The translations under genes and the position numbers were made by a program. From Thermosipho sp. (in: thermotogales) (GTDB lineage: Bacteria > Thermotogota > Thermotogae > Thermotogales > Fervidobacteriaceae), in contig JACDNZ010000008.1 of assembly GCA_017656345.1 (NCBI GenBank), positions 1-64,000 of the forward strand: a stretch of 64,000 nucleotides of DNA. Direction: 5' to 3'. The notes under the pieces were generated by a model. It saw only the letters and a list, made by a program, of their open reading frames with translations. It had not been told where the DNA came from and made no database searches. Of this stretch, positions 1 to 64,000 are shown one piece after another (the stretch's first letter is position 1; each line of letters opens with the position of its first letter).

Positions 1-810
1 TTCATCTTTAAATTTTTTGACCAGTACACGGGAGCTAAAAGCTGCAACAAGGTTGAATAAAAAGAAAATAGTACCAAAATATACAACATCAATATTGACT
101 TTCGAAAAGTATGGTTGATATAACCAAAAACCTATTCTTATTGCAAATCCCATCAAAAATGAGTAAAGCATAGCCCAGAATACTCTTGGGCTTTTAACAA
201 CGATACCCGCGCTTTTTAAAACGTGTATAACGTAACTATGTTCACTTTTTTCTCTTTCAGTTTCAACAAAGAAAAAAGCAATTACTGCTGCTATAAAAGC
301 ATTAAAAGCACTGATCCAGAAAGGGATATCTGGATTTAATTTATATAACAAACTACTTGCTATTGAACCAGCAGCCTGGCCAATAAAAACGTATGATAAA
401 GCACTTCCTTCACGTTGTTGGTATTCAGATGACTTACCTAATTTCTTTAAACTTTCATATAAAATAGCAGAATCTGCCCCACTGCCAAAAGTAAATCCCA
501 ATCCAAAGATGATTTCTGCAATTGCAAATGGAAAGAAAGAATCAAATAAGATGTAAATAATAGTACTTATGGATATAAACAATCCTGAAAAAAACAGAGA
601 AAGTTTTCTTGATATTTTATCAGCTATTGTCCCCGTAGGAATTTCAAAAAGGAATGTAGAAATTGCAGCAATAGATTGTAGGGTCATAATCTGAGTATAG
701 CTTAATCCTTTCAAGAGCATATATGGAACAAGTATTGGACCGATAATTAGCATGTTGATCATGAATCTGTACATAGGATAAATTGTGAGATTTTTTTGAT
801 AAGCATCCAT
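1..810 (-). CDS. MFS transporter, 3' part missing (window edge)
   Basis: The first 270 residues of a major facilitator superfamily permease are readable on the minus strand from ATG at 810; the stop lies outside the window. The protein is very hydrophobic with about seven visible membrane segments. The MFS loop signature between helices 2 and 3 is recognisable as GTIADKISRK (about residues 60-69). A charged stretch with several Glu/Lys near residues 185-195 fits the central cytoplasmic loop. The SD is weak: a run of GGGGG lies just upstream. A good promoter lies about 110 nt upstream (929-957). The substrate cannot be told from the sequence; a drug or sugar exporter is possible. Family call is confident, function is not. 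Confidence 0.85.
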   Translation of the reverse strand, partial: MDAYQKNLTIYPMYRFMINMLIIGPILVPYMLLKGLSYTQIMTLQSIAAISTFLFEIPTGTIADKISRKLSLFFSGLFISISTIIYILFDSFFPFAIAEIIFGLGFTFGSGADSAILYESLKKLGKSSEYQQREGSALSYVFIGQAAGSIASSLLYKLNPDIPFWISAFNAFIAAVIAFFFVETEREKSEHSYVIHVLKSAGIVVKSPRVFWAMLYSFLMGFAIRIGFWLYQPYFSKVNIDVVYFGTIFFLFNLVAAFSSRVLVKKFKDE

Positions 811-928
811 ATGTATTCCCCCTTGAGTATAAATAAAATGGATTGGTTGTGAAAAATTAAGCATTATCTCAAAATCCAGAAGTACTGAGAATGTAATTTA
901 AGCATCAATGTTTTAATATATTTTTGAC

Positions 929-957
929 AGTTTACCATCATTGTAAAATTTTGTCAA
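929..957 (-). promoter_or_regulatory. Promoter of the MFS transporter gene
   Basis: Read on the minus strand, TTGACA (957-952) is followed by a 17-nt spacer and TAAACT (934-929), with TGG just before the -10 (extended -10). It predicts a leader of about 110 nt for the MFS gene. The TTGACA/TGTCAA dyad (924-929 and 952-957) could also be an operator, but the promoter reading explains it. Confidence 0.6.
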
Positions 958-1047
958 GGGATTTGAATTTTTTATTAACGAAAAACTTTTTAAATGTTGT
1001 AAAACCTATATAATTCATGCTTTTCATAAAAAAGTCAAAAATTACGT

Positions 1048-1075
1048 TTGACAAATTTAATTAAACATATATAAT
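1048..1075 (+). promoter_or_regulatory. Promoter of the AhpD-like gene
   Basis: A perfect TTGACA at 1048-1053 and a perfect TATAAT at 1070-1075 are separated by 16 nt. Transcription would begin near 1082, leaving a leader of under 40 nt that contains the AAGGAGG ribosome site. Confidence 0.75.
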
Positions 1076-1118
1076 TAAAGTGAAGTGAAAAAAATCACAA
1101 TATAAGGAGGTGAGTAAG

Positions 1119-1460
1119 ATGGCAAATTACAGAAAAAAACTTGAAGATGTAAAGAAAATATTGAGAGAAGTGATGGAAAAAGCATCGGGAATAGAAAAGT
1201 TTGGAGAATATATACATATTGCAGAAGCTCCTGGAAAACTTGATACAAAAACGAAAGAACTTATGAGTCTTGGAATTGCGATTGCAATACGTTGTGAACC
1301 ATGTATAATGTGGCATACTGAAGCAGCACTTAAAGCAGGAGCAGATGAAGAGGATATTCTTGATACAATTAAAGTTGCAGTTTGTATGGGTGGTGGACCA
1401 GCTCTAATGTATGGTTTAAAAGCATATGAAATTGCGCTTGAGTTTTTAGAAGAAAAATGA
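1119..1460 (+). CDS. Carboxymuconolactone decarboxylase / AhpD-like protein
   Basis: A 113-residue single-domain protein of the AhpD/CMD family. The family's redox motif is visible as C59-x2-C62-x3-H66 (RCEPCIMWH), which in AhpD forms the peroxidase-linked disulfide; a peroxide-defence or general thiol-redox role is therefore likely but the partner is unknown. The chosen ATG lies 8 nt after AAGGAGG (1104-1110); a GTG at 1110 is in frame but overlaps that SD, so it is unlikely to be the start. The gene is monocistronic, with a strong promoter upstream and a hairpin terminator shared with convergent gdhA. No peroxiredoxin gene lies nearby. Confidence 0.9.
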   Translation: MANYRKKLEDVKKILREVMEKASGIEKFGEYIHIAEAPGKLDTKTKELMSLGIAIAIRCEPCIMWHTEAALKAGADEEDILDTIKVAVCMGGGPALMYGLKAYEIALEFLEEK

Positions 1461-1513
1461 AGTAAAAAAATGTCTGTCTAATTTTTGAAGCAAACTAAAA
1501 AGCTAATAAAAAA

Positions 1514-1538
1514 TATGGCTCCCAAAAAGGGAGCCATA
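1514..1538. terminator. Convergent terminator of gdhA and the AhpD-like gene
   Basis: A 10-bp perfect stem (1514-1523 with 1529-1538) around a 5-nt A/T loop. On the minus strand it is followed by a run of T, the normal form for terminating gdhA. On the plus strand the tail is only moderately T-rich, so it probably serves both directions with gdhA favoured. Confidence 0.85.
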
Positions 1539-1554
1539 CTTATTATCTTTATTA

Positions 1555-2838
1555 TTACATTGGGAAGTATCCTCTTTTTTTGACTGCTTCTGCAACTCTT
1601 CCAATTGCAACAATGTATGCTGCGGTTCTCATATCTGTGTTGAATTTTTGTTTTGTTGCAAACACTTCACTGAATGATTTTTTCATGATTTTTGCAAGTT
1701 TCTTTCTTATATCTTCAATTTCCCAGAAGTGGCTTTGTAAGTCTTGTACCCATTCAAAGTATGATACTGTAACACCACCAGCGTTTGCAAGAATATCTGG
1801 TACGACAAGTACATCTTTTTCAATTAATATTTTTTCTGCTTCTTCTGTTGTTGGACCATTTGCACCTTCAACAATTATTTTTGCTTTAACATCCTTTGCA
1901 ATTTTTTCGTCAATTGCGTTCTCAAGAGCTGCTGGTACGAGAATATCAACATCTAGTGTTAACAATTCTTCATTGGTAATTGGCTTACCTTTTGGATATC
2001 CTTTTATTATTCCACCATTTTGATCCCTGTAAGCGATTAAGTCATCGATGTCAAATCCTTCTTCATTGTAAAGTCCACCGCTTACATCGCTTACTGCAAC
2101 AATTTTTGCACCGTATTCTTCAGAAAGAATTTTTGCAGAGAAAGAACCAACATTACCGAAACCTTGAATTGCAACTGTTGCTTTTGAAATTTCAATTCCT
2201 CTTACTTGACATGCTTCTGCTGCAATGATTGAAACACCGCGTCCAGTTGCTTCAGGTCTTCCTTCAGAACCTCCAAGATCAAGTGGTTTACCAGTTACAA
2301 CACCAAGTGTTGTTTGACCAGCATTCATACTGTACGTATCCATGTACCATGCCATGATTTTTGCGTTGGTGTTTACATCTGGAGCAGGAATATCTTTTGT
2401 TGGTCCTACCATCATTTGGATTTCAGAGAAGAATCTTCTACTTAGTTTTTCGAGTTCTTTTTCAGAAAGTTTTGATGGATCAACTCTTACTCCACCTTTA
2501 CCTCCACCGTATGGAAGGTTTACAACAGCACATTTCCATGTCATCCAGAAAGCAAGTGAAGAAACTTCATCAAGGTTTGTTTCGGGATGGTATCTGATAC
2601 CACCCTTTGCAGGACCTCTTGCTGTGTTATGTTGTACTCTATATCCTTCAAATATTTCAACTCTTCCATCGTCCATAACTACTGGGAAGTGAACCACAAG
2701 TGATTTTTGTGGCCAAAGTAAAAAGTTGCCTATGTTTGGATCAAGATCCATGAGTTTTGCTGCTTTTAAAAATTGATGTTGTGCCATTTCGTAGAGTGGG
2801 CCTGGAGCCTTAATATTACCCATTTTGCTGATTTCCAT
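1555..2838 (-). CDS. gdhA: Glutamate dehydrogenase
   Basis: Catalyses the reversible oxidative deamination of glutamate to 2-oxoglutarate and ammonium with NAD(P). The 427-residue length is normal for hexameric bacterial GDH. The substrate-binding stretch GPAKGGIRYHP, the catalytic-lysine region PYGGGKGG and the Rossmann motif GFGNVG are all present. The start was set at the ATG at 2838, which has GGGAGG eight nt upstream; a longer frame reaches 2859 but its ATG lies beyond that SD. It stands alone between two terminators, convergent with the AhpD-like gene. A TATAAT-like -10 lies at 2978-2973, without a clear -35. Confidence 0.97.
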   Translation of the reverse strand: MEISKMGNIKAPGPLYEMAQHQFLKAAKLMDLDPNIGNFLLWPQKSLVVHFPVVMDDGRVEIFEGYRVQHNTARGPAKGGIRYHPETNLDEVSSLAFWMTWKCAVVNLPYGGGKGGVRVDPSKLSEKELEKLSRRFFSEIQMMVGPTKDIPAPDVNTNAKIMAWYMDTYSMNAGQTTLGVVTGKPLDLGGSEGRPEATGRGVSIIAAEACQVRGIEISKATVAIQGFGNVGSFSAKILSEEYGAKIVAVSDVSGGLYNEEGFDIDDLIAYRDQNGGIIKGYPKGKPITNEELLTLDVDILVPAALENAIDEKIAKDVKAKIIVEGANGPTTEEAEKILIEKDVLVVPDILANAGGVTVSYFEWVQDLQSHFWEIEDIRKKLAKIMKKSFSEVFATKQKFNTDMRTAAYIVAIGRVAEAVKKRGYFPM

Positions 2839-3097
2839 TTTAAATACCTCCCTGTGCAATGTGTGGAAAGTCCAATTAAATTATCACTTACAAATCAAGA
2901 TTTTTCAATACCCGTATTTTGTGAAAATCCTAACATAAAAACGAAATATAGAAAAATATTCCCTGATTCTTGATTATACTAATTTATGCTTGAAAATGAT
3001 GTAGTGTCGTTAATATAAAAAAATATTTTGAATTATTAAACCAAATTATACAATTTGGACAGCAAGAATATTTTTATCAGTACGGATAAATAAAATT

Positions 3098-3120
3098 AAA
3101 TCCCCCATATGGGGGATTTT
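3098..3120 (-). terminator. Terminator of the fhs operon
   Basis: A perfect palindrome (3100-3117) of five C and five G around CATATG sits directly after the fhs stop codon (3121-3123). Flanking A and T tracts give it intrinsic-terminator form in both directions. It ends the minus-strand operon running from 7098. Confidence 0.85.
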
Positions 3121-4776
3121 TTAAGACAGTCCTGATATATTACCATCCTCATCAATATCGATATTTACAGCATTTGGGATTTTTGAAAGCCCGGGCATTC
3201 TCATAATATCTCCAGCGAGAGCAACTACAAAGCCTGCTCCTGCAGAAAGTTCAAAATTTCTGATTGTAAATTCATATCCTGAGGGTGCATTTATCTTTTT
3301 AGGGTCATCTGAAATACTTGATTGAGTTTTTGCTACTATTACCGGGAGTGAATCATATCCGTGTTTTTTAAGAAATCTAAGTTTGCTTTTTGCACTATCT
3401 GTATAAATTATATTACCAGCACGATAAATTTCTTTTGCGAGAGTTTCGATTTTTTCTTCGAGTGTCATTTTTTCATTTAATAAAGGTTTGTATTGATTGT
3501 CGGTAATGTTTTCAAGTACAAGATTTGCAAGATCAATAGCGCCTTCTCCGCCTTTTTCGAATGCTCTAACAAATGCATGTGGCATTTCACAGTGTTTTGA
3601 AAATTCTTCAAGTTCTTTTTCGGTATCGGTATTAAACACATTTAATGCAACTACTACTGGAACATTATATTTTTTCATATTTTCAACGTGAACTCTAAGA
3701 TTTTCCATTCCTTTTATCATTGCTTCAACATTTTCTTTGTTTAGTTCGTCTTTTTTAACTCCTCCATGATATTTTAATGCTTTAATTGTAGCAACAATTA
3801 CTACTGCGTTGATATTATAACCTGCAGTTGGTGCAACAAAATCTAGAAATTTTTCTGCACCAAGGTCTGCAGCAAAACCAGCTTCAGTAACAACATAATC
3901 TGCAAGTTTTAGTGCAAGTTTTGTTGCGATAATACTATTTGTACCGTGTGCTATATTAGCAAATGGACCACCATGGATAAACGCTGGAGTATTTTCAATT
4001 GTCTGAACTAAATTTGGTTTTATGGCATCTTTTAGAAGTGTTGCCATGGCTCCTTCTATTTTTAAATCCTTTACCTTGATTAATTTTTTATCATATGATT
4101 GTGCAACAACTATGTTTGATATTCTTTCTTTTAAATCTTTAATATCTTTTGCAAGACAAAGAATTGCCATGATTTCTGAAGCGGCTGTAATTATGAACCC
4201 ATCTTCTCTGGGGTGTCCGTTTGCGGTTCCACCGAGTCCAACTACTATTTGTCTTAATGCTCTATCATTCATATCCATGGTTCTTTTCCAATAAACCTTT
4301 GTGGGATCAATTCCGAGTTCATTTCCAAATTTTATATGTGCGTCAATAACTGCAGATAAAAGATTATGTGCTGCAGAAATAGCATGTATATCACCTGTAA
4401 AATGAAGATTGATATTTTCCATTGGAAGAACCTGGGAATATCCTCCACCTGCTGCGCCACCCTTTATACCAAAAACTGGACCGAGTGATGGCTCTCTTAA
4501 GGTAACAATTGATTTTTTTCCAAGTTTATTTAATGCCATGGAAAGTCCAATACTTGTAGTAGTTTTTCCTTCACCAGCAGGTGTTGGGGTCATGGCTGTT
4601 ACAAGAATTAACTTTCCATCCTTTTTCTCCGATAAGGTCCTTAATATTTTAGTATCTACCTTTGCGATATACTTTCCATATGGTTCAAGAAAACTGTCTT
4701 CGATACCGATTTGACTGGCGATTTCAGTGATCGGTTTTAATTTAGCTTCCTTTGCAATCTCAATGTCACTTTTCAT
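3121..4776 (-). CDS. fhs: Formate-tetrahydrofolate ligase
   Basis: ATP-dependent synthesis of 10-formyltetrahydrofolate from formate and THF, feeding purine synthesis and formyl-methionyl-tRNA (fmt is at 59534). The 551-residue length is typical (about 555). The P-loop [15 protein letters not shown] is at about residues 62-76, and further family blocks ([30 protein letters not shown]) are intact. The ATG overlaps the stop of the upstream histidine kinase by ATGA and has an AAAGGGGG ribosome site, so the two are translationally coupled. A strong terminator follows the stop. Coupling to a sensor kinase and Hsp33 is unusual context for this metabolic gene. Confidence 0.97.
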
Positions 4777-6005
4777 TTTTGTGCCCCCTTTATGACGAAC
4801 TTTGTGTATCCACTCTCACTTTCAAGATTTATTTTTAAATTCATTTGCTCGCAAAGTTGTTTAACGAGGAACAGACCAAGTCCATGGCCTTTAGAACTTC
4901 TGGATTTAAAGAATCTTTCGAATATTTTTTCTTGTTCTTCTTTACTTATACCTGGTCCATGGTCTATAACCTCAATTTTATTTTCTGATAATATTACCTC
5001 GTATGGGGCTTTACCATGTAATATAGCATTTTCAAGAAGATTTGAAATAACTCTTTCTAATGCTTCTTCATTGGCGTTAATTGTGCCATTTCCAATTATT
5101 GAGATGTTTTGTCCATGTTGTTCTTCCTTTTGTTTTACAATTTTTTCTACAAGTGGTCTTAATTCAAGTTGTTTTGTATCAATTTGGTAATTTTTGGATA
5201 ATATAAGCATATTATCAATTAGTTCCTTCATTTTATTTGCTGTTTCTCTTATTGATTCAATTGATTCTTCAAGAATTGACTTATCTTTGTGTCCCCATCT
5301 TTTTAACATCTCCGAGTAACCTATTAAATTTGCAATAGGTGTTTTTAATTCATGGGATACATTGGATACGAATTCTTCTTGAAGTTTGTAATTTTTTTCT
5401 ACTCTATCCATAAGTTCATTAAATTTTTCAACTAATTCATCTATTTCATCATTGGTATTTGGTTTTATAAATCTAAATCCAAGGTCATTCCCTTTAATAT
5501 TTTCAAGTTCGTTCACAAAACTTTTCAAGTGTTTCATGGAATTTCTGGTGATAAAGTATGTTAGTAAGCTTGTCAAAATTAGTGAAATTATATACAAAAA
5601 AATAAACCGCTTTTTCAAATTATCAAGAAAAATAATGGTGGGTGTTATATCTTTACCGATAACTACATTATTATTTACTTTAAGGAAATAGTAAGTTCTT
5701 CCTTCTATCTTTTTAATTTCATTTTTTTCAACAAGAATATTTCCAAGTTCATATGGATCAAATAGTACGATACCATCGTATTTTAAATAAAAGTCCTTTT
5801 GTCTTTGTCCTGGCATACCTTTCATTAACATCATTTCTCTCATTAAGCCTTGAGAATTAAGAATTTTAATTGCTTCCAGAAGATCATCTCTAATGGAAGC
5901 AATGGCAATATTTCTTATTGAAAAGTAAAATGTAATTAGAACTATTGAAAGAACAAGAGCAACAATTAGAGTTGTAATATAAGTAATCTTTGAAGATAAA
6001 CTCAT
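4773..6005 (-). CDS. Membrane sensor histidine kinase (orphan)
   Basis: A 410-residue class I histidine kinase. It has an N-terminal membrane helix (about 6-29), an extracytoplasmic sensor segment of about 105 residues, a second helix (about 133-152), HAMP, a HisKA domain with the phospho-acceptor in NVSHELKTP (H218), and an ATPase domain with N box [11 protein letters not shown]1 DHGPGI and G2 GHGLGLFLV. The ATG at 6005 overlaps the hslO stop in TGATG and follows GGAGG by 7 nt; a GTG three bases earlier is less well spaced. No response regulator is encoded next to it or elsewhere in the window. The signal is unknown; operon mates suggest stress or one-carbon status. Confidence 0.93.
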
Positions 6006-6871
6006 CACTTGTCCTCCAATTTTTCCTTTTTAATTCTTTTTAATTCTTCGCTGGAAAAATAATATTTTGTACCACACCATTTGCATTCTACTTCTGCTTT
6101 TTCTTCATTTAATAAGTAATCAATATCTTCTTTTGTTAATACTTTTAGTGATTCATAAGCTTTTTCACGGGAACAATCGCATTTGAATTTTATCTCTTTT
6201 TCAAGTATTTCTTCAACTGCATTTCCAAATATGTGGTTAACTGCATCAAGTGGTTTATTTTTAGATAGAAAATCAGTAATTGGAGTTATTTCTTTAAACT
6301 TTTTTTCAAGCTCCGATATAATTTTCGGATCAAGTCCTTTGTCAAGAATTTGAATAATGATTCCGCCTGCTTTTTTAATTCCGTTCTTGTCAACTAACAC
6401 TCCTAAAGCAATAGCAGACGGAATCTGTTCGGAAACAGTGAAGTAATACGTAAGATCCTCCGCAATTTCTCCGCTTTGAAGAGGAATAGGAGTAACGTAT
6501 GGAGTTTTTAATCCAAGATCTCGAACTACTCTTAAAGTACCACCGCCAATTGCCCCTTTTAAATCAAATTTTCCTAGATTGTTTAATGGAAAATCTAGAA
6601 TTTTTGGTGTAACATAGCCTCTAACACTACCGTCAAATTTTGCTTGGGCTGCAATATGCTTTAAAGCTCCTTTACCTTCAATAATATAAGTTAACCTTTC
6701 CTTTTCTGAAAGCCATGGAGTCATCAAAGCTGCCCCTGTTAAGAGCCGTCCTAGAGCAACAGCCGGTAAAGGAGAAAGGTCATGTTTTTTTCTTGCTTCT
6801 TCAACTATTTCGGTACTATCAATTACAGAAAATCTTACAAGTGCATTATACGAAATTCCATGTTTTAACAT
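6005..6871 (-). CDS. hslO: Hsp33 redox-regulated chaperone
   Basis: A holdase chaperone switched on by oxidation and unfolding. The zinc/redox switch is complete: CDC at 231-233 and CKWC at 263-266. The 288-residue length is normal, and the GGG-rich central region (about 107-112) is the usual linker. The ATG at 6871 follows AAAGGTGG; an in-frame TTG at 6886 lies before that SD and is rejected. It lies 17 nt downstream of a 69-residue unknown gene and overlaps the kinase gene by one base, so it is the second gene of a four-gene operon. Leader structure at the operon head (7101-7160) may regulate it. Confidence 0.95.
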   Translation of the reverse strand: MLKHGISYNALVRFSVIDSTEIVEEARKKHDLSPLPAVALGRLLTGAALMTPWLSEKERLTYIIEGKGALKHIAAQAKFDGSVRGYVTPKILDFPLNNLGKFDLKGAIGGGTLRVVRDLGLKTPYVTPIPLQSGEIAEDLTYYFTVSEQIPSAIALGVLVDKNGIKKAGGIIIQILDKGLDPKIISELEKKFKEITPITDFLSKNKPLDAVNHIFGNAVEEILEKEIKFKCDCSREKAYESLKVLTKEDIDYLLNEEKAEVECKWCGTKYYFSSEELKRIKKEKLEDK

Positions 6872-6888
6872 ATTACCACCTTTCAATT

Positions 6889-7098
6889 TCAGTTTAGATA
6901 TTTGTTAGTAACGTTTTTAACCGCTTCAAAATTGTCGGAGAACATTACTTTTTTCACTTCAAAATCCACGAGTTTGTTTTTATAAATCGTTTCTAATATC
7001 TGGTCTACGTGTTTTTGCGATGGAACGTACAAAATTGGAAGTATATGATATTCTTTTTCACCTAAAAGTACGAGCCAGTAAACTGGAGTGTTCCTCAT
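6889..7098 (-). CDS. Uncharacterised 69-residue protein at head of Hsp33 operon
   Basis: I do not recognise this family. The protein is soluble, mixed alpha/beta, with a hydrophobic strand near the start (VYWLVLLGEK) and a Lys/Val-rich C-terminal half; it has no cysteine, no signal peptide and no membrane helix. The ATG at 7098 follows GGAGGTGG with a 4-nt gap; the frame stays open further upstream to 7215 but that part contains the SD and a probable -10 and is not expected to be coding. It is the first gene of the operon with hslO, 17 nt away. Its ribosome site can pair with an upstream repeat (see 7101-7160). Confidence 0.7.
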   Translation of the reverse strand: MRNTPVYWLVLLGEKEYHILPILYVPSQKHVDQILETIYKNKLVDFEVKKVMFSDNFEAVKNVTNKYLN

Positions 7099-7100
7099 GT

Positions 7101-7160
7101 TTCCACCTCCTGTGATTTTTTGTAGTTCTGTGAAACCGGAAAATGATAAAACAGGTGGAA
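7101..7160 (-). promoter_or_regulatory. Leader inverted repeat that could mask the ribosome site of the Hsp33 operon
   Basis: On the minus strand TTCCACCT (7160-7153) is perfectly complementary to AGGTGGAA (7108-7101). The latter is the core of the ribosome site of the first gene, four bases before its ATG. An 8-bp helix closing a loop of about 44 nt would hide the SD. The leader starts near 7200 if TATAAT at 7209-7204 is the -10. Regulation by temperature, a protein or nothing at all cannot be told apart here. Confidence 0.45.
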
Positions 7161-7350
7161 CTTGGAACACATGAAGAATAGCGGAGAAATGCGGATCAAT
7201 AATATTATACACCATTTTTTAGTTTGATTTAAGTTTTGAACTATAAATTAATCTGCAATCATTCCAATTTTCTTTTATTTTACTATTTTTACCTTAAATT
7301 TCCCTTAGAAATTCACTTAATAAATTTTCCTTTAAAAATTTTTCGTGTTG

Positions 7351-7359
7351 TGGTAAAAT
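7351..7359 (+). promoter_or_regulatory. Extended -10 promoter of recJ
   Basis: TGGTAAAAT, a TGN extended -10, without a good -35. It would start transcription about 38 nt before the GTG start of recJ. Confidence 0.5.
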
Positions 7360-7403
7360 TAATATAAAGTAATAGAAAAATAAAAAAAGAAAGGAGTAGG
7401 ATA

Positions 7404-10331
7404 GTGAAATGGGAATTAAGACAAATTAATAAGGAGCTGGTAGAAAAGTTATCGAAGGAACTCGATATTCCTTTTCTTACTGCTCAACTTCTTATTAGTA
7501 GAGGTTATACAGATGTAGATAGTGCATATAAGTTCATTTACCCCAAAAGATCACACCTGCGCTCTCCATTCCTTTTAAAAGACATGGACAAAGCAGTTAA
7601 TTATCTTTTAATGGCAAGGGAAAAAGGTTACCCCATATTTGTTTATGGGGATTATGATGTTGATGGTATAACAGGAGCTGCAACCTTAGTAGGATTTTTA
7701 TCAAAATATGGGTGGAAAGTTGACTATTACATACCTAATAGGCTTGATGAGGGTTATGGAATTCAGCCTAATATTATTGAGGAATATTATAAAAAAGGTT
7801 TCCGTGTTTTGTTGAGTGTTGACTGTGGAATTACCAGTTTTGAAGCGGTTGAGAAAGCAAAAGAACTGGGAATGTATACAATAATAACAGACCATCATAC
7901 GGTTAAAGATAAGATTCCCAATGCACATGCAGTTGTTGATCCAAAAAGGGATGATGAAACATATCCATTTAAAGATTTTGCAGGAGTGGGTGTTGCTTAT
8001 AAGTTAATAAGTGCTCTTGCCGAAAAATTAAATATTCCTGATGAAGAAATTGATTCATTTTTAGATATTGTTGCGCTTGGAACTATTGCTGACATGGTTG
8101 ATCTGGTTGATGAAAATAGATATATCGTAAAAGAAGGCTTAAAGAGATTAAATAATACAAAAAGAGTAGGTTTAGTTCAATTGTTGAAAAAACTTAATAT
8201 TACAAACATTTCCAGTCAAGATATAGGATATAGAGTTGCACCAAAACTCAATGCTGCAGGAAGACTTTATTCAGCTGAGGATGCGTTTAAACTTATCATG
8301 ACAGAAAGTATTTCATCTGCCGAGCAACTTGCGGAAATACTGATGGGTTATAACTTTACCAGGCAAGAAATTGAAACAAAAATTTTTGAGGAAGCTGTGG
8401 AGAAAATAGAAAACTCAAAGTTGAAAGATTTGCCACTTCTTGTTGTTTATAGCGAAAATTGGCATGCAGGTGTCTTGGGTATAGTTGCAACAAAGCTTGT
8501 TCAAAAGTATAACAAACCTTCTTTAGTTATAACAATAGAAGACGGTATAGGGAGAGGTTCGGGAAGAAGTGTTGATGGAGTTAACATTTTAGAAGTATTA
8601 AGTGATTTTTCTGAGTATTTTGAAGAGTTTGGCGGACATCCTATGGCTGTTGGCTTTAGTATAGCTGAGGAAAAAATAGAAGAATTTATAGAATCAATTT
8701 CCGAGAAATTTGGAGAAACTTTCTTCAAGTCAGATTCGAAGATAGAAATTGATGCAGCCTTGAGTATCGATGAAATTGATAATAACATAATTAAAGCTTT
8801 AAGTTATCTAGAACCATATGGACATGGAAATCCGGAACCAGTTTTTGTCATTAAAAATTCTGTGGTTGATAGAATAAGATTTTTCGGGAATGGTGGTTCA
8901 AATGTAAGAATGAGTCTAAGGGGAAAAAATACAGTTATTGAGGGAATAGGATTTGGTTTGAAGAAAAGTTATAACGAGGTTCCAGCAATTCAAGCATTTT
9001 TGACGTCACTGGATGTGGTTGCAAATATCAGACAAAACGGTGTTGGGCCAGTATTGAATGTTTTAGATTTTAAAGTATCTTCTACATCTGATGAAGAATA
9101 TAAAGATAAATACTTTATATATTCGTTTACGAATGACTGGAAGAATCAGAATTCTGATGATTTTGAACATTATGCAACAACCGATGAACTTGTACAAAGA
9201 TATGAAAAGGTTGAAAAGTATTTAAATGTAAAGAAACCTTTTGTATTACAGTCTGATCCTTTAACTAGAAATGCTTTTTTAATGCTTTTGATGCAAAAAG
9301 GTCGAACACTAGTTATAAATTCAACAAATATTGATGCACTTCATGTTTATGAAAGTTTATCCAGACATTCACCAAAGGATTTGTCATTCGTAAATTCAAT
9401 GAGTAGAAAATATTCCCGAAATGTTGTAACAAACGCAATAATGGTAATTGAAAATGAAGTGGATCTGGACGATTTTGATTTTATAGTATTAAATGAGATT
9501 CAGTTTTTGTCTTCACTTTCTTATGAAACATATACGAAACTTCTTTCAAAAATTGGAAAACGGGAAGTGATAATTACATCCCTTTACAAATTTGAAACTA
9601 ATCTTCCCGTATATGTTGAGGAAAGGAAGTTTAATTTTGGACTTGAGGATAGAAGGGAAGACGAAAAGACTGTAAAACATGATTCTGAATCTATAGCATT
9701 TCTATTTTCAAATTATTCATATGTGACCAAATTTTATGAAAAACTTATAAAAAACGGATATTATTACAAAGATTTAGTTTTCTATAGTCCTGTTTTAGAA
9801 CCCTTCCAGAAAAAAGCGATTAGTACCCTTGTTAAGAAGAAGAGAATAAAGAAAATAGTCAGTTCTACAAATTCTGATGGATTACCTTCGATGCTGCAAA
9901 ACGGTGCAGAAATTAGATTATATGATTTTCCGCTAACCGTTAAAGAGTTAATTGACGCTGTTTCAGGTGATTCATATTCAATATTACAGCTATTTTATAA
10001 TAAGAAAGATGCATTTCAGAGATTGAAACATCTTAGAAATATTTTCCCGGATAGTGATAAAGTAAATGAAATTATTAATTTGATTAGTGATAATGAACTT
10101 AGCGATGAGTTTATAAAAATTCTTTCAAAAGAAAAAGGAATACCTTTGAAAGTTTTAAAATCGATAATTAAAGATTATAGAGCTGGTAAAACTATTTTGA
10201 GGTTAGAGGAAAGAAAGATAGAGCTTCCATATTTTGAGAAGTATACTTTAATGTTGTTGAATGCGCCGATTAAAGATATTTATAAAATGATTGAAGAAAG
10301 AAATATGTACGATGTATTTTTACAATTGTAG
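7404..10331 (+). CDS. recJ: RecJ single-strand 5'-3' exonuclease with long C-terminal domain
   Basis: DHH-family 5'-3' ssDNA exonuclease for recombination and mismatch repair. The metal-binding motifs are intact: DYDVDG 83-88, SVDCG 138-142, DHH 163-165, DIVALGTIADMV 221-232. The DHHA1 part carries GRGSGR (383-388) and GGHPMAVGFS (410-419), followed by an OB-like region to about residue 560. At 975 residues it is far longer than E. coli RecJ (about 577). The extra 400 residues look like a helicase-type RecA fold that has lost its catalytic motifs (LQSDPLTRNA about 615-624, LNEIQ 696-700). GTG start, after AAGGAG. The next gene, a RuvX-like nuclease, starts 8 nt downstream. Confidence 0.95.
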   Translation: MKWELRQINKELVEKLSKELDIPFLTAQLLISRGYTDVDSAYKFIYPKRSHLRSPFLLKDMDKAVNYLLMAREKGYPIFVYGDYDVDGITGAATLVGFLSKYGWKVDYYIPNRLDEGYGIQPNIIEEYYKKGFRVLLSVDCGITSFEAVEKAKELGMYTIITDHHTVKDKIPNAHAVVDPKRDDETYPFKDFAGVGVAYKLISALAEKLNIPDEEIDSFLDIVALGTIADMVDLVDENRYIVKEGLKRLNNTKRVGLVQLLKKLNITNISSQDIGYRVAPKLNAAGRLYSAEDAFKLIMTESISSAEQLAEILMGYNFTRQEIETKIFEEAVEKIENSKLKDLPLLVVYSENWHAGVLGIVATKLVQKYNKPSLVITIEDGIGRGSGRSVDGVNILEVLSDFSEYFEEFGGHPMAVGFSIAEEKIEEFIESISEKFGETFFKSDSKIEIDAALSIDEIDNNIIKALSYLEPYGHGNPEPVFVIKNSVVDRIRFFGNGGSNVRMSLRGKNTVIEGIGFGLKKSYNEVPAIQAFLTSLDVVANIRQNGVGPVLNVLDFKVSSTSDEEYKDKYFIYSFTNDWKNQNSDDFEHYATTDELVQRYEKVEKYLNVKKPFVLQSDPLTRNAFLMLLMQKGRTLVINSTNIDALHVYESLSRHSPKDLSFVNSMSRKYSRNVVTNAIMVIENEVDLDDFDFIVLNEIQFLSSLSYETYTKLLSKIGKREVIITSLYKFETNLPVYVEERKFNFGLEDRREDEKTVKHDSESIAFLFSNYSYVTKFYEKLIKNGYYYKDLVFYSPVLEPFQKKAISTLVKKKRIKKIVSSTNSDGLPSMLQNGAEIRLYDFPLTVKELIDAVSGDSYSILQLFYNKKDAFQRLKHLRNIFPDSDKVNEIINLISDNELSDEFIKILSKEKGIPLKVLKSIIKDYRAGKTILRLEERKIELPYFEKYTLMLLNAPIKDIYKMIEERNMYDVFLQL

Positions 10332-10339
10332 GTGGTAAT

Positions 10340-10951
10340 TTGATAGTTGCAATTGATTATGGAGAAAGTAAGAGCGGTTACGCTATTGGAGAAAGATTTA
10401 TAAATAAAAGTGGAACTATAAAGACAAAAGAAATTGACAAAATAATAAATAATATTGAAACTGTTATCTTAGGTATGCCTATATCTATGAGTGGTAATTA
10501 TTCTAATCAAAGTTTTAAAGTGTTAAAATATGCCGAAAAGCTTTTAAAGAAAGGTTATAAAGTATATTTGTTTGATGAGAGATTAACAACTAAGATGGCA
10601 GCATCCTTTGGTATAAAAGATGATGATGCGTTTAGCGCAAGACAGATTTTTCTTGATTATGTTTCAAATCCGAACATAGCTCAAAGATTTGAAATTTTAA
10701 AAGAATTTGAGAAAAAGATAGATGCAAAAGGAACAGTTCTATATTTTGAAGTATTACCTTTGAAAAGTGTTAGAGGAGATGCTTTTACAAAAAATTATTC
10801 CATTGCTTATGTTCAGTTTAAAATGGGTAATTTTGTCTTTGGAAATGAAGATACAATTGAAGATAAATATGATACAGTTGTAACTTGTGCAAAATATAGA
10901 AAAAGAGTAGAAAAATTTTTAAAAAATAATGGAAAAACAATCATTATATAG
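10340..10951 (+). CDS. RuvX/YqgF-like Holliday junction resolvase family protein, C-terminally extended
   Basis: RNase H-fold protein of the YqgF/RuvX family, which acts in pre-16S rRNA processing and possibly junction cleavage. Family motifs are visible: IDYG with D6, ILGMPISMSG (43-52), DERLTT (79-84) and the C-terminal Asp region DDDAFSARQIFLDY (94-107). Typical members end near residue 140; this one runs to 203, with a 65-residue tail rich in aromatic and Lys residues that I do not recognise. It starts with TTG after AGGTGG, 8 nt behind recJ, so the two are co-transcribed. A tRNA gene begins 4 nt after its stop. Confidence 0.8.
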   Translation: MIVAIDYGESKSGYAIGERFINKSGTIKTKEIDKIINNIETVILGMPISMSGNYSNQSFKVLKYAEKLLKKGYKVYLFDERLTTKMAASFGIKDDDAFSARQIFLDYVSNPNIAQRFEILKEFEKKIDAKGTVLYFEVLPLKSVRGDAFTKNYSIAYVQFKMGNFVFGNEDTIEDKYDTVVTCAKYRKRVEKFLKNNGKTIII

Positions 10952-10955
10952 GTTT

Positions 10956-11032
10956 GTGCCTGTAGCTCAATTGGATAGAGCACTGGACTCCGGATCCAGA
11001 GGTTGCGGGTTCAATTCCCGCCAGGCACGCCA
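10956..11032 (+). tRNA. tRNA-Arg (anticodon CCG)
   Basis: A full cloverleaf with encoded CCA. The acceptor stem pairs 10956-10962 with 11022-11028. The anticodon stem is 10983-10987 with 10995-10999, and the loop CTCCGGA gives anticodon CCG at 10990-10992 (reads CGG). The T arm is 11005-11021. The discriminator is G (11029) and CCA is 11030-11032. It sits between the RuvX-like and peptidase genes on the same strand, so it is probably cut from a mixed mRNA-tRNA transcript. Confidence 0.97.
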
Positions 11033-11052
11033 AGAAAAGGAAGGGGGAAAAT

Positions 11053-12123
11053 ATGAATAGATTAGTTTCTCTTTTAAAAGAAAAAGCAGTAGATACTTTA
11101 CTTGTGTTAAATTTTGAAAATTCCAATAATCCTTCACAAAGGTACGTTTCTGGCTTTTCAGGTAGTCTTTCCGCTGTGATTTTTTCGAAAGACAGAAGGT
11201 TAATAATAACAGATTCGAGATATTGGGAACAGGTAAAAATCGAGTCCGATTTTGAACTTATAAAATATACTGGTGGAAGTTTTTTAGATTTTTTGGTTGA
11301 AAATATAAAGAAAATTAAATCTAAAGTAATAGGAATTGAAAAAGGACGCGTTTCAACGTCAGTATTTGAAAAATTAGTTAAAATGCTTGATAATGTTGAA
11401 TTTGTAGATTTAACTGAGGAACTTTTGAATATAAGGGCAGTGAAAACTTATAATGAAATAGAAAAGATCAGGAAGGCAATTTTAATTGCAGAAGAGGCAT
11501 TCAGAAAAACTTTAGATATTGTAAAAGAAGGTATTACTGAAAAGGAAGTGGCTGCATATCTTGAATATCAAATGAAACTTTTAGGTGCTGACAGAATAGC
11601 ATTTGAGACTATTGTAGCCTCAGGTTGGAGAGGTGCACTTCCGCATGGAATAGCAAGTGAAAAAAAGATACAAAAAGGTGAACCTGTAGTTGTTGATTGG
11701 GGAGCGGTTTATCAAGGTTATGTTAGTGATTTAACTAGAGTATTTTGTATAGGTGAGCCTGATGAAAAAGTAAGAGAAATTCATAAAATAGTTCTAGATG
11801 CTCAGGAAAAAGCTTTAAATAATATAAAGGCAGGACTTACAGGTAAAAAAATAGACGAGTTTGCAAGAGAACACATAGAAGAAAAAGGATACGGAAAATA
11901 TTTTGGGCATTCATTAGGACATGGAATAGGTTTAGAAGTTCATGAAGAACCAAGATTCAGCCCAAGTTATGATAAAGAAATTTCAGAAAACACGATTGTA
12001 ACTGTGGAACCAGGAATATACTTACCAAAAGAATTTGGTATAAGAATTGAAGATGATGTTCTGGTAACCGAAAATGGTTGTGAAGTATTAAGCAGTTTAC
12101 CAAGAAATATTTTTGTTGTATAG
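11053..12123 (+). CDS. pepQ: Xaa-Pro dipeptidase / aminopeptidase (M24 family)
   Basis: A 356-residue metallopeptidase that removes residues next to proline. The N-terminal creatinase-like domain (1-125) precedes a pita-bread catalytic domain. The five metal ligands can be assigned: the two Asp in VDWG and SDLTR, the His in GHSLGHGIGLEVHE, the Glu in VEPGIY and the Glu in RIEDD. ATG follows AAGGGGG. It begins 21 nt after the tRNA and ends 3 nt before the ATP synthase operon's first gene, so it probably belongs to the same transcript. Whether it is a dipeptidase or an aminopeptidase P cannot be settled from the sequence. Confidence 0.93.
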   Translation: MNRLVSLLKEKAVDTLLVLNFENSNNPSQRYVSGFSGSLSAVIFSKDRRLIITDSRYWEQVKIESDFELIKYTGGSFLDFLVENIKKIKSKVIGIEKGRVSTSVFEKLVKMLDNVEFVDLTEELLNIRAVKTYNEIEKIRKAILIAEEAFRKTLDIVKEGITEKEVAAYLEYQMKLLGADRIAFETIVASGWRGALPHGIASEKKIQKGEPVVVDWGAVYQGYVSDLTRVFCIGEPDEKVREIHKIVLDAQEKALNNIKAGLTGKKIDEFAREHIEEKGYGKYFGHSLGHGIGLEVHEEPRFSPSYDKEISENTIVTVEPGIYLPKEFGIRIEDDVLVTENGCEVLSSLPRNIFVV

Positions 12124-12125
12124 TT

Positions 12126-12365
12126 ATGAAGAAAGATAACATTGGAAAGGAAATAGTAAAGTTAAATTTGGTTCTTGTGTTTGGAGCAACAATTTTAGGA
12201 AATATATTTGTGGGTTATTTACTTGGTAAATTGTTTGATTGGTTATTCAATACGGAAAATATCTTTTTAATTATTTTCTTATTTTTTGGAGCAGTTTCGG
12301 GATTATATAATGGAATAAGGCAACTTTTAAAGGAAGTTGAGAGGCTTGAAAATAAGAAAAAATGA
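12126..12365 (+). CDS. atpZ: AtpZ-like small membrane protein of the ATP synthase operon
   Basis: A 79-residue protein with two membrane helices (about 13-38 and 45-65) separated by a short loop, and a charged, Lys-rich tail. Size, topology and position before atpI/atpB match the AtpZ family (putative F0F1 subunit reported as part of a Ca2+/Mg2+ channel with AtpI). It starts 3 nt after the peptidase stop and overlaps the next gene. The identification rests mainly on topology and context. Confidence 0.7.
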   Translation: MKKDNIGKEIVKLNLVLVFGATILGNIFVGYLLGKLFDWLFNTENIFLIIFLFFGAVSGLYNGIRQLLKEVERLENKKK

Positions 12366-12715
12366 ATTTTTGAAGAAATTCTTATATGTGATAGGTTGCG
12401 TGTATATTTTAGTTGTAACTGTTTCGTTAGTGGTTTCTCCAAGTCTAACCTTTATAGTTTGTTACAGTTTGGGAACAGTTGGGTCAATTTTATATACATA
12501 TTCATTATATCTGGATATAATTGGTATGTATTACAAGAAAAAGAAAGGAAAAAAGGGGTTTTATATCAGGTATTTGTTTTCAGCAAGTTTATTTTTGCTA
12601 GCCGGTATTTTATTTGTTGAAAACAGAACACTTGCAATTATAGGAGTATTTTTTGGATTAATAAATGTAAAAATAGCAGCGTACATAGCAGGGTTTCTTT
12701 TTGGAGGTGACCGAC

Positions 12716-12723
<8 letters not shown>
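12337..12723 (+). CDS. atpI: AtpI-like membrane protein
   Basis: A roughly 125-residue protein with four predicted membrane helices, directly upstream of atpB, as expected for AtpI, the c-ring assembly and ion-channel accessory subunit. Sequence similarity is not obvious, so the name depends on position and topology. No ATG is available. TTG at 12337 sits almost on an AAGGA ribosome site, and TTG at 12346 is better spaced, so the true protein may be three residues shorter. The gene overlaps atpZ upstream and the start of atpB downstream, which suggests coupled translation. Confidence 0.65.
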
Positions 12724-13832
<1,109 letters not shown>

Positions 13833-13847
13833 TGTGAGGCGATAAAA

Positions 13848-14333
13848 ATGGAAATGTTTGAAATTAATCTTACATCAGTGGTACAGCTGATGAGTTTTTT
13901 GTTACTTTTGTATATTTTGAAAAAATTCCTGTATGATAAATATTTCGAAATTACAGATGCAAGAAAGGAAAAAATAGAAGGAGAAATAAAAAAAGCTGAG
14001 AGTTTGAGAAAGGAAGCGGAAGAATATAAGGAACAAGCAAAAATAGAGTTGCAGAAAATTAGAGAAAGAACGGATGAGATAATAAAAAAAGCTAAAGAAG
14101 AAGCAGAAAAAATTATTATTGATGCACAAATAAAGGCTGAAGATGAAGCTGATAAGATTTTGAAATCTGCAAGGGAACAAATTAAAAGAGAGAGGGCAGA
14201 AATGCTTTCTGAAGTTGAACAAAAAGCTGGAGAACTTGCTATAGTTCTAGCAATGAAGATACTAAAAGGTGCTCTTGATGAAAAAGCAAAAAAAGAATAT
14301 TTGATTAAAGTGCTAAAGGAGTCTGAAAAATGA
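13848..14333 (+). CDS. atpF: ATP synthase F0 subunit b
   Basis: The peripheral-stalk subunit. One N-terminal membrane helix (about 8-25) is followed by a long, highly charged alpha-helical coiled coil rich in Glu, Lys and Ala (about 40-145). The 161-residue length is usual. It starts with ATG 15 nt after atpE and ends in ATGA overlap with atpH. Confidence 0.93.
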   Translation: MEMFEINLTSVVQLMSFLLLLYILKKFLYDKYFEITDARKEKIEGEIKKAESLRKEAEEYKEQAKIELQKIRERTDEIIKKAKEEAEKIIIDAQIKAEDEADKILKSAREQIKRERAEMLSEVEQKAGELAIVLAMKILKGALDEKAKKEYLIKVLKESEK

Positions 14334-14893
14334 GGTACTCAATTGTTGCAAGTAAGTATGTAAGGGCACTTTTAAATATCGCGAAGAAATTTAATAAAGT
14401 GGAAGAATATCAGGTTTTATTTGAAGTTTTAAATGGTTTGTATTCGAATTTTTCCTCGTTTTTGAATAATCCTACAGAAAAACTGGAGAAAAAGCTTTAT
14501 TTTATTAATCTTGCTTTTCAAGAAATTTTAAAAAATGAGAAGAAAATAGCCATTGATGAGATTTTTCAAAGTTTTATAAAAATAGTATTTAGAAATAAAA
14601 GACAAAGATATATTCCACAAATGATGGTTTTGTATAAATATGCGGCAATTGAGTCGGAAAACAAAATACCAGTAAAAGTTATTAGTGCAACTAAACTTTC
14701 TGTAGAAGAGGAAAAAATGCTTGAAGAGTTTGTAGAGAAATATGTTAATAGAAAACCTGTATTTGAAGAAGAAATTGATGAGAGCCTTATTGCAGGTGTA
14801 ATCATTGAATTTGCAGGACAAATGCTGGATGTATCTGTAAAAGGTAGATTAGAAAAAATCGGAAGAGAAGTTTTTTCCTTGAGGAAGGGGTGA
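14330..14893 (+). CDS. atpH: ATP synthase F1 subunit delta
   Basis: Connects the peripheral stalk to the top of F1. The 187-residue protein shows the N-terminal helical domain beginning [15 protein letters not shown] and the conserved C-terminal block [20 protein letters not shown] (about 147-166). The ATG overlaps the atpF stop (ATGA). It ends 4 nt before atpA. Confidence 0.94.
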
Positions 14894-14897
14894 AATT

Positions 14898-16421
14898 TTG
14901 AGAATCAATCCCGGTGAATTAATAAAGGTTCTTGAATCGAAAATAGAAGATTTTAAAGAAGATATAAATCTTGAAGACGTTGGAAAAGTTATACAAGTTG
15001 GTGATGGAATTGCAAGAGTATATGGTTTAAACAATGTTATGACAAACGAAATGGTTGAGTTTGTAGAGACTGGAACCATTGGTATAGCATTCAATTTAGA
15101 AGAGGATAACGTTGGTTTAATTATATTAGGTGATTATAAAGATATTAAAGAAGGTTATACGGTTAGAAGATTGAAAAGAATCATGCAGGTTCCAGTTGGG
15201 GAAAGTCTTTTAGGAAGAGTTGTCAACCCATTGGGGCAACCTCTCGATGGACTTGGACCGATTGAAACTGATGAGTATAGGGATATTGAAGTAAAGGCTC
15301 CAGGTGTTATTTATAGAAAACCTGTTGATACTCCTCTTCAAACAGGAGTAAAATTGATTGATGCACTTATCCCAATTGGAAGAGGGCAAAGGGAATTAAT
15401 AATTGGAGATAGACAGACAGGTAAAACAGCAATTGCTATAGATACAATTATTAATCAGAAGGGAAAAGGAGTATATTGTATTTATGTTGCAATTGGTCAA
15501 AAAGCATCAGCTGTTGCAAGACTTGTTGATAAATTGAAACAACACGGAGCAATGGAATACACCACCGTTGTTGTTGCAAGTGCATCAGATAATGCTGCTC
15601 TTCAATATATAGCACCTTATTCAGGATGTGCTATGGGCGAATATTTTATGCATAAAGGTAAAGATGCATTGGTTATTTACGATGATTTGTCCAAACACGC
15701 TGTTGCTTATAGACAATTATCACTTCTTATGAGAAGACCACCAGGAAGGGAAGCATACCCTGGAGATGTTTTCTATCTACATTCAAGACTGCTTGAAAGA
15801 GCTGCAAGACTTGACGAAAAATATGGTGGAGGATCGTTAACCGCTCTTCCAATTATTGAAACACAAGCAAATGATATTTCAGCATACATTCCAACAAACG
15901 TTATATCTATTACAGATGGTCAAATATATCTTGAACCATCATTATTTTATTCAGGTCAAAGACCTGCTGTAAATATAGGTTTATCTGTTTCACGTGTTGG
16001 TGGTGCTGCACAGGTTAAAGCTATGAAGCAAGTTGCAGGTTCGTTAAAGCTTGATCTTGCGCAGTATCAAGAATTAGAAACATTTGCACAATTTGCAACT
16101 GAGCTGGATCCTGCAACACAGGCTCAAATTACAAGAGGACAAAGATTAATGGAATTAATGAAACAGGAACAATATTCGCCTCTAGAAGTTGAAGAACAAG
16201 TTGTAGTGTTGTTTGCAGGTATTAATGGATATCTTGATGATATACCTGTTGAATCAGTTAGAATGTTTGAAAAAAGATTTCTACAATTTATGCATGAAAA
16301 CAAACAGGATATTCTGGATAAAATTAGAGAAGAGAAAGTGTTAACTGAAGATATAGAAAAAATGTTAAGAGAAGCTATAGAAGAATTTAGAAATGATTTT
16401 CTCAAACTTCTTGGGAAGTGA
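14898..16421 (+). CDS. atpA: ATP synthase F1 subunit alpha
   Basis: Non-catalytic nucleotide-binding subunit of the alpha3beta3 hexamer. The 507-residue protein has the Walker A motif GDRQTGKT near residue 170, the [16 protein letters not shown] block and the SRVGGAAQ signature. It starts with TTG after AGGAAGGGG. Length and motifs are standard. Confidence 0.98.
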
Positions 16422-16427
16422 TAAATT

Positions 16428-17249
16428 ATGAGTAGAGGTAGACTTTTACAAATAAAAAGAAGAGTACAGTCTACGGAGTCTCTGAAGAAGATTACTAAAG
16501 CCATGGAAATGGTAGCAACAGCCAGGGTCAAAAAAATTGAGAAAAACCTTGACAACGTTAGAGAATTTCTAAACGAAACAAGGAGGTTACTTGAAAATGT
16601 TGAATTTGAAGGTAACCATCCATTTTTAACTGGACAAGGGAAGAAAGCACTTTTAGTTATATCTACTGATATGGGACTTTGTGGAGCATTTCCAGCTGAA
16701 TTATCGAGATATGCTTTGCATGTTATAGAAAAAGAAAATATTGATTATGTATATGCAATAGGAACAAAAACTGTACCATACTTTAGGAAAAATCCAAAAA
16801 CTAGAAGGATATATGAAAGAGTGTACGACGTTCCAACATTTGATTTTGCAAATACTGTAATGCATGATATGTTGGATGATGGTGTTGGCAATATATATGT
16901 TATATATGGGAAATTTAAAAATAGATTAATGCAAAAGCCAGAGCTTAAGAAAATAGTTCCTTTAGAAAGGAATACTTTAAAAGTGTACAGGTATGAATAT
17001 GAACCAAATGTAGAAGAACTAACTGAATCGCTTATTCAGTTTTATGTTTCAGCCAGTATCTACTCATTGGCATATGAGACAAAGGTTAGTGAACTTTATG
17101 CAAGACAAAATGCAATGAGAAATGCAACAGAAAATGCAGAAGAAGTTATAAGAGAATTAACACTTGAGCTTAATAAAGAAAGGCAGGCATCTATTACACA
17201 AGAACTTATTGAAATTGTTTCAGGAGCTCAAGCATTGCAAGAGGAATAA
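16428..17249 (+). CDS. atpG: ATP synthase F1 subunit gamma
   Basis: Central-stalk rotor subunit, 273 residues, slightly shorter than the E. coli protein (287). The N-terminal helix with KITKAMEMVAT and the C-terminal family block RQNAMRNATENAEE are clear. DMGLCGAF near residue 85 matches the conserved Rossmann-like domain. ATG start 6 nt after atpA. Confidence 0.97.
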   Translation: MSRGRLLQIKRRVQSTESLKKITKAMEMVATARVKKIEKNLDNVREFLNETRRLLENVEFEGNHPFLTGQGKKALLVISTDMGLCGAFPAELSRYALHVIEKENIDYVYAIGTKTVPYFRKNPKTRRIYERVYDVPTFDFANTVMHDMLDDGVGNIYVIYGKFKNRLMQKPELKKIVPLERNTLKVYRYEYEPNVEELTESLIQFYVSASIYSLAYETKVSELYARQNAMRNATENAEEVIRELTLELNKERQASITQELIEIVSGAQALQEE

Positions 17250-17257
17250 ATACATAA

Positions 17258-18682
<1,425 letters not shown>

Positions 18683-18684
18683 TT

Positions 18685-18705
18685 GCGTGAGCCTTTGGCT
18701 CACGC
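18685..18705 (+). terminator. Intercistronic hairpin between atpD and atpC
   Basis: A perfect 9-bp stem, GCGTGAGCC with GGCTCACGC, and a 3-nt loop, placed two bases after the atpD stop. The following bases (CTTTGTTTAGG) are only weakly T-rich, and the atpC ribosome site comes within 15 nt. It may be a partial terminator or an RNA-processing and stability element that sets the amount of epsilon. Confidence 0.6.
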
Positions 18706-18726
18706 CTTTGTTTAGGAGGTGTTATT

Positions 18727-19011
18727 TTGATTTTGAAAATATATTCACCAAAAGGACTCGTTTTTGAAAAAGAAGTTAAAATAATTACATTTAGAACAGT
18801 TGAGGGAGAAATGGGTGTTTTGGACAACAGAGCACCAATCATTGGTAAGTTAAAAGTTGATAAAATAATTGCTAAGGATGAAAATAATAGTTATGAATAC
18901 ATGATAGATGATGGGTTTGTCCATTGTGATGGAAAAAATGTTATAATAGTAACAGAGGATGTTAAAATCCCAGAGAATATTGATCCACATGTTTATATGG
19001 GAGGAAAATGA
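18727..19011 (+). CDS. atpC: ATP synthase F1 subunit epsilon, short form
   Basis: A 94-residue epsilon subunit consisting only of the N-terminal beta-sandwich (family block RTVEGEMGVLDNRAPIIG, about 20-37). Typical bacterial epsilon is about 135 residues, with two C-terminal inhibitory helices; those are absent. The stop overlaps the next gene in the normal way, so this is not a frameshift. TTG start, 9 nt after AGGAGG. It is the last gene of the operon proper; the DegV gene overlaps its stop. Confidence 0.93.
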   Translation: MILKIYSPKGLVFEKEVKIITFRTVEGEMGVLDNRAPIIGKLKVDKIIAKDENNSYEYMIDDGFVHCDGKNVIIVTEDVKIPENIDPHVYMGGK

Positions 19012-19835
19012 TGATAGCGTTTATTATTGATTCTTCGTTTGATATGCCAGATGTAAAATTAAAATATCCTATTTTTAGAGTACCACTAAGAGTGTATATT
19101 GATGAAAAAGAATATAGAGATAAAGAAGATTTAACAATTGATGAATTCTATGAAATGCTAGAAACAGCGAAAGAGTTTTCAACATCACTTCCGAATCCAA
19201 AAGAAGTTGAAGAACTTCTTAAAAAGTTATATGGTGAATATGAAAAAATTTACATGCTTTCCCTTTCAAGCAAATTGAGTGGAACGTATAACATGTTTAA
19301 AGCAATCAGTGAGCCTTTTAAGGATAAGGTAAAAGTTTTGGACTTAAGAACAACCAGTATGGAATCTTATGCTGTATATAGAGGAATTGTTCATTATCTT
19401 GAAAAAGGTATAGAGGTTACTCAAGATATTGTTGATGAGATAAAAAAAGATACGCGAATATTTTTTGGTGTAATAACTTTAGATTACCTTGAAAAAGGTG
19501 GAAGAATAGGGAAAGCTAAGGCTTTACTTGGTAAAGTTTTAAAGATAAAACCAATTTTGATTGTTAATAATAGTGGTGAAGTTGAATCTGTTGGAAGTGC
19601 AAGAAAATTAACTTTACTTTCAGAAAAAATCATAGAAAAAGCAGAAGAGTTTATAAAAGAAAGAAAAATTGAGAGTCCATATATAGTGGCGGGATATGGA
19701 AGTCCGAAATATAAGAAATATGTAGATCGGTTTGTTGAGCATTTCAAAATAAAAGAAGTAGTTGCACAGATTAGTGCGGCTGTTGGTGTACATACTGGAC
19801 CTGAAATTTTTGGAATTGCAGTTGGAAAGTACTAA
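19008..19835 (+). CDS. DegV-family fatty-acid-binding protein (FakB-like)
   Basis: A 275-residue DegV protein. The TSLP motif at 59-62 and LSSKLSGTYN (86-95) are the fatty-acid-binding signatures of the family; LEKGGRIGKAKA is also typical. In Firmicutes such proteins present a fatty acid to the kinase FakA; a FakA-like gene lies at 50411, so a fatty acid kinase can be proposed. ATG overlaps the atpC stop, so it is read from the ATP synthase transcript. Confidence 0.9.
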   Translation: MMIAFIIDSSFDMPDVKLKYPIFRVPLRVYIDEKEYRDKEDLTIDEFYEMLETAKEFSTSLPNPKEVEELLKKLYGEYEKIYMLSLSSKLSGTYNMFKAISEPFKDKVKVLDLRTTSMESYAVYRGIVHYLEKGIEVTQDIVDEIKKDTRIFFGVITLDYLEKGGRIGKAKALLGKVLKIKPILIVNNSGEVESVGSARKLTLLSEKIIEKAEEFIKERKIESPYIVAGYGSPKYKKYVDRFVEHFKIKEVVAQISAAVGVHTGPEIFGIAVGKY

Positions 19836-19869
19836 ATTGAAGGGGGGAAGGAGTATAACCTCCGAAAAT

Positions 19870-20364
19870 ATGGATAGATATTTATCAAAATTATTTTCAA
19901 AATCATTACCGAGTTCTGACCTTGTTGTTTTTGTGTCTATCTTCTTCTCAATTGGGTTTACTTCCAACGTTTTTGCCAGCATTTTTTCCTCACTTGTTTT
20001 GGTTGCCAATACTATTTTTACAATTGGAGTTCTGGGTTTTGCACTCATTATATGGAGATGGAATGCTTTATTGCTTGAAAATAAGGAAAAAGGTGACTCA
20101 GTCTTCCATTTATACCTGATTCTCTTTATTTTGTTTTGTTTTGCCTCTTATTTCTTTCCATGGCTATTTTTGGTTTCTGGTATTCTTGTGATATCATTAT
20201 TATTAACAATAAATAAATACACTGGTAAAGATATTAACAAAAACGAAACATTGCTTTCTGATACTTGGTTGAAGATAATTTTCACTATTATAACTTTCAC
20301 TTTTTATTTAGTAGAACTTGCACCAGATATAAACGAGAGATTAAGCACGAAATCTGAGGTATAA
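19870..20364 (+). CDS. Uncharacterised small membrane protein
   Basis: A 164-residue protein with about four membrane helices and charged ends; I recognise no family. The start is uncertain. The strong GGGGGAAGGAG site (19842-19852) is 17 nt before the ATG at 19870, while no standard start codon lies at the usual distance. A CTCC just after the SD could pair with the GGAG. A longer reading would overlap the DegV gene. It lies between degV and the hibernation factor gene and is probably co-transcribed. Confidence 0.6.
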   Translation: MDRYLSKLFSKSLPSSDLVVFVSIFFSIGFTSNVFASIFSSLVLVANTIFTIGVLGFALIIWRWNALLLENKEKGDSVFHLYLILFILFCFASYFFPWLFLVSGILVISLLLTINKYTGKDINKNETLLSDTWLKIIFTIITFTFYLVELAPDINERLSTKSEV

Positions 20365-20382
20365 TTTTAGGAGGTGAATTAT

Positions 20383-20913
20383 ATGGATTACAGAGTTGCC
20401 ACAAAAGGATTTAACTTTACTGATGCTATGGAAAGTTATCTTGAAAAAAGGTTGGAAAAAATTGATAGATTCTTGGAAGACAATGTGCATTTAGAAATTA
20501 AATTTGAAAAGGATGCAGTTAATTATGTAGGAAAATTTATGGTTCATTATTTAGGAAAAGATATAGTTGTTACAGAAACAGATCCTGATATTTACGTTGT
20601 TATTGATAGGTTATCTGATTCTTTTGAAAAGAAGTTAAAAAGGGAAAAGGATTATGTAAGACCAAGACATAAAGCTAACTTTAAAGGTTTAGGTGAAACA
20701 ATGGTTGACGAAATGCCAGAGGAAGAAGTAAGCGAAAAAGTAATAGGAGTAAAAAGAGTAAATTTAATGATAACAAGTGTTGATGAGGCAATTGATCAAA
20801 TGGATATTATGAAACATGAATTTTTTGTTTTTAGAAATATGGAAACCAATGAAATTAATATGTTGATAAAAACAAAAGATGGTAAGTTGGTTTTGTATGA
20901 ATTTGAAGAATAA
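20383..20913 (+). CDS. hpf: Ribosome hibernation promoting factor, long form
   Basis: Binds the 30S decoding centre and drives 100S dimer formation in stationary phase. The 176-residue long form has the N-terminal YfiA/RaiA domain (1-100), a linker (about 100-120) and the C-terminal dimerisation domain (about 122-176, with FFVFRNMETNEINMLIKTKD). ATG at 20383 follows AGGAGGTG; a GTG nine bases earlier overlaps the SD. A strong terminator follows the stop. Confidence 0.94.
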   Translation: MDYRVATKGFNFTDAMESYLEKRLEKIDRFLEDNVHLEIKFEKDAVNYVGKFMVHYLGKDIVVTETDPDIYVVIDRLSDSFEKKLKREKDYVRPRHKANFKGLGETMVDEMPEEEVSEKVIGVKRVNLMITSVDEAIDQMDIMKHEFFVFRNMETNEINMLIKTKDGKLVLYEFEE

Positions 20914-20918
20914 TAATG

Positions 20919-20943
20919 AGCCCCGAACGGGGCTTATTTTTTT
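20919..20943 (+). terminator. Rho-independent terminator after hpf
   Basis: Stem AGCCCCG with CGGGGCT (20919-20925 and 20928-20934) and an AA loop, followed by TATTTTTTTT. It closes the transcript running from the ATP synthase region. Confidence 0.92.
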
Positions 20944-20947
20944 ATTG

Positions 20948-20956
20948 TGGTAAAAT
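20948..20956 (+). promoter_or_regulatory. Extended -10 promoter of the soluble histidine kinase gene
   Basis: TGGTAAAAT, placed just after the hpf terminator tail and about 30 nt before the GTG start at 20987. No clear -35; the T-run of the terminator occupies that place. Confidence 0.5.
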
Positions 20957-20986
20957 AAAGATGAAATGATAATGAGGAGGTAAAAG

Positions 20987-23677
20987 GTGATATTCTTATC
21001 TAAGTTAGTTTATGAAGGAATCTCTGAATTATTTGAACATGGATATCCAAATGAAAAATTGCAGAATTTAATAGAAGATGTGAAAAAACATCTTAACGTA
21101 GGTATTGTCAATTTGGCGATTTATGAGGAAAATAAAGGTATATTAAGAATAATCGCGGGAGAAAAAGATATTGTCTCAACAAAGATTGATAAGAACTTGA
21201 TTAAAAATGCCTCAAATATAAATATTAAAGGCAAAAATTATTTCACCATTTTGCTGACTTTCAATTCAAATGTTATAGGTGGATTACTACTGGATAAAAA
21301 GGTTGATCTTGAGAAATATAAAAGTTATATTGAAGAACTTTCAAACATTTTATACCATTCTTACAATTTATATCTTGCTAAAATGAAAATGAAAAGAATG
21401 CAAAAACTCCTTGAAATAACTGATTTATTTTCGAGTGTTGAGAATGTTAACAATTTGATGAAAAAATTTGTAGAAACCCTTTATTTGCATTTACCTAGTG
21501 ATATGATTTTTTTAGCTAAGAAGGATAATGAAGATTATATTATCAAAAATTCTCTTCCGGAAACTTATGTGGATAAGTTAATACCAGGCTTTTCTGATTT
21601 TGCGATAAATACGTTTATTGAAAAACCTCAAATAATTGTAAAACCAAAATTTGAGTGTGATTTTGTTGGATTTAAAGTAAAGTCAATGATGATTGTTCCT
21701 TTTCAATTAAATGAGGGCAGGGAAGAATTTTGGCTGGTGTTTATTAATAAAACACATGGCGCCGGTTACATACCAGAAAAAAGTTATGAATCTTTTGATC
21801 TTGATATTGCAATAGATGCGGTAAAAAGATTTGAATTGGCCTATTCAAGACTTTCATATTATGAGCAGTTGATAAATGAGATTAATAAACTAAAAAATTT
21901 AAAAATAGAACATGAGAAACTTATTGAAAATCAGAAAGAACAATTAAAAAAGCTAAATATTGTTCATTATATTAGTCAGGCGATGAGGACGAGCAATGAT
22001 CCGAAAGAAGTGTTAAAAGTATTGTTAATAGGTTTAACTTCTGGAAGAACATTGGGATTTAATAGAGCCCTGTTGCTTTTAAAAGACAAAGAAAAAGATG
22101 TGTTAGTTGGAAAAGCATGGATAGGTCCGGCAAATGAGAAAGAAGTGGAAAACGAATGGAAAATAGCAAACCAAAGAGCAATGCGATATGGTGACGTTGT
22201 TCAATACCTTATGGAAGAATCTATGTCTTTAACTTTGGATAATATTCTTACAAAAAGAATTAAAGGGGCAATTTTTCCGTATAAATCCCATAGATTTCTT
22301 GAAAGAGCTGTTTTGAGAAGAAAAATAGTTCATGTAAATAAAAAAATGATAAATGAAATCCAGACACCAGATTATCTTTCACCACTTTTGGATACTGAAG
22401 AGTTTGTTATAGTTCCATTGGTGGGAAAGAATGATATTTTAGGTGTTGTAATCCTAGATAATAAATATTCGAAACATGAGATCAGTAGTTCTGATATCGA
22501 AATTTTAAGACTTTTGTCTGATAGTGCAGGCCTTGCTATAGAAAATTCAAAAAATTATGCAGAATTGAAAGAAAAAACTATAAATCTTGAAAGACAGAAA
22601 TATGTAATTGAGTATTTGAAAGATTTTTCAGAGCTTGTTTTACAGAATTTAACAGCTGCTATTGTTGTTCTTAATAAAGAAGGTGAAATTACAGAATGGA
22701 ATAAAAAGGCAGAGCATTATTTTAAAAAAAGTAAGGAAGAAATGCTTGGCAAGAATTTAAGTTTATTGGGTGAAAAATTCAAAGAATTAGGAAATTTAAG
22801 TTTTGAAGTGTTAAAAAATAAAAATGAATTGAAATTGACAAATTACTTAATTTCCATTCTTAATCAGGATAGATATTTTGATATTTCAATTGCTCCATTG
22901 TGGGATGCGGAAAGAATAATGTTACAGGGTACAATAATAACTTTTGAAGATGTAACAGAAAAGGTATTATTAGAAAAGGAAAGAAAAAAGCAGGAAAAAC
23001 TTGCAGCTTTGGGTGAAATGGCAGCAAGAGTTGTTCATGAATTGAGAAATCCTATATCTGTACTTGGAGGATTTGTAAAGAGACTGGAAAAATATTCCGA
23101 TGATGAGATTAAGAGGAGAAAATATTTGAAAATTATCTCAGATGAAATTTTTAGACTGGAGAATATAGTTTCAGAAATTCTTGAGTTTAGTAGAGAAAGA
23201 AAAGTTCTGAACTTTGAAGAGTTTAATTTGAATGAACTTATTTCAGAAGTGTTTTTACTTCATGAGGATAAAATTAAGGCTAAAAACATAATGTTTGAGT
23301 TTAAAACTGATAGTGAAAGAATTGAGATAAAAGCAGATAAATCAAGAATAAAACAGGTTTTGATAAATCTACTTCAAAATGCGATTGATGAAACGCTAGA
23401 AGGTGGTAAAATAGAAATGAAGGTAAAAAAGGGTTTAAGAAATGTGAAAGTAATTATCTGGAATCAAGGAAAACCTATTGAGAAAGAAATTCTTGAAAAA
23501 CTGTTTACACCATTTTTTACTACAAAAGTACATGGTACAGGCTTGGGACTTTCGATATGTAAAAAAATAATAGAAGATGAACATCGGGGAAAAATTTGGG
23601 TGGAAACTACGGAAGATGGAAACTCATTTATTTTTGAAATCCCATACACCAATGAAAAGGAGGAAAAATATGCTTGA
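20987..23677 (+). CDS. Soluble GAF-PAS sensor histidine kinase (orphan)
   Basis: An 896-residue cytoplasmic kinase with no membrane helix. Order: N-terminal GAF-like regions (about 20-130 and 140-285), a coiled coil (285-325), a GAF domain (about 335-525), a PAS domain (about 548-660), HisKA with RVVHELRNPISVLGGF (H684) and the ATPase domain with NLLQNAIDE and GTGLGLSIC. GTG start after AGGAGG. No response regulator is adjacent. The gene overlaps panD by 8 nt, so both are co-expressed. Ligand unknown. Confidence 0.93.
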   Translation: MIFLSKLVYEGISELFEHGYPNEKLQNLIEDVKKHLNVGIVNLAIYEENKGILRIIAGEKDIVSTKIDKNLIKNASNINIKGKNYFTILLTFNSNVIGGLLLDKKVDLEKYKSYIEELSNILYHSYNLYLAKMKMKRMQKLLEITDLFSSVENVNNLMKKFVETLYLHLPSDMIFLAKKDNEDYIIKNSLPETYVDKLIPGFSDFAINTFIEKPQIIVKPKFECDFVGFKVKSMMIVPFQLNEGREEFWLVFINKTHGAGYIPEKSYESFDLDIAIDAVKRFELAYSRLSYYEQLINEINKLKNLKIEHEKLIENQKEQLKKLNIVHYISQAMRTSNDPKEVLKVLLIGLTSGRTLGFNRALLLLKDKEKDVLVGKAWIGPANEKEVENEWKIANQRAMRYGDVVQYLMEESMSLTLDNILTKRIKGAIFPYKSHRFLERAVLRRKIVHVNKKMINEIQTPDYLSPLLDTEEFVIVPLVGKNDILGVVILDNKYSKHEISSSDIEILRLLSDSAGLAIENSKNYAELKEKTINLERQKYVIEYLKDFSELVLQNLTAAIVVLNKEGEITEWNKKAEHYFKKSKEEMLGKNLSLLGEKFKELGNLSFEVLKNKNELKLTNYLISILNQDRYFDISIAPLWDAERIMLQGTIITFEDVTEKVLLEKERKKQEKLAALGEMAARVVHELRNPISVLGGFVKRLEKYSDDEIKRRKYLKIISDEIFRLENIVSEILEFSRERKVLNFEEFNLNELISEVFLLHEDKIKAKNIMFEFKTDSERIEIKADKSRIKQVLINLLQNAIDETLEGGKIEMKVKKGLRNVKVIIWNQGKPIEKEILEKLFTPFFTTKVHGTGLGLSICKKIIEDEHRGKIWVETTEDGNSFIFEIPYTNEKEEKYA

Positions 23678-24026
23678 AATCATGTTGAAGTCCAAAATTC
23701 ATATGGCGACTGTAACAGATAGAAGTATAAATTATATGGGAAGTATTGGTATAGATATGCAACTTATGAAAGAAGCAGGAATTAAACCTAATGAATTGGT
23801 ATTGGTCGCTGATGTAAATAATGGCCAAAGATTTGTTACATATGTTATTCCAGAGGAAAGTGGGAGTAAAAAAATAGTTATAAATGGTGCAGCAGCAAGA
23901 TTAGTAGAAAAGGGTGATAGGGTAATAATCATGGCTTTTGGGATGTTTTCTGAAGGGGAATATAAAGGTCCCAAAGTACTTATTATGAATGATAAAAATG
24001 ATGTAGTAGAAATCAGGGAGGGATAG
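23670..24026 (+). CDS. panD: Aspartate 1-decarboxylase proenzyme
   Basis: Makes beta-alanine for pantothenate and CoA. The 118-residue proenzyme cleaves itself before Ser25 to form a pyruvoyl group; the site is visible in NYMGSIGID with S25. K9 and H11 lie in the conserved start ([10 protein letters not shown]), and NGAAARLV is the other family block. ATG at 23670 follows AAGGAGG and lies inside the end of the kinase gene. No other pantothenate gene lies nearby. Confidence 0.95.
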
Positions 24027-24027
24027 G

Positions 24028-24219
24028 ATGCATTGTGAAAACTACGAAAGCAACCTAAAAAATTGTAATTGTAGTTATCCAGGTTGTCCCAGAAAAGGAA
24101 AATGTTGTGAGTGTCTTGCTTATCATAGGGAACGAGGGGAACTCCCGGCATGTTATTTTACAGATGAGGAAGAAAAAACCTGGAATAGAAGTATAGAGTA
24201 TTTTGTAAAGAGAAGATAA
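24028..24219 (+). CDS. Cysteine-rich DUF6485-like protein
   Basis: A 63-residue protein with eight cysteines, seven of them in [14 protein letters not shown] and GKCCECL, then GELPACYF. This spacing matches, from memory, the family of small Cys-rich proteins called DUF6485; function unknown, presumably metal binding. It starts one base after panD and is followed immediately by the next unknown gene. Confidence 0.75.
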
Positions 24220-24220
24220 T

Positions 24221-25012
24221 ATGGTATACTATGGACCAGAGAAATTAAAAAAGATTAATGAAATTAATGAAATTAGTGTTGTTAAAAAGGATAATCTGTT
24301 AAAATTTCTTTATGATTATAAAGAAAGATTGGATGTTTTTCATAAACATCTAATTCTTGTTTCTATTAGTTCACAAAACAATTTCTCACTTATTGTAGGT
24401 TATAATCCTGATGGAAAAATAATATATGGAGTAACAATATCAAATCCGTTTGAGAGAACTCCATCATTATATAAGATAAAAGATTATTATGATGAGCAAC
24501 TTGCAAACTTTTATGATACATTATTTGGAAGCTCTAAGATACCTAAAATTCAGGCTGGAATATTAAGGTTTCCAATACAAACGCATTTTCTAGCAGTTGG
24601 TGGTGATAAATCACTGGTTGTAAAAGAAATGTTTTATGAGGAAGTAACCGGGAAGTCTTGGCTTAATTTTGCAAAAAAAGTTGATGCTAAGACGTACGAG
24701 AAAATTTTAAAATTATCCAATGGTCAAATCAATTTTTTAAAAACTTTTGTAACAGATGATGGAGTATATTTTGTAGGGATAAATAACGGGGAGTATAGAA
24801 ATCTTTATGCAGAGTTTTTTGCGGTGTTGAGAAATAAATATGGTTTTAGTCCTGGAAAATTTTTTCCAATTTCTGGTATAAAGGAAAAGGTTGTTGGGAT
24901 GTTTAAAATTAATTTAGAAGATATAAATAATACAATAATAATGGAAAAAATAGAGTTATTTGTGAAAGATTTTTTGAAATTCAGGGAATTTGTTAAAGAA
25001 CTGGGGGGATAG
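24221..25012 (+). CDS. Uncharacterised 263-residue protein
   Basis: I do not recognise the family with certainty. The protein is soluble, without signal peptide or membrane helices, of mixed alpha/beta composition, with Lys/Phe-rich segments and no obvious catalytic motif. It may be limited to Thermotogota. It starts with ATG one base after the Cys-rich gene and is followed by another unknown gene within 1 nt, so it belongs to the panD transcript. Confidence 0.75.
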   Translation: MVYYGPEKLKKINEINEISVVKKDNLLKFLYDYKERLDVFHKHLILVSISSQNNFSLIVGYNPDGKIIYGVTISNPFERTPSLYKIKDYYDEQLANFYDTLFGSSKIPKIQAGILRFPIQTHFLAVGGDKSLVVKEMFYEEVTGKSWLNFAKKVDAKTYEKILKLSNGQINFLKTFVTDDGVYFVGINNGEYRNLYAEFFAVLRNKYGFSPGKFFPISGIKEKVVGMFKINLEDINNTIIMEKIELFVKDFLKFREFVKELGG

Positions 25013-25013
25013 T

Positions 25014-25616
25014 ATGATTAATATTGAAAGTGTTGAATCCTTACTTACCAGAGTTCCAGGGGTTAAAGCTGCAAAGATAGTTCAAGAAGGCGATGAAATA
25101 GTTGAAATACATATAGTTGCAGATAGTGAAAAGAGTCCAAAACAAGTGGTTAGAGACATTGAGACAGTATTGCTCGCCAGTACTGGCTTAAAAATTGATA
25201 GAAGAATAGTTAGTGTTGCACAGATTAAAGGGGATATACAAAAAGCAAGAATTTTACCGTACTCGTTAAATAATTTAAAGGTTGAAGAACTTGATGGAAG
25301 AACTTTAAAGGTTTCAGTGGTAGTTGAGCATGGTAATGAGGAGTTTTATGGAGATGCAACTGGACCAAAGACCTCTAAAAATGTTCCAATAATAATTGGT
25401 AATGCTGTTCTTAATGCGCTTGCGGATATTCATGATTATGCTATATCTATAGATGATACTATTGAAGTGTATCTTGCAGGTAAAAAATTTATAATTACGC
25501 ACCTTACAAAAGAATACAACTCACATGAAGAAAGCATAATTGGAGCAGCAGAAATTGATAATGATAAGTTTAAAGCAATAGCTGAAAGTGTTCTGGATGC
25601 TTTTAGAAGAATTTGA
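25014..25616 (+). CDS. Conserved hypothetical protein, possible two-domain binding protein
   Basis: A 200-residue soluble protein. The first 75 residues (LLTRVPGVKAAKIV, then SPKQVVRDIETVLLASTGL) resemble an uncharacterised domain seen in many Gram-positive proteins. The second half (SVVVEHGNEEFYGDATGP onward) has a repeated strand-helix layout. No enzyme motif is visible. ATG at 25014 follows GGGGGGAT. Same transcript as panD. Confidence 0.75.
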   Translation: MINIESVESLLTRVPGVKAAKIVQEGDEIVEIHIVADSEKSPKQVVRDIETVLLASTGLKIDRRIVSVAQIKGDIQKARILPYSLNNLKVEELDGRTLKVSVVVEHGNEEFYGDATGPKTSKNVPIIIGNAVLNALADIHDYAISIDDTIEVYLAGKKFIITHLTKEYNSHEESIIGAAEIDNDKFKAIAESVLDAFRRI

Positions 25617-25637
25617 ATAAATGGAGAGGAATAAGAT

Positions 25638-26363
25638 ATGAAATATTTTGAAACCTGGGATTTACCTGGAGATTTAAATATGGCCATTGATTATTCTTTG
25701 GGCTTTTTAAATCAACCTTTCCTTCGTTTTTACACCTGGAAAGTTCCTACCCTTTCATTAGGCGTGCATCAAAAACCAAAAAATATTAATTTCAAATTTT
25801 TAAAAGAAATAGGTTATGAATGTGTTAGAAGGCCCACAGGTGGAAGGGCCGTTCTTCATTTTAAGGAACTTACTTATAGTATAGTAATTCCAAAATGGCA
25901 TGAATTTTTCAAACTTTCAGTTTTAGACTTTTATAAAGAGATTTCAAAAATCATTGTTGAAGGTTTGAATTCTCTTGGCTTTCCTGTTTCTTTAACTGAG
26001 AGAGGCAAAAAAGGAAATACTTTAGCCTGTTTTGATGCACCATCCTGGTATGAAATAACATTAAAAGATAGGAAGGTTGTTGGAAGTGCCCAAATGAGGA
26101 CAAAAGACTTTGTATTGCAACATGGTTCAATAATTTTGGAAACAAATAATGAAATAAAGTATTGTTTTAAAAATTATGAATTTGATGTTATGCAATACGG
26201 ATTAGATTTGCACATGAAGATTGAAATTAATAAATTGAAAGAAAGTTTGCTACAGGCGTTTTCTAAACATTTTAAAATCGAAAAAATGGAAAATATTGAT
26301 GAAATATTAAAACTCGCTGAAAAAGAAAGGAAGAGATTTATTTGTACGGAAAGTTATACATAA
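25638..26363 (+). CDS. Lipoate/octanoate transferase (LipM/LplA family)
   Basis: A 241-residue protein of the biotin/lipoate A/B ligase superfamily. RRPTGGRAVLH (64-74) is the substrate-binding block and KVVGSAQMR carries the conserved lysine. ACFDAPSWYE (130-139) places a cysteine (C131) where LipM octanoyltransferases have their acyl-enzyme cysteine, so octanoyl transfer from ACP to a lipoyl domain is at least as likely as lipoate ligation. ATG follows GGAGAGGAA. rsmI overlaps its end by 22 nt. No lipoyl protein gene is in the window. Confidence 0.85.
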   Translation: MKYFETWDLPGDLNMAIDYSLGFLNQPFLRFYTWKVPTLSLGVHQKPKNINFKFLKEIGYECVRRPTGGRAVLHFKELTYSIVIPKWHEFFKLSVLDFYKEISKIIVEGLNSLGFPVSLTERGKKGNTLACFDAPSWYEITLKDRKVVGSAQMRTKDFVLQHGSIILETNNEIKYCFKNYEFDVMQYGLDLHMKIEINKLKESLLQAFSKHFKIEKMENIDEILKLAEKERKRFICTESYT

Positions 26364-27025
26364 TTGGAACACCAATTGGTAATATTGAGGATATAACTTT
26401 ACGTGCTTTGGAAATATTAAAAAAAGTTGATTTGATCTTATCTGAAGATACAAGAAGAGTTTTGAAACTTCTAAATTATTATTCTATTTCAAAACCTGTT
26501 GATTCTTTTAATGAGCATAGTTCACTTAAGAAGAAGGAAAAAATAATTGAAAAGTTAAAAAATGGGGAAAATGTTGCATATGTAAGTGATGCAGGAATGC
26601 CTGTTATTGCTGACCCTGGGACTGATTTGATTAATTTGTGCCATGAAAACAACATAGAAGTTGATGTTATTCCAGGGCCAAGTGCAGTTTTGACAGCTTT
26701 AACTGCAAGTGGGTTTTATGGAAACAGGTTTATGTTTTTAGGTTTTATGCCAAGAGATAAGAAAAGAAGAAGATTGTTAAGAGAAATAGCCAAGGGAGAC
26801 AGGCTTAATACTATTTATATCTTTTTTGAAAACCCGGAACGATTACTAAAAACCTTTAAAGATATTTATGATATCCTCGGTGACATAGAAATTTTTGTAG
26901 CAAGAGAGATGACAAAGATGTTTCAGGAATACTTTAAGGGAACAGTTATAGAGGCTATTGATCATTTTAATAGCGGTGTAAAAGGTGAAATAACTGTAGT
27001 TATTAAAGTTGAGAATAATAAATGA
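26342..27025 (+). CDS. rsmI: 16S rRNA (cytidine-1402-2'-O)-methyltransferase
   Basis: SAM-dependent tetrapyrrole-methylase-fold enzyme that modifies C1402 in the ribosomal P site. IIGTPIGNIEDIT (8-20), SEDTRR and YVSDAGMPVIADPG are diagnostic, as is GPSAVLTALTASG. The 227-residue length is at the short end (E. coli 286); the C-terminal accessory domain is absent. TTG start, inside the preceding gene. Confidence 0.93.
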   Translation: MYGKLYIIGTPIGNIEDITLRALEILKKVDLILSEDTRRVLKLLNYYSISKPVDSFNEHSSLKKKEKIIEKLKNGENVAYVSDAGMPVIADPGTDLINLCHENNIEVDVIPGPSAVLTALTASGFYGNRFMFLGFMPRDKKRRRLLREIAKGDRLNTIYIFFENPERLLKTFKDIYDILGDIEIFVAREMTKMFQEYFKGTVIEAIDHFNSGVKGEITVVIKVENNK

Positions 27026-27052
27026 GGTTATTTGAAAAAATTTAAAAAAAGA

Positions 27053-27080
27053 TTGACAAAAAATTTAAAAGGTGTATACT
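27053..27080 (+). promoter_or_regulatory. Promoter of the cold-shock gene
   Basis: Perfect TTGACA (27053-27058), a 16-nt spacer and TATACT (27075-27080). It gives a leader of about 50 nt whose first bases form a CCCC/GGGG hairpin (27089-27102). Confidence 0.8.
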
Positions 27081-27088
27081 TTAATTAA

Positions 27089-27102
27089 CCCCGGAGAAGG
27101 GG
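27089..27102 (+). promoter_or_regulatory. 5'-terminal hairpin of the csp mRNA
   Basis: CCCC-GGAGAA-GGGG lies within a few bases of the predicted transcription start. A four-pair GC stem at the very 5' end can protect an mRNA; a cold-responsive role is speculation. Confidence 0.4.
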
Positions 27103-27136
27103 AATGTAAAATGATTTACGAGGAGGCGTTTTTTTT

Positions 27137-27334
27137 ATGAAAGGTACAGTTAAATGGTTTGATGCAAAGAAAGGTTACGGATTCATCACCAAAGAAGATG
27201 GTGAGGATATTTTTGTTCACTGGAGTGCAATCCAGACAGAAGGTTTCAAGACATTAAAAGAAGGTCAAGAAGTTGAGTTTGAGGTTCAAGAAGGTCAAAA
27301 GGGTCCTCAAGCTGCAAATGTAAAACCACTTTAA
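27137..27334 (+). CDS. Cold-shock domain protein
   Basis: A 65-residue OB-fold RNA chaperone. RNP1 (KGYGFIT) and RNP2 (DIFVHW) are intact, and the N-terminal [14 protein letters not shown] is classical. ATG follows GAGGAGG. The gene is alone between a strong promoter and a strong terminator, as expected for an abundant transcript. Confidence 0.97.
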
Positions 27335-27350
27335 TCCGTAGACCAATAAT

Positions 27351-27375
27351 AAGCCCCCATTTAATGGGGGCTTTT
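27351..27375. terminator. Convergent terminator of csp and the zinc-ribbon gene
   Basis: Stem 27351-27360 with 27364-27373 (AAGCCCCCAT with ATGGGGGCTT), a 3-nt loop and a T-rich tail on the plus strand. The A-tract on the left makes it usable from the minus strand too. Confidence 0.9.
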
Positions 27376-27378
27376 AAT

Positions 27379-27597
27379 TTATTTATTAGATGATTTGTTT
27401 TCTTGTTTGGAGGAATTGCTGTTTTTACTGTCTGTTATATAAAATCCACTTCCTTTAAACACAATTCCAACTCTACCAATTGTTCTTTCCATTTCATTTC
27501 CACATACATCACATATTATTTCCGGTGTATCATTAATTCCGTGAAGTTCAACTTTTTCGGTTCCGCAATTTTTACAAATATACCTGTACATTGGCAT
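27379..27597 (-). CDS. FmdB-family zinc-ribbon protein
   Basis: A 72-residue protein with two CxxC knuckles (CKNC near residue 8, CDVC near residue 29) starting MPMYRYIC, as in the FmdB putative regulatory family. The C-terminal 20 residues are Ser/Asn/Lys-rich and probably disordered. ATG at 27597 follows GGAGGTGATAAA; a longer in-frame start at 27633 precedes the SD. Its role is unknown. Confidence 0.85.
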   Translation of the reverse strand: MPMYRYICKNCGTEKVELHGINDTPEIICDVCGNEMERTIGRVGIVFKGSGFYITDSKNSNSSKQENKSSNK

Positions 27598-27685
27598 TTT
27601 ATCACCTCCATTGCTGGTCTGATAATTTTCCATTTATATTATTATATAACAGTCAAACTAAGTCAAGTACAATTAGTTATCTATA

Positions 27686-27694
27686 TGGTAAAAT
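27686..27694 (+). promoter_or_regulatory. Extended -10 promoter of priA
   Basis: TGGTAAAAT, 19 nt before the ATG at 27713; the predicted leader is extremely short but still includes GAGGTGA. Confidence 0.45.
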
Positions 27695-27712
27695 TTGTAT
27701 GAGGTGAAGATA

Positions 27713-29959
27713 ATGGTATATGAAATTGCTTTGTCGGGAATTAATGTGAATAAACCATTATTTTATTCATATGAACTTGATCTTGAGATTGGTGAAAGGG
27801 TTTATGTTAACTATAATGGGAAAAAGATAATTGCATATATTTTAGATAAAGGCGATTATACAAAAAAAGATGGCGATATTATAGGTAGAGTTGATGGTAG
27901 AAGTTTTGTTGCTGACTGGTATGTTAGAGTCATAAAAGAAGTGAGTAAAGAATACAATATACCTGCTGGAAGGTTGCTGGATTTGTCTTTTCCAAAAGGC
28001 ATTGATGAGTATTTTGTGAATAAGATAAAATCATTAAGTCCTTTATATCCTATCGAAGAATTAACAGTAAAGGAATTTGTTAAAAAATATGGAGAAAATA
28101 AATTAAAAGAATTCCTAAAAAATGGCTTAATAAAGATTGAAAAAGATTTAATGGTAAGAAAACCAAGGCCTCAGAGGGATATGTATGTGTATCTTGAAGC
28201 TGATATAAGAGAAATTTCAGAAAAAAGATTAACACAAAAACAAAAAAAGGTTCTAAATTATCTTCTTTCAAGAGGAACGGCGACTTATCGTGAGTTGAAA
28301 AGTATATTAGGTATTTCCAAGGATACTCTTTTACAACTTGAAAGAAAGAAAATTGTGAAACTATATGAAAAACCAGTAGAGTATGAAAACAGGAGAGTTG
28401 AACTTACAGAAAATCAAAGAAATATAGTTGAGGATATAAAAAGAAACAAAGGGAAACATTTGTTAATGGGAGTCACAGGAAGTGGGAAAACAGAAGTTTA
28501 TCTTTCGGTCATGGAACATTTTTTAAAAATTGGAAGAACGTTGTATCTTGTTCCAGAGACGTCTTTAATTGAGCAAACTTATTCCAGAATAAAATCAAGA
28601 TTTCCAGAACTTAACATAGGCATTTATCATAGTTATCTAACTAAGTCAAAAAAGATAGATATCTGGTTAAAAAGTGTAACAGGGGAAATAGATGTATTAA
28701 TTGGAACAAGAAGTGCTGTTTTTGTCCCTTTAAAAAATCTTAATCTTGTAATAGTTGATGAGGAGCACGATGATAGTTACTATCAGGACACTCCTCCTAT
28801 ATACGATGCTATTTCCATAGTCGAAAGATTTCCAAAGACAGTTATTTTCGGTAGTGCTACTCCACGTTTAGAGCATTATCAGGCTGCGAAAGAGGGAAGG
28901 TTCCACTTTCATATTCTACCTGAAAGGTTTGGAACAGTTTTACCTGATGTTGATATCATTGATTTAAACAAGGAGGAAAAATTAACGCCACATCTTTCCA
29001 GAAAGGTAATTGAAGAGATTAAATCAGAGCTTGATAAAGGTAATAGCGTCATAACTTTTGTAAGACGAAAAGGTTTTTCACTTTTAATGTGTCAGAGATG
29101 TGGGTATTTTGTAAAATGTCCGCATTGTGATGTTGCCTTGACATATCATAAAGAAGAAGGGAAATTAAAATGTCATATTTGTGGTTACACTCAAAGTGTT
29201 ATAAATGTCTGCCCTTCTTGTGGTTCTGTAATGCTACTTGAAAAAGGTGCAGGGACAGAAAGGATGGAAAAAGAGTTAACAGCCCTTTTTCCAGGTAGAA
29301 TCATTACCCGGGCTGATACGGAGATAATCAAAAAGCCAAACTTATTTAATGATGTCATTAAGGACCTTTTAAATGGAAAAATTGATATATTAGTTGGAAC
29401 AAAGATGATTACAAAAGGATTGGATGTTCCAAGTATTTCACTGATTGTTGTTACTGATATTGATGCAATTTATAAGTTACCGGATTATAATTCTGAGATA
29501 AAAGCTTTTCAATTGCTTGTTCAGGTAGTGGGGAGATCAGGGCGAAGGAGTAAAGGAAAGGCTTTAATACAAACGTATAATCCAGAAAGTGAAGTATTAA
29601 AATACGCAATCGAACAAAATGTTGTTAAATTTTATGAAAATGAGCTTAATAAAAGGAAGAATCTAAATTATCCACCTTTTTCTAACGTTGTTCAGGTAAT
29701 TACATATTCATCCGATAAAGAATTTGGTTATGTTTCCATTAGTAAGATTGTGGATGAACTTAAAAAGGTTATAGAAGATGAGATTATTGGACCTACTGAA
29801 TATATAATTCCAAGAATAAGAGGTAATTATCTGCATCACTTTATAGTAAAGACAAAGAATGTAAAAGAAATAAATGAAAAGCTAAATAAAGTGTTGACCA
29901 ATTATCCAACAAAAACCATTGTCAGGATAAATCCTCCTTCGCTTCTGACTTATGCTTGA
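27713..29959 (+). CDS. priA: Primosomal replication-restart helicase PriA
   Basis: A 3'-5' DNA helicase that reloads the replisome at stalled forks. The 748-residue protein has an N-terminal DNA-binding domain, Walker A GVTGSGKTE (about 253-261), DEEH (349-352), a zinc region with eight cysteines (CQRC, CPHC, CHIC, CPSC) and the C-terminal helicase motif QVVGRSGRRSKGKALIQT. ATG at 27713 is spaced from GAGGTGA; an earlier in-frame ATG at 27695 has no SD. It is convergent with tex. Confidence 0.96.
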   Translation: MVYEIALSGINVNKPLFYSYELDLEIGERVYVNYNGKKIIAYILDKGDYTKKDGDIIGRVDGRSFVADWYVRVIKEVSKEYNIPAGRLLDLSFPKGIDEYFVNKIKSLSPLYPIEELTVKEFVKKYGENKLKEFLKNGLIKIEKDLMVRKPRPQRDMYVYLEADIREISEKRLTQKQKKVLNYLLSRGTATYRELKSILGISKDTLLQLERKKIVKLYEKPVEYENRRVELTENQRNIVEDIKRNKGKHLLMGVTGSGKTEVYLSVMEHFLKIGRTLYLVPETSLIEQTYSRIKSRFPELNIGIYHSYLTKSKKIDIWLKSVTGEIDVLIGTRSAVFVPLKNLNLVIVDEEHDDSYYQDTPPIYDAISIVERFPKTVIFGSATPRLEHYQAAKEGRFHFHILPERFGTVLPDVDIIDLNKEEKLTPHLSRKVIEEIKSELDKGNSVITFVRRKGFSLLMCQRCGYFVKCPHCDVALTYHKEEGKLKCHICGYTQSVINVCPSCGSVMLLEKGAGTERMEKELTALFPGRIITRADTEIIKKPNLFNDVIKDLLNGKIDILVGTKMITKGLDVPSISLIVVTDIDAIYKLPDYNSEIKAFQLLVQVVGRSGRRSKGKALIQTYNPESEVLKYAIEQNVVKFYENELNKRKNLNYPPFSNVVQVITYSSDKEFGYVSISKIVDELKKVIEDEIIGPTEYIIPRIRGNYLHHFIVKTKNVKEINEKLNKVLTNYPTKTIVRINPPSLLTYA

Positions 29960-29977
29960 TGACCGTGAAATTTGGCA

Positions 29978-32098
29978 TCAATTAATCATTTTTAAACTGA
30001 TATGTTTTAAATCTTTATCTATATCTATTATTTCAACATCAACAATTTGATTGATATGAATTTCACCATTTAGTTTGCTTTTATGTATTAGCCCACTTTC
30101 TTTGATACCAATGTCTACAAAAGCTCCAAAATCTGTGATGTTGGTTACTGTTCCTTGAAGTCTCATACCAACTTTTAAATCTTCAAATGTTAGTATGTCA
30201 TCGTATAAAAGTGGTTGAGGCAGCTCATCCCGAGGATCTCTCCCGGGTTTTATTAAATCCAGAATAATATCCTTTAATGTGTAAATTCCTATATCTAATT
30301 CTTTTGAGAGTTCTGTAAGTTTTTTTTCATCACTAAGAATTTTTTCCATAGTATTTTTAATTTGGTTTTCCTTTTCTTTTATATTAAATACATTAAATCC
30401 GTATATTGACAGTAATTTTCTTGCTGTTTCGTAGTTTTCTGGGTGGATTCCCGTCATTTCTAAGGGGTTTGCTCCATCAAATATACGTAAAAAACCTGCG
30501 CATTGTTGATATATTTTTTCGCCAAGGCCTTTAATTTTTAAAAGTTCTTTTCTTTCTATAAATTTCCCATGCGTTTCTCTGTACTCAACAATTTTTTTTG
30601 ATAGTTTCGAAGTAATTCCTGAAACATATTCAAGTAGTTTGGGGGATGCAGTGTTTAAATTAACTCCAACATGATTAACGACATCTTCTACTACGTTATC
30701 CAGTTTTTCTTTTAAAAGTTTTTGATTTACATCATGCTGGTATTGGCCAACTCCAAGTGATTTTGGGTCTATTTTGACAAATTCTGCAAGTGGATCTAAG
30801 ACTCTCCTGCCAATACTTATTGCACCCCTGATTGTGACATCAAGATTAGGAAATTCTTCCTTTGCAAGCTTAGATGCAGAATAAACTGATGCACCTGCTT
30901 CATTTACAAATAGATATTTAATATTAAGATTATGATTTTTAATAAGTTGGGCTATAAATTGCTGTGTTTCTCTTGAAGCTGTTCCGTTGCCGATGGCAAT
31001 TAGATTTAAATCATATTTCTTGATGAGTTCTAAAACAATTTTTTCTGAATTTTCAAAGTCATTGTGGGGTGGTACAGGATAAATTGTTTTATGTTCCAGA
31101 AATTTTCCATTTTCATCAATTACGACTACCTTACAACCTGTTCTATAACCAGGATCAATTGCTAGAATTCGTTTTCCTTTTATTGGAGGGGTTAAAAGAA
31201 GCTCTTTTAAATTTTTTGAAAATATTTCGATAGCTCTTTTTTCAGCCTTTTCTTTTAATATTTTCCTCACTTCATTTTCAATAGATGGATAAAGCATATT
31301 GTTCCAACCGTATTCAAGACCTTTTAGAATTAGTTTGTTATTTTCTTTCCAATTGGTAAGGTAGTTATTGAATAAATCATTTTTAAATTTTTCATCCAAT
31401 TTGATATTTACTTTCAAGACCCCCTCGTTTTCCCCACGAAAAATGGAAAGAATTCTATATTCTGGGATTTTGTTCAATTTCTGTGTAAAATCAGTGAAAA
31501 TTTCGTATTTTGTTTTTGTATTTTCGAACTCTTTTTTCTTATACGTTTTTATATATCCGAATTTCAAAATGTAGTCTAGAAGTTTAGTCCTGATTTTTGC
31601 GTCATGGGCGAACCATTGCCCAATTATATGCGATACTCCTTCTTCAATTTTTTCGATAGAATCAAATTTCTCATTTAGAAATTTTTTTGCTTCAAGATTA
31701 AAATCTATTTTTTTAAATAATAAAAGCTTGGCGAGCGGTTCTAACCCATTTTCTATAGCGATATCTGCTTTGGTCTTTTTTCTCTTTTTGAATGGAAGAT
31801 ATATATTTTCAAGCTCGGATAATTTTGTGCAATTTAGAATCTTGTTCTTCAATTCCTCAGTCAGTTTTCCCTGACTATCTATTGATTTTAGAACTGTTTG
31901 TTTGTAATTTTCAAGTTTTTGGTAATAGTTAAATCTATCTTTTATTTCTCTAATTTGTTCTTCATTTAAATTTCCTGTTGCTTCTTTTCTATATCTACTA
32001 ATAAATGGTACTGTATTATTTTCAAGAAGCTCCAGAGTATTTTTAACCTGCCAATACTTAATGTTTAGTTCTTTTGATACTAAATTTATAATATCCAT
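29978..32098 (-). CDS. tex: Tex-family transcription accessory / RNA-binding protein
   Basis: A 706-residue Tex protein: N-terminal helical domain (SRYRKEATGNLNEEQI near 34-49), a YqgF-like RNase H fold (RILAIDPGYRTGCK about 314-327), helix-hairpin-helix segments (about 480-560) and a C-terminal S1 domain (about 640-706, with VGMRLQGTVTNITDFGAFVD). It binds nucleic acid and affects transcription and toxin expression in pathogens; the exact role is unknown. The ATG follows GGGAGGT. An extended -10 lies at 32126-32118. Confidence 0.95.
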   Translation of the reverse strand: MDIINLVSKELNIKYWQVKNTLELLENNTVPFISRYRKEATGNLNEEQIREIKDRFNYYQKLENYKQTVLKSIDSQGKLTEELKNKILNCTKLSELENIYLPFKKRKKTKADIAIENGLEPLAKLLLFKKIDFNLEAKKFLNEKFDSIEKIEEGVSHIIGQWFAHDAKIRTKLLDYILKFGYIKTYKKKEFENTKTKYEIFTDFTQKLNKIPEYRILSIFRGENEGVLKVNIKLDEKFKNDLFNNYLTNWKENNKLILKGLEYGWNNMLYPSIENEVRKILKEKAEKRAIEIFSKNLKELLLTPPIKGKRILAIDPGYRTGCKVVVIDENGKFLEHKTIYPVPPHNDFENSEKIVLELIKKYDLNLIAIGNGTASRETQQFIAQLIKNHNLNIKYLFVNEAGASVYSASKLAKEEFPNLDVTIRGAISIGRRVLDPLAEFVKIDPKSLGVGQYQHDVNQKLLKEKLDNVVEDVVNHVGVNLNTASPKLLEYVSGITSKLSKKIVEYRETHGKFIERKELLKIKGLGEKIYQQCAGFLRIFDGANPLEMTGIHPENYETARKLLSIYGFNVFNIKEKENQIKNTMEKILSDEKKLTELSKELDIGIYTLKDIILDLIKPGRDPRDELPQPLLYDDILTFEDLKVGMRLQGTVTNITDFGAFVDIGIKESGLIHKSKLNGEIHINQIVDVEIIDIDKDLKHISLKMIN

Positions 32099-32117
32099 TT
32101 TTTCTACCTCCCAGTCA

Positions 32118-32126
32118 ATTATATCA
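32118..32126 (-). promoter_or_regulatory. Extended -10 promoter of tex
   Basis: Read on the minus strand: TGATATAAT, about 20 nt before the ATG at 32098, without a clear -35. Confidence 0.45.
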
Positions 32127-32274
32127 AAAACAAAACTTTCAATATTACTGATTAATTTAAATTTAAAGTATTTAATATAAATAAATTTGTTTATATGAGT
32201 TTTTATGCAATTTTAATAGTTGAAGTTGAAAAATGTATAATTAATTGAAAACACAAAAAAAAGGGGGGATGTTT

Positions 32275-32589
32275 TTGTCCAGAAGGGTTGTTGCTCATCC
32301 TATACTTGGAGATCTAATAGAAGAAGAAGTAATAGAATTTGAATTTGAAGGATTGAAACTAAAAGCTTTGAAAAGTGATACTATTGCCAGTGCTTTGATT
32401 AGTAATGGAATTGATATCTTTGGATTTTCTGAAAGTGGAAAACCAAAAGGTTTTTTCTGTGCAATAGGTAAATGTTCTTCGTGCCTTGTAGTTGTAGATG
32501 GTGTTCCAAACGTAAGAGCATGTATTACACCTGTAAGAGATGGGATGAGGGTTGAGAGACAAAAAGGAAAGGGGAAACCTGTATGGTAA
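32275..32589 (+). CDS. 2Fe-2S ferredoxin-like subunit of a dye-linked dehydrogenase
   Basis: A 104-residue protein with the plant-type 2Fe-2S pattern C-x4-C-x2-C (CAIGKCSSC) and a later Cys (NVRAC). It resembles the small subunits of HcnABC, octopine/nopaline oxidases and archaeal L-proline dehydrogenases. TTG at 32275 lies six nt after GGGGGG; an in-frame ATG at 32269 abuts that SD and is unlikely. The next subunit gene overlaps its end. Electron carrier within the complex is the likely role. Confidence 0.85.
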   Translation: MSRRVVAHPILGDLIEEEVIEFEFEGLKLKALKSDTIASALISNGIDIFGFSESGKPKGFFCAIGKCSSCLVVVDGVPNVRACITPVRDGMRVERQKGKGKPVW

Positions 32590-34391
32590 AAAAGGTGCAG
32601 GCATTAGTTATTGGTGCGGGTCCAGCAGGTTTATGTGGTTCAATTGCGATTGCAGAGAACGGTGTAGAAGTATTGGTTGTAGATGAGGGATTAGTACCGG
32701 GGGGACAACTTCCAAAGCAAACTCACAAGTTTTTTGGTCATGAAGGTTTCTTTGCTTCAGTGAGAGGGTTCGAAATAGGTGAAAAATTATATAATGATGC
32801 AGTAAATCTTGGTGTTAAATTTTTAATGAAAACAACGGTAAGTGGTATATATGAGGATGTTATTGTTTTATATGATAGAGAAAATGAAAGGATATATGAG
32901 ATAAATGCTGATTATGTATTAATTGCAACGGGTGCTTCTGAAAGGTTCATTTCCTTCAAGAAAAATTATCTTCCAGGTGTGTATGGTGCGGGAGCAGTTC
33001 AAACTCTTATGAATCAATACAGGGTTTTACCCGGTAATGATTTTCTAATTGTTGGTGCTGGAAATATAGGGCTTATAGTTGCATATCAACTTCTTCAAGC
33101 AGGTGCTAATGTAAAAGCTATTGTTGAAGCCTCAAATAAAGTTGGTGGGTATCTTGTTCATGCAAATAAAGTAAAAAGAATGGGAGTTCCAATACTTTTG
33201 AGACATACTATTGTGGAAGCAATTGGTGAAGAAAGAGTAAGAGGAGCGGTAATAAGTGAAGTTGATGACAGTTTTAATCCTATAAAAGGAACGGAGAAAG
33301 AACTTGCGGTAGATACAATTTGTTTGGCTGTAGGACTTCAGCCAAGTATTGAACTAGCAGCACAGGCTGGTGCGGAAATAAAATATATTCCTGAGCTTGG
33401 AGGATATGTACCAATTCGAGATGAAAATATGAAAACGACAGTAGATAATGTGTATATTGCTGGAGATCTTGCAAGTATTGAAGAAGCTTCAACAGCGATG
33501 ATAGAAGGATATATTGCGGGATATAACATTGCACAGAAGATTACGGGATTGGATTTGAGCGAAAATATCAGTAAAATGAAAAAAGAACTTGAAGAATTTA
33601 GAAGAGGACCATTTTCTGGTAAAGTAAGAAAAGGATTGAAAAAATTTGGAGTAGAGTTTCCTGAAGGTGGCTTTAGAACAGAACCCCAGAAAGATGAAGG
33701 GCCTGCCGGGAAATTAAGGGTAAAGATTGAGTGTCCACAAAATATTCCCTGTAATCCATGTGAAACTTCCTGTCCCACTGGTGCAATCGATGTTGGTGGA
33801 AATATTAATGGGTTACCTTACGTTGATTATGATAAGTGTATAGGTTGTGGTGTTTGTGTAATGAAGTGTCCTGGTCTTGCGATATTCCTGGTACAGGAAC
33901 TTTCAGATTATTCAATAGTTGGTATACCATATGAATTTGAATTGCCCGAAAAAGGAGAAAAGGTGTTGCTTTTAGATAGGAATGGTGAAATTGTTGGTGA
34001 AGGAGAAATTGAAAAGATTGTGAGAAATAGTAAGGGAAAAACACATATTGTATATTTAAAAGTGCCAAAAGGGCTAGAAGATAATGTTAGACATTTTGTT
34101 AGACATGAAGAAAAAGAAGAAGAGATTGTTTGTAGATGTGAAGAAATTACTAGAAGTGAGATTGAGAAGGCTATAGAAGAAGGTTATACGGATTTTGAAG
34201 AATTGAGGAGATATTTAAGAATATCTATGGGGCCTTGTGGAGGAAGAGTGTGTAGATTACAAACTTTATCGATTATTTCATTAAAAACGGGTATTCCCAT
34301 TTCTGAACTTGAGTCAGGAAGGTTTAGACCACCTAGTATTCCAATTCCTTTTAAAGCAATACTAAAGGGAGATGAAAAAGATGAAATATAA
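32583..34391 (+). CDS. FAD/Fe-S NAD(P)H oxidoreductase subunit of a dye-linked dehydrogenase
   Basis: A 602-residue multidomain protein. An FAD site (GAGPAGLCGS, 11-20) and a second Rossmann motif (GAGNIGL, about 157-163) form a pyridine nucleotide-disulfide reductase fold up to about residue 320. Two 4Fe-4S clusters follow (CPQNIPCNPCETSCPTG; CIGCGVCVMKCPG, about 382-430). A BFD-like 2Fe-2S domain ends it (CRCEEITRSE and GPCGGRVC). The combination equals the alpha subunit of heteromeric amino-acid dehydrogenases, with an added ferredoxin module. It overlaps both neighbours. Confidence 0.9.
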   Translation: MVKKVQALVIGAGPAGLCGSIAIAENGVEVLVVDEGLVPGGQLPKQTHKFFGHEGFFASVRGFEIGEKLYNDAVNLGVKFLMKTTVSGIYEDVIVLYDRENERIYEINADYVLIATGASERFISFKKNYLPGVYGAGAVQTLMNQYRVLPGNDFLIVGAGNIGLIVAYQLLQAGANVKAIVEASNKVGGYLVHANKVKRMGVPILLRHTIVEAIGEERVRGAVISEVDDSFNPIKGTEKELAVDTICLAVGLQPSIELAAQAGAEIKYIPELGGYVPIRDENMKTTVDNVYIAGDLASIEEASTAMIEGYIAGYNIAQKITGLDLSENISKMKKELEEFRRGPFSGKVRKGLKKFGVEFPEGGFRTEPQKDEGPAGKLRVKIECPQNIPCNPCETSCPTGAIDVGGNINGLPYVDYDKCIGCGVCVMKCPGLAIFLVQELSDYSIVGIPYEFELPEKGEKVLLLDRNGEIVGEGEIEKIVRNSKGKTHIVYLKVPKGLEDNVRHFVRHEEKEEEIVCRCEEITRSEIEKAIEEGYTDFEELRRYLRISMGPCGGRVCRLQTLSIISLKTGIPISELESGRFRPPSIPIPFKAILKGDEKDEI

Positions 34392-35517
34392 AGTTTGTAT
34401 AATTGGCGGAGGAATAATTGGAACAGCTATAGCATATTTTTTAGGAAAATTAGGGGAGAATTCGGTAGCGATTTTTGAAAAAAGATATCTTTCGTCAGGA
34501 GCTACTGGACGATGCGGTGGAGGAATAAGGCAACAGTGGAGTACTAAATCCAACGTGAGACTTGCAATGCGAAGTGTAGAATTTTTTAAGAAATTTAAAG
34601 AAGAAGTAGGTATGGATATTGAATACAGGCAAGGAGGATATTTATTATTATCTTATTCAGAAGAGGAAGCAAGACAATTTGAGAAAAATGTTGAGATGCA
34701 AAGAGAAGAAGGATTGGATGTTGAAATTCTGAGTCCTAGGATGGTTTCTAAAAGATATCCTTATATTAATACCGATGGGCTTATACTTGCAACTTTTTGC
34801 CCAACTGATGGGCATGCAAATCCGCATAAAGCAACATTTGGATATGCAAATGCAGCAAAGAAGATGGGAATTGATATATATACTCATACAGAAGTTAATG
34901 GAATTGAAGTGAAAAATGGAAAGATATGTGGAATACATACTTCGAAAGGATATTTCGAATGTGATATAGTTGTGAATGCTGCAGGAGCGTGGTCAAAAGA
35001 GGTAGGAATGATGGCGGGTGTTCAGCTTCCAACAGAAAGTTATAGACATCAAATTTTTGTAACGGAGCCTCTTGAATATTTTTTCCCATTTATGGCAATT
35101 AGTTTTTCAGGAAATTTTTACATGAGGCAGGCGTTACATGGTCAGTTTATAATGGGCCAGGGTGATAAAGATGAAAAACCCGGAATAAATGAAAATGTGA
35201 CCTTTAGATTTGAAAAAGAAATGGCAAGGAAAATGACAAAAATTTTCCCATTCCTTGAAAATGTAAGAATTTTAAGACATTGGTCAGGTGAATACAATAT
35301 GTCACCTGATGCACAGCCAATACTTGGAAAATCTGATAAGATAGATAATTTTTATTATGCAATTGGTTTTTCTGGCCATGGGTTCATGTTAGCTCCTGCA
35401 GTTGGTGAAGCAATAGCGGAACTTATAGTATTTGGAAAGACCATACATAGTGATATATCGTATCTTAATACAGAAAGATTTAAAAAAGGAATAGTTCAGG
35501 AGAAAAATGTGGTATAA
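34381..35517 (+). CDS. FAD-dependent amine/amino-acid oxidoreductase (DAO family), catalytic subunit
   Basis: A 378-residue DAO-fold protein with the FAD motif GGGIIGTAIAYFLG (9-22) and the block SSGATGRCGGGIRQQWS (about 40-56). It is close in pattern to sarcosine oxidase beta and L-proline dehydrogenase catalytic subunits. Substrate (proline, hydroxyproline, sarcosine or another amino acid) cannot be fixed. ATG at 34381 is nine nt after GGGAG; the earlier ATG at 34372 touches the SD. It is the third gene of the set and overlaps the second. The promoter of the next gene touches its 3' end. Confidence 0.88.
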   Translation: MKYKVCIIGGGIIGTAIAYFLGKLGENSVAIFEKRYLSSGATGRCGGGIRQQWSTKSNVRLAMRSVEFFKKFKEEVGMDIEYRQGGYLLLSYSEEEARQFEKNVEMQREEGLDVEILSPRMVSKRYPYINTDGLILATFCPTDGHANPHKATFGYANAAKKMGIDIYTHTEVNGIEVKNGKICGIHTSKGYFECDIVVNAAGAWSKEVGMMAGVQLPTESYRHQIFVTEPLEYFFPFMAISFSGNFYMRQALHGQFIMGQGDKDEKPGINENVTFRFEKEMARKMTKIFPFLENVRILRHWSGEYNMSPDAQPILGKSDKIDNFYYAIGFSGHGFMLAPAVGEAIAELIVFGKTIHSDISYLNTERFKKGIVQEKNVV

Positions 35518-35521
35518 AATA

Positions 35522-35530
35522 TGGTATAAT
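35522..35530 (+). promoter_or_regulatory. Extended -10 promoter of the binding-protein gene
   Basis: TGGTATAAT starts four bases after the dehydrogenase stop codon. A near-copy (TGGTATAAAA from 35510) precedes it and overlaps that stop codon, so there may be two tandem -10 elements. Confidence 0.55.
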
Positions 35531-35579
35531 ATAATGATTGCTTTAAGACATTTTCATCTCTTCAAAGGAGGGGAAAAGT

Positions 35580-36842
35580 ATGAAGAAACTTTTGGTCATA
35601 TTTTTGGCTTTAACTGTTGCAGTTTTTGCTTTTTCACAAACAAAGATAGTATTCTGGCATGCTATGGGTGGGGGTCATGGTAGAACGCTTGAGCAAATAG
35701 TTCAAAACTTCAACGATACCCATCCAGATATTCAAGTTGAAGCTGTTTATGTAGGGAATTACGGTGCTTTGAGTCAAAAATTGCTTGCTGGTGCACAAGC
35801 TGGTGAGCTTCCAACAATCTCTCAAGCATATTCAAACTGGACTGCAAAACTTATTCAAAGTGGCGTTGTACAACCTTTGAATGGATTTATAAGCGATCCC
35901 AAAATAGGTTTAACAAAGGAAGAATGGGAAGATGTCTTTGAACCACTTAGAAAGAATTGTATGTGGGGAGACACAGTATATGCGGTTCCATTTAATAAAA
36001 GTCTTTATGTTCTTTATTACAACGTAGATCTTTTCACATTGTATGGTTTGGATGTTCCAAAATCAATAAATGAACTTTTCTATGATGCCAAAGTTTTAAC
36101 TGAAGATGTTGATGGTGATGGACAAGTTGATCAATATGGATTTGGTTTCAGAACAACAGTAGATTTCTTTAATATCCTCTTAACATTAAGAGGAGGATCC
36201 ATTTTAAGATTCGAAAATGGAAGATGGGTATCAAATATCGATAGTCCAGAAACAAGAGAAGTCTTAACATTTGTAAAGAAAATGATAGATGATGGTATAG
36301 CATTCTATCAAGGTGGCTACATGGATGGTCCATTTGGACAACAAAAAATAGCAATGTTTATTGAAACTATTGCAAGTAAACCATATGTTAATAAGAGTTC
36401 AGCTGGTAAATTTACATGGGCCTGGGCACCAGTACCAGTTTGGAAAACAAGAAAAGTTCCATTTGCAGGAACAGACATAATTATGTTTGCAAATGCAACT
36501 GAAGAAGAAAAGAAAGCTGCATGGGAATTCATGAAATATCTCATTTCCCCAGAAGTAACCGCATTCTGGTCAATAAACACTGGATATATTCCTGTAAGGA
36601 AGAGTGCTCTTGAAACAAATATCTGGAAAGAATACTTAAAAACTGATCCTCTAGCAGAAGTTCCATTGTCACAAATTAATAATGCAGTATTTGATCCACA
36701 AATAGGTGTTTGGTACGAAATTAGAACAGTTGTTGGAAATATGTTCTCAGACTTTGTAAATGGAAAAGTTGATATGGAAACAGCAATTAAAACTGCAAAC
36801 GATCAGATTAATAAATATCTTGCGGAAGAATACGGAGAATAA
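35580..36842 (+). CDS. ABC transporter sugar-binding protein
   Basis: A 420-residue extracytoplasmic solute-binding protein (family 1). The signal peptide is clear: MKKL, a hydrophobic core, then FAFS (cut near residue 20). The mature start TKIVFWHAMGGGHGRTLEQI and the later FAGTDIIMFANATEEEKKAA are typical of UgpB/MalE-like proteins; the ligand may be glycerol-3-phosphate or an oligosaccharide. No permease or ATPase gene is adjacent: the gene has its own promoter and terminator. ATG follows AAAGGAGGGG. Confidence 0.93.
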   Translation: MKKLLVIFLALTVAVFAFSQTKIVFWHAMGGGHGRTLEQIVQNFNDTHPDIQVEAVYVGNYGALSQKLLAGAQAGELPTISQAYSNWTAKLIQSGVVQPLNGFISDPKIGLTKEEWEDVFEPLRKNCMWGDTVYAVPFNKSLYVLYYNVDLFTLYGLDVPKSINELFYDAKVLTEDVDGDGQVDQYGFGFRTTVDFFNILLTLRGGSILRFENGRWVSNIDSPETREVLTFVKKMIDDGIAFYQGGYMDGPFGQQKIAMFIETIASKPYVNKSSAGKFTWAWAPVPVWKTRKVPFAGTDIIMFANATEEEKKAAWEFMKYLISPEVTAFWSINTGYIPVRKSALETNIWKEYLKTDPLAEVPLSQINNAVFDPQIGVWYEIRTVVGNMFSDFVNGKVDMETAIKTANDQINKYLAEEYGE

Positions 36843-36861
36843 TTGTATATTTTAAAATATG

Positions 36862-36897
36862 GCCACCCCTTGGATTTGTCTAAGGGGTGGCTTTTTA
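36862..36897 (+). terminator. Terminator of the binding-protein gene
   Basis: A perfect 10-bp stem (36862-36871 with 36882-36891, GCCACCCCTT and AAGGGGTGGC), a 10-nt loop and a TTTTTA tail. Confidence 0.92.
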
Positions 36898-36942
36898 TTT
36901 GTATTGTTATATAATTATATTGAAGATTGTGTGAGGTGAGTT

Positions 36943-37980
36943 ATGAAAGCAGTTATAAATGCTGAAAAATTGAAAAGGGTTATCTCACATATTGATAAAG
37001 TTGCTGGAACGGTAGAACCAACCCATCGAATAGTTGGTGTAGCTTATCATAATGGAAATCTTGTGTTTTATGGTGGAGATGGTTGTTTTGCGGTAAAAGC
37101 AGAAATATGTGAGATAAATCCTACATCTTTAAAATTTAGTATTTTTTTAGATATATTAAAGTCTTTTGTTTTGGAATTAAAAGGAAATGTGTTTATGTAT
37201 TCTGATGGAAATTATGTTACTTTGAGAGTGAAAGAAGAGAATTTGAAATTAAAAGTTGGAAAGTTCAGGTTTGAAAAATTTGAAGATCGTTTTGATATTG
37301 TTGCAAAACTTAGTAAATCTTCCTTTGTTAATGATCTTGATTTTGCATCTTCACATATAGAAGAAGGTTGTATGGTTGATATGTATTTTGGAAAAAAAGT
37401 TAAGTTAATATCCGAATATAAAGATATTATTTGTTTTTCTTTGAGAGATTCCTATGATAGTAATATGAGTTTAAATTGGAGTATCCCATATTATACTGCA
37501 AGACACATAGTAAAATCATTAAAAGATAGTTTTTCAAGAGAAATTTTAATTGGAAAAGGATTAGAGCATCTGATTTTACAGTCAGATTACTTTTACAACG
37601 TATGTGGTGAGGAGATTGCAGAAAACAGGTTGTTTTTGGTGGAAGATGAAATAAAAAATAGTAAACTTATTTCAAAAATTGGTTCGAATCATTTTAAACA
37701 TTATCTAAGGCGTTCAATGATTTTGGGGAGAAACTCACAGGTAAAGCTAAGTGCTACAAAAAGGGGAATATTCTTTTATACTTTTTCTCGTGGTATGGAG
37801 TATAAAGGTATACTTGAAACGAATGTTGAAGGAAGCTTCACAACGACAGCCAATGCGTATTTCTTAAGAAGTGCGCTTAATAGAATAGGCGGTGAAAATT
37901 TAATATTAATGCTCGGAAAAAGTCATTTAATCATATCAACACCGCAGAAGAAAAGATTTATATTACTTAAAATTATTTAG
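36943..37980 (+). CDS. Divergent DNA sliding-clamp-like protein (DnaN fold)
   Basis: A 345-residue protein whose layout matches three-domain beta clamps. It begins [20 protein letters not shown] (compare the MK-start strand and helix of DnaN). A possible domain 2 start is near residue 125. The C-terminal stretch runs [19 protein letters not shown], then an ILMLGKS strand, ISTP and a basic end FILLKII, equivalent to the DnaN end with its final Met-Pro strand replaced. It is more basic than a normal clamp and shows little identity. It could be a second clamp or a clamp-related protein. It overlaps convergent ispG by 18 nt. I assign fold by memory of DnaN, not by search. Confidence 0.6.
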
Positions 37981-38991
37981 AATTTTTTCAATTTCATCCA
38001 GTATCTGTTCTTCTTTGTATTCACCAACAATTTCTCCATTATAAAAAAGTACAAATCCGTTTTTGACACCTGCAATTCCAATGTCTGCGTCTTTACCTTC
38101 ACCTATTCCATTAACTACACAGCCGAGAATAGCTATTTTTAAATTTTTACTTAAATGAGAAAACTTATCTTCTACAATATTTGCCCATTTTTCGACATCT
38201 ATTTCAGTTCTGGAACAGGTTGGGCAGGCTATTACTTCCATACCATTTCTAAGTCCAAGTGATATTAAAATTTTTTTAGCAATTTTTATTTCATTTACAG
38301 GATCACCAGCAATAGAAACTCTAATTGTATCTCCTATATTTTTGTACAGGAGATAACCGAGTGCCATTGAAGATTTAACTATTGACCATTCGTAGGTTCC
38401 TGCCTCTGTTACACCTATATGAAGGGGATAATCTGTAAGCTTTGAAATTTTTTCGTAAGCTTTTATGGTTTCTATCACATCTGAACTTTTTACTGAAATT
38501 ACAATATTTTCAAAACCATACTTTTCAAGAATTCTTACTTCTTTTAATGCTGATTCACATAATGCATCTACTTTTGGAAGATGTTCAAATTCTTTTGAAA
38601 TAGAACCTGAATTTGCACCTACTCTAATTGGAGTATGATATTCTTTAGCTATCTTTACTATTTCTTTCACTTTTTCTTCATTTCCTATGTTGCCAGGATT
38701 AATTCTTATTTTTTTAGCGCCGTTTTTGATACTTTCAATTGCAAGTTTATAATTATAATGAATATCCGCAATTACGGGTATTGGTGATTTTTCAGTGATG
38801 ATTTTTAAGCTTTTAGAAGCTTCAAAGTTTGGTACAGAAACTCTTACAAGCTCACAGCCTGCTTTGTGAAGTTTATATATTTGATTTAATGTTGAGTTAT
38901 AATCTTCTGTGTTCGTATTTGTCATTGATTGAATGACAATCGGGTTATTACCACCTATCTTTACATTTCCAATGGAGATTTCTTTTGACAT
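37963..38991 (-). CDS. ispG: 4-hydroxy-3-methylbut-2-enyl diphosphate synthase
   Basis: The penultimate enzyme of the non-mevalonate isoprenoid pathway (MEcPP to HMBPP), with a 4Fe-4S cluster. The 342-residue protein has the TIM-barrel start [11 protein letters not shown], the cluster region [11 protein letters not shown] and [18 protein letters not shown]. It has its own good promoter (39047-39019). The 3' end overlaps the clamp-like gene by 18 nt. dxs (48252) and ispF (57080) are elsewhere in the window. Confidence 0.97.
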
Positions 38992-39018
38992 GATATCACT
39001 CCAATCTATTTCAACAAT

Positions 39019-39047
39019 AATATACCTCTTTAAGATGGCTTTGTCAA
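39019..39047 (-). promoter_or_regulatory. Promoter of ispG
   Basis: On the minus strand TTGACA (39047-39042), exactly 17 nt, then TATATT (39024-39019). Confidence 0.75.
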
Positions 39048-39076
39048 AAAGTGCGTTTGTAAAATGTAAGCCTTTT

Positions 39077-39085
39077 TGTTAAAAT
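39077..39085 (+). promoter_or_regulatory. Extended -10 promoter of rseP
   Basis: TGTTAAAAT, with a weak TTTGTA at 39056-39061 as possible -35 (18-nt spacer). Leader of about 80-90 nt. Confidence 0.45.
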
Positions 39086-39166
39086 AAATATTGAAAAATG
39101 TATTGAGAGATGTATTACATTATCAAATAAAAAACATAAAGAAATTTTGTATTTTCGAATAAAAGT

Positions 39167-40657
39167 GTGGAGGTGATTTATATAATTAATGTTATAGCAT
39201 TCATTGTAGTTTTCATGTTTGTTGTAATTGTTCATGAGCTTGGTCATTTTTTATTTGCGAAAATTTTTGGAGTTGACGTTATTGAATTTGCGATTGGTTT
39301 TGGCCCAATACTTTATAAGAAGAAAATTGGGAAAACTTTGTTGCGTATAAATTTGATACCGTTTGGTGGATATGTGAGGTTAAAAGGTGAGCAGCTTGAT
39401 GAAGAAGGAGAAAATGCTTTATATTCAAAGCCTGCATGGCAAAGATTATTGATTGCGTTTGCAGGTCCACTTTTTTCTATATTAGCAGCTTATATTTTAT
39501 TTATTCCTATTGTTTCTATCTGGGGAGTTCCTGCTGTAACTGTTGGGAAAGTTATAGAAAATACCCCTGCACAAATTGCTGGGTTGCAGGATGGTGATGT
39601 AATTTTAGAAGTCAATGGAAAACGAGTATTTAGTTCAATTGAAGTTAGTGATTCAATATCTAAAGATGTTGTCACGTTTACCATTTTACGAAATGGAAAA
39701 AAATTGAATTTGGTCATAACCCCTGAGTTGTCTCCACCTGAACATATTATAGTACTTGATGATGTTAATGGGAAAATAGTTGGAAAGGTTGAAAAGATAA
39801 ATGGTTTTTTACCTGAAAATAATTTAAATTTAAAAGCTGGTGAATATATCGAAATAGAAGATGAATATGGTAACGAATTGACAGGTGCTGTTGTGAGTTA
39901 TTTGTACCGTAATGAAAGATATACAGTAGGTTTTTACTATGCGGGAGTTAAACCATATATAAACAAAGACATTGAACCATTTAAAAAAGGGGACAAATTG
40001 GTTAGAGTAAATGATATTGAAATTAGTGACTATCTTTCTATTGTAAAACTTGTAACTGCTTTAGGTTTAAATGAGAATCAACTTTATCTTGATATTTGGG
40101 GTAAGAAAATTGATAAATATATAGAACCTCTTGACAACGAAATTACAGTATTGATTGAAAGAGGCGGAGAAAATTTGACATTTAACTTTACAAAGGAAGA
40201 ATTTGCAAAGATAATATCGGAACCTGGTTTTTTCCAGACAGAAAATTATATATTAAAACCTGAAAATCTAGGTGAAACAATATCATTAGCAGTTCAGCGT
40301 TGTAATTCCGCAGCTATTGCTATCTGGAAGGCTTTTCAAAAGTTGTTTACAAAAGGAGAAGGTGTCGAAGATATTGCTGGCCCAATTGGGATAGCAGTAA
40401 TTGTAGGTGAAGCTGCAAAAGCTGGTTGGGAAATGATCTTAACTGTTGTGGCATTTTTTACATTAAATCTTGGAATTTTTAATCTTTTACCACTTCCTGC
40501 ACTTGATGGTGGAAGGATAATCTTTTCATTGATTGAGATTATAACCAGGAAGAAAGTTGATAGAAGAATTGAAGCTATAATTCATACTATTGGATTTTTC
40601 ATTCTTATGGGAATTGCTTTTTATTTCATCTTTGCTGATATTTCAAGGTTCTTTTAA
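39167..40657 (+). CDS. rseP: Site-2 intramembrane metalloprotease (RseP/RIP) with PDZ domains
   Basis: Zinc protease that cuts membrane-anchored substrates such as anti-sigma factors. HELGH in the first helix (about 23-27) binds zinc; the second ligand lies in LPLPALDGGR near the C-terminus. One clear PDZ (about residues 130-185) and a second PDZ-like region (about 255-330) lie between. The start is doubtful: the GTG codons at 39167 and 39173 overlap the GGAGGTGAT ribosome site, and only ATA (39182) or ATT (39185) is correctly spaced. At 496 residues it is longer than most (about 450). Confidence 0.93.
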   Translation: MEVIYIINVIAFIVVFMFVVIVHELGHFLFAKIFGVDVIEFAIGFGPILYKKKIGKTLLRINLIPFGGYVRLKGEQLDEEGENALYSKPAWQRLLIAFAGPLFSILAAYILFIPIVSIWGVPAVTVGKVIENTPAQIAGLQDGDVILEVNGKRVFSSIEVSDSISKDVVTFTILRNGKKLNLVITPELSPPEHIIVLDDVNGKIVGKVEKINGFLPENNLNLKAGEYIEIEDEYGNELTGAVVSYLYRNERYTVGFYYAGVKPYINKDIEPFKKGDKLVRVNDIEISDYLSIVKLVTALGLNENQLYLDIWGKKIDKYIEPLDNEITVLIERGGENLTFNFTKEEFAKIISEPGFFQTENYILKPENLGETISLAVQRCNSAAIAIWKAFQKLFTKGEGVEDIAGPIGIAVIVGEAAKAGWEMILTVVAFFTLNLGIFNLLPLPALDGGRIIFSLIEIITRKKVDRRIEAIIHTIGFFILMGIAFYFIFADISRFF

Positions 40658-40669
40658 GGAGTGATTGAT

Positions 40670-41110
40670 TTGAACATAAAAATTACAGATTCCGAATTGC
40701 TTGATATACAATTTGAAGATTTGAAAAACTTTTCTGAAACAAGGATTGTAAATATGAAAAGAAAAATAGTTTTAAACTTTATGGAAAACAGTGATGTCAT
40801 TGGTTTTGTAACTTTCGATATGAGGTATTTTAACAAGAATGCTTATATTACTTATTATCTTGTTCCGGAAGAGCGAGGAAAGGGTAAAGGTAAAAAAATG
40901 CTAAGTTTTGCAATTGACTTTGCGTTTAATGAATTAAACCTTGAAAGGATTACAGCGGAAGTATACGAGTATAACGAGAAATCTTTGAAGTTGCTCGAAA
41001 AGCTCGGCTTTAAGATTGAAGGAAGGATTAGGAAAGGCAAGTATCATAATGGAAGATATTATGATATTTTGATATACGGAATGTTGAAGGAAGAAAAAAG
41101 AGCGGGTTGA
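40670..41110 (+). CDS. GNAT acetyltransferase (RimJ/RimL type)
   Basis: A 146-residue N-acetyltransferase. The acetyl-CoA loop is RGKGKGKKML near residue 70, and the RimJ-like C-terminus is EYNEKSLKLLEKLGFKIEGRIRK. It may modify a ribosomal protein or a small molecule. TTG at 40670 is eight nt after AAGGAG; the in-frame GTG at 40661 overlaps the SD. It follows rseP closely. Its stop codon lies in the loop of the terminator. Confidence 0.88.
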   Translation: MNIKITDSELLDIQFEDLKNFSETRIVNMKRKIVLNFMENSDVIGFVTFDMRYFNKNAYITYYLVPEERGKGKGKKMLSFAIDFAFNELNLERITAEVYEYNEKSLKLLEKLGFKIEGRIRKGKYHNGRYYDILIYGMLKEEKRAG

Positions 41111-41121
41111 CCCGCTCTTTT
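41097..41121. terminator. Bidirectional terminator containing the acetyltransferase stop codon
   Basis: GAGCGGG (41100-41106) pairs with CCCGCTC (41111-41117). The loop TTGA contains the TGA stop (41108-41110). A and T tracts flank both sides, so it can stop the convergent unknown gene as well. Confidence 0.88.
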
Positions 41122-41477
41122 TATTTTTTTAAGTTAAAATAATCAGAATTTTCATCATGCTCTATTTTAAGATATCTATTTTTTGCAGTTTCGTATATCT
41201 TTTCAATGATCGATTGTAGGTCACTATTTTTACTCAATTTTTCGATTTTTTCTTTTAATGGAGAGATAAATTCGAAAGTATCACTTTCAAATCTTATATA
41301 TTGTGAATAAGAAGAATCAATATTTTCATCAATTAAAGATAAGAATTTTAAAATTGTGTATATGAAAACTTCTCTGACGTCTGATTTTCTTTTCGCTTCA
41401 ATAAGTTTTTCGCGGTATTCAGGTTCAATCTCATGATAATATTTTACGTATGAATAAATTTTTTCGCCTTTAATCAT
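41121..41477 (-). CDS. Uncharacterised 118-residue charged protein
   Basis: Not recognised. Almost entirely helical by composition, rich in Glu, Lys, Ile and Tyr, no cysteine, no signal peptide or membrane helix. The ATG at 41477 follows AAGGGGTGAT; an in-frame TTG at 41495 lies before the SD and overlaps rsmE. It is the second gene of a two-gene operon with rsmE, 14 nt downstream. Confidence 0.75.
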   Translation of the reverse strand: MIKGEKIYSYVKYYHEIEPEYREKLIEAKRKSDVREVFIYTILKFLSLIDENIDSSYSQYIRFESDTFEFISPLKEKIEKLSKNSDLQSIIEKIYETAKNRYLKIEHDENSDYFNLKK

Positions 41478-41491
41478 AGGATCACCCCTTT

Positions 41492-42172
41492 TCAAATTTT
41501 TGATAATTTAACGGAAAAATAACTTAAGGCAACAAAAGCAGCAGTTTCAAATCTCAAAATTTTTTTACCGAGTTTAATACCTTTAAAATGTTTTTCTAGC
41601 TCCATGGTTTCTTCCTTTGAAAATCCACCTTCTGGGCCGACTATTATTCCGACGTCATTTCTAATTTCCTCAGGAAATTTTTGACCGTTAAAATCAAGAT
41701 AGTAAGTATTTGGAGGGGCTATCTTAAAAATTTGCGGAAAATTAATGATTTCGAAACTGGGGAATTTGTACCTTACACATTGTTTGCAACTATTTCTAAT
41801 CAAAAGGTTTATTTTGTCTGTTTTTTCCAAATAATTTCTATTTGAAAATCGTGTTTTCGTTATATAAATCTTATCTACTCCCAGTTCTACTGATTTCTCT
41901 ATTAACCATCTAAGCCTTTCCCATTTTCCTGAGGGGGCAAAAAGTATTAGCTTATTCTCACTTTTTTCTTCTATATGTTTAGACTCCAGTACTTTGCCAA
42001 AAGATTTCTGTTTTTTAATGTTTTCAAGTTTTACAGTATAGATATTTCCAGAGCCGTCTGTACAAATTAATATGTCGCCGGGTTTCTTCCTTGTTACTTT
42101 CAAATGAGCAGTTTCGTGCTCATCAAAGATTGCAAGGTCATTTTCTATGTTGCAGAAGAAGATATTTGGCAT
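41492..42172 (-). CDS. rsmE: 16S rRNA (uracil-1498-N3)-methyltransferase
   Basis: SPOUT-fold SAM enzyme. The 226-residue protein has the diagnostic segments KWERLRWLIEKSVELGVDKI, VGPEGGFSKEE and LGKKILRFETAA. ATG follows GAGGTGATCAA. It is divergent from leuS and may use a -10 TATAAT at 42195-42190. Confidence 0.95.
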   Translation of the reverse strand: MPNIFFCNIENDLAIFDEHETAHLKVTRKKPGDILICTDGSGNIYTVKLENIKKQKSFGKVLESKHIEEKSENKLILFAPSGKWERLRWLIEKSVELGVDKIYITKTRFSNRNYLEKTDKINLLIRNSCKQCVRYKFPSFEIINFPQIFKIAPPNTYYLDFNGQKFPEEIRNDVGIIVGPEGGFSKEETMELEKHFKGIKLGKKILRFETAAFVALSYFSVKLSKI

Positions 42173-42204
42173 TTGATCACCTCACTTTAATTATACTATA
42201 TTAT

Positions 42205-42233
42205 TTGTTGAACTTAGATATTTGTAGTATAAT
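42205..42233 (+). promoter_or_regulatory. Promoter of leuS
   Basis: TTGTTG (42205-42210), a 17-nt spacer and TATAAT (42228-42233), about 38 nt before the ATG. No T-box is recognisable in the short leader. Confidence 0.65.
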
Positions 42234-42270
42234 TTCATAAAGAGATAAATAACACAATAGGAGGGGTTTT

Positions 42271-44748
42271 ATGAAAGAATATATTCCGCAGGATATAGAA
42301 AGAAAATGGCAAAAAATATGGGATGAAGAAAGAGTTTTTGAAACACCGCAACAATCCGAGAAACCAAAGTTTTATGACTTGGTAATGTTTCCATATCCTT
42401 CTGGAACATTACATGTAGGTCACGTGAAAAATTATGTTATAGGTGATATTGTTGCAAGGTACAAAAGGATGAAAGGATATAATGTACTCCATCCGTTTGG
42501 ATACGATGCATTTGGTCTTCCAGCCGAGAATGCAGCAATAAAGAATAAGATTCATCCTGAGGAATGGACTTTCAAAAATATTAATGTCATAAGAGAACAA
42601 ATTAAGAAAATAGGAATTAGTTATGATTGGACCAGGGAAATAGCAACCTGTAAGGAGGATTATTATAAATGGACACAATGGCTATTTTTAAAGTTATATG
42701 AAAATGGTCTTGCCTATAAGAAAAAAGGAGCAGTAAATTGGTGCCCGAACTGTCAAACAGTTCTTGCAAACGAACAGGTAGTGGATGGCAAGTGTGAGAG
42801 ATGTGGAACAGAGGTCACTATAAAACACTTGGAGCAATGGTATTTTAAGATTACTGAATATGCTGAAAAGCTTTTAAATGATATTGATAAGTTAACTGGC
42901 TGGCCTGAGAATGTGAAAACAATGCAAAGAAACTGGATAGGTAAAAGTACTGGTGCAGAAGTAGATTTCCCGGTTGAAGGTCTTGATATGAAAATTAGAG
43001 TTTTTACCACAAGACCCGATACACTCTGGGGAGTAACTTTTATGGCTATTGCGCCTGAATCTCCTCTTGTTGAACAACTTGTAACTGACGATAGGAAAGA
43101 AGAGCTTTATAAATTCTTACAAAAAATATCACTTGAAGATAGATTCAAAAGAACGAGTATTGAGGCAGAAAAAGAGGGATTTTTTATTGGTAGATATGCA
43201 ATTAATCCGGTAAATGGTGAAAAAATCCCAATTTATGTCGCAAATTATATTTTATACGAATATGGAACAGGAGCAATAATGGCGGTACCTGCGCATGATC
43301 AAAGAGATTTTGCATTTGCTAGAAAATATAATTTGCCAATAAGGGTTGTTATTGATAATCCTGAAAATTCACTGGATCCAGAAAAGATGGAAGAAGCCTA
43401 TGAAGACGAAGGTATCATGGTAAATTCAGGACCATTTGATGGCTTAAATAGTAACGAAGCAATTGATAAAGTAATTGAGTATCTTGAAGAAAAAGGTATT
43501 GGAAAGAGAAGTGTTCAGTATAAATTAAGAGACTGGCTTATTTCCAGACAGAGGTATTGGGGTGCACCAATTCCAATAGTATATTGTGAAAAGTGTGGGG
43601 TTGTTCCTGTACCCGAGAAGGATTTACCAGTTAAATTACCAAAAGAAGTGGAATTCTTACCAACAGGGCAATCACCGCTTGCATTAAATGAACAATTTTT
43701 AAATACTACTTGTCCAAAATGTGGTGGCCCTGCAAAGCGTGATGCAGATACTATGGATACATTTGTAGATAGTTCGTGGTATTATTTGAGATATGTCAAT
43801 CCTGAACTTGATGATAAACCATTTGATTCAAAAGATGTAAATTACTGGCTTCCAGTTGATCAATATATCGGAGGAGTGGAACATGCCATTCTTCACCTTC
43901 TTTATTCAAGATTTATTACTAAAGTACTTCACGATCTTGGATATGTAGATTTTGATGAACCATTTACAAATCTTTTCACTCAAGGAATGATATATAAAGA
44001 TGGATGGAAAATGAGTAAATCAAAAGGTAACGTTGTTTCACCAGATGATATGATCAATAAATATGGTGCAGATACTTTGAGAACTTATATCCTCTTTATG
44101 GCACCACCCGAGAAAGATGCTGAGTGGAGTGATGCAGGAATTGAAGGAGTGAATAGATTTTTAAAGAGACTTTGGAACAATTTCTATACGATATTACCAT
44201 TGATTAAAGATATTAAGAGCGAAAATTTGATTTTGAAAGACAAAAAAGAAAAGGATTTAAGAAGAAAACTTCATCAGTCAATTAAAAAGATTACAGAGGA
44301 TATAGAAGGAGGATTTAAATTTAATACAGCAATTGCAGGTTTAATGGAGCTGAATAACAGTTTAAGTGACTATTTAAATTCTACAAAGAAGGAAGATTTA
44401 AATGTACCTCTTTTAAGAGAAATTGTTGAAAACTTGGTATTAATTCTTTCGCCATTTGCTCCTCATATGGCCGAAGAAATGTGGCATGATCTTGGAAAAG
44501 ATACACTTATAGTAAATGAGACATGGCCAGAATATGATGAGGAAGCATTGAAAGTAGATGAAGTAACAATTATAATCCAGGTAAATGGAAAAGTTAGAGG
44601 AAAAATAAATGTTTCAGTAGATGAAAGCGAAGAAAAAATCAAGGAAATTGCGTTAAAAGAGCCAAAGGTTTCTAATTATGTTTCCGGAAAAGAAATTGTG
44701 AAAATCATTTATGTTAAGAATAAATTGTTGAATATCGTTGTTAAATAA
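42271..44748 (+). CDS. leuS: Leucyl-tRNA synthetase
   Basis: Class I synthetase of 825 residues, the usual bacterial length. HVGH is at 48-51 and KMSKS at 580-584. Zinc-type CxxC pairs are seen (CPNC, CERC near 154-174; CPKC near 486). The CP1 editing domain with TTRPDTLWG lies between. The C-terminal domain VNGKVRGKINV is intact. ATG follows AGGAGGGG. The foldase gene begins 13 nt after its stop. Confidence 0.98.
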   Translation: MKEYIPQDIERKWQKIWDEERVFETPQQSEKPKFYDLVMFPYPSGTLHVGHVKNYVIGDIVARYKRMKGYNVLHPFGYDAFGLPAENAAIKNKIHPEEWTFKNINVIREQIKKIGISYDWTREIATCKEDYYKWTQWLFLKLYENGLAYKKKGAVNWCPNCQTVLANEQVVDGKCERCGTEVTIKHLEQWYFKITEYAEKLLNDIDKLTGWPENVKTMQRNWIGKSTGAEVDFPVEGLDMKIRVFTTRPDTLWGVTFMAIAPESPLVEQLVTDDRKEELYKFLQKISLEDRFKRTSIEAEKEGFFIGRYAINPVNGEKIPIYVANYILYEYGTGAIMAVPAHDQRDFAFARKYNLPIRVVIDNPENSLDPEKMEEAYEDEGIMVNSGPFDGLNSNEAIDKVIEYLEEKGIGKRSVQYKLRDWLISRQRYWGAPIPIVYCEKCGVVPVPEKDLPVKLPKEVEFLPTGQSPLALNEQFLNTTCPKCGGPAKRDADTMDTFVDSSWYYLRYVNPELDDKPFDSKDVNYWLPVDQYIGGVEHAILHLLYSRFITKVLHDLGYVDFDEPFTNLFTQGMIYKDGWKMSKSKGNVVSPDDMINKYGADTLRTYILFMAPPEKDAEWSDAGIEGVNRFLKRLWNNFYTILPLIKDIKSENLILKDKKEKDLRRKLHQSIKKITEDIEGGFKFNTAIAGLMELNNSLSDYLNSTKKEDLNVPLLREIVENLVLILSPFAPHMAEEMWHDLGKDTLIVNETWPEYDEEALKVDEVTIIIQVNGKVRGKINVSVDESEEKIKEIALKEPKVSNYVSGKEIVKIIYVKNKLLNIVVK

Positions 44749-44761
44749 AGGAGGAGAGTAT

Positions 44762-45766
44762 ATGAAAAAGATTTTAATTTCATTATTGGTGCTGGTCTCA
44801 ATATTTTTTGTATTTGCTGAAGAAGCTACTACAACAACTTTACCAGGAACAACAGTGGTAGCAATAGTAAATGGTGAAGAAATAACACTTGAAGAGCTAA
44901 ATTCACAGGCAAATATTAATAGTTTGCTTGTCAATATTTCTCAAATTGATCAAACATTTTTTGATGTTCTAACTAACACTGAAGAAGGAGTCAAACTGTT
45001 AATGAGATACAAAAAGGCGGTTTTGGAAAAAATGGTTGATCAGTTGTTAGTTGTTCAGTTTGCTGAAAAGTTTGGTGTAAGACCTACTCAGGAAGAAGTA
45101 ACTCAGTATGTTGATAAACAGATAGCAGATTATTTATCTTCGCAGGGGATTGATGAAGAAACCTTTAATACGTATTTGCAATATGCAAATATGGGTACTT
45201 TGGAAGATTTCAAAAAAAGGCTTTATTTTAGTACGTTAGTAAATTTGTCAATAAATAATTTATTTGAATACGTTTCAAAGAATGCTACAGTGACTGAAGA
45301 GGAAATTGTAAATTATTACAACGAAAATGTCGATCAATTTTCAAGCCCTTCAACTTACGATCTTTATGTTATGACATTTACAAGTGAAACTCTTGCAAAA
45401 GCAGCAAAAGAAAAGGTGGCATCAGGCGTTGATTTTGAAAGTGTTGCAAAAGAGAATAATTTGGATAATTTTAAATATGAAAATGTTGTAGAAGGAGATG
45501 TTTTTCCAGAAAAATTATGGCTTTATATAAAAGAAGCATTAAGTGGAGCACTAATTGGCCCAATAAGTGTTGATAATAATTACTATTTAGTTAAGTTGCT
45601 TTCAAAAAATCCTCCACAAATAAAGCCACTTGAGGAAGTTAAAGAAGATATTACAAATCAATTGTTAAGTGATAAGCAATCTGAAATATGGTCTAAATTT
45701 ATCGATGAAGAGTTTGCAAAATTTAAGGAAAATAGTGAGGTAAAACTTTTATATAACGTTGAATAA
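44762..45766 (+). CDS. SurA/PrsA-like secreted peptidyl-prolyl isomerase
   Basis: A 334-residue exported protein with a signal peptide (MKKI, hydrophobic core to about residue 18, FAEEA). A SurA-like N-terminal chaperone segment is followed by a parvulin-like domain (about 195-300, from FSSPSTYDLYVMTFTSE). The parvulin active-site residues are not well preserved, so it may act mainly as a chaperone. ATG at 44762 follows AAGGAGG; an earlier ATG at 44738 is inside the SD region. It is probably co-transcribed with leuS. Confidence 0.85.
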   Translation: MKKILISLLVLVSIFFVFAEEATTTTLPGTTVVAIVNGEEITLEELNSQANINSLLVNISQIDQTFFDVLTNTEEGVKLLMRYKKAVLEKMVDQLLVVQFAEKFGVRPTQEEVTQYVDKQIADYLSSQGIDEETFNTYLQYANMGTLEDFKKRLYFSTLVNLSINNLFEYVSKNATVTEEEIVNYYNENVDQFSSPSTYDLYVMTFTSETLAKAAKEKVASGVDFESVAKENNLDNFKYENVVEGDVFPEKLWLYIKEALSGALIGPISVDNNYYLVKLLSKNPPQIKPLEEVKEDITNQLLSDKQSEIWSKFIDEEFAKFKENSEVKLLYNVE

Positions 45767-45781
45767 ATTGGCTTTTTGTAT

Positions 45782-45810
45782 AGAAGGCTCCAATATGGAG
45801 CCTTCTTTTT
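45782..45810 (+). terminator. Terminator after the foldase gene
   Basis: Stem of 11 bp (45782-45792 with 45796-45806, AGAAGGCTCCA and TGGAGCCTTCT) around ATA, followed by TTTTT. Confidence 0.92.
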
Positions 45811-45813
45811 ATA

Positions 45814-45822
45814 TGTTATAAT
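45814..45822 (+). promoter_or_regulatory. Extended -10 promoter of mtnA
   Basis: TGTTATAAT directly after the foldase terminator and about 33 nt before the mtnA ATG. Confidence 0.5.
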
Positions 45823-45855
45823 TGATGTGATTAAAAATTAAAAGGAGGTATTCAA

Positions 45856-46896
45856 ATGAAGCTGAAAACCATGACCATGGAATGGACAGGGGATGAGTTA
45901 ATTTTAATTGATCAAAGAAAGATACCTTTAAAGGAAGAATATATGACCTGTAGAACGTATGAAGAAGTAGCAGTTGCAATAAAAGAAATGGTTGTAAGAG
46001 GTGCACCAGCAATTGGTGCTTCAGCTGCTTTTGGATATGTATTGGGGGCCAAAAAAATAAATGCGAGTAGTTTTGAAGAATTAAAGAAAAAAATGGCTGA
46101 TGTTAAAGAAGTTTTGGCAAATACAAGACCTACTGCCGTGAATTTATTCTGGGCACTGGAGAGAATGGAAAAAGCCTTGTTATCATATGGGAAAATAGAA
46201 AATGTTGCAGAAAGATTAGAAGAAGAAGCCATGGCAATAGCAAATGAAGATATAGAAGCTAATAAAAGAATGGGAAGATATGGCGCTGAACTTTTAAAAG
46301 ATGGAGATACTGTGCTTACTCATTGTAATGCGGGAGCACTTGCAACAGTGGATTATGGAACAGCTCTAGGAGTAATAAGGGCAGCAGTTGAGCAAGGAAA
46401 GAAAATAAAAGTGTTTGCTGATGAAACAAGGCCATATCTTCAAGGTGCAAGATTGACTGTGTGGGAATTGATGAAAGATGGAATTGATGTAACATTGATT
46501 AGTGATAATATGTCAGGTTGGGCTATGAAACTTGGAAAAATAAGTGCAGTAATAGTTGGAGCAGATAGAGTTGCAGCAAATGGCGATGTTGCAAACAAAA
46601 TTGGTACATATATGGTAGCAGTTCTTGCCAAAAGACACGGTATACCATTTTATGTCGCAGCACCCACCAGTACGATTGACCTTAATACCAAAACTGGAAA
46701 AGATATACCGATTGAAGAAAGAAGACATACAGAAGTGACTCACTGTGGAGGAAATCAAATAGCTCCAGATAATGTCAAAGTATTTAATCCAGCTTTTGAT
46801 GTAACTGATGCAGAATTAATTACAGCAATTATAACAGAAAAAGGAGTAGTGTATCCTCCGTTCGAAGAAAATTTAAAGAAATTATTTGAGAGGTGA
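45856..46896 (+). CDS. mtnA: S-methyl-5-thioribose-1-phosphate isomerase
   Basis: Converts methylthioribose-1-phosphate to methylthioribulose-1-phosphate in methionine salvage. The 346-residue protein has [13 protein letters not shown] (about 50-62), the catalytic Cys region [19 protein letters not shown] and [22 protein letters not shown] follows AAGGAGG. Other salvage genes are not present; serS follows 5 nt later. Confidence 0.96.
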
Positions 46897-46901
46897 TATA
46901 A

Positions 46902-48176
<1,275 letters not shown>

Positions 48177-48183
48177 TAAATGG

Positions 48184-48209
48184 CGCACAGCAGTGGCTGT
48201 GCGTATTTT
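48184..48209 (+). terminator. Terminator after serS
   Basis: CGCACAGC (48184-48191) pairs with GCTGTGCG (48196-48203), loop AGTG, followed by TATTTTT. Confidence 0.88.
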
Positions 48210-48216
48210 TCAAATA

Positions 48217-48225
48217 TGATAAAAT
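48217..48225 (+). promoter_or_regulatory. Extended -10 promoter of dxs
   Basis: TGATAAAAT immediately after the serS terminator, 27 nt before the dxs ATG. Confidence 0.5.
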
Positions 48226-48251
48226 ATTAGTTGTAGATTGTAGGTGAAAAA

Positions 48252-50093
48252 ATGGATTATATATCAAAAATCAGAAAGATGAGCTATGAAGAACTAGAAA
48301 AATTTGCAAGACAAATAAGAGAATATATAATCGATGTTATTTCACAAAATGGAGGTCACCTAGCCTCTAATCTAGGGACTGTTGATCTAACACTGGCATT
48401 GTACAGGGTGTTTGATCCATTTGAGGATTATATAATCTGGGATACCGGTCATCAGGCCTATACTCATAAATTGCTGACTGGTAGATGGGAACTTTTTCCA
48501 ACTATAAGGAAATACAATGGTTTAAGTGGTTATACAAACATCTATGAGTCACAGGCTGATAGATTTGGAGCGGGCCATGTAGGAACTTCAATAGCAGCAG
48601 CACTTGGAATTGAACAGGGATTGAGATTACAGGGTAAAGAAGCACACATTGTGGTAGTTATAGGTGATGGAGCTCTTACTTCGGGAGAAGCTTTGGAAGC
48701 TTTGAATCAGATAAAAACTTTAAATTCAAAAATTAAAATAATTATCAACAGCAACTTGATGTCTATTTCCAGAAATGTTGGTGCTCTATCACACTTTTTT
48801 GATAAGTTAAGAACCAGTAAACTATATCTAGAGATGAAAAATTTAATGAAAAAAACAGTAACAGGTAATATTGAAGAGGAATTGAAGAAGTTGAAAGAAG
48901 CAATAAAAGTTTCCATAACTGGTGATGATTTCTTTGAAGCATTGTCTATTAAGCATTTAGGGCCCGTGGATGGACATAATATAAAGGAAATGGAAGAGGA
49001 ATTTAAGAGAATAAAAGAATATGATTATCCTGTAGCAGTAACAGTTAATACTGTGAAAGGAAAAGGTTTTAGGATTTCCGAAGGAAACCCTGAAAAGTAT
49101 CATAGTGCAGGTAAATTTGATATTTCCTCGGGGACATTTATAAAAACTCCTGGTTTTATATCATATAGTGAAGCATTTGGAAGAACTCTGGTAAAACTTG
49201 CAGAACAGGATGAAAAGATAGTAGCAATAACTGCTGCAATGAAAAGTGGAACGGGTTTAGAAGAATTTTCAGAAAAATTTCCAGATAGATTTTTTGATTT
49301 AGGAATTACTGAACAAACCTGTGCAACCTTTGCTGGTGGTTTGACTCGGGTAGGGTTAAAACCTGTATTTGCTGTTTACTCGACTTTTTTGCAGAGGAGT
49401 TTTGACCAGCTTATACATGATATAGCTCTTCAAAATTTACCAGTTGTGTTTGCAATAGATAGAGCAGGAGTAGTAGGTGAGGATGGTCCTACTCACCATG
49501 GAGTTTTTGATATAGCTTTTTTGAGAATGATTCCTAATATAAAAATTTATGCCCCGTGTAGTGTTCAGGATTTAGCAGATACCTTGTATACTATTCTTAA
49601 ATTACCATTAACAGGTCCTGTTGCAATACGATATCCAAGAGATTCGGAATTTGGAAACTTTGACGAAATTTATGATAAAATTAAGATGATAGATTTAGAT
49701 AGCTGGGAAATATTGAATAAAGGTGAAAAAATTGCGATAGTTTCTACAGGTACCTTAACATCAAGGGCGCTAAATGTTGCAAAAGAAAATGGTTGGACAC
49801 TGGTATTTGCAAGAAACATCAAGCCTATTGATGAAAAGGTAATTGATTGGGTTTTTAAAAATCACGAATATGTTTTTTCATTAGAAGAAGGGGTTATAAA
49901 TGGTGGTTTTGGAGAATCATTGAATAAGTACGGTAAAGTGTATAATCTTGGAATTTCTGATGAGTTTGTAACTCATGGGAGCAGGGAGAAGTTATTGGAA
50001 GTTTTAAGGCTCGATGAGGAAGGTTTAGAAGAGCAAATTAAATCGATAATTGAAAGGAGGAATTTGCATGAAAATACAAACAGAATACGGTGA
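48252..50093 (+). CDS. dxs: 1-deoxy-D-xylulose-5-phosphate synthase
   Basis: First enzyme of the non-mevalonate pathway (pyruvate + glyceraldehyde-3-phosphate), TPP-dependent. The 613-residue protein has GGHLASNLG (near 34-42), WDTGHQAY, the TPP motif GDGALTSGEALEALN (about 140-154), KGKGF and the DRAGVVGEDGPTHHG block. ATG at 48252 follows TAGGTG, a modest SD. The Asp23-like gene starts inside its end. Confidence 0.96.
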   Translation: MDYISKIRKMSYEELEKFARQIREYIIDVISQNGGHLASNLGTVDLTLALYRVFDPFEDYIIWDTGHQAYTHKLLTGRWELFPTIRKYNGLSGYTNIYESQADRFGAGHVGTSIAAALGIEQGLRLQGKEAHIVVVIGDGALTSGEALEALNQIKTLNSKIKIIINSNLMSISRNVGALSHFFDKLRTSKLYLEMKNLMKKTVTGNIEEELKKLKEAIKVSITGDDFFEALSIKHLGPVDGHNIKEMEEEFKRIKEYDYPVAVTVNTVKGKGFRISEGNPEKYHSAGKFDISSGTFIKTPGFISYSEAFGRTLVKLAEQDEKIVAITAAMKSGTGLEEFSEKFPDRFFDLGITEQTCATFAGGLTRVGLKPVFAVYSTFLQRSFDQLIHDIALQNLPVVFAIDRAGVVGEDGPTHHGVFDIAFLRMIPNIKIYAPCSVQDLADTLYTILKLPLTGPVAIRYPRDSEFGNFDEIYDKIKMIDLDSWEILNKGEKIAIVSTGTLTSRALNVAKENGWTLVFARNIKPIDEKVIDWVFKNHEYVFSLEEGVINGGFGESLNKYGKVYNLGISDEFVTHGSREKLLEVLRLDEEGLEEQIKSIIERRNLHENTNRIR

Positions 50094-50397
50094 ACTTGAT
50101 ATAACATTAAACGCAATTCGTAAATTGGTTTACCTTGCGATACTTGAAACATATGGTCCAGTAAGTATAGCTACTGAAAACTGGTTTTCAAAAATAGTTG
50201 GTAGTGAAGAGAGTAGAGTTAAAATTCAGGAAGATGAGTTTGGTCATATAAAGGTTGATACCTATGTGGAAATAGAGTATGGGACCAAAATTTCCGAGGT
50301 TGGAAGAAATATAATAGAAAATGTTAAGCACAAACTTAAAGAGTTTGCAGGTTGTGAAAATGTTGAAGTAAATGTTCATGTTATAGACGTAAAATAA
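50068..50397 (+). CDS. Asp23/Gls24-family protein
   Basis: A 109-residue DUF322/Asp23-type protein beginning MKIQTEYGELDITLNAIRKL and ending with the typical strand ENVEVNVHVIDVK. Such genes commonly sit just before a FakA/DAK2 gene, as here. The function is unclear (cell-envelope stress or membrane association in Firmicutes). ATG at 50068 follows AAAGGAGG and overlaps dxs by 26 nt. Confidence 0.9.
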   Translation: MKIQTEYGELDITLNAIRKLVYLAILETYGPVSIATENWFSKIVGSEESRVKIQEDEFGHIKVDTYVEIEYGTKISEVGRNIIENVKHKLKEFAGCENVEVNVHVIDVK

Positions 50398-50410
50398 GGA
50401 GGTAGATGCC

Positions 50411-52033
50411 TTGAAAAAAATAACAGCTGAAAAGCTGAAATTTTGTTTTATGAAAGGTACAGAAAATTTACTAAAACACAAAGATGAAATAAATGCATTG
50501 AATGTTTTTCCAGTCCCCGATGGAGATACTGGTTCTAATATGTCTGCAACAATGCTGGAAGGTTGCAGATATCTTGAAAGTATAGATAACAAAATTACCA
50601 TGGAAAAAGTTTTAAATGCAATAAAGAATGGTACCTTAATGGGCGCCAGAGGTAATTCAGGAGTTATACTATCACAGATTTTCAGAGGATTTTGTGATTA
50701 TTTAAAGGAAAAGAAGAATGTTTCTGTAGCAGATTTTGCATATGCTTTTAGATCTGCTAAAGAAATAGCATATGGTTCAGTTATGAAACCTGTTGAGGGA
50801 ACTATTTTAACGGCAGTGAGGTATTTATCAGAAAGAGCTGATGAACTTTCTATGATAGATGATTTTGAAACTTTTTTTGAAGAAGTCTTGGAAATTTTAA
50901 AAAGAGCCGTTGAAGACACACCAAAATTGTTGAAGAAATTAAGAGATGCAGGTGTAGTAGATGCTGGAGCTAAGGGTTTATATTACATTGTAGAAGGTTT
51001 TTACAAATACATTATAGGTGAGACAGAGATTAATCTTGATGTAAAAACAACCAGTATGCCAGTCGATGAAATTCAATTTATTCCTGAAGATTTGAAATAT
51101 CAGTATTGTACTGAGTTAGTTGTTAGGGCAAAAGATGATTTTAACAACGGTCAAGAAGAGGAAGTTAGAACTTTCTTATATGAAATAGGTGATTCAGTAG
51201 TATTTTTTGTACAGGACAATGTTATAAAACTTCATGTTCATACAAATAATCCAGGGACGGTTATAGAAAAATTACTGGAATTTGGTGAGTTATTAAAGGT
51301 AAAGATAGACAACATGAAAGAACAACATGAACACTTTATCGAAACAGGATACAAACAAGAGGGTGAAAAAAGAAAAAATGCGGTTGTTGCGGTATCCCCA
51401 AGTGATGGTATTTCAAGAATTCTCAGAGATTTGGGCGCAGATATAATAGTGCTTGGTGGTCAGACAATGAATCCAAGTACAGCAGATATTAAAGTTGCTG
51501 TTGAAGCTGTTAATGCAGAAAATGTGTTCATTTTCCCAAATAATTCGAATATTATATTGGCGGCAAAACAAGTCGCAGATGCAATAGAAGATAAAAATGT
51601 CTATGTTGTAAACACAAAAAACGTTCAGGAATGTATAGCTGCTTTGATCAGACATGTTCCAGATGAAGAACCAGGAAAATTACTCGAAATATATAAGGAA
51701 GCAATTTCTGAAGTAGTAACTTTATCAATAACTAGAGCTGTTCGAAATGCTAAATTAAATGGTGAAAAAATTAAAAAGAATGAATATCTTGTATTTTTGA
51801 ATAATTCCTTAGTTACACATAATTTAGATTTCAAAAAATCTTTAGAAGATGCTTTTGAAAAAATTGAAGATTTAGAAGAGCGTGAAATAATGACAATTTT
51901 GCTTGGAAAAGATGCTACACCAATTGAAATGAATATTTTAGAAAAGATAGTAAGCAATAGCTACTCTAATTTGGAAATTGAGACGTATGAAGGTGAACAA
52001 TTACATTACCCATTTTTGATACTTATTGAGTAG
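50411..52033 (+). CDS. fakA: DAK2/FakA-like fatty acid kinase
   Basis: A 540-residue kinase. The N-terminal DhaL domain has the nucleotide/Mg site NVFPVPDGDTGSNMS (about 28-42) and GARGNSGVILSQIFRG. The middle and C-terminal domains match FakA/YloV, which phosphorylates fatty acids presented by a DegV-type FakB (candidate at 19008). TTG start after AAGGAGG. Co-transcribed with the Asp23-like gene before it and the RseC-like gene after it. Confidence 0.9.
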   Translation: MKKITAEKLKFCFMKGTENLLKHKDEINALNVFPVPDGDTGSNMSATMLEGCRYLESIDNKITMEKVLNAIKNGTLMGARGNSGVILSQIFRGFCDYLKEKKNVSVADFAYAFRSAKEIAYGSVMKPVEGTILTAVRYLSERADELSMIDDFETFFEEVLEILKRAVEDTPKLLKKLRDAGVVDAGAKGLYYIVEGFYKYIIGETEINLDVKTTSMPVDEIQFIPEDLKYQYCTELVVRAKDDFNNGQEEEVRTFLYEIGDSVVFFVQDNVIKLHVHTNNPGTVIEKLLEFGELLKVKIDNMKEQHEHFIETGYKQEGEKRKNAVVAVSPSDGISRILRDLGADIIVLGGQTMNPSTADIKVAVEAVNAENVFIFPNNSNIILAAKQVADAIEDKNVYVVNTKNVQECIAALIRHVPDEEPGKLLEIYKEAISEVVTLSITRAVRNAKLNGEKIKKNEYLVFLNNSLVTHNLDFKKSLEDAFEKIEDLEEREIMTILLGKDATPIEMNILEKIVSNSYSNLEIETYEGEQLHYPFLILIE

Positions 52034-52042
52034 GTGGAAAAA

Positions 52043-52444
52043 ATGAAAGAGGTGTTTAAAGTTTTACGAGTAGATGATAAATATATATATGTTGAAAAAG
52101 ATATGGCTGCTTGTGGTTCCTGTCAGTTATCTGGGAGTTGTAGTTTTAAAAATGTTGCTGAAGTAAGGTTGGAAAAAAAGAAAGAGCTGGAGATTTTACC
52201 TGGAGATCTATTGGTTGTTGATATGAAAATAAGGCCGGCTATGGTTGCCTTTTTGATTTATGGTTTACCACTGATTTTCCTGATATTTGGAATTGGGTTG
52301 GGAACTTTTTTGAATTTTTCTGAATACGTAAGTTTTGCAATAGGTATATCGTTAATGAGTGTGGCATTTTTAATTAATTTTTTTATAGATAAAAAATTTA
52401 AACCTGAAATTGTGGATGTGAAAAGAAATCAAGGAGTGATATAG
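52043..52444 (+). CDS. RseC/MucC-family membrane protein
   Basis: A 133-residue protein. An N-terminal soluble part holds a cysteine cluster CGSCQLSGSC (about 25-34). Two membrane helices follow (about 68-90 and 95-115), and the tail is basic. This is the RseC layout (SoxR-reducing / sigma-E modulator family; often linked to Rnf). Function here is unknown. ATG at 52043 follows TAGGTGG; a GTG at 52034 overlaps the SD. The next gene's GTG overlaps its stop. Confidence 0.8.
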   Translation: MKEVFKVLRVDDKYIYVEKDMAACGSCQLSGSCSFKNVAEVRLEKKKELEILPGDLLVVDMKIRPAMVAFLIYGLPLIFLIFGIGLGTFLNFSEYVSFAIGISLMSVAFLINFFIDKKFKPEIVDVKRNQGVI

Positions 52445-53211
52445 TGATAAATACTTTAAAAAAAGGAACAGGTGAAAAAGGTTGGATTGTTCTTGTACAT
52501 GGGTTAGGGGAACATATTGGAAGATACGAAAAATTGGTAAATGTTTTAAGTGATTTAGGATTTGGAGTAATAGGTTTTGACTTACCTGGTCATGGAAATA
52601 GCGCGGGGAAACGAGGGCATACTTCAATAGAAGAATCTATTGAAATAATTAACAAATTAACTGAGGGAATTGAAAAATTTCACATTTTTGGGCATAGTCT
52701 TGGAGGTTTAATTGCTGTACGTTATGCACAAGAAAATATGGATAGGATAAAAACACTTGTTATATCATCACCAGCTCTTTATGTTAAACCTTCAATGGTA
52801 CAGTTAATTCTTCTAAATATGATGAAATATATATTTCCTTCATTAACCGTTAGTAATGGTATTGACCCCAAACTTCTTTCTAGAAATAATGAAGCAGTAA
52901 GGAAATATATCGAAGATGAATTAGTACATAACAAGGTGAGTGTTAAGCTGGGGAAAAGTTTGCTTGATAACGTCAGAATTGCCCATGAAAAGGTGAAATT
53001 AATAACAGTGCCTACAATGATTTTAATTGGTACGTCCGATAAAGTAACTCCACCAATTGGAGCTTATAGTTTTTATGAGAATTTATTGTTAAATGATAAA
53101 GATAAGAAGTTAGTAAAATTTGAAGGAGCATATCATGAAATTTTTGAGGATCCTGAACATCATATGAATTTTTACAAAACGATATTCGAGTGGTACGAAA
53201 GCAGGGGGTGA
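52444..53211 (+). CDS. Alpha/beta hydrolase, monoacylglycerol lipase-like
   Basis: A 255-residue serine hydrolase. The oxyanion motif HGLGEHIGRY (19-28) and nucleophile GHSLGG with S85 are clear; D199 (GTSDKVTPP) and H231 (AYHEIFED) complete the triad. The pattern resembles monoacylglycerol lipases and lysophospholipases (YvaK/PldB type). Its location behind fakA fits release of fatty acids for phosphorylation, an inference. GTG start coupled to the previous stop. Confidence 0.85.
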   Translation: MINTLKKGTGEKGWIVLVHGLGEHIGRYEKLVNVLSDLGFGVIGFDLPGHGNSAGKRGHTSIEESIEIINKLTEGIEKFHIFGHSLGGLIAVRYAQENMDRIKTLVISSPALYVKPSMVQLILLNMMKYIFPSLTVSNGIDPKLLSRNNEAVRKYIEDELVHNKVSVKLGKSLLDNVRIAHEKVKLITVPTMILIGTSDKVTPPIGAYSFYENLLLNDKDKKLVKFEGAYHEIFEDPEHHMNFYKTIFEWYESRG

Positions 53212-53215
53212 AGTT

Positions 53216-53497
53216 GTGAAAATTGATGAAAAAATTGTTGAAAATGTAGCCATGCTTGCAAGGTTAAAAATTGATAATAAAGAAGTTTTTATAAAAGAAA
53301 TGCAAAAAATAGTTGATTATTTTCAGATTCTTGAAGAAATTGATACTTCTGATGTTGATGCTATGTATACACCAATTGAGGATAATGTAAAATTAAGAGG
53401 TAACGAAACAAAAAAATTTGAAAATGCTGAAATGATTAAAGATAACTTTCCAAGTAGGGAAAATAACTATTTAAAGATTCCCGGAATTCACAAATAG
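53216..53497 (+). CDS. gatC: Aspartyl/glutamyl-tRNA amidotransferase subunit C
   Basis: The 93-residue GatC subunit wraps around GatA and GatB. The N-terminal family block VENVAMLARLKIDN and the central DYFQILEEIDTSDVD with the end REN are typical. GTG start after GGGGGTGAA. gatA and gatB are not in the window. Confidence 0.92.
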   Translation: MKIDEKIVENVAMLARLKIDNKEVFIKEMQKIVDYFQILEEIDTSDVDAMYTPIEDNVKLRGNETKKFENAEMIKDNFPSRENNYLKIPGIHK

Positions 53498-53506
53498 GAG
53501 GTATTT

Positions 53507-53956
53507 ATGAAGATAGTTGCAACAAATAAAAAGGCCTACACAGATTATGTAATACAGGAAACTTACGAAGCGGGTATTGAATTAAAAGGTACTGAAGTTA
53601 AATCTTTAAGGGAAATGGGAGCTAATTTCAAAGATAGTTTTTGTAGAATAAAAGATGGAGAGGTATTTTTACTTAATTTGAATATACCACCGTATAGGAA
53701 CGGTAATATTTTTAATCACGATCCTGAGAGACCGAGAAAGTTATTGTTGCATAAAAAAGAAATACATAGACTTCTTGGTAAGGTTAAGGAACAGGGATTA
53801 ACTATTATACCAACAAAGATATACTTTAATGAAAGAGGTAAAGTAAAAGTAGAAATAGCAGTTGCAAAGGGTAAGAAATTATATGACAAAAGAGAAGATA
53901 TAAAGAGAAAAGAAATTAATAGAAAAATAAGTGAATATTTGAAAAGAAATAGATAG
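53507..53956 (+). CDS. smpB: SsrA-binding protein
   Basis: tmRNA partner for ribosome rescue. The 149-residue protein has [13 protein letters not shown] (about 24-36), [15 protein letters not shown] and the C-terminal [13 protein letters not shown] tail. ATG follows AGGAGG. The tmRNA gene itself is not in the window. Confidence 0.96.
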
Positions 53957-53966
53957 GAGGGAGATT

Positions 53967-54686
53967 ATGTCTATAATTGAAAAGGTAGAAGAAAAAATTA
54001 AAGAGTACAAAGAAAATTATAAGCCAAATAATATAGAACTATCAGATGTTAAAGTTAATAAATATATTGAACATACCAATTTAAAACCAATGGCTACAGA
54101 AGAAGATATAATAAAGTTATGTGAGGAAGCAAAAACATACAATTTTAGAGGTGTCTGTGTAAATCCTTCATTTGTTTCCTTAGTTAAAAATCAACTGGAA
54201 GGTAGCGACGTTAAAGTAGTTACAGTAGTAGGCTTTCCGCTCGGAGCTACTTCGATAGAAGCAAAAGCTTATGAAGCCAAAATGGCGGTTGAGCATGGAG
54301 CTGATGAAGTTGATATGGTTATCCATATCGGGTATTTAAAATCCGGTGAGTATAAATATGTGTACGAGGATATCGCATCAGTTGTAAATGCTGCAAAAGT
54401 TCCTGTAAAGGTGATAATAGAGACCTGTTATTTGACAGATGAAGAAAAAATTGCAGCTTGTGTAATTGCCAAAGAAGCTGGTGCAGCTTTTGTAAAAACA
54501 TCTACTGGATTTGGAACACATGGTGCAAAAGTTGAGGATGTAAGTTTAATGAGATGGGTAGTTGGAGATAAATTAGGAGTGAAAGCTTCTGGAGGAGTAA
54601 AAACTTATGAAGATGCAATTAACATGATAAAAGCAGGTGCAAATAGTATTGGAACAAGTTCGGGGGTATCAATAGTAAAGAGGTGA
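53967..54686 (+). CDS. deoC: Deoxyribose-phosphate aldolase
   Basis: Cleaves deoxyribose-5-phosphate to acetaldehyde and glyceraldehyde-3-phosphate. The 239-residue protein has the Schiff-base lysine in [20 protein letters not shown] and VKASGGVKT. The N-terminal extension of about 30 residues before YIEHTNLKP is common in thermophiles. ATG follows AGGAGGGAG. Confidence 0.95.
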
Positions 54687-54690
54687 GAAT

Positions 54691-55806
54691 TTGAGAGTTT
54701 TAGGTCTTATACTTGCTGGGGGGAAAAGTGAAAAACTTGGGAAGCTTGTTTATAAAAGGGCAAGCGCTGCGTTACCAATTGCAGGAAAATATAGAGCTAT
54801 AGATTTTACATTAAGTAATATGGTTAACTCTGATATTATTAAAGTTGGAGTTCTTACTCAATATAACCCCCGGAGTTTAATGGATCATCTTGGTTCAGGT
54901 AAAGAATGGAACCTTGACAGAAAAAAAGGGGGTCTTTATATATTACAACCTTATATAGGTTTGAATGGGCAGTATTGGTACAGAGGAACTGCAGATGCTA
55001 TTTTTCAAAATATAACTGTTTTGAAACGTGGTGAAGAAGATTATGTCTTAATTGGTTCAGGTGATCATATTTATAAAATGATATATAATGATTTATATAT
55101 GTATCATTTTACAAAAGGTGCAGATATAACATTAGTTACAAAGGAATTGGATGAAAGTTATAACATAAAAGATTATGGTACTGTGGTTGTTAATGATGAC
55201 ATGAGAGTTATTGAATTTAACGAAAAAGTAGACAATCCTCCTTCAAGGAGGGCTTTTCTTGGAATTTACTTTATTAATAAGCATCTTTTAATGGATCTTT
55301 TATATACAATTGTTCCAGATGGAGGTTATGATCTATTATTAGATGTTATTCTTCCAAAGATTAATGAATTGAAAGTATATGCTTATGATTTTAAAGGATA
55401 TTGGAGAAATATTAAAAAAGGTATTGACGAATATTTTAGGATCAATATGGAAATTATTGAAAATAGAGGAATCAGAGAAGAACTATTTTATAAAAATGGA
55501 AAAGTTTTTACTAAATTAAAAGATTTTCCACCCGCTAAATTTACAGCAACTTCAATAGTAGATAATTCTGTTATAGCAGATGGCTGTGTTATATCTGGAA
55601 TGGTAAAAAATTCTGTTCTTTTTAGAGGAGTAGTAGTTAAAGCGGGTGCAAGAATAGAAAATTCTATAATCATGCAGGGGACAGTTATAGAAGAAGGTGC
55701 AACGGTAAAGAATGCGATTATTGATAAAGATTGTATAGTAAGAGAAGGCCAAACACTTATTGGGGATTTTGAACCAGTTGTTTTAGAAAAGAGAATGATA
55801 GTTTAG
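54691..55806 (+). CDS. glgD: GlgD-like ADP-glucose pyrophosphorylase subunit
   Basis: A 371-residue nucleotidyltransferase/left-handed beta-helix protein, paralogous to the next gene. The catalytic start is degenerate ([11 protein letters not shown] where GlgC has [10 protein letters not shown]), as known for GlgD regulatory subunits. The substrate blocks [18 protein letters not shown] and SGDHIYKM are retained. TTG start after GAGGTGAG. It directly precedes glgC, 11 nt away. Confidence 0.92.
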
Positions 55807-55817
55807 GAGCTGGTAAG

Positions 55818-57065
55818 ATGAAAAATATTGTAGCCCTCATTCTTGCGGGTGGTCAGGGAACCAGATTGGGTGTTTTAACTGAAAAAATTGCAAAACCAGC
55901 TGTTCAATTTGGTGGGAAATACAGATTAATTGATTTTACTTTGAGTAATTGTGTGAATTCAGGAATATATAAAGTGGGGGTTTTGACGCAATACAAACCC
56001 CATCTTTTAAATAAACATATTGGTATAGGTAAACCCTGGGATCTTGATAGAAAAGATGGTGGAGTTACTATTTTACAACCCTATTTTACTGAAAAAGAAA
56101 AAGTTTGGTTTAGTGGAACAGCAGATGCGGTTTACCAGAATATAGAGTTTGTCGATGAATACTCTCCAGAATATGTTCTAATCTTATCTGGTGATCATGT
56201 TTATTCAATGGATTATAATGAATTAATCGATTACCATATATCTAAAAGTGCTCTTGCTACTGTTGCATGCCTTGAAGTACCTCTTTCGGAAGCAAATAGA
56301 TTTGGAATAATGGTTACTGATCTTGAAAATAGAATTGTTGAGTTTCAAGAAAAACCTCAAAAGCCAAAATCAAATCTGGCTTCTTTGGGTATATATATTT
56401 TCCAGTGGGATTTTATTAGAGAAGTATTGATTAGTGATGCAAAAAACCCTGAAAGTTCTCACGATTTTGGTAAAGATATAATTCCAAAAATTTTAGAAAC
56501 TTCAAGAATTTTTGCTTTTCCTTTTGACGGTTACTGGCGGGATGTTGGAACGATTTCATCTTATCTTGAAGCAAATTTAGAACTTACAAGACCAATTCCC
56601 GCGTTTAATATTCACGATAAAAATTGGCGAATATACACACATTCGGAAGAAATGCCACCAGCATATATATCTAAAGAAGCGAAGATAAAGAATTCTTTGA
56701 TTAGTGAAGGTTGTGAAATATATGGAAGTATTGAAAATTCGGTAATTTCCCAGGGAGTGGAAGTTGGGAAAGGTTCAGTAATTAAGAATTCAGTGATAAT
56801 GTCAAAAGTAAAAATAGGTGATAATTGCTATATTGAAAATACAATAATAGCGGAAAATGTGATTGTAGGAAACTCTGTAAAAATAGGTGTGGGTGAATTT
56901 GCTGAAAGTAAACTGAATAGTAAAATTTACAACAGTGAAATTTCGGTTATAGGTATGGATAGTATAATTAAAGACGAAGTAACAATTGGGAAAAATTGTG
57001 TAATAGGTAATGAAAAAGTTGTAGATTTTAGAATAACACTTGAGTCCGGAGATTATATTTATTAG
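55818..57065 (+). CDS. glgC: Glucose-1-phosphate adenylyltransferase
   Basis: Makes ADP-glucose for glycogen. The 415-residue protein keeps the nucleotide loop [19 protein letters not shown] (11-29), [31 protein letters not shown] and [13 protein letters not shown], plus a C-terminal beta-helix of hexapeptide repeats. It pairs with glgD; glgA is not in the window. ATG follows AGGAGC. Confidence 0.96.
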
Positions 57066-57079
57066 TTGGGGTGTAGAAA

Positions 57080-58075
57080 TTGAAGATAACGAAAATAAAT
57101 GAAAATAATTATAAAGAATGTGCAAGGCTAATTTATCTTGAAAAAAAGGATTATTTCGATTTTATTTTCAAAAACCCTCTTGATATTATTGAAAAAGCTA
57201 TACTCAAGTCTATTCCTCCATTCCTTCCGGAGAATTCTATTGTTTTTGAAGATGAGAATAACAATGTTTTAGGAGTACTTTTGTTCGCACCGAAACGTGC
57301 TTTTAGACATGGTTATGAAAAATGGTTTAAGATTTTGGGTTTGAAAGTGTTTGGAACAGGAATAAAATTATCATCCATCATTGGGCAAATATTAATTAAT
57401 TTTACTCTGGAAGATGTATATATTATTTCTATTTCTGGAAGATCTTTGGATATTGAGTATGAACTTTTGTATCGTTTTATTACGTCGTATGATTATAATC
57501 GAATAATAACAGATGTTCCAATGACAATTTTAGAAAAGTATAAGACTTTCGGGTTTATCGAAGTTCAAAGTATGAACGATAAATTGGTTAGAATGTCTAA
57601 AAATATGGCATACGAAACCGTAAGTGGTATAGGTTGGGATACACATTCAATTGTTGAAGGTGAAAAATTAGTTTTGGGTGGAATTGAAATACCATATGCA
57701 TTTGGTCTAAAAGGGCATTCCGATGCGGATGTTTTAGTGCATGCTATTATTGATTCTTTATTGGGGGTTTCTTTGAAGAAAGATATAGGTTATGTTTTTC
57801 CGGAAAATAAGGTTCCTGAAGGAATAAGTAGTATATATTTATTAAAAGAGGCGTTGAAAAAGATTAAAGTAAAAGGATATTTTCCCACAAATATAGATTG
57901 TATTATTATTACCAAGCATAAACTTGGTGAGTACAGGGAGAAAATGTCGGAGAATTTATCAAAAATTTTAAATTGTCCTGTCAGTTTGAAGTTTAAGACT
58001 GGAAATGATGTATATCCTGAATCGAAAGGTGAAGGAATAACCGCAATGTGTGTGAGTAATTTAATAGTAATATAG
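57080..58075 (+). CDS. ispF: GNAT-like domain fused to 2-C-methyl-D-erythritol 2,4-cyclodiphosphate synthase
   Basis: A 331-residue fusion. Residues about 180-331 are IspF (MECDP synthase), with metal ligands D187, H189 and H221 (GWDTHS; HSDADVLVHAIID) and DIGYVFPE. The usual nucleotide-binding KATTTE near the end is replaced by KFKTGND (304-310), though KGEGI is kept. Residues 1-175 look like a GNAT acetyltransferase fold (TKINENNYKECARLI start, LEKYKTFGFIEVQ end) without a convincing acetyl-CoA loop. Start codon TTG, weak SD. Normal IspF is about 157 residues. Whether both parts are active is unknown. Confidence 0.85.
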   Translation: MKITKINENNYKECARLIYLEKKDYFDFIFKNPLDIIEKAILKSIPPFLPENSIVFEDENNNVLGVLLFAPKRAFRHGYEKWFKILGLKVFGTGIKLSSIIGQILINFTLEDVYIISISGRSLDIEYELLYRFITSYDYNRIITDVPMTILEKYKTFGFIEVQSMNDKLVRMSKNMAYETVSGIGWDTHSIVEGEKLVLGGIEIPYAFGLKGHSDADVLVHAIIDSLLGVSLKKDIGYVFPENKVPEGISSIYLLKEALKKIKVKGYFPTNIDCIIITKHKLGEYREKMSENLSKILNCPVSLKFKTGNDVYPESKGEGITAMCVSNLIVI

Positions 58076-58106
58076 ATAATACAGTGGATGAAGAAGAGGT
58101 GGGATA

Positions 58107-58724
58107 ATGAGGAAATTGGTATTTTTCATATTAATTTTTTTGGCAATTGTATCTTTTTCTGCAGTTTATTCAATTAAAATTAACGATACCCCTATTGGAA
58201 CAACAGTTTTAAATGAGGTAACTGAGGATGTGTATAATGTAGTAACTACGATCGAGTATGGAGCAGTTTATACTATTGAGTCGACTACTACATATGATGG
58301 TGAATATTTTAAAAACTATGTAGTTTCATTTAGTGTAGATGGTAGCTTTACAAGTATGATAACAGGTAAATATGATGGAAATACCGCAAAATTTGTGTTT
58401 GAAACCAGCTATAGTTCAAATACAATTAATATAAGTAGGAAAAATTTGGTTATCTTGGATAATAATTTTATACTTTCGCATTTCATAAAAATAATAGAAT
58501 ATCCATCTCCTTTGTTTGAAATGGTGATTCCTCAATTATTGTTTAACCCGTCGAAAACTGAGTATGCTGTTGGAGAGGCAAGTTTGAAAAAAATTAACAA
58601 TAGATTTGAAATAGAATATCAGAATGAAAAGATATATATCACGGTAGAAGGTAACAGAATTAACAAAATCGAATATCCAACTTCTTCGATTGTTGTGGAG
58701 CTGGTTGATAGTGAAAACTTCTGA
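58107..58724 (+). CDS. Uncharacterised exported protein
   Basis: A 205-residue protein with a clear signal peptide (MRKLV, hydrophobic core to about residue 17, SAVYS). The rest is beta-rich, Thr/Ser/Tyr-rich strands with no cysteine and no lipobox, reminiscent of LolA-like or DUF3108-like barrels, but I cannot place it. ATG follows GAGGTGGGA. Its end overlaps rsmA by 14 nt. Confidence 0.8.
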   Translation: MRKLVFFILIFLAIVSFSAVYSIKINDTPIGTTVLNEVTEDVYNVVTTIEYGAVYTIESTTTYDGEYFKNYVVSFSVDGSFTSMITGKYDGNTAKFVFETSYSSNTINISRKNLVILDNNFILSHFIKIIEYPSPLFEMVIPQLLFNPSKTEYAVGEASLKKINNRFEIEYQNEKIYITVEGNRINKIEYPTSSIVVELVDSENF

Positions 58725-59502
58725 TTTACTAAAAAAATATGGTATAAAGTTAAACAAAAAATTGGGTCAAAATTTTTTATCTAACTCCAGCATTGCCAGA
58801 AAAATAGTAGAACTTGCGAATATAAAAGAAACCGATGTCATTTTAGAAATAGGTCCTGGTGCCGGTACATTGACAGAAGAAATACTAAAGACTGGTGCAA
58901 AAGTAATAGGAGTGGAAATAGATACCAGATTAAAACCTATACTTGAGCGATTGAATGGTTACAAAAATTTCACGTTGATCTTCGACGACTTTTTGAAATT
59001 TGATACCGCTTTTTTGCCTGCAGGTTTTCGTGTGATTTCAAATATCCCTTATTCAATAACAGGACCTATTTTAAAAAAGATTTTGTTTTCTTCCTTTTCT
59101 GATGCGTATATAATGGTACAAAAAGAAGTTGGAGATAGATTACTTGCACAGGTTGGTGATTCAAATAGAAGTTTTTTAACAGTAGTTTTGCAGACATTTT
59201 GTCAAATTGAAAAAGTATTGACAGTTTCAAAAGGAAATTTTGTCCCTAATCCTAAAGTGGATAGTGTAGTAATAAAAATAGTGAGAAAAAGGGAAGTATA
59301 TGAAAAATATGATATAAAAGGGTTTTGGAGTTTCGTATCAAAATGTTTTAGTCAAAAAAGAAAAACATTGTACAACAATATGAAAACCTTTGTGAGTAAC
59401 GTTAATGAGTTGAGATCGAAGTATGATCTGAATTTGAGGCCAGAACAGGTTGAAGAAAAAATGTTTTTAAAAATGTTTGAAGAATCAGTGGGCCCCAAGT
59501 AG
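58711..59502 (+). CDS. rsmA: 16S rRNA dimethyladenosine transferase
   Basis: Dimethylates A1518/A1519. The 263-residue protein has the SAM motif LEIGPGAGTLT, the catalytic SNIPYSITGPI and the N-terminus KLGQNFLSN. GTG at 58711 (MKTSDLLKKYG) is chosen because it matches the usual family start; TTG codons upstream are in frame but poorly placed. The stop lies within a hairpin (59489-59510). Confidence 0.95.
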   Translation: MKTSDLLKKYGIKLNKKLGQNFLSNSSIARKIVELANIKETDVILEIGPGAGTLTEEILKTGAKVIGVEIDTRLKPILERLNGYKNFTLIFDDFLKFDTAFLPAGFRVISNIPYSITGPILKKILFSSFSDAYIMVQKEVGDRLLAQVGDSNRSFLTVVLQTFCQIEKVLTVSKGNFVPNPKVDSVVIKIVRKREVYEKYDIKGFWSFVSKCFSQKRKTLYNNMKTFVSNVNELRSKYDLNLRPEQVEEKMFLKMFEESVGPK

Positions 59503-59510
59503 GGGCTCAT
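59489..59510 (+). terminator. Hairpin at the end of rsmA
   Basis: CCCC (59493-59496) pairs with GGGG (59502-59505) and the stem extends by several more pairs outward; the 5-nt loop and TATTTTGG tail make a weak terminator. The fmt ribosome site begins right behind it, so read-through is likely. Confidence 0.5.
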
Positions 59511-59533
59511 ATTTTGGAAAGAGGTGGAGTAAC

Positions 59534-60442
59534 ATGAGAATTCTTTACATGGGAACTCCAGATTTTGCAAAAGAGCATCTCGAGCATTTAATTAAAAATA
59601 AGTTTAATATTGTTGCAGTTGTTTCGCAACAGGATAAACCAAGAGGAAGAGGAAAAAAAATCTTACCAACACCGGTAAAAGAAGTTGCATTAAAATATGG
59701 TATACCTATACTTCAACCGAAATCCTTAAATAAGGAAGGTTTAAAGATCATAGAAGAATTTAGACCTGATATTGGAATTGTTGTAGCGTATGGTAAACTT
59801 TTGAAACCACCATTTCTGGATACTATTCCATTTTTTAATGTCCATGCTTCATTATTACCAAAATATAGAGGTGCAGCACCTATTCAGAGAACTTTGGAAA
59901 ATGGTGAAACAAAAACTGGAATTACAATTTTTAAAATTGGAATAGGAATGGATGATGGGCCAATTGCACTTCAGAAAGAAGTAAATATTGATGAATTTGA
60001 GACTTTTGGGAGTTTATATGAGAAACTTCTAAAACTTGGGAAAAATATGTTAGTTGAATTTTTAAATAACTATCCTTTAGAACTTAATCCACAACAAGGT
60101 GAACCTTCTTATGCTCCAAAGATAACAAAGGAAGATCTACAACTGAGTTTCTCAAAAAAATGTGTGGAAGTAAAAGATAAAATCAGAGCGTATGATCCAC
60201 TACCGGGTGTAAGAACAAATTTAAATGGTAAGAATGTGAAACTCTTTGGAGTGTTTTATTATGAAAAGAAGGCAGTACAAAGTGAAGGAACGATATTGGA
60301 AATCAATGATAAAGGTGCAATTATTTCATGTTTGGATGGGGTTGTTGGTGTAAAATATATCCAGTTTCCCGGAAAAACCAGGATCACCTTTTTAGAAGCA
60401 AAAAATGGAAAACTTTTAAGAGAAGGTGATGTGTTTGCGTAA
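59534..60442 (+). CDS. fmt: Methionyl-tRNA formyltransferase
   Basis: Uses 10-formyl-THF to formylate initiator Met-tRNA. The 302-residue protein has MGTPDFA, QQDKPRGRGKK (folate loop), HASLLPKYRGAAPIQ with the catalytic His/Asn region, and GMDDGPI. ATG at 59534 follows AGAGGTGGAG; upstream in-frame codons reach 59477 but overlap rsmA. It overlaps trmFO. Confidence 0.96.
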   Translation: MRILYMGTPDFAKEHLEHLIKNKFNIVAVVSQQDKPRGRGKKILPTPVKEVALKYGIPILQPKSLNKEGLKIIEEFRPDIGIVVAYGKLLKPPFLDTIPFFNVHASLLPKYRGAAPIQRTLENGETKTGITIFKIGIGMDDGPIALQKEVNIDEFETFGSLYEKLLKLGKNMLVEFLNNYPLELNPQQGEPSYAPKITKEDLQLSFSKKCVEVKDKIRAYDPLPGVRTNLNGKNVKLFGVFYYEKKAVQSEGTILEINDKGAIISCLDGVVGVKYIQFPGKTRITFLEAKNGKLLREGDVFA

Positions 60443-61739
60443 GGTCAATATTGTAGGAGCTGGTCTCGCGGGCGTAGAAGTTGCTTGGAAGTTAGCAAAT
60501 GCGGGAATCCATGTAAGAATTTATGAACAGAAGCCAAAAAAATTTTCGCCTGTTCATAAATCTGAATATTTTGCCGAGCTTGTTTGTAGTAATTCACTAA
60601 AATCTGAAAGTATTGAGAATGCAGAAGGTGTTTTAAAGAAAGAAATGAAAATGCTTGATTCAATTGTTTTAAATTGTGCGGAAAAAAATAGAGTACCAGC
60701 TGGTAAAGCATTAGCGGTTGAGAGGGAGAAATTTTCAAAATGCATAACAGATTTAATAAAATCATTTGAAAATGTTGAAGTTATAAATGAAGAAGTGAAA
60801 GAAATAGATCTTGAGACTGAAGATATCTGGGTAATTGCAACTGGTCCAACGACTGATGGGGAGTTTGCAAAATGGCTTTCAGAGATTTGTGGTGGTTTTC
60901 TTAATTTTTTTGATGCGGTTGCACCGATTATATCTGGTGACAGCATAAATTTCGATATATGTTTTGTGGCAGATAGATATGGAAGAATGGGTGAAGGGGA
61001 TTATGTAAATTGTCCCATGACGAAAGAAGAATATGAAAAGTTTTACGAAGCACTTGTTAATTCAGAAACTATTGAAATGAAGGATTTTGATAAAAAATTA
61101 CTTTTTGAAAGATGTCAACCAGTGGAAGAAATAGCTAAAAGTGGTGAAAAATCTCTGGCTTTTGGTCCACTCCGCCCAGTTGGATTTATTGATCCAAGAA
61201 CTGGGAAAATGCCATATGCGGTGGTTCAATTGCGTAAAGAGGATAAAGATGGAAATATGTACAACATTGTTGGTTTTCAGACAAGATTAAGGTGGAAAAA
61301 GCAGGAGAAAATTATTCGGTTGATTCCAGGATTGGAAAATGCTGAAATTTTGAGATATGGTGTAATGCATAGAAATACTTACATTAATTCTCCAAAAGTT
61401 TTAGATGATTATTTAAGACATAAAAAATATAAAAATTTGTTTTTTGCAGGTCAGATAGTGGGTGTAGAAGGATATCTTGAGTCTGCTGCAAGTGGAATTT
61501 ATGTTGGTATGAATTTAAGAAGGATATTTGAAGGGAAAGAAATGATAAGATTCCCTGAAAATTCAATGATTGGTGCATTAATTGAATATGTAACAACTGC
61601 AGAAAGCTTAAAACCAATGTATGCCAATTTTGGTTTAATTAACGTAAAGAAGAAAATAAAAGATAAGAAGGAAAGAAGAAAATATATTGCAAATATTTGT
61701 ATAGAGCAAATGCAAAAATTTGTTGATATGCTAAAATAA
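60435..61739 (+). CDS. trmFO: Folate/FAD-dependent tRNA (uracil-54-C5)-methyltransferase
   Basis: Makes T54 in tRNA with methylene-THF and FADH2. The 434-residue protein starts with the FAD motif VNIVGAGLAGVEVAW and has ELVCSNSLKS, KMPYAVVQLRKE and FAGQIVGVEGYLESAASG. TTG at 60435 is chosen (MRKVNIVGAG) because it is eight nt after AAGG and matches the family start; GTG 60426 and ATG 60429 overlap the SD. It overlaps fmt by 8 nt. Confidence 0.95.
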   Translation: MRKVNIVGAGLAGVEVAWKLANAGIHVRIYEQKPKKFSPVHKSEYFAELVCSNSLKSESIENAEGVLKKEMKMLDSIVLNCAEKNRVPAGKALAVEREKFSKCITDLIKSFENVEVINEEVKEIDLETEDIWVIATGPTTDGEFAKWLSEICGGFLNFFDAVAPIISGDSINFDICFVADRYGRMGEGDYVNCPMTKEEYEKFYEALVNSETIEMKDFDKKLLFERCQPVEEIAKSGEKSLAFGPLRPVGFIDPRTGKMPYAVVQLRKEDKDGNMYNIVGFQTRLRWKKQEKIIRLIPGLENAEILRYGVMHRNTYINSPKVLDDYLRHKKYKNLFFAGQIVGVEGYLESAASGIYVGMNLRRIFEGKEMIRFPENSMIGALIEYVTTAESLKPMYANFGLINVKKKIKDKKERRKYIANICIEQMQKFVDMLK

Positions 61740-61755
61740 ATTAGGAGTGATGTGA

Positions 61756-63033
61756 GTGAAATATACTTTGCTTGGTTTTGGAATAAGTAACAGAGAAATA
61801 TTAAAGTATCTTTTAAAAAAAGGTGAAGAAGTATTTGTAAGTGAGCAAAGAAAACTTTCGGAAGCTGACAAAAGATTTTTAATAAAGAATGGAGTTGAAT
61901 TTGAAGAATCTGGACATTCTGATAAAGTGCTTGAAAGTGATTTAATTATAGTAAGTCCAGGGATACACTTTGATAGTCCGATTATTAAAAAAGCAAAAAT
62001 AAATCAAATTGATATTGATACAGAACTTTCATTCTGTATCAATGAATTAAAAAAATTAGGTTGGTCACCATATATTGTTGCAGTAACAGGTTCTGTTGGG
62101 AAGAGTACAACAGTATCTATGTTACATCATGTTTTAAACAAGCAAACAAGAAGTTTACTTGCCGGAAATATAGGCATACCAGTTGCAAAACTGCTTAATG
62201 ATGATTTAAGGGCAGATTATTTAGTTCTTGAAGTAAGTAGTTTCCAATTATTTTGGACCAATTATTTCAAACCAAATCTCTCTGCGATTTTAAACATATA
62301 TCCTAACCATTTGAATTGGCATCCAGATATGGAACATTATGTTATGTCTAAATTCAAAATAGCATTATCTCAAGGAGAAGATGATATATTTGTTTATAAT
62401 CCCGAAGATATTAATATAGTAAAAAACTTAAATTTAGTTAAAGCAAAAAAGATTCCGTTTTTGAAAACCTTTAATCTTAATGATTTACCGGAACATCTTA
62501 GGTATAAACAAACACTCGAAAATGTTGCAGCTTCAAAAACAATAATTGAAGCAATTGGTTTTGAGTTTAAGATAGAATTTTTAGAAGATTTTCAAAAGTT
62601 ACCTCATAGGATGGAGTTTGTTACAGAAATTAATGGAATAAAATTTTTCAATGATTCAAAAGCAACAAATGCTATTGCAGTAATCAGAGCAGTTGAGAAT
62701 TTTGATGAAAATTTACATTTAATAATGGCTGGAATTGGTAAAAAAGAGGATTATACTGACCTTGTAAAAGTTCTTGAAAAACATATAAAATCACTTGCCA
62801 TTGTGGGTCCTATAGCTGAAGACCTTAAACCATATTTAAAAGGTGCAAAAATTAAATATTTTGAATCGAATAGTATAATTGAAGCTGTTCAAAAATTGTT
62901 TGCCCAAGCTGAGAGTGGAGATGTAATTATGCTAAGTCCTGGTGGAGCGAGTTTTGATGCATATAAGAATTTTGAAGAACGTGGAGAATATTTCAAACAA
63001 ATAGTCAAACAACTCGAGGAGGCGAAATATTGA
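61756..63033 (+). CDS. murD: UDP-N-acetylmuramoyl-L-alanine-D-glutamate ligase
   Basis: Adds D-Glu to the peptidoglycan precursor. The 425-residue protein has the ATP loop GSVGKSTT (about 112-119), [16 protein letters not shown] and NDSKATN. The N-terminal GFGISN Rossmann start is visible. GTG start after TAGGAGTGATG. No other mur gene is near; lepA starts one base before its stop. Confidence 0.95.
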
Positions 63034-64000
63034 AAAATGTAAGAAACATCAGTATTATTGCTCACATTGATCATGGGAAAACGACTCTTAGTGATAGAAT
63101 TTTAGAAATCACGGGAGCAATTGAACCAAGGAAAATGAGAGAGCAATATTTAGATAGTATGGATATTGAAAGAGAAAGGGGTATTACAATAAAGTCTCAC
63201 CCCTTAAGAGTTTTTTATAAATCAAAAAGAAATGGTGAGGTATATGAAATAAACATTGTTGATACTCCTGGACACGTTGATTTTACATACGAAGTTGATA
63301 GGAGCCTTGCAGCAGTGGAAGGCGCTATTTTGCTAGTTGATGCTACTCAGGGTGTTCAAGCTCAAACTGTGGCCAATACTTATAAAGCACTTGAACACAA
63401 TCTTGAAATAATTCCTGTAATAAATAAAATTGATTTACCCAATGCCAATATTACAGAGACTGAACTTGAAATAGAAGACTTGATAGGAATTTCAAGTGAT
63501 GAAATTTATAAAATAAGTGCTAAAGAAGGTACAGGCGTTGAAGAACTTCTAGAAGCGATAATTGAAAAAATTCCAGAACCAACTGGAAAGGTTGAAGGTG
63601 AACTTAAAGCACTCATATTTGATGCAAAATATGATAAATATAGAGGAGTTATTACATACGTAAGAATTTTCGACGGACAAGTGAAACCTGGTGATAAAAT
63701 CATGACTTTTTCGAATAAACACACTTATGAAGTTATTGAAGTTGGTGCATTTACGCCAGAAATGAAACCAACTGATTCTTTAAAAGCAGGGGATATCGGT
63801 TATATAATTGCTGGAATTAAAGAAGTTTCATTGGCAAGAATTGGTGATACTATTACAAGTGCTAATAAGCCAGCTAGTGAACCACTTCCTGGATATAAAG
63901 AAGTTAAGCCTATGGTTTTTGCAGGAATGTATCCAGGTGTTCCGGAATATTACGAAGATTTGAGGAAGGCTCTGGGAAAATTAAAGCTCAATGATTCTGC
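63030..64000 (+). CDS. lepA: Elongation factor 4 (LepA), 3' part missing (window edge)
   Basis: The first 323 residues of the back-translocation GTPase. G1 AHIDHGKTT (11-19), [11 protein letters not shown] (G2 region), DTPGHVDF (G3), NKIDLPNA (G4) and the LepA-specific [18 protein letters not shown] are all present. It starts with TTG at 63030, overlapping the murD stop as TTGA, after GAGGAGG. The rest lies beyond the window. Confidence 0.95.

Follow-up and report, generated by a model that had tools for sequence, protein, structure and literature searches.

Gene content of the locus

The window, by which we mean the whole 64,000-nucleotide stretch of DNA analyzed, carries on its minus strand an operon headed by an open reading frame (ORF; 6889 to 7098) for a 69-amino-acid (69-aa) protein with a predicted beta-beta-alpha-beta-alpha fold. 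The hsp33 gene (6005 to 6871; PF01430, E 1e-76, translated from 6868) follows 17 nt after this gene, and a sensor histidine kinase gene (4773 to 6008; PF02518 and PF00512; start taken from a mechanical ORF list) and the formate-tetrahydrofolate ligase gene fhs (3121 to 4776; PF01268, E 1.3e-256) then follow, with 4-nt overlaps according to the same list. On the plus strand, a divergent recJ-like gene (7404 to 10331; PF01368, PF17768, and PF02272) shares the intergenic region with the operon and lies outside the element described below.

The 69-aa protein has no Pfam match, scanned as a longer open frame containing it, and none to the ribosomal protein families of Pfam and NCBIfam. Its best NCBIfam hit has an E value of 0.024 and 13.1 bits against a cutoff of 371, and its best matches in the PDB reach E 0.94 by sequence and E 0.48 by fold. 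The AlphaFold model, built from single-sequence input, has a mean pLDDT of 86.4, and by residue count the protein is near neutral in charge.

A protein search with this product in 61 genomes returned ten matches, of which nine were kept; the tenth (G034; E 9e-4, 34% identity, within a 310-aa frame) was dropped as unrelated. The nine carriers come from one family and represent three of its genera: g1, the genus of the window's own genome G000, with G001 to G003; g5, with G007, G010, G012, and G014; and g4, with G006. Searches for further carriers found none new among named genomes and none in viral contigs. The 69-aa gene adjoins hsp33 in all nine, and the order 69aa-hsp33-kinase-fhs of the window is identical in the other eight. 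The divergent recJ stands beside the operon in 8/9, whereas in G006 none was detected within some 1.5 kb.

Two predicted nested stems over the first start site

An earlier note on this DNA had described two perfectly complementary leader segments, about 44 nt apart, covering the Shine-Dalgarno sequence (SD) of the first gene, and both segments read on the minus strand as it claimed: TTCCACCT (7160 to 7153) is complementary to AGGTGGAA (7108 to 7101) across a spacing of 44 nt, and AGGTGGAA overlaps the SD AGGAGGTG (7111 to 7104), behind which the ATG of the 69-aa gene lies at 7098 to 7096. We call this inner helix P2. Its 5' arm, TTCCACC(T) (7153 to 7160), contains a TTCCACC that is invariant in the nine genomes, and its 3' arm, AGGTGGAA (7101 to 7108), takes in the 3' half of the SD (7104 to 7111). 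The SD itself was placed by its duplex with the presumed 16S rRNA 3' end.

A second pairing, absent from the earlier note, is nested with the first. In this outer helix, P1, the 5' arm GTGTTCC (7170 to 7164) pairs with GGAACAC (7094 to 7088), which is codons 2 to 4 of the 69-aa gene, and by sequence and predicted fold the ATG (7096 to 7098) falls in an internal loop that separates P1 from P2. The loop closed by P2 (7109 to 7152) varies in both length and sequence in an alignment of the nine leaders. Just 5' of the SD, at 7116 to 7121 of the minus strand in the window, this loop holds a run of at least five A's, found in 9/9 leaders, that may serve as a ribosome docking site.

Conservation among relatives

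The P2 segments TTCCACC and GGAGGTGGAA are both kept in every genome that has the 69-aa gene, including G006 with its missing recJ neighbor, so that the conservation among relatives on which the earlier note had made its idea depend is found, for the pairing segments, throughout the carriers. GTGTTCC of P1 is exact in seven of the nine and reads GTGTCCC in G007 and ATTTTCC in G006. Between genera, identity is 315/336 (0.938) in the 5' arms versus 530/1007 (0.526) in the loop, in an alignment made by sequence in which the loop is gappy. Across the nine leaders, 127 of 135 cells are paired (94.1%), compared with 33 to 61% when the partner is slid by 1 to 3 columns, a control that is itself biased toward the true structure.

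The compensatory changes for which the earlier note had suggested looking did not emerge: covariation across the nine leaders is not significant, with one double change (in G006) among the 135 cells, a count that 58 of 500 shuffles also attain. None of the seven core P2 pairs differs in any of the nine genomes, not even as a G-U variant, and since they never vary they neither prove nor refute the pairing. Such invariance is tighter than pairing alone requires and speaks for an operator for a trans-acting factor. The factor, which might be a small RNA or else a protein, for instance some other stress protein or the product of the 69-aa gene, would bind the hairpin or one arm and thereby open or close the start site, as happens in autogenous leaders, and recognition as well as pairing would keep the sequence fixed. 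Against this, it may stem from the small number of related genomes and from the fixed SD on the 3' side. Judged, like heat and all the alternatives below, on the premise that the element is functional, we hold the operator to be possible, if somewhat against the odds.

Codon choice within the P1 arm is also skewed. Arginine at codon 2 is AGG in 7/7 cases, compared with 19/140 in nine window genes, and asparagine at codon 3 is AAC in 9/9, compared with 30/210, while the third base of codon 4, just beyond the stem, reads T, A, A, A, C, C, G, and C in eight threonine codons; the nine genomes are related and hence not independent for these counts. G014 has glycine GGG in place of arginine at codon 2 and still keeps the GG, and G006 has AAA there, with P1 largely lost. 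In the remainder of the 69-aa gene over the nine genomes, AAC makes up 19/44 and AGG 5/6, so the codon bias in the P1 arm is partly the gene's own.

Confinement to one gene

The window's genome has a single copy of the pattern TTCCACC-N15..45-GGAGGTGGAA. Among 45 genomes it is found at ten places in eight genomes, compared with one place for the reversed control. Matches to the same two segments in G017 (three; L012, L019, and L020) and G005 (one; L011) are near-identical copies, probably of a mobile or repeated element, and another pattern match falls in G042. As a separate observation, the locus L077 (G000:C23:23700-24284) lies at a contig end with open frames that by eye are unlike the AT-rich rest of the genome, and it may be an assembly contaminant.

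A covariance model of the nine leaders, searched with stricter filters in 103 genomes of the phylum, gives nine strong matches (E 3.5e-23 to 1.9e-11), all at the 69-aa gene and one per genome; these are the very sequences from which the model was built, and the next best match has an E value of 0.006. A match with an E value no higher than 1 is found in 34/103 genomes altogether, and besides the nine there are 45 weak places (E 0.006 to 0.97). Seven of these 45 were inspected as possible other copies of the element and rejected, none having TTCCACC inside and the match being mainly to an SD plus start codon. The best of the weak matches, at L078 (G017:C1:988607-988710, minus strand), has a leader GTGTT complementary to AACAC in codons 3 and 4 of the gene that follows, which is a different, unrelated-looking gene with membrane-anchor-like features.

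In the 11 genomes of g2 and g3, the protein search found the 69-aa gene in none and hsp33 in ten, and the model had no strong match; by eye, too, no 69-aa gene stands upstream of hsp33 in g2 and g3. The regions upstream of hsp33 were viewed in 16 genomes (one of the nine carriers and 15 others), with two loci (L029 and L041) wrongly bounded; hsp33 itself was found in 30/45 genomes of the order. The confinement of strong matches to the 69-aa gene is a further point for an operator. As the partner of such an operator, however, the 69-aa protein is a candidate only, since it is near neutral and the searches described above gave it no relative by sequence or by fold.

Promoter and upstream reading frames

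A predicted -10 box, TATAAT (7204 to 7209, minus strand), is present in 9/9 relatives and would place the transcription start near 7198 to 7196. A consensus promoter scan does not list this box and gives 7267 to 7240 instead; either candidate promoter would start transcription before the 5' arm is reached. A start inside the repeat, which the earlier note had named as an outcome that would overturn its idea, is unlikely, since the predicted -10 box lies upstream of the 5' arm in all nine genomes. Across the nine leaders, TTCCACC follows the -10 box at a distance of 23 to 70 nt, and the SD follows the predicted start at a distance of 63 to 140 nt.

These distances bear on the possibility that the hairpin is a 5' end stabilizer, which would keep the long mRNA of a thermophile from being degraded, with masking of the SD incidental. 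The outer arm would begin about 7 nt (G010) and about 15 nt (G014) after the predicted start, as a stabilizer might, but about 27 to 54 nt after it in the other seven genomes, and the stem sits exactly on the SD and codons 2 to 4; we find this reading highly improbable.

The least probable of the readings weighed is that the arms act at another level, either as half-sites for a transcription factor in the DNA or as part of an upstream coding frame. It draws on the first-gene frame being open upstream in six genomes, the four of g1 plus G007 and G012 (open frames of 103 to 114 aa), and on a 25-codon upstream ORF in G000 (7172 to 7096 of the window, minus strand), which starts ATGTGT and whose TGA overlaps, as ATGA, the ATG of the 69-aa gene. 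An upstream coding extension of the first gene was nevertheless rejected, because in G001 and G002 the open frame lacks any ATG, GTG, or TTG and in others the frame is closed, and the 25-codon ORF was rejected as a conserved feature because upstream ORFs are not kept in relatives. An extra base between the arms in G001, G002, G003, and G006 would shift any frame. For DNA half-sites, nested complementarity to an SD plus codons would be unexpected, and the spacing to the -10 box is variable.

Predicted closure of the start region

Folded alone, the 91-nt hairpin (7085 to 7175, minus strand) has a predicted energy of -24.7 kcal/mol and a z score of -2.69, with 4 of 200 shuffles equally stable; with more flank (7070 to 7240), the z score is -1.24 and 21 of 200 shuffles are equally stable. 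The openness of the start region (SD to +9) was modeled for 61 window genes, selected with a simple SD criterion, at seven temperatures between 40 and 85°C. The start region of the 69-aa gene is the least open at every one of them, and at 70°C its SD is the costliest of the 61 to open. At 37°C, the opening cost of a gene at 60435 equals or exceeds that of the 69-aa gene (9.40 against 7.19 or 9.44 kcal/mol, depending on the choice of six SD bases).

The gene at 60435 is GidA/TrmFO-like, its start taken by rule as the TTG at that position. Within 60382 to 60435 of the plus strand, its SD, AGGTGA, pairs with GATCACCTT, a segment of the formyltransferase gene that precedes it, and its start is among the four least open of the 61 at 40 to 80°C. 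The fold of its region is matched by 59/200 shuffles and so is overall no better than shuffles.

When the leader only is shuffled, the number of shuffles out of 200 that cost at least as much to open at 70°C as the real leader is 3 in G000, 1 in G001, 8 in G003, and 6 in G002; 1 each in G014 and G010; 26 in G007 and 39 in G012; and 161 in G006. Modeled closure beyond that of shuffled leaders is thus clear in six genomes, weak in two (G007 and G012), and absent in G006. The last is predicted to be unmasked, with a P2 middle-pair probability of 0.05 to 0.18 and a net energy that is negative up to 80°C. In the model, the SD and/or start codon of G000 is paired at low temperature, and P2 is paired at 50 to 70°C in 8/9 genomes, G006 excepted.

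The start region of hsp33, by comparison, is more open than the median of the 61 genes at all seven temperatures. The proposal of the earlier note that a masked ribosome site heads the hsp33 operon is therefore supported for the SD of the first gene and not for hsp33 itself, since the masked gene is the 69-aa ORF. With the start of hsp33 open, any effect on Hsp33 would need translational coupling or mRNA decay.

The same figures would suit a fixed brake, by which the hairpin sets a low, constant translation of the 69-aa protein relative to Hsp33 with no response to any signal: the first start is modeled as the least open at every temperature, and hsp33 has a separate, more open site. In our judgment a weak SD would be the simpler means to that end, whereas here the SD retains all 8 nt and is covered by a perfect stem, and we consider a fixed brake unlikely.

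Modeled temperature response

Heat was modeled with standard parameters, far from 37°C, and the figures are rough: the probability that the SD core GGAGGTG is free is below 0.0005 at 60°C in all genomes except G006 (0.0043) and rises at 80°C to 0.0007 to 0.0168, with 0.051 in G006. From 50 to 80°C, the gain in openness in G000 is the largest relative gain among the 61 window genes. Pairing between SD and anti-SD also weakens with heat. With opening and SD:anti-SD pairing taken together, the modeled 50 to 80°C gain is 62-fold in G000, 323-fold in G001, 546-fold in G003, and 85-fold in G002, compared with 15.7-fold in G007, 4.6-fold in G012, 4.1-fold in G014, and 1.8-fold in G010; in G006 the response is reversed, with a change of about 0.01-fold. 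The modeled heat response is thus marked in the window's genus and small in the sister genus, and the gains of just 1.8- to 4.6-fold in G010, G014, and G012 would be in keeping with a fixed brake. The middle pair of P2 in the eight genomes other than G006 keeps a probability of 0.73 to 0.97 at 80°C and of 0.49 to 0.88 at 85°C.

The suggestion of the earlier note that the leader might be a thermosensor accordingly keeps only the rank of a candidate: the core helix is perfectly Watson-Crick, P2 is mostly paired at 80°C, and the modeled gain is widely different among genomes and reversed in G006. A modeled lid too stable for free melting at about 70°C would fit an operator opened by a factor. We conclude that the data suit a thermosensor, a fixed brake, and an operator bound by a factor about equally.

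Discussion

We consider it fairly likely, at a probability of roughly 0.7, that the leader hairpin is a selected translational lid on the first gene, since a fold kept in most relatives probably controls translation. In the leader of the 69aa-hsp33-kinase-fhs mRNA, two nested stems would form a hairpin covering the site at which translation of the first gene begins, with P2 occupying the 3' half of the SD, the AUG in the internal loop, and P1 occupying codons 2 to 4. With the lid shut, all that the 30S subunit could contact would be the A-rich loop and, next to it, the unpaired 5' half of the SD, and the first gene would therefore be poorly translated. Heat is the slightly favored input, a tentative choice that we put below even odds: P1 would fray first and P2 would loosen next, near the upper end of the growth range, allowing more translation of the first gene. 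An effect on hsp33 would be indirect, through coupling or mRNA stability. The most specific version of this reading is a private RNA switch of the Thermosipho type that gates a 69-aa Hsp33 partner, a thermometer tuned to about 75 to 85°C in which P1 frays and then P2; we regard it as rather doubtful, because its odds are the product of those for a lid and those for heat.

Known RNA thermometers of heat-shock genes (ROSE, fourU, and Synechocystis hsp17) likewise use a 5' leader structure to hide the SD at the head of a stress operon. Unlike them, the element described here has a perfect Watson-Crick core, a near-invariant sequence, a 44-nt loop, and a P2 that is predicted to be mostly paired at 80°C. 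RNA thermometers are described as little conserved in sequence, and ROSE elements as containing noncanonical pairs (PMC4166951), so the strong sequence conservation found here is a point against, or at least a difference from, the usual thermometer. Thermometers of short single- and two-hairpin type are also described (PMC3669281). FourU elements are defined by four consecutive U's paired with the AGGA of the SD (PMC4166951); here the arm UUCCACC pairs with GGUGGAA, and no run of four U's lies opposite AGGA.

At gathering scores, Rfam finds only a tRNA in the window, with neither ROSE nor any other family, and on positions 7060 to 7260 its eight matches, with a lowest E value of 0.62, are all below the cutoffs. 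A conserved separate aptamer, as expected of a metabolite riboswitch, is not seen among the nine leaders, in which the loop and the upstream part vary. Autogenous translational operators, such as those of ribosomal-protein leaders, are known. The element resembles them as a sequence-constrained hairpin before one gene and differs in that it matches no Rfam family and its first gene no ribosomal-protein family.

For a thermophile, translational control by a leader has a precedent in the hspA leader of Thermosynechococcus elongatus (optimum, 57°C), which is named in PMC4166951. The two share a translational leader structure in a thermophile and differ in that hspA is a cyanobacterial small heat-shock gene. 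A literature search of open-licence papers, judged from their listings, found nothing on an hsp33 leader or on RNA thermometers of Thermosipho. Within the phylum, leaders in Thermotoga maritima are described as short (11 to 17 and 26 to 32 nt), which limits regulation (PMC3636130); a conserved leader of 63 to 140 nt that buries a start site is therefore unusual. If heat opens the lid, the element would serve as an RNA thermometer in organisms living near 80°C, and if a protein works it, the lid would provide a handle on an uncharacterized gene that adjoins hsp33 in every one of its nine carriers.

Follow-up and report, generated by a model that had tools for sequence, protein, structure and literature searches.

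In the best-studied bacteria, a single sliding clamp with a single pocket serves polymerases, repair enzymes, and ligase. Specialised sliding-clamp paralogues within one organism are found in the crenarchaeal PCNA1/2/3 and the 9-1-1 clamp, and herpesviruses possess a monomeric processivity factor of the UL42 type, which has the clamp fold, is basic, and is linked to a polymerase. A second bacterial clamp gene was described in Bacillus, whose DnaN-2 has about 40% in common with DnaN-1 and, according to that description, can participate in replication (PMC3290774). The polymerase PolC is limited to a few phyla, Thermotogae among them, for which PolC and DnaE3 are listed together; the QLSLF motif is almost universal in PolC, and an exonuclease-less extra PolC copy has been mentioned in Thermotogae (PMC3919608). 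Here, we report that a 345-aa protein encoded in the window (the whole stretch of 64,000 nucleotides that was analyzed) is remotely homologous to bacterial DnaN and represents a second sliding-clamp-type protein beside the normal DnaN in nearly all Thermotogota.

The window belongs to a Thermotogota genome of 2.12 Mb in 88 contigs (G000). The open reading frame of the initial annotation (36943-37980) is real and intact, with an ATG at 36943, a stop codon ending at 37980, 345 codons and a good ribosome-binding site. A strong intrinsic terminator stands between the upstream sugar-binding-protein gene and the clamp-paralogue gene, while ispG (Pfam GcpE) is convergent with the latter and overlaps it by 18 nt. 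Because of this upstream terminator and the facing, overlapping ispG, the clamp-paralogue gene is probably a one-gene unit in the window. The coordinates of all features are collected in Table 1.

Table 1. Features of the clamp-paralogue locus, in positions of the window
Feature	Position	Strand	Basis
Intrinsic terminator of the upstream sugar-binding-protein gene	36861..36892	+	14-pair stem, T tail
Ribosome-binding site AGGTGAG of the clamp-paralogue gene	36934..36940	+	direct sequence reading
Clamp-paralogue CDS, 345 aa, stop codon included	36943..37980	+	ORF; orthologues in 97/103 Thermotogota genomes
Predicted processivity-fold domain I, about residues 1-112	36943..37278	+	AF2 secondary structure; colinear hhalign with DnaN
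D46-G47-C48, conserved in 87, 81 and 85 of 89	37078..37086	+	family alignment
Predicted processivity-fold domain II, about residues 117-225	37291..37617	+	AF2 secondary structure; colinear hhalign with DnaN
Signature IPYxSxRHxxK, residues 181-191, second helix of domain II	37483..37515	+	family alignment
C221, conserved in 85/89	37603..37605	+	family alignment
Predicted processivity-fold domain III, about residues 241-345	37663..37977	+	Pfam DNA_pol3_beta_3, AF2 model, charge count

The single window protein returned no match in NCBIfam, in the PDB (phmmer) or in a single-sequence search of the genome contigs, and it did not reach the curated cut-offs for DnaN (Pfam DNA_pol3_beta*, TIGR00663). 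Pfam DNA_pol3_beta_3 (PF02768) matched residues 239-336 at E 8.6e-4 (19.5 bits, with the Pfam cut-off at 27), and TIGR00663 was matched by one of 27 family members (E 9.8e-6). The family profile had a sole match in the PDB, the beta clamp 8dt6 (E 1e-6), and hhalign of the 27-member family alignment against an alignment of canonical Thermotogota DnaN gave a probability of 97.9 and an E-value of 5.3e-13 over 314 colinear columns. The AlphaFold2 model of the window protein (pLDDT 84.8, pTM 0.81), built on a low-depth alignment of six sequences, repeats the strand-helix-strands pattern three times in processivity-fold order. A second model, that of a Fervidobacterium orthologue with 28% identity (pLDDT 79.6, pTM 0.77), has the same fold order; in both jobs such confidence was reached in the best of five models only, and the alignments were low-depth. 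The matches listed by Foldseek for the window-protein model were bacterial beta clamps with a TM of about 0.8, and the Fervidobacterium model retrieved the same kind of match, including T. maritima TM0262/1VPK. The resemblance to clamps that had been noticed by eye is thereby placed beyond chance by the hhalign, PDB profile and Foldseek results. The proposed three-part layout agrees with the two AlphaFold2 models, which predict that a single chain holds three processivity folds in tandem, and the C-terminal stretch singled out in the initial annotation is the region matched, below the Pfam cut-off, by DNA_pol3_beta_3.

The suggestion of a second clamp was borne out by the search for a separate canonical dnaN, which located a gene for a 367-aa protein (P0002) at G000:C3:62168-63268 and so ruled out that the window gene is the only, ordinary clamp of the cell. 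A canonical DnaN orthologue was found in 58 of 61 relatives. A further full-length DnaN of 364 aa (P0003; L033:8500-9594, minus strand, L002) is located on the 24-kb contig G000:C23, which has a GC content of about 0.41 vs. 0.32 and carries genes that are helicase-like (large), methylase-like, ArdC-like, and mobile-element-like. P0003 was rejected as the canonical gene on the grounds of its GC, its mobile-element-like neighbours, and an identity of just 30% to P0002, the genome's own DnaN. As its base composition differs and the neighbours are phage- or plasmid-like, this contig is probably either foreign sequence that was binned with the genome or a mobile element belonging to the organism.

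Using the family profile, one orthologue each was detected in 97 of 103 Thermotogota genomes, whereas 287 genomes from outside the class had none at E 1e-4, meaning that the restriction to "this lineage" was true and that the family is broader than had been proposed, spanning the whole phylum. Among the six negatives, G081 carries the final 100 residues of the clamp paralogue at a contig edge. For the other five (G036, G042, G043, G048, and G054) an improved profile detected no copy, its weak matches being the positions of canonical DnaN; these genomes have both PolC and DnaN, include both species of genera g14 and g18, and look like cases of true absence, with the gene being dispensable there, or of divergence beyond detection. 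An alignment scan with one narrow pattern returned Thermosipho and Fervidobacterium only, and its silence elsewhere carries no weight.

In a joint tree with Thermotogota DnaN, P0003, and E. coli DnaN, all 89 aligned family members formed one clade, set off by a long branch (support 1.0). Of the eight GTDB families represented by at least two members, seven were monophyletic in the paralogue tree, the exception being f3, which fell into two groups; this monophyly fits vertical inheritance of the gene from the ancestor of the phylum. Judged by its identities, the clamp paralogue evolves faster than DnaN (69% vs. 86% within the genus, and about 25% vs. 43% to family f3). A simple recent duplicate, or a dnaN acquired from a phage and without a special role, could be imagined since many phages and plasmids carry DnaN; it is, however, contradicted by the distribution and by the tree, in which one phylum-wide clade tracks the families, as well as by a cleft loss and a charge shift that are consistent across the family. 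A phage or plasmid origin was moreover rejected because tblastn against phage and plasmid collections found no sequence relatives of the paralogue in either. Taken with these observations, such a duplicate or acquisition is extremely improbable.

Several copies deserve mention on their own. At G089:C9:270767-271662, the gene is split into two consecutive fragments, through a frameshift or an assembly error (the genome is 87% complete), and at G028:C1:11552-13094 a full copy is directly followed by a second, partial tandem copy. The loci L159, L161, L163, and L164 (family f3, genera g8 and g12) are very divergent and shorter, with open frames of 325-331 aa; the aligned members from g8 and g12 have Arg instead of H188, and in L159 and L161 the paralogue is flanked by genes for a LysM-like membrane protein and a protein-L-isoaspartate methyltransferase-like protein.

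The window protein had been described as basic for a clamp and as lacking the usual Met-Pro ending, and both descriptions are correct: its net charge is +12 (pI 9.3) vs. -17 (pI 4.8) for canonical DnaN of the same genome, and it terminates in RFILLKII where the canonical clamp has YIVLPVRA. Across 89 family proteins the mean net charge was +6 (-5 to +19), across 31 DnaN it was -17 (-28 to -6), and the two ranges are disjoint; the acidic protein with a basic channel that is typical of canonical clamps was therefore not found over this family range. Domain III is the most basic (mean net charge +9.0 in the family vs. -6.4 in DnaN), and the six channel-lining helix segments, assigned by clamp topology, carry +9.2 vs. 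+0.9. Positive charge is not universal, as the family includes proteins that are near neutral or slightly acidic (-5). In 29 canonical Thermotogota clamps the cleft positions 155, 172, 174, 176, 177, 242, 247, 320, 323, 346, 363, and 365 (E. coli numbering) are invariant, whereas the same twelve positions are unconserved in the paralogue, with any one residue at ≤ 0.56; the lone well-conserved cleft-aligned position is R152, here Gly (0.85). A conserved hydrophobic cleft for clamp-binding motifs, formed by domains II/III and the C-terminus, was accordingly not found in the paralogue alignment. In the inspection of cleft and dimer interface that the initial annotation had recommended, the cleft residues proved to be lost, the hydrophobic character at the positions aligned with the beta dimer-interface residues F106, L108, and I78 is mostly retained, and the charged interface residues are unconserved (only monomers were modelled).

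Two alternative readings bear directly on these properties. A heterodimer with canonical DnaN, i.e., an asymmetric ring with a single peptide-binding cleft that would limit or order the access of partners, with a parallel in principle in the heteromeric PCNA rings known from some archaea, is in line with the one-to-one coexistence of the two proteins, with a cleft that is gone while the interface-aligned hydrophobics are mostly kept, and with a charge opposite to that of DnaN, which could favour pairing. We nevertheless consider it unlikely, given that the paralogue evolves much faster than its supposed partner and that the charged interface residues are unconserved. Alternatively, the protein could act as a monomeric or open DNA-binding processivity factor similar to UL42, with a basic grip on DNA and no closed ring, as the strong positive shift (greatest in domain III) and the cleft loss might imply; the near-neutral or slightly acidic members and the mostly kept interface-aligned hydrophobics speak against it and make this reading unlikely.

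The conserved set of the paralogue comprises G22, E25, D46, C48, E141, R187, H188, K191, C221, and R314. R187 and K191 are present in 89/89 family members and H188 in 84/89, and clamp topology would have these Arg/His/Lys residues of the domain II helix face the channel. C48 (37084-37086) and C221 are each conserved in 85/89 and both gone in the three f8 species (one clade, one event); since they were lost together, a joint role is suggested, e.g., in a disulfide, a metal or a ligand site. By pseudo-symmetry, both cysteines may lie near the junction of domains I and II.

In 30 genomes of families f9 and f11, polC is located directly upstream of the clamp paralogue on the same strand (28 from the neighbourhood reading, plus G072 and G076 from coordinates), at a spacing of -11 to +11 nt and with the clamp always downstream. 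This adjacency was present in 14 of 21 genomes of f9 and in all 16 readable ones of f11; ruvC directly precedes polC wherever sequence covers that stretch, and the sole ordered core common to both families in the set sampled first consisted of ruvC, polC, and the clamp gene. In families f1-f5 and f8 the paralogue and polC are apart, as they are in genus g20 of f9 and in the genome that contains the window. In the window's genome polC is found on contig C29 behind ruvC, its product ends in QPTLF, and the clamp gene is not there. Other neighbours (named from sequence reading) are alaS/hsp33 in f3, topA-ddl in most of f2, and a YchF-like GTPase in f5. From alaS as TM1396 and hsp33 as TM1394, we take the T. 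maritima orthologue to be TM1395, and in Thermotoga-like genomes the orthologue can be located between these two genes. A description of a second clamp in Thermotogota was not found in the open-access literature, including under TM1395 (unrelated papers only), and absence there is no proof. The polC adjacency may be the relic of a single ancestral arrangement. PolC from polC-adjacent genomes carries the C-terminal motifs QITLF, QIRLF, QMSLF, and QISLF; as it ends in a motif of the clamp-binding type, it presumably still binds canonical DnaN. Several f9 genomes (e.g., G060:C1:1829532 and G096:C1:1985005) have an extra, shorter PolC-like gene with a frame of about 900-1020 aa beside the main PolC.

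The varied gene neighbourhoods outside f9 and f11, together with the joint loss of C48 and C221, would be compatible with a clamp-derived regulator or structural protein acting away from the fork, for instance by sensing a ligand or the redox state through these cysteines. With the polC operon in two families and the conserved Arg/His/Lys on the channel-side helix both arguing against it, we regard such a role as distinctly unlikely. The initial annotation had left the choice between a specialised clamp and a clamp-derived regulator; a second clamp-fold protein does exist, and the polC operon in two families tilts the choice towards a replication role.

The reading we prefer is that this phylum-wide DnaN paralogue has specialised as an accessory clamp for PolC, the replicative polymerase, and we give it about an even chance of being right. 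The polC operon in f9 and f11 speaks for a function at the fork, and the cleft loss, together with the stronger basic residues on the channel-side helices, points to DNA contact and not to the recruitment of the usual partners; fork role and DNA contact combined favour an accessory clamp, which probably serves PolC. In mechanistic terms, the paralogue would surround or grip duplex DNA, either as a homodimer or together with DnaN in a heterodimer, retaining DNA contact while having dropped the usual partner cleft. It would touch PolC, or the DNA product of PolC, using a surface distinct from the canonical cleft, and the C-terminal QxxLF-type motif of PolC would keep binding ordinary DnaN. Weighing against the accessory clamp of PolC are the polC adjacency in two families only, the slightly acidic members, and the five genomes in which PolC and DnaN are present and a copy was not detected. 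The wider view that Thermotogota replicate with two distinct clamps, DnaN for partners with clamp-binding motifs and a basic, cleft-less subunit dedicated to PolC (possibly in a mixed ring with DnaN), is a tentative one, with the chances leaning against it.

If this view holds, the usual assumption of a single beta ring for all partners in the bacterial replisome would break down across a whole phylum. Clamp subfunctionalisation would also have a clear bacterial example, in which a phylum-wide second clamp has dropped the pocket, become basic and stands with polC in two families, and there would be a handle on why PolC-bearing organisms need two replicative polymerases. As the proteins are thermostable and easily purified, their function is directly testable.

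Compared with known systems, the paralogue resembles bacterial DnaN (E. coli 2POL, T. maritima TM0262/1VPK) in length, in its three processivity folds and their domain order, in a TM of about 0.8, and in a colinear profile; it differs in being about 13-15% identical, in being basic instead of acidic, in lacking the cleft residues and the MPxR-type C-terminus, and in having its own conserved motif, IPYxSxRHxxK. Like DnaN-2 of Bacillus, it is encoded by a second clamp gene beside a normal dnaN (PMC3290774), but it is far more diverged (15%, profile alignment), cleft-less, and phylum-wide. The likeness to UL42 consists of the clamp fold, the basic charge, and the link to a polymerase. Finally, while the heteromeric PCNA and 9-1-1 clamps are PCNA-type trimers with two folds per subunit, the Thermotogota paralogue is of the beta type, with three folds.
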